Made by a program: the position numbers and the translations under genes. From IMG/VR virus record IMGVR_UViG_3300029813_000149, positions 1 through 25,339 of that record: DNA of 25,339 nucleotides; one strand, 5' to 3'. Below, one piece after another: positions 1 to 25,339 of this stretch. The DNA comes from a virus. Position 1 is the stretch's first letter; each line of letters opens with the position of its first letter. The notes beneath the pieces were generated by a model. It was not told the DNA's origin. It was given only the letters and a program-made list of their open reading frames with translations, and searched no databases.

Positions 1-755
1 ATGGGATCAGTATCATCATCATTTGTAGAGCAGCGTAAAACTTTCTTTTGTTTCAGCAAATAAATATCAAGAAGTCTTACCCTCGGTCTGAATTCTTCTC
101 GCTGGCCCCCACCACCTTCTGATATATCATGTGCCTTGTCTCTCTTGTCTATAGTTTGCTTATCAACCTCCTCAAATTTGCCTTTATTACCTGGAAACAT
201 TGCTTCTGCTTCATCAACAGTCGTATAAAAAAAATTGCCTTCGAACTGACTGCCTTCATCATCGGACGCGGTCATGTCCTGTACCCAATCATCAAGAGAA
301 ACATAAGCAGCAAAAGTCTTGCCACTTTGATAAGTCTCACCGCCCCTTTCTATATTTTCGAGGTTCAAGCCTGTCTTGATAACGCCCTGGCATATAATGC
401 CCCCCATGACCGCCATTTGAAGTGTATCACCAAGCTTCATATCCTCAAGGAATTGATTGCCGCTGATTTCGGTGCGGGTGCATATTTCTTTAAGTTGTGG
501 ATAATCTGTCGTCACTTCCGCTTGTGGACACTGAGCAGCCAGTCTCTGCATGTAGATATTGATTGCCAGCTCGAGCAGGTTAATAGGCACTTTATCATCC
601 GCCCCATTGTTCGAATAATGATTGCCGACAAGCTGGCGTAATATCTCAAGCCTGTTATTGCGATAAACTTCCATGCACTTTCGGCTGTAACCAACAGCCT
701 TCGAAAGCTGCTCGATGTCGATGTCAGTCGAACTTTTAGAATTAAACGCCACCAT
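1..755 (-). CDS. Portal-like protein, N-terminal part (runs off left edge)
   Basis: This is an open frame from an ATG at 755 to the left edge, 251 codons without a stop, so the gene is partial. It lies downstream of the terminase large subunit on the same strand, where the portal gene usually sits. The N-terminal ~100 residues are helical (YRNNRLEILRQLVG, NLLELAINIYMQRLAAQCPQ). Then come a hydrophobic stretch (MAVMGGIICQGVIKTGL) and a segment AAYVSLDDWVQDMTA, which resembles the 'D-D-x-V-x-D-M-T-A' region of portal proteins that form the head's DNA entry ring. No clear Shine-Dalgarno precedes the ATG. An upstream ATG at 768 is in another frame. Portal identity is inferred from pattern and position; another head protein is possible. 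Confidence 0.7.
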   Translation of the reverse strand, partial: MVAFNSKSSTDIDIEQLSKAVGYSRKCMEVYRNNRLEILRQLVGNHYSNNGADDKVPINLLELAINIYMQRLAAQCPQAEVTTDYPQLKEICTRTEISGNQFLEDMKLGDTLQMAVMGGIICQGVIKTGLNLENIERGGETYQSGKTFAAYVSLDDWVQDMTASDDEGSQFEGNFFYTTVDEAEAMFPGNKGKFEEVDKQTIDKRDKAHDISEGGGGQREEFRPRVRLLDIYLLKQKKVLRCSTNDDDTDP

Positions 756-780
756 CGTTTGTCACCATGTATATACGCTT

Positions 781-807
781 AAGTAATATACTTAAAGTAA
801 CATACTT
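781..807. promoter_or_regulatory. Two tandem 13-bp palindromes, possible operator
   Basis: Two copies of AAGTA-N3-TACTT lie at 781-793 and 795-807, with centres ATA and ACA and start-to-start spacing of 14 bp. They sit between the portal-like gene (start 755) and the stop of the 47-aa gene (807), where there is no obvious ribosome binding site. Perfect 5-bp arms and tandem arrangement suit binding of a small dimeric helix-turn-helix protein. The function is inferred. Confidence 0.4.
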
Positions 808-950
808 TACTTCTTGCCCTTCTTTTTTCTTCGCCGCGGACGCCATCCTTCGTTGACCATTGTGCCGTAAACAAAATCATCAGCTCGCTCACCTTTCAAG
901 CCCCGCCTTCTGGCTATCCTGCGTAATTCTCTTTCACGTTCCTTTGGCAT
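807..950 (-). CDS. Small basic protein between terminase and portal (47 aa)
   Basis: The frame starts at ATG 950 and ends with TAA at 807-809. It begins MPKERERELRRIARRRG and ends PRRRKKKGKK, so it is very rich in Lys and Arg; a Trp (GW) lies near the tail. It fills the gap between TerL and the portal-like gene in the same direction. No Shine-Dalgarno is seen, and the ATG follows directly after the T-run of a terminator, so expression would need readthrough or leaderless translation. The charge suggests nucleic-acid binding, but no family is recognised. Confidence 0.45.
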   Translation of the reverse strand: MPKERERELRRIARRRGLKGERADDFVYGTMVNEGWRPRRRKKKGKK

Positions 951-952
951 AA

Positions 953-988
953 TAAAAAAAGCCGCATGGGTGTATGGCCCCATACGGC
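953..988 (-). terminator. Rho-independent terminator after terminase gene
   Basis: On the minus strand a 10-bp stem (arms 979-988 and 961-970, one mismatch, 8-nt loop) is followed by an uninterrupted T-run (plus-strand A's, 954-960). It lies about 75 bp downstream of the terminase stop. This is a textbook intrinsic terminator, or a partial terminator or attenuator ahead of the 47-aa and portal-like genes. Confidence 0.8.
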
Positions 989-1063
989 TTTCAATTTCTC
1001 AGCTCGAGCTAAGTTCACTATATAATCATATTTCGGTTAAAGCAAGCAAAAAAAATAAAAAAC

Positions 1064-2965
1064 TCACCATTCCTTCTTTTTTTGCTCTTTTTGCACCGCT
1101 TCGCGTTTTCTCGCAGCCCAACAATGTCTTGGTTCGTTCCCGGGTACATCTAAAAGATTTTTCGGACCAAGCAGCTCTAAACACTTATTAGCACAGGCAT
1201 CAGCCACACAACGATCACCATGACTATCGCCGGCCCCGGATGGATCAACCGACTTAACGGCCGTTGAATGCTCTATCTTGTTTCCGGTAGTAAAAATGTA
1301 AGCGAGACACTCCTGATTGGCCTCATGACTACGCTGAATAAACGATTTTTCTTTCAAAGCCCTCCGATATTTCCCGAAAATAGCCTTCTTCTCTCGCGGA
1401 TTCAAGAAGACACCAGGCTTATCTGAAACTTTCTTTTTCAGTCCAACCTCATCCCGCCTGAAATAAATATTCCGATATCCAAGTGATATCAGTTCATCGC
1501 AATACGTTCTGCCCGGGCCGGCACCATCGGGCACCTCGAAAGCATTGTTAAACCATTTATTCAAAGCCATTCCAACCTTAGCAAATGCTTCCGGCTTGAT
1601 CCAGGGATCAACATACTCAGCTATTTTCTCACCGGTCCGCAAATTAACATATGTTCTGGCTGAATTACTCGCCCCGGTACCGGCCGATATATCCACGCCG
1701 ACACCGACTTGCAGATCCATAAGAAATCTTCCGTACATATCCGGATGGACCCACAATTTCAGCGGACCGTTTTTGCCCTCAATAAATTCGAGTGCATCCA
1801 GACTGTCCTCATCAAACTCAAGCATGCCTTCGTGAAACGGCGGCCGTACATCTTCTATCTCAATCTCCTGAATCATCGGGCCGTCAAAAAACTGAAAATC
1901 AGAAGCAAACGGATCTATGTCGAGCTCCTGTGCAATCTCCATCGGGTGAACAGCCCGGGCGCATTCGTTGTCATACCAGGGAGAACGAAGTTTGCCATCG
2001 AGTATGAAAGGATAATCGTCAGGGAAGTTATATTTTATTTCGCCGATGGCAACTACACCGCGAAAATTTTTATCACACATGATTAGTTTTTTGTTTTCGG
2101 AGTAATACAGTCCGCGGTTGTTTGTAGGGTGTAGTGACCAGTGCAGAACCAATTTGCTTATAGAGCCCTGGCTTAATCTGTAAAAGGCCGTGCCGGCCCC
2201 GTGATGTGTCGAATTGAAAAGCCGGCAGCGAGTAACGTCTCTTGTCGATGCAAGCATAGCATGACCATCAGGGACCGCCGCGAACTCATCTGGAAACATC
2301 GCCGTACAACGGCCGCCTCGCGCTGTATCGCTCGTTGTCGTACAGCCATCTATCGTAGCATCGTTATCGTAATTTTTTATATGAAGATGAACGTAATTTC
2401 GTTCGGGCTGCAGAAACCCGGGTAAATGATCCAAAGCAAACAATATCTTCCAGAACAGACTATCCGGGTCCTCATCCTTGTCAACCAGATCCTCATTCCT
2501 CGAGAGAAGCCGGAAAGCCGCGTAAGGGCGAAACATAAACATCCACAAAAATACAACCAGGTACATCCACGTTGCACCCATAGCCCTGGATTTCTCGGTA
2601 AGCTGGTCATAACCTTCCTCAATAGCGATCCTGATTCTGTCAAAAGCCACATCCTGATATTCGTAAGTAATGAATGGTATCTCGGGGATTTTGTATGGTA
2701 CCAGCCGGGGATCGTAGGTGAAGACAAATGTGTTGACGAAAAACAGAATGTCCCTGGAACACATTATCCAGAACTGCTCGGCATAGTCCTCGCTCTCGAG
2801 TGCTAACTCAAGACACTTCTTCCGAAACAGTAGATTACCCCGCCTTGTCTTGTAACCCGGGATGTTCTGAATCGCCCAGCTGTAAAATGGGTACTTGCTC
2901 TGGATCTCCTTCGCACTCCTCGAGTAATCGGTCAAGGAGGCTAAAAGTTGTTCGACCATCATCAT
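1064..2965 (-). CDS. terL: Phage terminase large subunit
   Basis: This is the ATP-driven DNA-packaging motor with a headful or end-cutting nuclease. The Walker A-like loop EKSRAMGATW is at about 124-133 (the KSRxxGxT form typical of TerL), and Walker B TAMFPDEFAA with its acidic pair is at 221-230. The C-terminal RuvC/RNase H-type nuclease begins at GVGVDISAG (Asp about 425), with a later acidic cluster DPSGAGDSHGDRCVAD near 585-600. At 633 aa it is on the long side for TerL. The chosen start (ATG 2965, first of three consecutive Met) is preceded by GGAAG at suitable spacing but overlaps the upstream gene by 131 bp. The next in-frame Met is near residue 68, inside what looks like conserved sequence, so the long start is favoured. 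Confidence 0.93.
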   Translation of the reverse strand: MMMVEQLLASLTDYSRSAKEIQSKYPFYSWAIQNIPGYKTRRGNLLFRKKCLELALESEDYAEQFWIMCSRDILFFVNTFVFTYDPRLVPYKIPEIPFITYEYQDVAFDRIRIAIEEGYDQLTEKSRAMGATWMYLVVFLWMFMFRPYAAFRLLSRNEDLVDKDEDPDSLFWKILFALDHLPGFLQPERNYVHLHIKNYDNDATIDGCTTTSDTARGGRCTAMFPDEFAAVPDGHAMLASTRDVTRCRLFNSTHHGAGTAFYRLSQGSISKLVLHWSLHPTNNRGLYYSENKKLIMCDKNFRGVVAIGEIKYNFPDDYPFILDGKLRSPWYDNECARAVHPMEIAQELDIDPFASDFQFFDGPMIQEIEIEDVRPPFHEGMLEFDEDSLDALEFIEGKNGPLKLWVHPDMYGRFLMDLQVGVGVDISAGTGASNSARTYVNLRTGEKIAEYVDPWIKPEAFAKVGMALNKWFNNAFEVPDGAGPGRTYCDELISLGYRNIYFRRDEVGLKKKVSDKPGVFLNPREKKAIFGKYRRALKEKSFIQRSHEANQECLAYIFTTGNKIEHSTAVKSVDPSGAGDSHGDRCVADACANKCLELLGPKNLLDVPGNEPRHCWAARKREAVQKEQKKKEW

Positions 2966-3569
2966 GTGCTTTATCTTCCATTTTCTGCATAACGCTTTTG
3001 GATGGTATCAGCCGGGAATAGACCTTTGTGAAAAACTCCGCCATCGCCGCCGTGCTGGACCTGTGGTATTGAAGATGTGCCCATGCACCAGGACTCGGAG
3101 CATCCTCCGGTTTGACATCGGCCACCATCAGGTGATTGTATATCCAGTTGATATCGCTGATTGTATCTATCTTGCCATCCCACTTCGTGAAATCAGACTT
3201 TAATGCTGTGGCTTTCAAAATACCCTTGCCGCCTGTGGCCTTTGACGCCGACTGCAGGGAGCTCTCGGATATCACCGGGCCCGGGATCACAACATCCTGA
3301 CCTTTGCTCCGCTGCAATAAAAACTTGTCGATCATTATCTGAGCCATCTGGTGAGCGAGTTCATGATAGTGATAATTTTCAACATCCGTACATATCAATC
3401 TCAGGCTCCGCTTTATAGCCAGGAATGCTCGCTTGGCCTCCTCATCGTGATATGTGCTGAGCTTCGTGACCCATTCACGAGTATCGGTTTCATAGAATTT
3501 GCCTATCCCCCTGCTCCTCAATTCCAGCTCCGTATATTTGCCTTTGGTTTTTTCTTCGTTTTCGTTCAT
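2835..3569 (-). CDS. Protein in terminase small-subunit position
   Basis: A 244-aa soluble protein, the first gene of the minus-strand packaging operon, whose last 131 bp overlap terL in another frame. Central features are AHQMAQIMIDKFLLQRSKGQ, mostly helical, and a conserved-looking segment DTISDINWIYNHLMVADV with PSPGAWAHLQY after it. Position directly before terL suggests it recognises packaging DNA as TerS, but I see no clear helix-turn-helix and no named family. No strong ribosome binding site precedes ATG 3569. A promoter lies about 290 bp upstream, leaving a long leader with a perfect palindrome. Confidence 0.75.
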   Translation of the reverse strand: MNENEEKTKGKYTELELRSRGIGKFYETDTREWVTKLSTYHDEEAKRAFLAIKRSLRLICTDVENYHYHELAHQMAQIMIDKFLLQRSKGQDVVIPGPVISESSLQSASKATGGKGILKATALKSDFTKWDGKIDTISDINWIYNHLMVADVKPEDAPSPGAWAHLQYHRSSTAAMAEFFTKVYSRLIPSKSVMQKMEDKAHDDGRTTFSLLDRLLEECEGDPEQVPILQLGDSEHPGLQDKAG

Positions 3570-3676
3570 ACGCCAGTCAAGGAATAAGGACTTACGTCAA
3601 TTTTAACCGTTTTTGGCCCAATTTGGCCTTGCTCACCGCCGTTTCCAGCCAAAAATCGCCGGTGCTGATCGCAATT

Positions 3677-3703
3677 CTATCCTGCATACTGTATGCAGGA
3701 TAG
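3677..3703. promoter_or_regulatory. Perfect 27-bp palindrome
   Basis: Arms CTATCCTGCATAC (3677-3689) and GTATGCAGGATAG (3691-3703) are exact reverse complements around a single T. The palindrome lies in the leader of the packaging operon, between its predicted start of transcription (~3849) and the first gene (3569). It could be a repressor operator or, as RNA, a hairpin with an 11-bp stem. No second copy was seen in the window. Confidence 0.6.
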
Positions 3704-3855
3704 ACCCCGATCCCAACTCAGTATCCACGATTCCAGCTCCAATCCAGACGAAATCCAAACCTATTCTCGATATTTCCGAACCGTAATTCATAATACCATC
3801 ATTCCCGCTTCAAAAACGCCGGTGCCGAATTTCCAAAATATCAACACTTTTCCAC

Positions 3856-3883
3856 ACTATACAACATCGGCCATAAAAGTCAA
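3856..3883 (-). promoter_or_regulatory. Sigma70-type promoter of packaging operon
   Basis: On the minus strand, TTGACT (3878-3883) and TATAGT (3856-3861) are separated by 16 bp. Transcription would start near 3849 and run into the TerS-position gene, terL and onward. The hexamers are each close to consensus. Confidence 0.65.
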
Positions 3884-4078
3884 ATTTTATTCGCCCAATT
3901 TTCCGGACTACCACCCTATCTTTTCAAATTTCATTCTACGTCCGGAGGGGTAAGTAAGGTACCAGCGACGACGGGGGGCGGGGGCGTGGTAACATCTGAC
4001 CGACCGACCTCGCTTTTTTTTTCGTGCCCGCTCCGCTCCACGTCCTCGCCACCTACCACCACTCCACCCACTACATCA

Positions 4079-4100
4079 CTCGCTATGGCCTCGCTATGGC
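4079..4100. repeat. Perfect tandem 11-bp direct repeat
   Basis: CTCGCTATGGC occurs twice back to back (4079-4089 and 4090-4100) in the divergent intergenic region. It could be a protein-binding pair; two copies only. Confidence 0.45.
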
Positions 4101-4318
4101 AACGATACGCCCTCGATAGCTGTCAATGAGCGGACACTCACTGACACCAAGCTCCACGCCAGCAGGATGCAGCCCCACCAGCCATAAGACAGAACCGAAC
4201 CACCAGTACACAGGATAAGGCCTGTTTTCGCCCGATTAAGAGCCGCCCCTTCACCTTTTCCCTGTTTCCCTTGTTCTTGCCTATCTTAACGCTATTTCCT
4301 TGGCAGCGAGTTGGAGTA

Positions 4319-4342
4319 CTTCCTGGAAGTCTTCCTGGAAGC
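4319..4342. repeat. Tandem 12-bp repeat, each unit a palindrome
   Basis: Two adjacent units each begin CTTCCTGGAAG, itself a perfect palindrome (CTTCC-T-GGAAG), spaced 12 bp apart. They lie about 125 bp upstream of the plus-strand promoter at 4465, a plausible tandem operator. Confidence 0.45.
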
Positions 4343-4411
4343 GCAGCTGCACACCTGACGGCCAGCCCATCCCAGGCACAGACGCTTATGCAGAGTCTTG
4401 AGGCAATGGCT

Positions 4412-4446
4412 GTTTCCGGCCTTTTGGCCTCTGAAAGTTTTTTTCA
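4412..4446 (+). terminator. Weak terminator-like hairpin before the plus promoter
   Basis: GGCC-TTTT-GGCC extended by TTTC/GAAA across an internal loop is followed by eight T's (4438-4445) and further T-rich DNA. It would insulate the promoter at 4465 from upstream transcription. The stem is short and imperfect. Confidence 0.35.
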
Positions 4447-4464
4447 CTTTTTTTTATTTTTCTC

Positions 4465-4492
4465 TTGACTTCTGTCAACGAGGGTGTATCAT
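4465..4492 (+). promoter_or_regulatory. Promoter of plus-strand cluster with overlapping inverted repeat
   Basis: TTGACT (4465-4470) and TATCAT (4487-4492) are 16 bp apart. The -35 box is one arm of an inverted repeat TTGAC-TTCT-GTCAA (4465-4478), which may be an operator. The first gene starts at 4524. Confidence 0.6.
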
Positions 4493-4523
4493 TTACATAG
4501 AAAGGTTAAACGATAAAACCCAA

Positions 4524-4766
4524 ATGGAACGCAAGAAGACACAGAGAAGTCCTGAACACATCATCAAGCTGTATGACTGGCTGTGGCTCAGAGCCAAGAA
4601 GGATAATAAGCACACGCACCTATTGGTACTCACACTCAACATCAAGACTTACTCTCTGACTGAACGCTGTATCCTGCTGCTCGCTCCGCAAATGCTGCGA
4701 ATCCGCCGAATCATTAACACCCCTGCGTTTCGTAAAGCTGTCTTGGAAATTATTACCTCAAACTGA
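4524..4766 (+). CDS. Hypothetical protein (80 aa), first gene of plus cluster
   Basis: The ATG at 4524 (MERKKTQRSPEH) is chosen because it lies about 25 nt after the predicted transcription start; longer in-frame starts would begin upstream of the promoter. The protein is basic, with a helical aromatic segment (IIKLYDWLWLRAKKD) and Leu-rich middle. Its stop is followed at once by the ribosome binding site of the next gene. Spacing from AAAGG (4501) to the ATG is long, so the start is uncertain. No family is recognised. Confidence 0.55.
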   Translation: MERKKTQRSPEHIIKLYDWLWLRAKKDNKHTHLLVLTLNIKTYSLTERCILLLAPQMLRIRRIINTPAFRKAVLEIITSN

Positions 4767-4779
4767 AAGGAGAACACAA

Positions 4780-5136
4780 ATGTTTAATGTAAAACACGCC
4801 CACAAATCAACGGTATGCCATTATCAAATAATCACTGTAACTCTCGCTAATGGCCAAATATTTCTTCTAAGAATAAGCCGCCAAACTCGACTCCAAAAAG
4901 GACACCTTACGCTTTCATCATTTGTATCAGAGTTGCGGCGAGCGTTGCTTGAACAGGCTGTTGTAAAGAAAATCACAGACGAAAACCGCAAAAAAGCAGC
5001 TAAGTATTTAGCTGACTATGTTAGCACCGAGGTTGAACGTAGTATGAAGATTGAAGGTTTTGGAGCGTGGGATACAGGAGATATGCAGGGTTGGATTGAG
5101 TCCGGCCTTGAAGCTTATGAACACGACCATAGATAA
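4780..5136 (+). CDS. Hypothetical protein (118 aa)
   Basis: ATG 4780 is preceded by a strong site TGAAAGGAGAACACAA. The N-terminal half alternates hydrophobic residues (YQIITVTLANGQIFLLRIS), which suggests a small beta sheet. The C-terminal half is helical and charged (ELRRALLEQAVVKKI, ENRKKAAKYLADYV) and ends with an acidic Asp/Glu/His tail. It is co-directional with its neighbours, with a 12-nt gap on each side. No known family is recognised. Confidence 0.7.
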   Translation: MFNVKHAHKSTVCHYQIITVTLANGQIFLLRISRQTRLQKGHLTLSSFVSELRRALLEQAVVKKITDENRKKAAKYLADYVSTEVERSMKIEGFGAWDTGDMQGWIESGLEAYEHDHR

Positions 5137-5148
5137 AGGAGAACACAG

Positions 5149-5304
5149 ATGGCTCGATACAATTTTACTATTACGATTGGAGCTGATGCTGATACGCCGG
5201 AAGAAGCCTGGCTTGAAGCTGTTACAGCGTTAGCACTTGACCCTGGGCTTATGCCAAATGAATATGAGACCGAAGAAGAAGACGAAGACCACGATGGAAT
5301 CTGA
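5149..5304 (+). CDS. Small acidic protein (51 aa)
   Basis: ATG 5149 follows AAAGGAGAACACAG, the same leader as the upstream gene. It starts MARYNFTITIGADADTPEEA, a short beta strand then a helix (WLEAVTALALDPGL), and ends in a strongly acidic tail (ETEEEDEDHDGI). Small phage proteins with a 'TPEEAWxxAV' segment are common and uncharacterised. The acidic tail is reminiscent of DNA-mimic or inhibitor proteins, but that is only an idea. Confidence 0.7.
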   Translation: MARYNFTITIGADADTPEEAWLEAVTALALDPGLMPNEYETEEEDEDHDGI

Positions 5305-5311
5305 TGGGGAG

Positions 5312-5366
5312 TAGTCGTTCCTCCGCACCGTCCGCAAAGATGTGGACGGTGTGGGGATAACGACTA
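5312..5366. other. Long imperfect stem-loop between genes
   Basis: TAGTCGTT (5312-5319) pairs with AACGACTA (5359-5366), and CACCGTCC (5326-5333) with GGACGGTG (5344-5351). CTCC pairs with GGGG-type bases in between, leaving a 10-nt loop. There is no T-run, so it is not a normal terminator. It separates the 51-aa gene from the next ribosome binding site and may be an RNA-processing or stability element. Confidence 0.55.
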
Positions 5367-5389
5367 ATTATCTGAAAGGAGCTAACAAA

Positions 5390-5596
5390 ATGCACGTTGT
5401 AGTAATTGTGGATGGTGGACAGTGCTTCCTGCCTGACTGTTGCAAGAACAATCAGAAAGCAGCAGAAGCATTTGCACAAGACATTATGGATAGGTACGGT
5501 AATACAGAGTATTTCGATGAGAAGGCAATCGAATACCACAAGGTCAATTCGTGGTGGTGGAGACTCCTTCATTGGTTGAGGGCATTTCCGAAATGA
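5390..5596 (+). CDS. Hypothetical protein (68 aa)
   Basis: ATG 5390 is chosen because TGAAAGGAGCTAACAAA lies directly before it; an upstream in-frame start falls inside the stem-loop. It starts MHVVVIVDGGQCFLPDCC, with three Cys in the first 18 residues. A helix follows (KAAEAFAQDIMDRY), and the C-terminus is Trp-rich (SWWWRLLHWLRAFPK), possibly membrane-associating. Its stop overlaps the next start as ATGA at 5593-5596. No family is recognised. Confidence 0.65.
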   Translation: MHVVVIVDGGQCFLPDCCKNNQKAAEAFAQDIMDRYGNTEYFDEKAIEYHKVNSWWWRLLHWLRAFPK

Positions 5597-5802
5597 TAGT
5601 AACAGACGGTTTCACTACAATCGATTTGACGAGGCCGCAGCGAGCTCTTGATGGTAAATGGTATGTTGCAGCCAAAAAAAACGCACGAGGATTGACCAGG
5701 TTGCGAAAAGTCGAGGCAAGGGGTATCATAACATCCCCCCAAAACGTGGTTTATGAGCAAAAAACGAATTTGGCTAAAGAGAACAGGGCGGCAAATAAGT
5801 AG
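5593..5802 (+). CDS. Hypothetical protein (69 aa)
   Basis: The start ATG 5593 shares ATGA with the stop of the preceding gene, a typical sign of translational coupling. The protein begins MIVTDGFTTIDLTRPQRALD; a GKWYVAAKK strand and a basic stretch (RLRKVEARG) follow. It is soluble, basic and without a recognised domain. After it comes an 88-nt gap with a short GTGTCGG/CCGATAC hairpin before the next ribosome binding site. Confidence 0.6.
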   Translation: MIVTDGFTTIDLTRPQRALDGKWYVAAKKNARGLTRLRKVEARGIITSPQNVVYEQKTNLAKENRAANK

Positions 5803-5890
5803 CCTGTCTAACGAATGCTGCTGCATAGTCGGTGTCGGTGTGTGGCCGATACTCAAGCCGCCCTGTCTCACTATGAAAGGAGAATAACAA

Positions 5891-6454
5891 ATGAAAGTCG
5901 GAACAATCTGTAAGTTAAAAGTGGACTGCCTGGGTAACAAGGCAGGGACATTGGGCGTGGTCTTTTATGAGTACGACAATGGTTTCCAGGCGATATTCAA
6001 GAACGGAAACTATGATGGGTTTTCTGTTTCTGCGCATTCATTAACGAGCCAGATGCAAGCAGAGGTAGTAGGCCAAACTGAGGCGAAGTATTTTCTTGAG
6101 GAGGTCGGCTTCGAGGAATCGTTGGCTGACTATCAATTCAAAAACGTGCTGCAAGTCGCTACGGATTACCTGAGGCGTTTATTCGACATTGCTTGGAGCG
6201 AGAAGTGGCAAGAGCCAGCGGAGATTGTTGAAAAATGCGAGGTTTTTGCAGATGGTAATAGACCTGCGTATTTAAGGTTCAAAAGAAATATCAGAGCAGA
6301 TACTGTTCGGTGCTCTATGTTGTCGGAAGCCAGAGACTTTGCAGACTTCTCTCATTTTGAATACGCCGACCTGGGCAAGAGTATTCACCCACGTTGGATT
6401 CAAGCCAACATAACAATATATCCGCAGTTTGTAGTTTTTCACAAGAAACTGTAA
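5891..6454 (+). CDS. Hypothetical protein with SH3-like N-terminus (187 aa)
   Basis: A strong site (TGAAAGGAGAATAACAA) precedes ATG 5891. Residues 1-48 (MKVGTICKLKVDCLGNKAGT...NGFQAIFKNGNYDGFS) follow the pattern of small beta-barrel domains seen at the start of uncharacterised phage proteins. The region of about 62-187 is mixed alpha/beta (FLEEVGFEESLADYQFKNVLQ) and ends with aromatic strands. It is the largest unknown of the plus cluster. No catalytic motif is visible. Confidence 0.7.
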   Translation: MKVGTICKLKVDCLGNKAGTLGVVFYEYDNGFQAIFKNGNYDGFSVSAHSLTSQMQAEVVGQTEAKYFLEEVGFEESLADYQFKNVLQVATDYLRRLFDIAWSEKWQEPAEIVEKCEVFADGNRPAYLRFKRNIRADTVRCSMLSEARDFADFSHFEYADLGKSIHPRWIQANITIYPQFVVFHKKL

Positions 6455-6492
6455 GATGAGCTTGCCGCACAGTGGAATAATGTATCTGGCGT

Positions 6493-6711
6493 TTGGTGGC
6501 ACAGTTAGTTTATACGTTGTGGAAGTATGTGCCCCGCAGAGCTCATCCCACTCAGCCGAAGGTGGGTTTTTATTATGGCGATGGTAAATTGGCTGAGTGG
6601 GACAAAGAGCTGTTCGGTTTATTACATCCGAATCTTGCTGGCAAAATCAGGTGTGTGGTACAGGTAAAATTCAAAAAGGGCAAGTTAATAAAGGTATGGA
6701 ATAGAAAGTGA
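6493..6711 (+). CDS. Hypothetical protein (about 72 aa, start uncertain)
   Basis: The coding-looking part is YYGDGKLAEWDKELFGLLHP through KFKKGKLIKVWNRK at the C-terminus, a basic soluble protein. There is no ATG in frame. Possible starts are TTG 6493, GTG 6496 or GTG 6526, the last with GGAAG close in front. The frame is closed upstream by a stop at 6478. A competing short frame from ATG 6456 runs through the same DNA but looks less protein-like. The gene fills the gap between well-supported co-directional neighbours. Confidence 0.5.
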   Translation: MVAQLVYTLWKYVPRRAHPTQPKVGFYYGDGKLAEWDKELFGLLHPNLAGKIRCVVQVKFKKGKLIKVWNRK

Positions 6712-6719
6712 GGAATCGA

Positions 6720-6926
6720 ATGGCTACTACGAACGAACTCAAAGCACAAATTGATGCAATGGATTATGAGGAGCTGCTGGGGTTGTGGCGTCACACCCCC
6801 GCAGGTGTAAGCCACCCATTTTTTCAGGGCGAGGTTGGTACACACTACCTAAACGTAATGAATAGGAAAAAAAGAGAGATAGGTGCTGCTGCTGCTGTGG
6901 CGGCATCAAAGAAAATCGGCTGGTAA
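6720..6926 (+). CDS. Hypothetical protein (68 aa)
   Basis: ATG 6720 is chosen over an in-frame GTG at 6708 because GTGAGGAATCG forms its ribosome binding site. The sequence MATTNELKAQIDAMDYEELL is helical and acidic, followed by RHTPAGVSHPFFQGEVGTHY and an Ala-rich basic tail. Its 20-nt leader is repeated almost exactly before the next gene. It resembles small phage proteins with a 'MDYEELL-x-LWR' segment, function unknown. Confidence 0.65.
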   Translation: MATTNELKAQIDAMDYEELLGLWRHTPAGVSHPFFQGEVGTHYLNVMNRKKREIGAAAAVAASKKIGW

Positions 6927-6947
6927 AAAAAGAAAGTGAGGAATCAA

Positions 6948-7256
6948 ATGAACAATAAAGGTAAAGCACTAAACGAGTGGGGAGCTGCCACAGCACCCAC
7001 CACTCCAGAGCGAACGTGCCGAATATGCGGCTGCACAGACAGCAAGGCTTGTGAAGGCGGCTGTAGCTGGGCAACGCCAGGAATATGCACCAAGTGCATC
7101 TTCGAAAGAGTGCCGGAGTGTATCGACTTGCTGGTTGAGGTTATTTTGGAAATACACCAGGCCGAAATCGATGCAGGGCATCACGGAGACGAAACCTGCT
7201 CAACGTGCGATTTGATAAAAGTCGCCCGAACAATTAAAAAAGCATTACGGCAATGA
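6948..7256 (+). CDS. Cys-rich zinc-finger-like phage protein (102 aa)
   Basis: ATG 6948 has GTGAGGAATCAA in front. Residues 22-46 carry CRICGCTDSKACEGGCSWA and then GICTKC, a spacing (CxxC, CxxxC, CxxC) that recurs in many phage and plasmid proteins and probably binds zinc. A second Cys/His group (HHGDETCSTCDL) lies near the C-terminus. It ends in ATGA overlapping the next gene. It may bind nucleic acid or a host protein; the exact role is unknown. Confidence 0.75.
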   Translation: MNNKGKALNEWGAATAPTTPERTCRICGCTDSKACEGGCSWATPGICTKCIFERVPECIDLLVEVILEIHQAEIDAGHHGDETCSTCDLIKVARTIKKALRQ

Positions 7257-7426
7257 AACACAGTCTCAAACATCCATCGAGCTTTTCAGTTGTAACGCTG
7301 CGGTCCACGATGCACAAAGCTTGTGTGTGTTGTGGCAAACCGCTCCGTTCTTATGAGGAATCGGTTGAACACTGGAAGAAGGAATTGGCAAAAACCGATG
7401 AGCAAGAAGCGAAAGCGAAAACTTAA
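7253..7426 (+). CDS. Small Cys-containing protein (57 aa)
   Basis: The start ATG 7253 overlaps the previous stop as ATGA. The protein begins MKHSLKHPSSFSVVTLRS, has a CVCCGKPLRSYEES knuckle in the middle and ends in a charged helix (HWKKELAKTDEQEAKAKT). An alternative start is the inner ATG at 7310, just before the Cys motif. Its last 29 bp overlap the methyltransferase start in another frame. Probably a small zinc-binding accessory protein; inference only. Confidence 0.55.
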   Translation: MKHSLKHPSSFSVVTLRSTMHKACVCCGKPLRSYEESVEHWKKELAKTDEQEAKAKT

Positions 7427-8210
7427 AGCAATAGAGCTATTCGCTGGTGCTGGCGGAATGGCAATAGGTCTTCAACAGGCTGGGCTCGATGTAGTGGCAG
7501 CCGTTGAAATCGACAAGTGGTGTGTTTCGACATTGGAGCATAATAAAGCAAAGGCGTTTCCGAAGATGAAAATAATCCAGGCCGACATTTGTACGCTGAG
7601 CGGAGAAGACCTTTTGAAACAAGTCAGCCTGGCTAAAGGCCAGCTCGACCTGTTGAGCGGTGGACCGCCCTGCCAGGGATTCTCAACAGCTAATATGCAA
7701 CGCCGTTCCATAAACCATCCAAAATCGAAATTGATGTGGCACTTTATCCGAATGGTGAGAGAAATACAGCCACGATATTTTGTTATCGAAAACGTCAGGG
7801 GGATAATGAGCTTCAAAGACTTCTTCCGGCTATTATTGAAAAGCCTTGAGAAATGCGGATATGTGGTAAGGTTTAATCTGTTGGATTGTGTCAGTTATGG
7901 AGTGCCGCAGCGAAGGCTCAGGGTGTTGATAGAAGGTGCACGAAACGACTTGAACGGTATTCCTGTTTTTCCTACCCCGACGCACTTTTCACCAGCCCAG
8001 CTCAGACCCAAAAAAAACTCCATCGCCATTTCGCTTGTCGCTGTGAAGTGTTTTGCGACACACGGATTTACCAGGAAAGAAGTAAATGATGTATGGTTTA
8101 ATCCAAAGCTGGAGATTATGATGAATCGGAAGACAGCTGCCGAAACAATCAACCAAGCTTTCAATGAAATTATAGCAGAAGCGTTATTAACAATCGTAAG
8201 GAGCAAATGA
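7398..8210 (+). CDS. DNA (cytosine-5) methyltransferase, compact
   Basis: It transfers a methyl group from SAM to C5 of cytosine. Motif I IELFAGAGGMAIGL is at 12-25, motif IV GGPPCQGFS at 88-96 with catalytic Cys92, motif VI ENV at 131-133 and motif VIII QRRLR at 171-175. After motif VIII only about 95 residues remain. There is no room for a normal target-recognition domain, and motif X is degenerate (INQAFNEIIAEALL instead of the usual GNAVPP form). At 270 aa it is shorter than the usual 320-450. ATG 7398 (MSKKRKRKLK) is chosen over a longer GTG start as it leads straight into motif I. It may protect phage DNA or be specificity-impaired. Confidence 0.88.
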   Translation: MSKKRKRKLKAIELFAGAGGMAIGLQQAGLDVVAAVEIDKWCVSTLEHNKAKAFPKMKIIQADICTLSGEDLLKQVSLAKGQLDLLSGGPPCQGFSTANMQRRSINHPKSKLMWHFIRMVREIQPRYFVIENVRGIMSFKDFFRLLLKSLEKCGYVVRFNLLDCVSYGVPQRRLRVLIEGARNDLNGIPVFPTPTHFSPAQLRPKKNSIAISLVAVKCFATHGFTRKEVNDVWFNPKLEIMMNRKTAAETINQAFNEIIAEALLTIVRSK

Positions 8211-8211
8211 T

Positions 8212-8568
8212 ATGAGAGAAATAAGCAAAACCCGAATGGAGTTAGCAATCAGAAACCTCGAGCGCAGAGCAGCCAAAATTGAGGGCGTCCCTACCTTTAG
8301 AGGTGTTCCTGCGACAGCCTTTGATAAAGAGCATCTTGTGATGGTCTGTAGTGTTTTCGCAAATGAATGGCACAAAACCCAACAGCAATACTTTGCGTCA
8401 TTGAACAGGATTCTTCCCAGCTTTGTTGCAGGTGTATGTACAGCAGAGAAGATTTTTTCTAAACCTTCCGTCTGGAGCAAAATCAAACTATGGAACATAA
8501 AAAGAAAATTGGCATCATCTACGCCAGATTCAGCCCCCGCCGAAACGCAGACAAATGCGAGAGTATAG
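8212..8568 (+). CDS. Hypothetical protein (118 aa) before recombinase
   Basis: ATG 8212 follows AAGGAGCAAATGAT, right after the methyltransferase stop. The N-terminus is a basic helix (TRMELAIRNLERRAAKIEG), the middle has FDKEHLVMVCSVFANEWHKTQQQY, and the last ~26 residues overlap the recombinase start in another frame and look unstructured. No motif is recognised. It could be a recombination directionality factor or a methyltransferase partner by position, but the sequence does not show it. Confidence 0.6.
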   Translation: MREISKTRMELAIRNLERRAAKIEGVPTFRGVPATAFDKEHLVMVCSVFANEWHKTQQQYFASLNRILPSFVAGVCTAEKIFSKPSVWSKIKLWNIKRKLASSTPDSAPAETQTNARV

Positions 8569-9233
8569 AAGCTCAGTTGGATTTCTGCCGGAAATGGTGC
8601 AGGGACAACAATGTCAAAATTGTAGGTGAATTTGCGGACCGGGCCCTGTCCGGAGCTGATGAGGAGCGTCCGGAGCTGTGGGCGGCAATAGCTGCGCTCG
8701 AGCGCGGTTATGTGCTGGTAGTTTATCGCTTAGACCGGCTGGCTCGCAGCGTGTATCTCAGCGACATCATCGAAAGGTCAATCAATAAGAAGAAAGCATC
8801 CTTCCTAAGTATATCCGGTGAGGGAACGTGGTCCGACAGCGATGAGGATTGGTTGATTCGGAAAATACTGCAGACCTTGGCGGAGTACGAACGCAAGGTA
8901 ATTGGGGCCAGGACAAGAGCGGCGATGCTCAGACACCAGGCCAGCGGTAAATTGATGGGCAGCATACCACCGTATGGCTTTATGCTGGACCCGAAAGACA
9001 GCAAGAGGATTGTTAAAAATCCGTATGAGCGGATAATTATAAATCAGATAAAGAGATTGGATAAGAAGGGTTTAAGCCTGCGTCAAATCGCAGCTGAACT
9101 AACGAACCTAAACTACAAGCCGCGAAAAGTGCAAAGAAGATTCAAAGATAAGCCTGTGTTTGTAAAAGGCAAATGGAATCCTCAAACAATCCACATAATA
9201 CTGAAAAGACTCAAGGCCGGCGAGGTAGTTTGA
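8490..9233 (+). CDS. Serine recombinase, compact (247 aa)
   Basis: The resolvase/invertase catalytic domain starts at about residue 7: YARFS has nucleophile Ser15, ALSGADEERPEL is at 52-63 and YRLDRLARS at 79-87 carries the conserved Arg/Asp/Arg. A 'Recombinase' DNA-binding segment follows (GSIPPYGF, about 156) with a helix-turn-helix-like LDKKGLSLRQIAAEL. Large serine integrases are usually 450-600 aa with a zinc ribbon and coiled coil; both are missing here. It may integrate the element, invert DNA or resolve multimers. It ends 23 bp inside the convergent minus-strand gene. Start ATG 8490 gives the catalytic domain its usual N-terminal spacing. Confidence 0.9.
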   Translation: MEHKKKIGIIYARFSPRRNADKCESIEAQLDFCRKWCRDNNVKIVGEFADRALSGADEERPELWAAIAALERGYVLVVYRLDRLARSVYLSDIIERSINKKKASFLSISGEGTWSDSDEDWLIRKILQTLAEYERKVIGARTRAAMLRHQASGKLMGSIPPYGFMLDPKDSKRIVKNPYERIIINQIKRLDKKGLSLRQIAAELTNLNYKPRKVQRRFKDKPVFVKGKWNPQTIHIILKRLKAGEVV

Positions 9234-9396
9234 CTGGCCGGCCCAATAATCCCTCAGCCACTATCCGGTATTGCTCAGCGTTCCGAATCAATCCCACTAT
9301 TAGCCTGTCGTGCATATTTCGCTGAGCTTTTTCAGCAGCAGCTATTTTTCGCGAGAATTCCTTGTCAGTTAGAACTGTTAGTCCACAAATTTGCAT
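9211..9396 (-). CDS. Small helical phage protein (61 aa)
   Basis: ATG 9396 is chosen since AAGGTG lies just before it. The protein MQICGLTVLTDKEFSRKIAA continues as an amphipathic helix (AEKAQRNMHDRLIVGLIRNAEQ) and ends GLLGRPVKLPRRP. It is the last gene of the long minus-strand unit and sits immediately after the terminator that follows the lipoprotein gene. Its 3' end overlaps the recombinase gene by 23 bp, tail to tail. No function is known. Confidence 0.6.
   Translation of the reverse strand: MQICGLTVLTDKEFSRKIAAAEKAQRNMHDRLIVGLIRNAEQYRIVAEGLLGRPVKLPRRP
9215..9243. terminator. GC-rich hairpin at the convergent gene ends
   Basis: GGCCGGC (9215-9221) pairs with GCCGGCC (9237-9243) over a 15-nt loop that contains the recombinase stop codon. 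There is no T-run on either side, so it is a weak or Rho-assisted bidirectional terminator at best. Confidence 0.35.
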
Positions 9397-9407
9397 CAAT
9401 TCACCTT

Positions 9408-9453
9408 ATAAAAAATCCTGCTCTCAGGATGCCGTCAGTTCGCTGAGAGCAGG
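9408..9453 (-). terminator. Rho-independent terminator after lipoprotein gene
   Basis: A perfect 11-bp stem (CTGAGAGCAGG at 9443-9453 with CCTGCTCTCAG at 9417-9427, 15-nt loop) is followed on the minus strand by six T's (9410-9415). It lies about 43 bp past the lipoprotein stop and just before the ribosome binding site of the 61-aa gene. Confidence 0.8.
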
Positions 9454-9495
9454 AAGAACCAATAAGCCGCCTGGCTTTGAAGTGCTTTCCTGAAA

Positions 9496-10092
9496 CTAAA
9501 CACCAAGAGCTGCTCGGGCATCGCCAATGTTGTCATATAGTTCGGTTTCAATCGTTTTCACGTTCGCGCTTGGGCTTACCGAAACTGCTTTCATTGTCTT
9601 TTCCACACCCTGTTTATGGGCCTGGTATTTAAGCTTTGCTATTGCAGCTTCATTCGCCTTTCGTTTGGCCAGCCAGCCGAGAAAAAGACTCAAGATTGAT
9701 AAACCAGCTCCCACAGGGACCACATACGGATTGAAGCCGGTCGATGCGACATTGGCCGCCTGTAACTGCGCAATAAAATCCTGAGCAGCATTGCCGGTCA
9801 GAGTAACTTCTTGCAGGGCCCGGGCAATAATATTTATTTGTGCCTGGACCCTATCGGCTTCCTTGTTTAATTTGGCGACCTTAGCGACTACATCCGAATC
9901 CACTATTCCACCAGCTGCTAAGTCTTCCGTCATTTGAGTAGCGGCCGCCTGCACAGTGTCAACTTGCTGCTGCAGCACTTCCTGCTGCGCTGCCAACGCC
10001 TGTATATCTGCCGGCATCAGCCCTTCTTCACACCCTATCGCACCGAACATCAATGCGACACACAACATAATTCCCAAGATGAGCCTTTTCAT
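9496..10092 (-). CDS. Lipoprotein with coiled coil and transmembrane segment; possible u-spanin
   Basis: The N-terminus is a lipoprotein signal (MKRLILGIMLCVALMFGAIGC) with Cys21 as the lipidation site. Residues about 27-112 are Gln/Ala-rich and heptad-like (AAQQEVLQQQVDTVQ), a likely periplasmic coiled coil. A transmembrane segment follows at about 124-142 (VVPVGAGLSILSLFLGWLA) with a positive RKANEAAIAK flank and a ~55-residue tail. Outer-membrane lipid anchor plus inner-membrane segment is the topology of unimolecular spanins, which fuse the two membranes at lysis. Known u-spanins have little after the last segment, so a membrane or holin-associated protein is also possible. GAAAGGGCAAAATT precedes ATG 10092. 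Confidence 0.75.
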   Translation of the reverse strand: MKRLILGIMLCVALMFGAIGCEEGLMPADIQALAAQQEVLQQQVDTVQAAATQMTEDLAAGGIVDSDVVAKVAKLNKEADRVQAQINIIARALQEVTLTGNAAQDFIAQLQAANVASTGFNPYVVPVGAGLSILSLFLGWLAKRKANEAAIAKLKYQAHKQGVEKTMKAVSVSPSANVKTIETELYDNIGDARAALGV

Positions 10093-10137
10093 AATTTTGC
10101 CCTTTCGCTAAATAGGTTTATAAAGTTTCAACGCCCA

Positions 10138-10317
10138 TCAGGACGTTGCCGTTAGCTCTGTTATTGCCAGCCGTAAACAGCTGTGTGCTACAACAGGTTT
10201 TTTTGCAAGTAACGCCTTGTCTGCTTCCTGCAATATCGCCGAAATATCACTCGCTATTTGAGCCTTCTTCGGCCTTTCCTCGTTCGCCGAGGTCTGGTTT
10301 GTTGAGTTGGAATGCAT
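10138..10317 (-). CDS. Hypothetical protein (59 aa)
   Basis: ATG 10317 has a strong site (GGAAGGAGAAACCAAAA). The protein starts with a polar stretch (MHSNSTNQTSANEERPKKA) and continues as one helix (QIASDISAILQEADKALLAK), then a second (CLRLAITELTA). Its first 71 bp overlap the end of the HNH gene in a different frame. It is soluble and co-directional with the lipoprotein. No family is recognised. Confidence 0.6.
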   Translation of the reverse strand: MHSNSTNQTSANEERPKKAQIASDISAILQEADKALLAKKPVVAHSCLRLAITELTATS

Positions 10318-10819
10318 TTTTGGTTTCTCCTTCCAGTCTATGAATTATTTTCAACAACTCATCGATATCAGGCTTTTGGCTTGTATCGTTCCGGTGTTTT
10401 TCGAACCAGGCCCATTGCTCCGAATGATATCTTATCATCCAATCGCGAAATCGCTCAGTAACGTCTGTGGCTCCGTGTGCTGCAATCTCATCCCCCAAAG
10501 TGTGAGAATAGCTGTTCAGGCAAATACCGTTCATCACGGTCCATCTGTGGGTCCAGTTCTTTCTCCTGATTAAGTGATGAGCTTCCAGGTTCTCGGCTTT
10601 GTTGCTTATGGCACACTTCCAGCCAAACCTGACTTTGACGGCGACAGCCCACAATTCATCGGCCCGGTCAATCAAATGGTTTCGTATTACGATGCGAATA
10701 CGGGTTTTTGTGATTTTGGGAAAGTTCTTTTTGACCGTCTGCTGGATTCCATCAATATCGCTTCCAGCCTTGTATAGCTTCACTATCCAACCTTTTGTGC
10801 CGGCAGGTAATTTTGCCAT
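10247..10819 (-). CDS. HNH endonuclease-like protein (190 aa)
   Basis: An HNH core is seen at residues 69-106: KCAISNKAENLEAHHLI (His81-His82), then Asn97 in VMNGICLN and His106 in SYSHTLGD. The usual CxxC knuckle is reduced to one Cys (Cys69), so zinc binding may be lost. The N-terminal 60 residues (GWIVKLYKAGSDIDGIQQTV) resemble a small helix-turn-helix. ATG 10819 follows CGAAAGGATTCGAC. Such proteins nick or cut DNA in packaging or as homing nucleases; here it sits far from terL. The C-terminal 30 residues overlap the next gene and look disordered. Confidence 0.75.
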   Translation of the reverse strand: MAKLPAGTKGWIVKLYKAGSDIDGIQQTVKKNFPKITKTRIRIVIRNHLIDRADELWAVAVKVRFGWKCAISNKAENLEAHHLIRRKNWTHRWTVMNGICLNSYSHTLGDEIAAHGATDVTERFRDWMIRYHSEQWAWFEKHRNDTSQKPDIDELLKIIHRLEGETKNAFQLNKPDLGERGKAEEGSNSE

Positions 10820-11016
10820 GTCGAATCCTTTCGTTTGCGTTTTTTAATCATATCCCACATTGCGGCAAGCAGCTTTTCTGGCGAATCACAGCCGAGGGCA
10901 TAACACAACTCCCACATTTCGCTCAACCCCATAGCCCACAGATGAATCCGCAGACCTGATAGTATGCGGCACACCGGCGTATCCAAATGCCAGATTATTC
11001 TTTCCCTACTTAACAT
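10783..11016 (-). CDS. Hypothetical protein (77 aa)
   Basis: ATG 11016 is chosen over an upstream in-frame TTG since GAAAGGCAAAAAAG lies before it. The sequence MLSRERIIWHLDTPVCRILS is followed by a helix rich in aromatic and hydrophobic residues (LWAMGLSEMWELCYALGCDSPEKLLAAMWDMI) and a basic end. It overlaps the HNH gene start by 37 bp. It is soluble and unknown. Confidence 0.6.
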   Translation of the reverse strand: MLSRERIIWHLDTPVCRILSGLRIHLWAMGLSEMWELCYALGCDSPEKLLAAMWDMIKKRKRKDSTWQNYLPAQKVG

Positions 11017-11058
11017 CTTTTTTGCCTTTCTCAAAAGTGGGCCTACTAAGCTGTTTCC

Positions 11059-11151
11059 TTACTTTGTAATCTTGGGAGGGTAATACGGCATATCTGCCGG
11101 ACCGTTCCCGTCGCTACGTTTCGGTAATTTGGCGTTTCGGCCCATACTCAT
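11059..11151 (-). CDS. Very small Pro-rich protein (30 aa)
   Basis: The stop of the upstream gene and this start form TAATG (ATG at 11149-11151), which supports translational reinitiation. The peptide MSMGRNAKLPKRSDGNGPAD ends MPYYPPKITK. It fits the gap between two co-directional genes exactly, but its size alone makes it uncertain. Confidence 0.4.
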   Translation of the reverse strand: MSMGRNAKLPKRSDGNGPADMPYYPPKITK

Positions 11152-11468
11152 TATTGTTTCTCTTTGTCCGGCAGTACCACTACCTTCTTGAAAAAATGTG
11201 CCTCTAAATCATCATCAAGTTCAGTCCCCTGGCATTCTATCAGCTTCAAGTCTTTTGCCTCGTTATGCACTTCTATACCATCATCAGCTCTTGCTATAAT
11301 CGCTTCTGTGATTTCGGCTGCCTGGGCCATAGCACGTTTAAAGCCCTTGCCGTGATTTGCACCCTGGCAGATACACTTACATTCCGGCTTTTTTGCCTGG
11401 TAGCAGCTGGCACCGCATTTACCAATACACTTACCTTCTGAATCATAGACTGATATCAAGGTTGACAT
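11151..11468 (-). CDS. Cys-rich phage protein (105 aa)
   Basis: The N-terminal third holds eight Cys with a His: GKCIGKCGASCYQAKKPECK and then CICQGANHGKG. The spacing suggests a zinc or metal cluster. The rest is a helix (FKRAMAQAAEITEAIIARA) and an acidic/hydrophobic C-terminus. It starts directly after the TAA of the preceding gene. Similar short Cys-rich proteins appear in phage and plasmid genomes without assigned function. Confidence 0.7.
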   Translation of the reverse strand: MSTLISVYDSEGKCIGKCGASCYQAKKPECKCICQGANHGKGFKRAMAQAAEITEAIIARADDGIEVHNEAKDLKLIECQGTELDDDLEAHFFKKVVVLPDKEKQ

Positions 11469-11726
11469 TTAATCCTCTACTTTCTCGTAGGTCAGTTCGA
11501 AGATATCTGGATCACAAGGATAAAATTCACCTTTTACGCCTTTGATAATCCACCACCCTACCTGAGCTATCATATTGCCCTCAAGAGTCGTGATTATTAA
11601 ACCTCCTGTGGTTAGATGATTGCCCGTTTTTTCGATACCGGGGTAAAACTTCTCGCACTCCGCAAAGTTATGCCCTGTCCATTGGACTGCATTAACTACA
11701 ATTGGTTTTTTCCTGTACTTTGCCAT
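11469..11726 (-). CDS. Conserved small phage protein (85 aa)
   Basis: The sequence MAKYRKKPIVVNAVQWTGHN near the start and IKGVKGEFYPCDPDIFELTY at the end match the pattern of a very widespread, uncharacterised phage protein ('RKKPVxxEAxQW ... GDWIIxGVKGEFYPCKPDIF'). In this family the middle is variable, as here. It folds probably as a small beta protein. GAAGGGAAAGAAG precedes ATG 11726. Confidence 0.8.
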   Translation of the reverse strand: MAKYRKKPIVVNAVQWTGHNFAECEKFYPGIEKTGNHLTTGGLIITTLEGNMIAQVGWWIIKGVKGEFYPCDPDIFELTYEKVED

Positions 11727-11784
11727 CTTCTTTCCCTTCTTAGCTAATAAGATCTATACTATACTCTACTGCGTAGTCGTTACG

Positions 11785-11854
11785 TTATGTTATGTTATGT
11801 ATCGTGAGCGGCGTCATAGCTGCTCGGAGCGGCGTCATAGCTGCTCGGAGCGGC
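11785..11854. repeat. 21-bp tandem repeat and short TTATG repeats
   Basis: A 21-bp unit (GAGCGGCGTCATAGCTGCTCG) occurs at 11806-11826 and 11827-11847, with a 7-bp third start at 11848-11854. Each unit contains an imperfect inverted repeat (GAGCGGC/GCTGCTC). Just before it is a run of TTATG-type units (11785-11801). The block occupies the only sizeable gap in this part of the minus operon and may be an iteron, an operator array or a slippage product. Confidence 0.6.
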
Positions 11855-11856
11855 CC

Positions 11857-12207
11857 TCAAATCCATTGTTTTGGCAAGATGAGATTGTGTTTTTCACAAA
11901 AGTCAGGCCGATAATCTACGATATCCCAAAATCCTTTCATTTGGTTACACTTGTCACATAAAGGCTGTATGTTTTTTATAGAATTACTACCTTCTTTGCT
12001 TATGGGCATGATGTGGTCGGGAGATACAAAATCACGGTGGCCGCATCGGACACAACGATTGTCAAAAAATCTTACCATTTCAACCCATTCTTTGCGAGTG
12101 TGATCGCCTTTGGCTTTAGCGTTTTTCATCCGACTTTTCCTGGTCGTATATTTTCGCCTATGCATTTTTTGCTTCTTTGTTAATTTTATATTTTGCTTTT
12201 CACTCAT
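11857..12207 (-). CDS. HNH endonuclease (116 aa)
   Basis: It has a full HNH zinc site: CVRCG at 52-56, DHIMPIS (Asp64-His65) at 64-70, [14 protein letters not shown] with Cys84/Cys87 and Asn88. The N-terminal ~45 residues are very basic ([21 protein letters not shown]) and would bind DNA. The start shares ATGA with the stop of the winged-helix gene. Such small HNH proteins follow replication-initiator genes in many phages. They may nick DNA at the origin or act as homing nucleases; neither is shown here. Confidence 0.88.
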
Positions 12208-12551
12208 TTAGCATTCAACTTTTCCAGCCAGCCTATTTTCGGGTCGGAAAGCACTTCAAAGGCCAATACGAAGATTTTTTCCGGATATCCAGTTTTGTCT
12301 GCAAGGTCCTCGGCGGTAATTGTGCCATCGCCATTCACTAAGAGGCCTCGCTTCTCCTGCTTGCTGGCAACCTGCAGGATGAGAATCCACGCCGTGAAGA
12401 TTTCGCAACACTTCTGGTGCCTGGCTATCCTACGATAGCCCGCCCCATCATGCTTGTTCGGCAGTGCTACCCAAGTTAGCCGTTTATATCTACGACTTTG
12501 AGCTATCTCGAAAAGCTCATCCCAATCTTTAATTTGATACGCTACTGGCAT
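12204..12551 (-). CDS. Winged-helix replication-initiator-like protein
   Basis: The 115-aa frame starts at ATG 12551 ([18 protein letters not shown]); ATG at 12566 or 12560 are also possible. The segment [23 protein letters not shown], then [17 protein letters not shown] and [20 protein letters not shown], ending [12 protein letters not shown], follows the N-terminal winged-helix pattern of phage replisome organisers (DnaD-like N-terminus). Such proteins normally continue with a C-terminal domain that loads the helicase; here the gene stops at 120 aa or less and an HNH gene follows. It may bind the origin. Confidence 0.7.
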
Positions 12552-12820
12552 TCGCTGCATCCACATCCAGCAGGGTGTGCCTTCCCCTGCTCAAATCCTT
12601 GTTTGTATGCCCAGCCCAGTAATCTTGCTATGCCTTTAATCAGCCGCTCCCGCTTAAAGTCCGACAAGCCCTTGCACTGCGGACTTCGCTGAACATAATT
12701 TTCGGCTCGATATGTTAAATTCGGTATCATCGGTCTAACTACCTTTCTATTTTCAAATCCTACCGTGCCTGCTTTGATTCTCAGCAACTTTTGCCCCTTC
12801 TCCCGCACCCTTCCACACAT
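12542..12820 (-). CDS. Hypothetical protein with CxC..C tail (92 aa)
   Basis: ATG 12820 is close behind AGAGGTAG; an alternative start is ATG 12730, with GAAAGG in front. The C-terminal part is better defined: a helical FKRERLIKGIARLLGWAYKQ and the end [12 protein letters not shown], three Cys that could bind metal. It overlaps the next gene by about 10 bp. No family is recognised. Confidence 0.55.
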   Translation of the reverse strand: MCGRVREKGQKLLRIKAGTVGFENRKVVRPMIPNLTYRAENYVQRSPQCKGLSDFKRERLIKGIARLLGWAYKQGFEQGKAHPAGCGCSECQ

Positions 12821-12869
12821 CTACCTCTTTTTTCATCCTGGGGCATCCTGGGACGTTTAAGCCATATTT

Positions 12870-13358
12870 CTACCACTGAACGCCGCCGGTCTTAAGAGAC
12901 GCTATGCTGACTATGCCAGCGACAGTGATATCAACAAGCTCATCTTCCACATCTATAAATAAATTCCCGGATTCAACAGCACGAAGTAACTCATTGTATT
13001 CCTCCGCTATTATCCCAAGCATTTCGTGCCGGCTGATTATTATCCCGTTTCCTTTTTCGTTAAGCCGGTCCTGCACTTTCTTTTGTAACTGTGTAAAAGT
13101 AAGGTTAAAATCATTCGCATCGAGCTGAGGCCTTAAAGAAGATGTTTCCTGGGTTTCGACTGTTGGTGCCTTTGCCTCTGCTGCAATTTCGAATTGATGC
13201 TCTGCCCACTTCATTTTGGATGGGAAACAAGGACCGTCGTCAAGGCGTATTCCTCCACCTTTTTTTCCAGCGATATCAAAGTGCAGCCACACACCATCCG
13301 TATCGCTTTTTGTAAGCCTAAGACCCGTTGGATTTACTACTTCTGCTAATACCGACAT
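12870..13358 (-). CDS. MazG-like pyrophosphohydrolase domain protein (162 aa)
   Basis: Residues about 105-155 have the all-alpha NTP pyrophosphatase pattern: IIAEEYNELL (Glu119, Glu120, Glu123) and VEDELVDIT (Glu138, Glu140, Asp143), the ExxE/ExxD metal site of MazG-type enzymes that hydrolyse nucleoside triphosphates or their relatives. The N-terminal 80 residues are a separate beta-rich part (GVWLHFDIAGKKGGGIRLDD) that I do not recognise. ATG 13358 follows ATGAAAGGAGAATGAACG. In phages such enzymes may clear non-canonical nucleotides or lower ppGpp-like alarms. Confidence 0.65.
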   Translation of the reverse strand: MSVLAEVVNPTGLRLTKSDTDGVWLHFDIAGKKGGGIRLDDGPCFPSKMKWAEHQFEIAAEAKAPTVETQETSSLRPQLDANDFNLTFTQLQKKVQDRLNEKGNGIIISRHEMLGIIAEEYNELLRAVESGNLFIDVEDELVDITVAGIVSIASLKTGGVQW

Positions 13359-13372
13359 CGTTCATTCTCCTT

Positions 13373-14209
13373 TCATATAAATTTAGCATTATGAACCAAA
13401 TACAGGACCGCAGCTCTCGTTGCTCCGGCCAGGTACCATGCGCGGATATCTTTTTTCTCAGGGGGCTTAATCAGACGAACGCTACGAACAAACGGTTTGA
13501 TGGACCGGGCCAATTTCAGGCCGCTATCGTATCCGGGAAAAAACTTCTTGCCCTCCGGCGTAAATTTAGCTGCATCTTTGTCAGAAAAAATAACGACTTG
13601 CCTTTCGTAATGCTCAATCATTTCCTTGATGTATTGATATCCGGTACCGCAACTCGCTCTACCGACAGGCGAAAGCCTCAAATCTAACAGAGCTGCAGTA
13701 TCGGTCGGGCCCTCGGGGATGAAAAGCAGCTCCCTGCTGTCGGCCTTTATGCTTAACGGCCAGAACAATCCGTTCTTTGAGCCAGGGACACTAAATTGGT
13801 GGCCATCAAGTGTTCGCAGTCTGATCCCGATGATATTGCCTCTACCATCTTTCATCGGAAAAGTATGGGCCTTCTTCTCAAGGTCCCATCCGATTAGCAG
13901 CTCATCCAACGCTGTCATACTAACACCGAACAACTGAGCGGCCCCTGTCGGGTCCTTAAAGTTGCTGCGATAATCAGCGGTCAGTTTGTCCCAATTTACA
14001 ACTGGCCCGGGCGGCTTCGGTTTTACATACTTCTGTCTCTGCTGCAGGGGTCTATCTTTTAGAATATGAAGGTAGCCGGCGTCTCCGGCTTTCTTCGCAG
14101 AGCCTTCCTCTATCCTCTTGCAAATAGCAGCCGACCCATCCTCGGCAACCAAACACCAATCGGGCCTACCGCATATCGGACACGGATTGTCTTTACTAAC
14201 TCTCAGCAT
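13373..14209 (-). CDS. DnaG-type primase with zinc finger and TOPRIM
   Basis: It makes RNA primers at the fork. An N-terminal zinc finger has Cys10, Cys13 and Cys30 (CPICGRPDW ... AAICKR). The TOPRIM domain has LLFIPEGPTDT with Glu166 and VVIFSDKDA with Asp210-x-Asp212, both needed for metal binding. At 278 aa it is about half of bacterial DnaG, with no helicase-interaction domain, as in small phage primases. Its start overlaps the preceding gene by 14 bp. It lies next to the helicase gene, so the two likely act together. Confidence 0.85.
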   Translation of the reverse strand: MLRVSKDNPCPICGRPDWCLVAEDGSAAICKRIEEGSAKKAGDAGYLHILKDRPLQQRQKYVKPKPPGPVVNWDKLTADYRSNFKDPTGAAQLFGVSMTALDELLIGWDLEKKAHTFPMKDGRGNIIGIRLRTLDGHQFSVPGSKNGLFWPLSIKADSRELLFIPEGPTDTAALLDLRLSPVGRASCGTGYQYIKEMIEHYERQVVIFSDKDAAKFTPEGKKFFPGYDSGLKLARSIKPFVRSVRLIKPPEKKDIRAWYLAGATRAAVLYLVHNAKFI

Positions 14210-14441
14210 TTTTAGCTTTGTGGCCTTTGTTCACCTGTACTAAAAAATCTGCTATGTCCATTTCGCAACTGCTGCTAAACTTACAACCGCCTTCTGTGAA
14301 AAAGCAGTATTGCCGCCACCCTGAATCCCATTTGACTGTGCCAAGAAAGCCCAAGCTTTTATTATTGCGACATCGCCAGACTTCCGTTTTGGGTAATTTC
14401 TTAGTAAGTTCAAAATGTATGTACTTATACCTTGTTTTCAT
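14196..14441 (-). CDS. Conserved small phage protein (81 aa)
   Basis: ATG 14441 is chosen because it follows the helicase stop by two bases; a longer start would lie inside the helicase. The segment MKTRYKYIHFELTKKLPKTE, then VWRCRNNKSLGFLGTVKWDS and WRQYCFFT, matches a well-spread uncharacterised phage and plasmid protein ('YKYIHFE ... TxVWRCxNNxSGxxLGxIKWYxPWRQYCF'). It is soluble, aromatic-rich, probably a small beta fold. Confidence 0.78.
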   Translation of the reverse strand: MKTRYKYIHFELTKKLPKTEVWRCRNNKSLGFLGTVKWDSGWRQYCFFTEGGCKFSSSCEMDIADFLVQVNKGHKAKNAES

Positions 14442-14443
14442 TT

Positions 14444-16120
14444 TTAGTTTGGCTGTAATTCTTTCACCAACTTCCATTTCTTCCATCCTACTGCAGCCAA
14501 TGCACCTATTAACTTATTGGCTCTTTGAAAATCCATTTCCGTTGTATCGTATCCGGCTTTCTGCAGACATCTTGATTGTTTGTAAGTACATATCCCCTGT
14601 TCACGCCGCTTAATCATCGTGTCGATAATCTGGCTGGCATGAGTAAACACCAAACCATCGATAGCAACACCGCATTTTTCAAGATATTTAATCTGCCCTG
14701 CAGTCGGAGGCCTGTCTTTATGCCAGGGGGCCTCTCTTTTCGGATCGATATCGAGCACGTTGAAGGGATTGACTTTCGCAGTTGAATACTTTGCCCTGAG
14801 CAAAAGATGGTCCCGAGCTATCGCATCTTCCCGCTGCTGGTGTCTTTTTGCTATTTCCCGCTCCGCTTTCTGCAGCTCACTAACAATATCAACAGGTTTT
14901 TTACGTTCGTTGCTGTCATTTTCGGCGTTCTTTTTGGCGAGCTCCACCACTTCATCAGTGTAACGTCCACCGAGGATATCTGCAGATGTTACCAGTTTAT
15001 GCCTTCCGGCATTGCCGACAAAATCCATAATCTCAAGATGCGGTTTCGCACTGCCAGCTATTGCTTCTCTGCGCTCCACAACACCGGGATATAAATCAAC
15101 GATACCAGGCAGCGGCCGTGTTCCCCTGCCGGCCATCTGCGAATAGAGAGTCCGGCTTTTAGTAGGCCGGGCCATTACAACGCATTCTATACCCGGATCA
15201 TCAAACCCTTCGGTTGCAACACCGACATTAACCAAGTATTGAAATGCCTTCTTCGCAAAATCCTTAAACATGCCTCGTCTTATTTCTTTCGGTGTAGTTC
15301 CACAGACAAATCGTGCGGAATCCGGCTTGTGCCGATTGATAATCTCCGTCAATCTTTCGGCATGGACCACGGACGCAGCAAATATCAAAGTTTTCTTGTC
15401 ACCTGTCAGCTGCACGGTCGGATCTGCTATACCGTGAAGGATTTCTTCAAACTCCAATACGTTTGCCAGGTCCTTCCCATTCAGATCGCCAGCGGTTGTT
15501 TTAACACTCGAAAAATCAAGCCCCTCCACAAATACACTTTGTTGCTCGATTGGGACCAGCCAGCCATCGTCTATACCGTCCCTGATATCATAGGCATAGG
15601 CCACTTCTTCAAATATCTGGCCCATCGCCTTCTTGTCTGTGCGGTCCGGGGTAGCTGTTAATCCGAGAATTTTCAATTCGGGATTCTGTTTATAATATTC
15701 TATTATTCGTTTGTATGTTACAGCCGGGGCATGATGTGCTTCATCGATGATAAGCAAGCTGAATTCATTCGGATTAAACCTTGTCATGCGTCCACCGTCT
15801 CTGCCGGCGATTTGTGTTTGAACGGTAGAAATCACAACATCAGCCTTGAATGTATCGAAGCTGGTGGCCCACACATCACCCATTTCGATATCACCTTCTA
15901 TATCGCATATCTCCTGGATGTGATTGTCCGCTTGATAAATCAACTCCGCTCGATGGGCCAGCATTAGAATCCGGCCGAACTGTTTGAAATGGTTTATCAG
16001 ATGAGCTGCATACACAGTTTTGCCAAGCCCTGTAGCAAGAACACAAAGAGCCGTATCGACAGTCTCGAATTTCTCGAGCGTAAAATCATACGCTTCTTGC
16101 TGGTAGGGACGTAATATCAT
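14444..16120 (-). CDS. DEAD/DEAH-box superfamily 2 helicase
   Basis: It unwinds or remodels DNA with ATP, similar in layout to UvsW/SSL2-type helicases. Motif I ATGLGKT is at 29-35, motif II IDEAHH at 125-130, motif III GLTATPDR at 153-160 and motif VI QMAGRGTR at 328-335. The C-terminal ~170 residues include a charged helix (VSELQKAEREIAKRHQQRED) and a segment APWHKDRPPTAGQIKYLEKCG, also seen after other phage helicases. At 558 aa it is complete. In phages this enzyme processes branched DNA or replication-start R-loops. It lies between the ParB-like and primase genes. Confidence 0.92.
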   Translation of the reverse strand: MILRPYQQEAYDFTLEKFETVDTALCVLATGLGKTVYAAHLINHFKQFGRILMLAHRAELIYQADNHIQEICDIEGDIEMGDVWATSFDTFKADVVISTVQTQIAGRDGGRMTRFNPNEFSLLIIDEAHHAPAVTYKRIIEYYKQNPELKILGLTATPDRTDKKAMGQIFEEVAYAYDIRDGIDDGWLVPIEQQSVFVEGLDFSSVKTTAGDLNGKDLANVLEFEEILHGIADPTVQLTGDKKTLIFAASVVHAERLTEIINRHKPDSARFVCGTTPKEIRRGMFKDFAKKAFQYLVNVGVATEGFDDPGIECVVMARPTKSRTLYSQMAGRGTRPLPGIVDLYPGVVERREAIAGSAKPHLEIMDFVGNAGRHKLVTSADILGGRYTDEVVELAKKNAENDSNERKKPVDIVSELQKAEREIAKRHQQREDAIARDHLLLRAKYSTAKVNPFNVLDIDPKREAPWHKDRPPTAGQIKYLEKCGVAIDGLVFTHASQIIDTMIKRREQGICTYKQSRCLQKAGYDTTEMDFQRANKLIGALAAVGWKKWKLVKELQPN

Positions 16121-16141
16121 TTCAAACTTTCTCGCTTTTCT

Positions 16142-16351
16142 TTACCTTATTCCTGGTTTCTTAAAATGCGGTCCCGCACAAGACCAACAGAAAAACAGCC
16201 GACAAAAAAAACATCTGTACGCACATCTAATCCTTGTAGCTCTTCCACAACCTGCACAAGTGACTCTCGCATTTTTTATGAGTTCATATACTTCTGTATT
16301 TTGTCTTTGAAGAAACTTTCTTTTTATTTCAACGTCTTCTTGATAACTCAT
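16142..16351 (-). CDS. Small zinc-finger-like protein (69 aa)
   Basis: Seven Cys in residues 32-58 (CAGCGRATRIRCAYRCFFC and CWSC) point to one or two zinc sites. The N-terminal 28 residues form a charged helix. Its start shares ATGA with the stop of the ParB-like gene, so both are translated together. It probably binds nucleic acid; no family is recognised. Confidence 0.65.
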   Translation of the reverse strand: MSYQEDVEIKRKFLQRQNTEVYELIKNARVTCAGCGRATRIRCAYRCFFCRLFFCWSCAGPHFKKPGIR

Positions 16352-17238
16352 TTCAGTTCCTTCGGAGTGGATTTATAGGTCATTTCATTGACGAACCCGC
16401 ACCCATCACAGGCCCTGCATTCCGCATTCTTCTCATCGCCCCCGCAATAGGGACATACTGCATACGGCAGAGCGAAGCGGAGAATCCTCTTGACGTTGCC
16501 GATTTCCGCCGTCAAATTCTCAATCTTAATAAACTTATAAATCAGATCGCCGGCTTCCTTGCCCTTCCGGATCGTCTTGAGCATATCATTGAGCTGTTTG
16601 ATCGGCTGCCGGAACTCATTAGCTCGCTCAAAAAACTCAACAAGATGCTCGGGTACCTGCTTGCCTGTCGCATCAAGCACTTTTTTCTCAGGCTTTTTCA
16701 TTTCGTATTTAGATTCACCCCTTCTGACATCAACCGTGCTGGGTTTAAATAGCGATGCAGAGGGCTTCTTTTTTTTTGTTTTCTTCACCTCTCCTGCTGC
16801 TTCTTTGTCAAATTCAGCAAATCTGGCAGTTACATAAGCCCGAGTGCAGCCAACGTGCTTTGCTGTATCTGTTACTGAAACTTTGTTCCATTTATCATCA
16901 TTCCATATCACTAAGAGAATGTTTTTCACAGTTCCATCCGGGCGGGGAACGGCATTATATTTGTTCGCCGAAAACGATGCGTGTATAGCGTCTCGCTGTG
17001 TACCATTTGTGATGTTGGCTTCAAGATATTTTTTGCCAAGCTTTATGGAAGCAAAATACCGATGAAAACCATCAATCAGAAAATTACTTTTGCCGTCAGT
17101 GATGATATCAACCGGAGGGAATGTCGAGCCATCCTTCTTCATTGCTGCATAGCGAGCCACAACTTTATCGTCCACCGGCCGCTGCTGTGTTTTGCCATCG
17201 ATGCATATGTCCTTTATCGGAATTGATTTCGTAGTCAT
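16348..17238 (-). CDS. ParB-like protein with C-terminal zinc motif
   Basis: The N-terminal ParB/sulfiredoxin-type domain is at 5-95, with the core FLIDGFHRYFAS (53-64) and HASFSANKYN after it. A helix-turn-helix follows at about 121-142 (SVTDTAKHVGCTRAYVTARF). The C-terminus has a Cys cluster (CPYC at 262-265, CRACDGC at 274-280). It could act as a DNA-binding regulator, a partition-like protein or a ParB-family nuclease. There is no ParA in the window. It sits between the SMC-like ATPase and helicase genes, which suggests a role in replication or DNA processing. At 296 aa it is complete. Confidence 0.82.
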   Translation of the reverse strand: MTTKSIPIKDICIDGKTQQRPVDDKVVARYAAMKKDGSTFPPVDIITDGKSNFLIDGFHRYFASIKLGKKYLEANITNGTQRDAIHASFSANKYNAVPRPDGTVKNILLVIWNDDKWNKVSVTDTAKHVGCTRAYVTARFAEFDKEAAGEVKKTKKKKPSASLFKPSTVDVRRGESKYEMKKPEKKVLDATGKQVPEHLVEFFERANEFRQPIKQLNDMLKTIRKGKEAGDLIYKFIKIENLTAEIGNVKRILRFALPYAVCPYCGGDEKNAECRACDGCGFVNEMTYKSTPKELK

Positions 17239-17260
17239 AGAACCACCAATCTATATAAAT

Positions 17261-17296
17261 CCGGCTACAGAAATACTCCATCACCCCTGTAGCCGG
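17261..17296 (-). terminator. Hairpin between SMC-like and ParB-like genes
   Basis: CCGGCTACAG (17261-17270) and CTGTAGCCGG (17287-17296) form a perfect 10-bp stem with a 16-nt loop. On the minus strand it is followed by ATTTATATAG rather than a pure T-run. It is a weak terminator or an RNA-processing element in the only gap of this gene pair. Confidence 0.5.
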
Positions 17297-17310
17297 CCCA
17301 ACTAAAAGTC

Positions 17311-18684
17311 CTAATCCTTGACTTTATCTGCTTCGGCGTTATCTTTTTCAAACAGTGTCCCGTCCGCATCCGGAGATACTACACTGCCATCTTCAATAAT
17401 AAATCCGGTTTTGTTTTTCTTGTCATCGGCGACTTTTTCGATCCAGACCTGGTAATCTTTTTCCTCTGCCATCTTGCAAACAGCCTCGAGACTTGCGGAA
17501 TCCAGATCGTTACCCTTCATCAAAATCACTCGCAGTTTCGGATTGAGTGCCATCGAGATAGCAACGGCAATTTGAAGCTGCATCGAAACATTGACCTGGG
17601 CAAGAGGTATGTTGTCATAAAGGATGGTTTCTTCGTTGACCGACAGGCCATCAATCGGCATTTTCGCCGCCGCTAATCTTTCCGCTTTCTTTGCATCCAG
17701 GCCTTTCATCTGCTTGCCGAGATCGGCAAATTCCCTGCTTTTCTCCGCTGACTTTTTGAGCAGCTCCGTCCTTTGCTTTTTATTTCTAACCTGCTCGTTT
17801 ATATAATCAGCTTTTTCGATGCCCTGGTTGATAGAAGCTACATCTATTAGCGGCTCAAGTGCTTCAGTAAGCTTCTCGCGTTCGGCGATAGCTGCTTGTT
17901 GCAATCCGTTTTCGCCAGCTATATTTTTCTCAAGACGCTCTGCCTCTTTCTCAAGTTCCTGGATCACTTGTTTTTTTTCTTCAAGATCGTCCAGCTTTGA
18001 TATCAGCAAGTCTTTACGGGTTTGGATACCTCTGACTGCAGCCTCCAAACGATTTTTAGCTTCAGCCTGTTTTTCGTTCCACTCCGTTGCAACAGTTAGA
18101 TTCTCTGTCAGTTCACTCATCGATATCAGCTCATCAGGAATCTCCTGCAGCTCCGGAATCTGGCCAGCCTCTAATTCGTAGGTGTCCTTGCTGGTTTTAA
18201 CTGTAGAACGTTGGTCCTTCATCGTTTTAATCTCTCCATCAATATCAGCAAAATCCAACCCGACAAGTTTCATCAGCGTATCGCGCTGCTGCCGTTGCCT
18301 TTTTACGTCCTTGCTGTCTTTGAAAAATTCCATTGGCTCAAATGCGATTTCGCCAACAATTTTGTCGAGCAGGCCTTGTGGACTGTTGGCTTTCATGCCC
18401 TCGGCATTCGATACGGTTACTGTCCCTCCGCCTGCCGCCGTGAAGGTTCTCTTGATAATATAATTTTCTGTTTCGACAATAATCTCTGCATGGTCCTCTC
18501 CATCCCGAATCGGTTTCGCCGGCTGATACTTCTTACCGCAAAAAACAGCCATGATCGCATCGAGAACACTCGACTTGCCGGCGGCGTTCTTACCGGTAAT
18601 CAAAATTGCGTTACCTTGGGGAGATATTTCTACAGCCACAAGCCGCATGAAATTCTCCGCAGAAAGTTTAATAATCTTCATCAT
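17311..18684 (-). CDS. SMC/Rad50-like ATPase (457 aa)
   Basis: Walker A GKNAAGKSS is at 31-39, after the usual N-terminal strand (IIKLSAENFMRLVAVEI). Residues about 165-330 are a long coiled coil (KLDDLEEKKQVIQELEKEAE). The C-terminal head has a signature-like VNVSMQLQIAVAISMALNP and a Walker B position LRVILMKGNDLDSASLEAV, where the canonical acidic pair is replaced by MKGND, as in other short phage SMC-like proteins. Rad50/SbcC-type ATPases work with nucleases in DNA-end processing; a RecB/Cas4-like nuclease and a RecT-like protein are in the same operon. Ribosome binding site GAAAGGACTTATG overlaps start ATG 18684. Confidence 0.87.
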   Translation of the reverse strand: MMKIIKLSAENFMRLVAVEISPQGNAILITGKNAAGKSSVLDAIMAVFCGKKYQPAKPIRDGEDHAEIIVETENYIIKRTFTAAGGGTVTVSNAEGMKANSPQGLLDKIVGEIAFEPMEFFKDSKDVKRQRQQRDTLMKLVGLDFADIDGEIKTMKDQRSTVKTSKDTYELEAGQIPELQEIPDELISMSELTENLTVATEWNEKQAEAKNRLEAAVRGIQTRKDLLISKLDDLEEKKQVIQELEKEAERLEKNIAGENGLQQAAIAEREKLTEALEPLIDVASINQGIEKADYINEQVRNKKQRTELLKKSAEKSREFADLGKQMKGLDAKKAERLAAAKMPIDGLSVNEETILYDNIPLAQVNVSMQLQIAVAISMALNPKLRVILMKGNDLDSASLEAVCKMAEEKDYQVWIEKVADDKKNKTGFIIEDGSVVSPDADGTLFEKDNAEADKVKD

Positions 18685-18916
18685 AAGTCCTTTCAGTTTG
18701 GGTTTCGTTGGTTATCGGCACCTCAAATTCGAGCCACCGCTGTATCGCATTCGGGTCCTTCGCCAGTACTTTCGCTGTTTCCTCATCGCTCGAGTTGATG
18801 ATAGCATCAACGAACGCAGTATCGATATCTTTGCCGCCGATCCTTGCAGCCTTAAAAAACGCATGGAAGGCTGCCACTTGGAATCTGTCTCGGTCAGTCA
18901 AAGCTGGTATTGGCAT
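18668..18916 (-). CDS. Hypothetical protein (82 aa)
   Basis: Strong site AGGTAAGGAGGCAAATTAA before ATG 18916. The sequence is helical (RFQVAAFHAFFKAARIGGKD, AFVDAIINSSDEETAKVLAKD), with an acidic end, and overlaps the SMC-like gene by 17 bp. Acidic, soluble, no family recognised. Co-translation with the ATPase suggests a partner, but this is positional inference. Confidence 0.65.
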   Translation of the reverse strand: MPIPALTDRDRFQVAAFHAFFKAARIGGKDIDTAFVDAIINSSDEETAKVLAKDPNAIQRWLEFEVPITNETQTERTYDEDY

Positions 18917-18929
18917 TTAATTTGCCTCC

Positions 18930-19196
18930 TTACCTTACAGTTATCTTGGGCGGTAACTGAATCTCTCTCCGTGTCTTCAACATAGCATCCGTAATCAATA
19001 TCTGTCCCTTGAGCTTTTTGCAGTAGTCAGCTTTTGCTTGACCGACAGTAGAACCCTTCCCGCATTCGCCAATAAGCATTTCTCCTTCCTTAAGTTCGGT
19101 GTCTTCAAAGAAAACCATGACCGGCCTGCTTCTGATAGCCCTGCGCCTCGTTAACAGTTTTTTCCCAATAACAATTCCAACTTCTTTCAAAGTCAT
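18930..19196 (-). CDS. Hypothetical protein (88 aa)
   Basis: ATG 19196 (MTLKEVGIVIGKKLLTRRRA) is chosen because CGAAAGGATTTGTC is right before it; the in-frame start 42 bp upstream lies inside the leader. The middle (SRPVMVFFEDTELKEGEMLI, then GECGKGSTVGQAK) resembles a small beta protein, and the end (TRREIQLPPKITVR) is basic. No family is recognised. Confidence 0.6.
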   Translation of the reverse strand: MTLKEVGIVIGKKLLTRRRAIRSRPVMVFFEDTELKEGEMLIGECGKGSTVGQAKADYCKKLKGQILITDAMLKTRREIQLPPKITVR

Positions 19197-19218
19197 GACA
19201 AATCCTTTCGCTTTGGTT

Positions 19219-19320
19219 TTACCATTTTCGCCATACAAACAACCACATTACGCCAGCAACAACCAAGCCTCCTATGCCGGCACATACAATAATCTTCAAA
19301 AGCTCTTTTATGACAGCCAT
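19219..19320 (-). CDS. Single-span membrane microprotein (33 aa)
   Basis: ATG 19320 follows TGAAAGGATTTGT, the same leader type as neighbouring genes. The peptide MAVIKELLKIIVCAGIGGLV ends VAGVMWLFVWRKW, so almost the whole length is one transmembrane helix with Arg/Lys at the cytosolic side. It fills a gap between two co-directional genes. It may be a small membrane effector or inhibitor; no family is recognised. Confidence 0.5.
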   Translation of the reverse strand: MAVIKELLKIIVCAGIGGLVVAGVMWLFVWRKW

Positions 19321-19348
19321 ACAAATCCTTTCAATTGGGTTTTGCTGG

Positions 19349-19636
19349 TTATTTGATTTCTGTATCCGAAACGAATTTTGCCAAACGAGCCAACACTTGA
19401 TTCACTCGTTTCTTAAACACAGGTAACATTTGCGAGGTAAGTGATTTGTCTTTGTTTTGGCTCATCCGATCTATCTCGGGACAATCAAAGGCCAATGTAT
19501 CTGTGATATCTATATATGCCACTACGATCCCAAGTCGGGGATGAGGTTTGAAATCCAACATGAGCTTTGGATAAAGCTCAGTAGCAAGAGCATTCAGTAA
19601 ATTGCAGAGTTCCTCTGGTTTTATTTTATCTGCCAT
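19349..19636 (-). CDS. Hypothetical protein (95 aa)
   Basis: A good site (AATAAGGAGAGACA) precedes ATG 19636. The sequence MADKIKPEELCNLLNALATE is helical, followed by a beta-type HPRLGIVVAYIDITDTLAFD and a helical, basic C-terminus (VFKKRVNQVLARLAKFVS). It lies between the nuclease gene and the microprotein. No family is recognised. Confidence 0.62.
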   Translation of the reverse strand: MADKIKPEELCNLLNALATELYPKLMLDFKPHPRLGIVVAYIDITDTLAFDCPEIDRMSQNKDKSLTSQMLPVFKKRVNQVLARLAKFVSDTEIK

Positions 19637-19645
19637 TGTCTCTCC

Positions 19646-20749
19646 TTATTTGAAATGCGAATCGATACTCTCATCGCCTGTTTTCGCCGGCCCTTTCGGC
19701 TTGGCCAAATCTTCGAACCCTACAGAGAACCGCTGTTGTGGTTTTTTCTGCGTAAACGATACCTTTGTCCCTTCCAGCGGCCCCTTTGCTTTTATCCATA
19801 TTGTTGCCATTGCTTTCTGCTTTTTTAGCCAAGCCTCAATTACAACCATCCGGTCAACAAACGCTTTCGGATCATCAGCTATCTCTTTTGCACCCATATG
19901 TGCGTCAGGACAGAATTGGATCATATCACACCAACAACAGGTATAAGGTAGAGGCTCGGGTAATTTGCAGTTATGCAGAAACAAGTCAACTGCAGAGAGC
20001 ACTCTGCCCTTTATGGCTTCTTCCGTAGTCAGGCCTGGCAGCCGCGGATGTTCTTCGAGTCTGTCAAAACGTGCGTAAGCTTTTGTCCCCCACATGCTTT
20101 CGAAATACCACCAATGAAGCGTATTGATTTCTTTGTATGGCTCCTGCTGCAACAATAGCCAGGCACCAAACTCCGCCTGAAAAGATTCTGCAGCTTCCGA
20201 ATTTGTCAATCGCTTGAAACCAGTTTTCCAGTCCATCACATGCAAGTTACCCTTCCTCGAACCGAGAAGGTCGTATTTCATCGTAATTATGAGTGCCGGT
20301 GTTGTTTCTGTTTCAGGATATATGACAAGAGATACCTGGTGCTCGAGCGCAATTAAATCAACGTGATATTCGGATATCATGTCAGCTGCATGCCTGGCAT
20401 GACGTATGGCCATCGGTTGTATGTTTGGTTTGATTTTGGGCAGGTTATCTACGAACCACTGGGGAATGATTTCAAGATTGTTTTTACATTCCTCAAAAGC
20501 CTTTCTTAGCAAGTCGTGAATCTCTTGCCCACACTCGCAAAGCCGGCTGTCGGTTGATTGCAAAACGACACTTTTCATCGCCTCGACAAGTTTCGGGTCC
20601 GCATCCTTGATTCGCTCAGCTTCCCAGGGGAATATTTCCAGGCCGGTAGCTCCTGCTTTAAGAGCCTCCCACAGCATCGTCAGGTATGCCTGTCGCGGAC
20701 AATTCGCATATTGCCCGAGTCTTGTGCGATCGATTATAATTGGCTTCAT
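19646..20749 (-). CDS. RecB/Cas4-like PD-(D/E)XK nuclease, Fe-S type
   Basis: Nuclease core: Glu136 (LIALEHQVSL), Asp160 (IITMKYDLLG) and Asp173/Lys175 (VMDWKTGFKR), the D...DxK metal site. Cys17 near the start (YANCPRQAY) and the C-terminal CCWCDMIQFCPDA (Cys271-280) have the one-plus-three Cys layout of Fe-S nucleases in the AddB/Cas4 group. At 367 aa it is longer than Cas4 (about 200). No CRISPR repeats or Cas1 are visible, so a phage recombination exonuclease that makes single strands for the RecT-like protein is more likely. The start shares ATGA with the preceding stop. Confidence 0.85.
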   Translation of the reverse strand: MKPIIIDRTRLGQYANCPRQAYLTMLWEALKAGATGLEIFPWEAERIKDADPKLVEAMKSVVLQSTDSRLCECGQEIHDLLRKAFEECKNNLEIIPQWFVDNLPKIKPNIQPMAIRHARHAADMISEYHVDLIALEHQVSLVIYPETETTPALIITMKYDLLGSRKGNLHVMDWKTGFKRLTNSEAAESFQAEFGAWLLLQQEPYKEINTLHWWYFESMWGTKAYARFDRLEEHPRLPGLTTEEAIKGRVLSAVDLFLHNCKLPEPLPYTCCWCDMIQFCPDAHMGAKEIADDPKAFVDRMVVIEAWLKKQKAMATIWIKAKGPLEGTKVSFTQKKPQQRFSVGFEDLAKPKGPAKTGDESIDSHFK

Positions 20750-20994
20750 TTTTTTGATGGCAATAGAATTACGTTTTTTCTTTCAACAAAATCATTTAGC
20801 TTTTTAAGGACATCTTTTTTCCGCTTACCAGTTAGCACGATAACATCATCTTTTCTGCGGACTATTTTAGTTGGCCCACTTTTTTTCTTGGCTATGTATG
20901 AACAACATCGCTTAATAATTAGAAACATTTGCCAACCCGTCTCTTTTTTGTCTGGGCCAAGACAATCATTTTGTAATTCAATCCAACGTTTCAT
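20746..20994 (-). CDS. Hypothetical basic protein (82 aa)
   Basis: It begins MKRWIELQNDCLGPDKKETG, has a helical middle (MFLIIKRCCSYIAKKKSG) and a Lys/Arg-rich end. Its stop overlaps the nuclease start as ATGA, suggesting co-translation. Soluble and basic, with no family recognised. Confidence 0.62.
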   Translation of the reverse strand: MKRWIELQNDCLGPDKKETGWQMFLIIKRCCSYIAKKKSGPTKIVRRKDDVIVLTGKRKKDVLKKLNDFVERKNVILLPSKK

Positions 20995-20995
20995 T

Positions 20996-21298
20996 TTATT
21001 TTTTCACCACCGCCTTCACGATATCAAGCACAGTCCACGGCTTTTGGATTTGAAGAAACGGTCCCCTGTGCCGGGGATCTATATGGATTTTTTGTGTTGT
21101 TGGGTACAGATTATAAATATGTTCATGATTTTCGCCGTAGCAAATAAGCTGGAAATGATATCCGGCCGGCATTCGTTCCAACGAACACAGTCCTGATTCT
21201 CTTGCAAGCTTGACTGCTTCATCAAAAGTATCTTCCGATGCTTGTAACCGTTCTCGCTTCCGCCGATTCTTCAATGTGTTCTGTTGGTCCCAATCCAT
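20996..21298 (-). CDS. Conserved phage hypothetical (100 aa)
   Basis: ATG 21298 (MDWDQQNTLKNRRKRERLQA) is chosen because it follows the upstream stop by six bases; a longer start would overlap that gene. The core YHFQLICYGENHEHIYNLYP and IHIDPRHRGPFLQI, ending PWTVLDIVKAVVKK, matches a pattern found in uncharacterised phage proteins ('NLYP ... RRGPFL ... PWTLLDVV'). It is probably a small alpha/beta fold, function unknown. Confidence 0.7.
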   Translation of the reverse strand: MDWDQQNTLKNRRKRERLQASEDTFDEAVKLARESGLCSLERMPAGYHFQLICYGENHEHIYNLYPTTQKIHIDPRHRGPFLQIQKPWTVLDIVKAVVKK

Positions 21299-21303
21299 TA
21301 GTT

Positions 21304-21636
21304 TTATACTACTTCGCCAGATAAAAGCTGCAGACATGGTTCCTTTTTCTTGCTCTGAACACCGCCCCTGACATATTTCAAATTGAGCTCTGCTGCTTTT
21401 ATTAACTGGCGACCAGCATTCACAGCGGCATTCAACACTGTTGGTGACACTTTTTCTTCAATTACGTCTGTTATCAATGCTGCCATTAAGCGACCATAAT
21501 CTGCAGTTGTTCGTACTTCTTTTTTAGCAAGCGCAAGGCTGCGTGATCCTCTGCTCTTGCTGCCTTTTTCGTTTGAGCCAGTAATGTTCCGAGAAACATT
21601 AGTTCTTCCTTTTGGGTTTTGCTGTTTCCTCGCCAT
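21304..21636 (-). CDS. Hypothetical phage protein (110 aa)
   Basis: CGAAAGGAAGGTACGATT precedes ATG 21636. The N-terminal 45 residues are basic and Gly/Ser-rich (KGRTNVSRNITGSNEKGSKS). The C-terminal part is helical (YGRLMAALITDVIEEKVSPT, then AAVNAGRQLIKAAELNLKYV), similar to small phage DNA-binding or terminase-like helpers that end 'AGRxLLKxxEL'. The first 151 bp overlap the end of the repeat-protein gene in another frame. The strong ribosome binding site favours this frame as real. Confidence 0.65.
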   Translation of the reverse strand: MARKQQNPKGRTNVSRNITGSNEKGSKSRGSRSLALAKKEVRTTADYGRLMAALITDVIEEKVSPTVLNAAVNAGRQLIKAAELNLKYVRGGVQSKKKEPCLQLLSGEVV

Positions 21637-21839
21637 AATCGTACCTTCCTTTCGTAATAATAAATTTTAGCTTGTGCGGCAATTTCCGTTTTATGTGATA
21701 GACGATAAGCTTTATGGTATGCGGCCATTTTCTTTTTATGCGATAGACGATAAGCTTTGCTGCGTGCGGCAACTTCCTTTTTATGCGATAGACGATAAGC
21801 TTTGCTGTACGCCTTTTGTTTTTCTCTGTTGATTCCCAT
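21486..21839 (-). CDS. Basic repeat protein with three 15-aa repeats (117 aa)
   Basis: The first ~50 residues are a repeat of KAYRLSHKKEVAARS type, three copies in tandem, highly basic and helical. The remainder (IYYYERKVRLWRGNSKTQKE, then LLAQTKKAARAEDHAALRLL) is helical too. Such repeats occur at the N-terminus of some phage HNH-type proteins, but no nuclease domain follows here. The start is joined to the recT-like stop by TGATG, and the 3' third overlaps the next gene in another frame. It may be a DNA-binding accessory protein. Confidence 0.6.
   Translation of the reverse strand: MGINREKQKAYSKAYRLSHKKEVAARSKAYRLSHKKKMAAYHKAYRLSHKTEIAAQAKIYYYERKVRLWRGNSKTQKEELMFLGTLLAQTKKAARAEDHAALRLLKKKYEQLQIMVA
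21667..21801. repeat. 45-bp coding tandem repeat (three copies)
   Basis: The 14-mer GATAGACGATAAGC occurs at 21697, 21742 and 21787, exactly 45 bp apart, with strong similarity between units. Each unit codes for one 15-residue repeat of the basic protein. High nucleotide identity points to recent duplication. Confidence 0.75.
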
Positions 21840-22861
21840 CAGTTAATCGCCACTCCGTTAGTTTCGATGTAAGCTTTTATTTGTTTGAGCTGCTCCTCTG
21901 TAAATTTGCTTGGTTGATCTACTTCCTCCTCGTCAACGCAGAGAACATAAGCTGCGAATTCGCCGAAATCGCTTCCGTTCTGAGCAGCGTATAAATCATT
22001 AACCTCTACAAACAAAGCCGCCAGCTTTCCCTTTTCTTCTGTGGTAAAAACGGAGGATTCAGCTGCAGAATCTTCGGTTTTTTTATCCTCGTCACTGGCA
22101 GGTTCGGCTTCAGTTTTCGCCTCGGCCTCAGCCGGGGTTGTCGTGGATTCCGCTTCCTGCGCAGGAGCCCTTTCACCAGTAAGAGTGGTGCTCGGTACGG
22201 CTTTAGCACGTCTCTCATCACGAGGCTTCACATCGGATTCAGGAGCTGGTAATCTTTCATCATATAACTCATTCTCCGTACAAAGATTTCCCATTTCATT
22301 TGCAAAGGCGTATTTATGCAGTTGGTCTCTCGTCGTTTTCAACAGCATTGTGATGGGCCTGTCATTTTTTTGATGTTGATATTCGGAGCGAAAGACTTCA
22401 TGGTAAAAAGGCTGTTGTCTGTCTTTGAAATAGATACGACCCCAAACGCCGGCCACATTTGTCTCAAGCACTTTTTGTCCGGGCCCAGAAGGACAGCGAT
22501 TGCCTTCCTTGTCTATCCATCCCCACTCATAACCATCATAGTTTGGTAGTGATTGAGCTTTCGCTATTCTTTTCTGAGCAGCGATAATGGGAACATATTT
22601 ACCCCTTATCATTACCAACCAACATTCGTTGAGATAGCAGTTGCACTTCTGTTCAATCACCGTATTGGCAAACATTACCAATTCGACTACGTATGGCTCA
22701 CGATCGTTCTGCTTAACAGGTACTATTCCCTTTAGTAATTCAATCGACAATGGGATAGAGACATTTCCCTGTGTAATAAAGTCGATTTTTCCTCCAGTAG
22801 CAAACTCGCCCAAGCGATATGGTTCGATTGCTACGTTTTCGGGTTTTGTTGTGTCAGCCAT
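21839..22861 (-). CDS. RecT/Bet-like single-strand annealing protein
   Basis: It anneals complementary single strands for phage recombination. The core, residues 1-200, shows IIAAQKRIAKAQSLPNYDGY (93-111), EWGWID (112-117), AGVWGRIYFKD (137-147) and FYHEVFRSEYQ, the layout of the RecT/Bet group. Residues 210-300 form a low-complexity acidic linker rich in Ala, Thr and Glu, followed by a small C-terminal domain (LAALFVEVNDLYAAQNG, then TEEQLKQIKAYIETNG). At 340 aa it is longer than Red-beta (261), due to this tail. GAGGTAAATT precedes ATG 22861. The downstream nuclease and ATPase fit a recombination module. Confidence 0.82.
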   Translation of the reverse strand: MADTTKPENVAIEPYRLGEFATGGKIDFITQGNVSIPLSIELLKGIVPVKQNDREPYVVELVMFANTVIEQKCNCYLNECWLVMIRGKYVPIIAAQKRIAKAQSLPNYDGYEWGWIDKEGNRCPSGPGQKVLETNVAGVWGRIYFKDRQQPFYHEVFRSEYQHQKNDRPITMLLKTTRDQLHKYAFANEMGNLCTENELYDERLPAPESDVKPRDERRAKAVPSTTLTGERAPAQEAESTTTPAEAEAKTEAEPASDEDKKTEDSAAESSVFTTEEKGKLAALFVEVNDLYAAQNGSDFGEFAAYVLCVDEEEVDQPSKFTEEQLKQIKAYIETNGVAIN

Positions 22862-22869
22862 AATTTACC

Positions 22870-22959
22870 TCAAAATTTTCTCTTTGAATAATCCGGCCAG
22901 AAAAGACACTTAAGCCCTGCGGATATTCCTGCCAAAATTGCTCTAATAAGATTCATCAT
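22870..22959 (-). CDS. Small amphipathic peptide upstream of recT-like gene (29 aa)
   Basis: ATG 22959 to TGA 22870-22872 encodes MMNLIRAILAGISAGLKCLF and a short WPDYSKRKF end, an amphipathic or membrane-seeking helix. It ends eight bases before the start of the recT-like gene, so it could be a leader peptide coupled to it. Only weak ribosome binding (AAAAGTGA) is seen. Confidence 0.4.
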   Translation of the reverse strand: MMNLIRAILAGISAGLKCLFWPDYSKRKF

Positions 22960-22981
22960 TCATTCACTTTTCTATAATTAA

Positions 22982-23086
22982 AATCGGCCGCCGCCGATTC
23001 TGACATTCCTTGCGGGGCGGACTGTGAAACCCCGCAAAGTTAGGAGTGCCCGGCTATTGGCCGACGTTAAGGCACATCGGCAGCCG
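22982..23086. other. Three consecutive hairpins, structured leader or RNA
   Basis: Three stems lie in 105 bp: AATCGGC/GCCGATT (22982-22999, 4-nt loop); TTGCGGGG/CCCCGCAA (23010-23037, 12-nt loop); and a bulged stem with CGGCT/AGCCG and GCCGA/TCGGC (23051-23086). On the minus strand the first stem is followed by TTAATTATA, a weak terminator shape in front of the recT-like unit. Open frames across it are not convincing. It may be a cis-regulatory leader or a small RNA. Confidence 0.5.
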
Positions 23087-23144
23087 AGCCATGACACTGG
23101 AAAAAAGCTATTATTACAGAGGCCTCCGAGATTTTTTACTTGAC

Positions 23145-23195
23145 TTGACAAAACCCAACCACAAAACGACATATAATGTCCATAATATATGTTAT
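23145..23195. promoter_or_regulatory. TTGACA/TATAAT boxes with tandem palindromes
   Basis: On the plus strand TTGACA (23145-23150) and TATAAT (23172-23177) are 21 bp apart, wider than a normal promoter. The -10 box is inside a 13-bp palindrome GACAT-ATA-ATGTC (23168-23180), and a second one, CATAA-N6-TTATG, is at 23181-23196. No plus-strand gene follows, so it is either an operator zone for the minus genes or an antisense promoter. Confidence 0.35.
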
Positions 23196-23270
23196 GTTTC
23201 ATTCAGAGATCCCACTTTCTATCTGGCGTTACGGATGTTACCGACTCTTTGGTTAAATAATTCAGGATTC

Positions 23271-23579
23271 TCAGCTTGGCAATTTTTTCGCTCCTTTATC
23301 ACCAAAAATAATAATCAGACCGGCTGTTACAGCAACAACAACAAAGTATTGCAGACCAAGACGATACAGGTCAATAAATCTGGCATTTTCCCCGGGGGGG
23401 GTGCTTATCCAGGAATAGGGGCCAGGTTCAGTGATGTACCTAACCTCAAATCTCCTGGCCGTGTTGCTTCCCCCGAGAAAGTTCCTTTTCTCAGTCTGAA
23501 TAACCCAGGGTGGGAAAAGTCCCATGACCATGATTGCAGCCATACCTATCAAAAGACATGCTTTCTGTTTTCTGTTCAT
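23271..23579 (-). CDS. Two-span membrane protein (102 aa)
   Basis: Two hydrophobic segments are seen: residues 7-25 (ACLLIGMAAIMVMGLFPPW) and 74-92 (LGLQYFVVVAVTAGLIIIF). Between them is a polar loop with PGENARFIDLYRL. The pattern 'MNRKQK ... LFPPW ... IDLxRL ... GLIIxxxD' is found in small proteins of many bacteria and phages, all without function. The start shares ATGA with the stop of the XRE regulator, so the two form a pair. Confidence 0.75.
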   Translation of the reverse strand: MNRKQKACLLIGMAAIMVMGLFPPWVIQTEKRNFLGGSNTARRFEVRYITEPGPYSWISTPPGENARFIDLYRLGLQYFVVVAVTAGLIIIFGDKGAKKLPS

Positions 23580-23767
23580 GAAATATTTTTAACCGTAACT
23601 GTTCTTAATACTTCAAAGAGCTTGTCGAGATTGGCGGCCGTCATTTCAGTATTGCCATCAAGAAATTTGTAAATAGTATCCGGATGGATGTCTGCAAGCC
23701 TTGCAAGTTTTGCGACCGATATTCCTTTTTTATTGATCTTGTCTTGTAAATCTTCGCGTAATCCCAT
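23576..23767 (-). CDS. XRE-family helix-turn-helix regulator (63 aa)
   Basis: ATG 23767 (MGLREDLQDKINKKGISVAK) is chosen over an in-frame GTG nine bases upstream because AAGGTG lies in front. The helix-turn-helix is ISVAKLARLADIHPDTIYKF, the Cro/CI-type fold, followed by LDGNTEMTAANLDKLFEVL. It is a single-domain protein with no dimerisation or cleavage domain, like Cro. An inverted repeat over its own promoter suggests autorepression. It heads the minus-strand unit that continues to the two-span membrane protein and perhaps to recT. Confidence 0.85.
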   Translation of the reverse strand: MGLREDLQDKINKKGISVAKLARLADIHPDTIYKFLDGNTEMTAANLDKLFEVLRTVTVKNIS

Positions 23768-23790
23768 ATTTAGCACCTTGACAAAAGTCT

Positions 23791-23825
23791 GATTATCATA
23801 ATACGAATATAATCGGATAGGTCAA
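23791..23825 (-). promoter_or_regulatory. Promoter and operator of the XRE gene
   Basis: On the minus strand TTGACC (23820-23825) and TATTAT (23798-23803) are 16 bp apart. An inverted repeat GATTAT-N12-ATAATC (23791-23814) spans the -10 and spacer, as expected for autoregulation by the XRE protein. Confidence 0.55.
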
Positions 23826-23878
23826 CAGAAAAACTTAAATTTTTTTGAGATTTTTTTAACGCTTTTGTAGCGTGGGAG

Positions 23879-25339
23879 TTATAGCAGCTTTAGCAGTTCG
23901 GCGGCATTTCTTTTCTGGCCCATTACCTTTTGATATCTCTTGGTATAGTCGGCAAGCGGCTCTCCTTTTCTTCGCGGCGACGGCCTCATGTTCCGTTGTT
24001 TAATAAGAGACTGTCTGTATTCACCGCTTATTATCCCTGCAGGGAATTTACCTTCTCTGCCGGCCATATCCCACTTGATAAACTTCCTTGCTTTTTCAGT
24101 CATTAACCGCTTCCGGGATTTTATGACATCGTAGTCCGGCTCCTCCTTATTTTGCTCAGCCCATACATCATTCCAAAGAGCGGTTACTTCATGCATCACT
24201 TGGTGGGCGATCGTCAGCTTGTTTATCCGCTGCTGCAGCTCCTTTATTTTGCCCTCATCCTTACCTGTTTCCTGCTGATACTTGACTTTGCTTCGAAGAA
24301 TTGACCACTGATCGTCCATGTCTTGGACTGTCTGAACCGATTGACTGCCATAGCCCATTGGCGGCCTCGTTATTAACCTGCCTAACACCGGCCATTCCGA
24401 TTTGCTGTCATAAGGCCGTGGGTCAATCGCCCGAACAAGAGCATTCATCTCTGAAGTAAATATACTGCGGACCGCATATTGAAGTTTGATCGGGCTTACC
24501 TTTAAACCGGATCCGATTTGCTTATACAACTGTGGTGTATTTGGCCATGCTTGCCGTTCCGGTTCGTCTGCGTACTTTTCCAGCATCCAATTCGGCACAA
24601 TATCGTTATCAAAGAAAAATGTGTGATTCAGTTCGAGTTCGATATATGTCTTAGGCACGCTTGGCAAAAAAGTGGAAATACCTGGTATATCGTTGCTTCT
24701 CTTGAGTAGGGATATTATCTTTACCTTAGAAGGTATTTTGTCTTCCAAAAACCATTCCATGACCTTATTATAGCCATACGATTGTATCGACCCGGGAATT
24801 CCATATCCGAAAGGTAATCGCAAACCTTCAATATTTATCCAGCCGAGACGGTCTTTGTATGGCCGTTCTCTCTCCTGATTAAATATTTCTTCTTGGTCAT
24901 CAGGGTCTGGATGAAGAGCCATTGTCAAAAGTATTCTACCGACCGCTATTAAAGCTCCAACTGCTGCAAGATATGGAAGTTTGGTGACAAAAAATAATGC
25001 GCGATTAGCTGGATCGGCATCAGTTGTCTTTTCTATAGTTTGTCCGAGCACCTGTATTCCCGCATTGACAAAAGGTATCATTCGCATAAGGGAAGCAAAA
25101 TGAGCACTTCTACCCCTTTGCCCGAAATTACCGGATATAGTTTCATAAGCCTGTAATATGCGAAGCTCATTCGCTCCACGCTCTTTCATTGCTATAGCTC
25201 CACCCTCTCGTGTCACTTCTTCTCCTCTTTGTGCAGCCCACCTGCTGCCAAGCAGCCAATTTGCTATATCGATAGGTTTCAGCCCAACAGCCAATGCCTG
25301 ACCTGGTAAACTTTCAATGCGCTCCAGCCAAGTCATACC
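23879..25339 (-). CDS. Giant polyvalent protein, LPD38-type C-terminal part (runs off right edge)
   Basis: An open frame of 485 codons from the ATG at 25336, still open at the right edge, so the gene is probably much longer. Residues 75-135 (FASLMRMIPFVNAGIQVLGQ, then LPYLAAVGALIAVGRILL) have a hydrophobic helix at about 118-138. GWINIEGLRLPFGYGIPGS, then FLPSVPKTYIELELNHTFFF with NDIVPNWMLEKY and VSPIKLQYAVRSIF match the layout of LPD38, a domain at the end of very large phage polyproteins that are carried in the virion and may be ejected into the host. The last 130 residues are charged coiled coil. No protease or toxin domain is seen in the part present. Confidence 0.75.
   Translation of the reverse strand, partial: GMTWLERIESLPGQALAVGLKPIDIANWLLGSRWAAQRGEEVTREGGAIAMKERGANELRILQAYETISGNFGQRGRSAHFASLMRMIPFVNAGIQVLGQTIEKTTDADPANRALFFVTKLPYLAAVGALIAVGRILLTMALHPDPDDQEEIFNQERERPYKDRLGWINIEGLRLPFGYGIPGSIQSYGYNKVMEWFLEDKIPSKVKIISLLKRSNDIPGISTFLPSVPKTYIELELNHTFFFDNDIVPNWMLEKYADEPERQAWPNTPQLYKQIGSGLKVSPIKLQYAVRSIFTSEMNALVRAIDPRPYDSKSEWPVLGRLITRPPMGYGSQSVQTVQDMDDQWSILRSKVKYQQETGKDEGKIKELQQRINKLTIAHQVMHEVTALWNDVWAEQNKEEPDYDVIKSRKRLMTEKARKFIKWDMAGREGKFPAGIISGEYRQSLIKQRNMRPSPRRKGEPLADYTKRYQKVMGQKRNAAELLKLL

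Follow-up and report, generated by a model that had tools for sequence, protein, structure and literature searches.

Short phage C5-cytosine methyltransferases without a recognisable target-recognition domain

The usual description of a C5-methyltransferase is of a catalytic domain joined to a recognition domain. The window analysed here, a virus record of 25,339 bases, carries a C5-cytosine methyltransferase reading frame at 7398-8210 on the plus strand whose translated product has only 270 amino acids, and it raises the question of whether so short a protein is an enzyme in its own right, one chain of a divided enzyme, or a gene in decay. A first-pass annotation of this DNA had described the shortened protein and offered decay and a neighbouring partner among its explanations; the observation stands, whereas these two explanations are not supported. 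The open reading frame list also gives an alternative GTG start at 7323, which would yield 295 amino acids, and in a neighbourhood comparison several relatives begin at, or close to, the point that corresponds to the ATG at 7398.

Catalytic core and C-terminal segment

The catalytic part, residues 1-196 (7398..7985, plus strand), contains motifs I to VIII and is delimited by motif alignment, Pfam, model pLDDT and superposition on M.HaeIII. With the motif names I-X, which we take to apply to the residues of the 270-residue enzyme as follows, alignments A1 and A2 give motif I as F15-A-G-x-G-G20, motif II as E37, motif III as D63, motif IV as G89-P-P-C92-Q-G-F, motif VI as E131-N132 and motif VIII as Q171-x-R173-x-R175; in the motif alignment the catalytic codon, Cys92, falls at 7671-7673 on the plus strand. 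The motif I-VIII residues are invariant in all 11 short-enzyme rows of A2, which bears out the earlier claim that the catalytic motifs through VIII are intact. The PF00145 superfamily features in this part, motifs I, IV (PPCQ), VI (EN) and VIII (QxRxR), are all present and, judged by motifs I-VIII, the short enzyme is a member of the C5-methyltransferase superfamily. The Pfam match itself covers residues 10-195 only, at model positions 2-170 of 324 (E 3.6e-49), and the NCBIfam dcm model TIGR00675 matches residues 12-202.

The AlphaFold2 models reach a mean pLDDT of 77.4 when built from the clade alone (model 1) and of 84.4 with ordinary enzymes added (model 2), the latter from an alignment that is biased towards motif X because the tails had already been matched by the aligner. 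In model 2, the 10-residue pLDDT means for residues 11-190 are 81-98. The core superposes on M.HaeIII (1dct_A) with a VIA Z of 21.2 and an rmsd of 1.3 over 173 residues, and on M.HhaI with a Z of up to 20.7. Motifs I-VIII and the catalytic fold are those of the M.HhaI/M.HaeIII type (PF00145), whereas the short enzyme lacks the target-recognition domain (TRD) and a recognisable motif IX, has a degenerate motif X, and counts 270 residues against the 324-327 of their PDB chains. The use of a carboxymethyl or other cofactor was considered, and 8yf3 gives a good core match (Z 20.1), but plain methyltransferases do so as well and the idea was dropped.

From R175 to the C-terminus there are 95 residues, and from motif VIII to the end 101, so that the earlier figure of about 95 residues after motif VIII is correct when counted from Arg175. 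A profile-profile alignment with 14 ordinary phage enzymes ends at about residue 199 (column 202), and the tail-bearing alignment A3 ends at the same place against ordinary enzymes; this agrees with the earlier claim that the TRD is essentially absent between VIII and IX. The variable TRD between VIII and IX, a PF00145 feature, was not found in the short enzyme in the profile alignment with the 14 ordinary enzymes, and no motif IX is recognisable in it. None of the 11 rows of A2 retains the GN and PP of motif X, and the description of this motif as degenerate, with NQAFNE replacing the usual GNAVPP, therefore holds. The accompanying premise, that a region of some size between VIII and IX is indispensable to C5 enzymes, is too strict, since a passage of PMC7335073 describes a TRD loop of 20 residues in DNMT3B.

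At the expected TRD site lies a variable linker, residues 197-212 (7986..8033, plus strand), which differs in length among the A2 rows and has low pLDDT: values fall below 50 at 198-202 and 204-217 in model 1 and at 211-213 and 215-217 in model 2, where the block means for residues 201-220 are 55 and 53. It is followed by a clade-specific C-terminal segment, residues 213-270 (8034..8210, plus strand), recognised from its conservation in the tail alignment A5, its dN/dS and a weak motif-X-like signal. Residues 213-247 are strongly conserved in A5, where the stretch VAxKxF..GF...V.....NxKLxI.M..KTA precedes a predicted helix at 244-269. The tail is modelled less confidently, with block means of 53-89 for residues 211-270 in model 2.

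Our comparisons suggest that the predicted helix 244-269 is a degenerate motif X. A254, invariant in A2, corresponds to the A/S position of GN[AS]V, and the motif-X-like helix aligned with ordinary IX-X regions gives a local score of 17.4, above the mean of 9.8 and the maximum of 16.8 for 100 column shuffles. We word this as a suggestion because the HHalign probability of the same comparison is only 7.8%, its global score being equalled by 5 of the 100 shuffles, and because the short enzymes' own tails are absent from the 12 best open reading frames of a motif IX-X HMM. The C-terminal helix was placed on motif X by no structural alignment, the sole row that reached residue 270 having an rmsd of 12.2, and the Foldseek and VIA lists place the tail on no known fold, which is not evidence of a new one. 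A known domain was also rejected as an identity for the tail: the best PHROG (E 0.0035) and Pfam (E 0.013) matches each came from one of 11 members, among scattered weak matches. The window tail has no match among PDB sequences at E up to 10, the tail alignment has two at E 0.3, and a search of 50,697 phage records with the tail returned none at E up to 0.1. A six-frame scan of 13 contigs for a hidden TRD/IX/X reading frame or a split gene was negative.

A conserved clade and its relatives

Scans of viral contigs found the same short enzyme in at least 11 others, at 47-81% identity over the full length; two pairs among these 11 carry identical or nearly identical genes. In a maximum-likelihood tree of 68 catalytic regions, which left out L029, L039, L055, L049, L056 and exact duplicates, the 12 short-enzyme rows form one clade with support of 100/98. 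The distance from motif VIII to the end is 94-118 residues in 12 of 12 clade rows (window 101, L119 105). Among the 69 other viral rows, 63 have 154-575 (8 of the 63 being flagged duplicates), and 59 of those 63 long-tailed rows match a simple motif X pattern. The exceptions among the 69 are a second short clade of four, the singleton L049 and the remnant L029. This count took in all 80 kept loci except the duplicate L011; because only 80 of at least 552 relatives were kept, 38 of them taken in one intermediate step, further short families may exist among the others.

The second short clade (L027:876-1856, L030:3785-4831, L032:3707-4822 and L083:3845-4852; support 100/100) has 107-119 residues from the start of motif VIII and a conserved tail of its own, PGIRYFxDR ... 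FxxFYxxL ... EPDR, and L049:1354-2154 encodes a C5-methyltransferase of 266 residues with 61 from motif VIII. All five resemble the window enzyme in their short C-termini (61-119 residues from motif VIII) and in showing no motif X pattern; they differ from it in that the four form a separate clade with a different conserved tail, and L049 ends about 60 residues past motif VIII. Phages have probably lost the TRD on more than one occasion, unless both short clades are sisters, which the weakness of the deep branches would allow.

L049 is followed by a small reading frame and then one that, by eye, is like an N4/N6 DNA methyltransferase; a reading frame next to the L083 gene is D12-like by eye; and in contig G001 a D12-class N6-adenine methyltransferase (PF02086; L092:13889-14770) overlaps the end of the short C5-methyltransferase gene. 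In the window, a serine recombinase (Resolvase, PF00239) lies downstream of the methyltransferase at 8490-9233, and L005 likewise has a similar frame after its methyltransferase, but lacks the 118-residue frame that the window carries at 8212.

A prophage copy lies in a planctomycete MAG (L119:5314-6327; 45% identity by tblastn), where a CxxCxxCC protein and a ParB-like gene adjoin it and a nearby reading frame is terminase-like by eye. Ahead of motif IV its enzyme has about 50 inserted residues, which are absent from the other aligned clade members. This prophage, the one link to a host, suggests that the viruses probably infect planctomycete bacteria. Among cellular genome contigs, the whole-protein query found no copy and the A3 query one. 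In a sample of the planctomycete phylum, 28 of 392 genomes match A3, but only G016 does so beyond position 51 of 106, all the others matching in the motif VIII region; tail A5 matches 1 of 397 genomes of the class and 1 of 161 of the order, the same prophage both times. Among plasmids, 4725 records match the enzyme, all at less than 60% identity. A search limited to open-licence papers in PMC found no description of a C5-methyltransferase without a TRD. A 245-residue phage phiH record from a viral structure list was dropped as a short comparator because the complete phiH1 genome annotates this gene with 1887 bases.

Whole-gene dN/dS is 0.085-0.232 in nine pairs, and 0.162-0.366 for residues 213-270 in the eight pairs that could be measured. 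The pairs are nine of the 10 (of 55) with a synonymous proportion below 0.72, the near-identical L017-L018 being omitted, and several still have dS above 1. The short enzyme, tail included, is under purifying selection.

Partner genes and other explanations

If the TRD is not in the protein, it could be supplied by another one, and a partner was sought in 13 contigs, all of them fragments, of which 12 hold an intact enzyme and one a remnant. Only one gene family, the methyltransferase, is common to all 13; the next two occur in five. None of their 4784 reading frames resembles a TRD/IX/X subunit, the best E values being 1.0 with the IX-X HMM and 0.28 with a TRD-IX-X HMM, while six of six whole ordinary enzymes used as controls were detected at E 7e-26 or better; one control, L025, is close to the sequences that built the HMM, and of the 20449 bases of G009 the first 20000 were covered. 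The first-pass annotation had pointed to the genes at 7253 and 8212 as a source of recognition, and this proposal is not supported: neither travels with the enzyme, and no reading frame bearing IX and X was found in any contig. When the 12 other contigs and L119 were searched by tblastn, the small frame at 7253-7426 had a relative only in G012 (43%), whose methyltransferase is a remnant, and the frame at 8212 only a 25% match in G010 (E 0.003). The comparison with split enzymes that had been proposed likewise came out negative. An excerpt of PMC3404938 describes the M.AquI large subunit, which resembles the short enzyme in combining motifs I-VIII with no more than a portion of the variable region; unlike for M.AquI and M.EcoHK31I, however, no second chain with IX and X was found in the 13 contigs, and the short enzyme has its own conserved tail. 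For what these fragmentary contigs contain, it does not appear to be a split enzyme of the M.AquI type.

A candidate for a different kind of helper is encoded upstream. The window reading frame at 6936..7256 on the plus strand is a small candidate zinc-finger protein (Cys pattern at 7017-7097; CxxCGCT) with relatives in G005 and G007-G010, and the frame at 7253-7426 separates it from the methyltransferase. The CxxCGCT zinc-finger with further cysteines lies on the same strand, 34-300 bases upstream of the enzyme, in six of the 12 contigs and nowhere else in them. By a stricter pattern it is present at five of 10 short-enzyme loci against none of 69 other methyltransferase loci, seven of which hold about 300 or fewer bases upstream. 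Its carriers differ, being a frame of its own in the window, a protein with a domain like that of window 5891-6454 ahead of it in G005, a small frame with a sub-threshold AP2 match in G008, and the C-termini of ParB_N proteins in G007, G009 and G010. In L102:902-2671, L104:2565-4340 and L105:8780-10594, ParB_N proteins of 589-604 residues end in this zinc-finger just before the short methyltransferase gene.

These associations, together with the two-chain enzymes M.AquI and M.EcoHK31I described in parts of PMC3404938, favour a catalytic subunit that borrows DNA recognition from the upstream zinc-finger or zinc-finger/ParB-like protein, from another phage protein or from a host protein. Yet the zinc-finger was not found upstream in the other six contigs (G001 and G002 hold fewer than 500 bases there) nor at L119, where the CxxCxxCC protein occupies that slot. 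It is also a common phage domain: at least 119 stretches match, and among the 80 fetched only one, itself a clade member, stands beside a C5-methyltransferase. As four of the six carriers form one sub-clade, the link may be inherited or bound to the host. No other gene is present in all contigs, although they are fragments and a host partner would be invisible in them. With half of the contigs showing none, the zinc-finger is unlikely to be an obligate subunit and may be an optional helper; we regard borrowed recognition in general as unlikely.

Loss of the DNA-reading domain could instead mean that the enzyme has moved to an RNA substrate, tRNA or other, in the manner of Dnmt2, which according to an excerpt of PMC3380923 applies a DNA-type mechanism to tRNA. 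The short enzyme shares the core motifs with Dnmt2, and its sequence is compatible with an RNA substrate; however, M.HaeIII and DNMT1 are both closer matches than Dnmt2, and CFTxxYxxY, given in the same excerpt as the defining motif of Dnmt2, is absent from all 11 tails and all 11 A2 rows. By this motif the short enzyme would not be a Dnmt2, and an RNA cytosine methyltransferase seems to us improbable. Less probable still is that the gene is inactive or in decay, or that its product is retained for a role other than methylation. The degenerate motif X would fit such a fate, as would L029 in contig G012, which retains only an internal fragment; against it stand the 12 intact contig copies together with the one in the prophage, the retention of the catalytic residues in 11 of 11 rows, and dN/dS well below 1, and we reject the earlier suggestion of decay because of the intact copies and the dN/dS. 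The L029 frame (L029:3923-4615; G012:30831-31523) is a mosaic around a short-methyltransferase piece, residues 16-112; its start resembles a reading frame upstream of the methyltransferase in L006 and its downstream stretch the window frame at 7253, and it is either a remnant or an assembly chimera.

Proposed mode of action and meaning

The explanation that we tentatively favour, with somewhat less than even confidence, is a self-contained phage DNA (cytosine-C5) methyltransferase with little sequence choice, in line with the loss of specificity that the first-pass annotation had listed among its options. Sequence comparison supports its premises: the catalytic and AdoMet motifs are complete, a TRD is missing, the members form a single conserved clade under purifying selection, and the contigs have no partner gene in common. 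The TRD would have been lost after motif VIII, leaving a C-terminus made of a short, clade-specific conserved segment. Since the TRD is absent and the gene is nevertheless kept intact by selection, the enzyme may methylate with little or no sequence choice. Transfer of a methyl group to cytosine after base flipping is established for the C5-methyltransferase family and would be the natural reading here, because the catalytic machinery is complete. We propose that DNA is held by the catalytic loop and the C-terminal segment 213-247, perhaps with self-association as in DNMT3, and that, there being no TRD, 0-2 bases beside the cytosine would be read instead of a longer site. Phage methyltransferases usually serve anti-restriction; from this usual role, the enzyme may spread 5-methylcytosine over phage DNA and so blunt many host restriction enzymes at once.

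The DNMT3 enzymes offer a precedent, as a tiny TRD can evidently work. In the passages of PMC7335073 on DNMT3B, DNA is contacted by the catalytic loop, the 20-residue TRD loop (772-791) and the dimer interface. The DNMT3A/DNMT3B catalytic domain is similar in size (8te1_A, 287 residues) and has a very small TRD according to the same passages, and the core fold is alike (9prw_D, Z 15.8, rmsd 3.5 over 174 residues, only the core being compared), but sequence similarity is weak (E 0.0037, residues 5-125 only). Against a self-contained enzyme count the loss of GN and PP from motif X, the IX-X HMM that misses the tails and the less confident tail model, as well as engineered N-terminal M.SssI fragments, reported in an excerpt of PMC3404938 to be inactive alone without the C-terminal parts; those fragments, however, did not evolve to stand alone. 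Base composition was also tried as a clue to the target and gave none: of the 12 contigs, 11 have a CpG ratio of 0.95-1.35 and G011 one of 0.68, with no common depletion, and there is thus no compositional sign of dense CpG methylation.

It is possible, if doubtful, that TRD loss, perhaps more than once in phages (the short clade, the L027 clade and L049), has produced a natural single-chain C5 DNA methyltransferase with almost no specificity. Nonspecific phage adenine methyltransferases exist, and an almost unspecific short enzyme would be their C5 counterpart. If active and unspecific, it would serve as a tool in footprinting and in the methylation of all cytosines; should it depend on a helper, it would offer a modular methyltransferase that can be retargeted. 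For the family as a whole, a conserved clade without the TRD makes the roles of this domain besides sequence choice testable.
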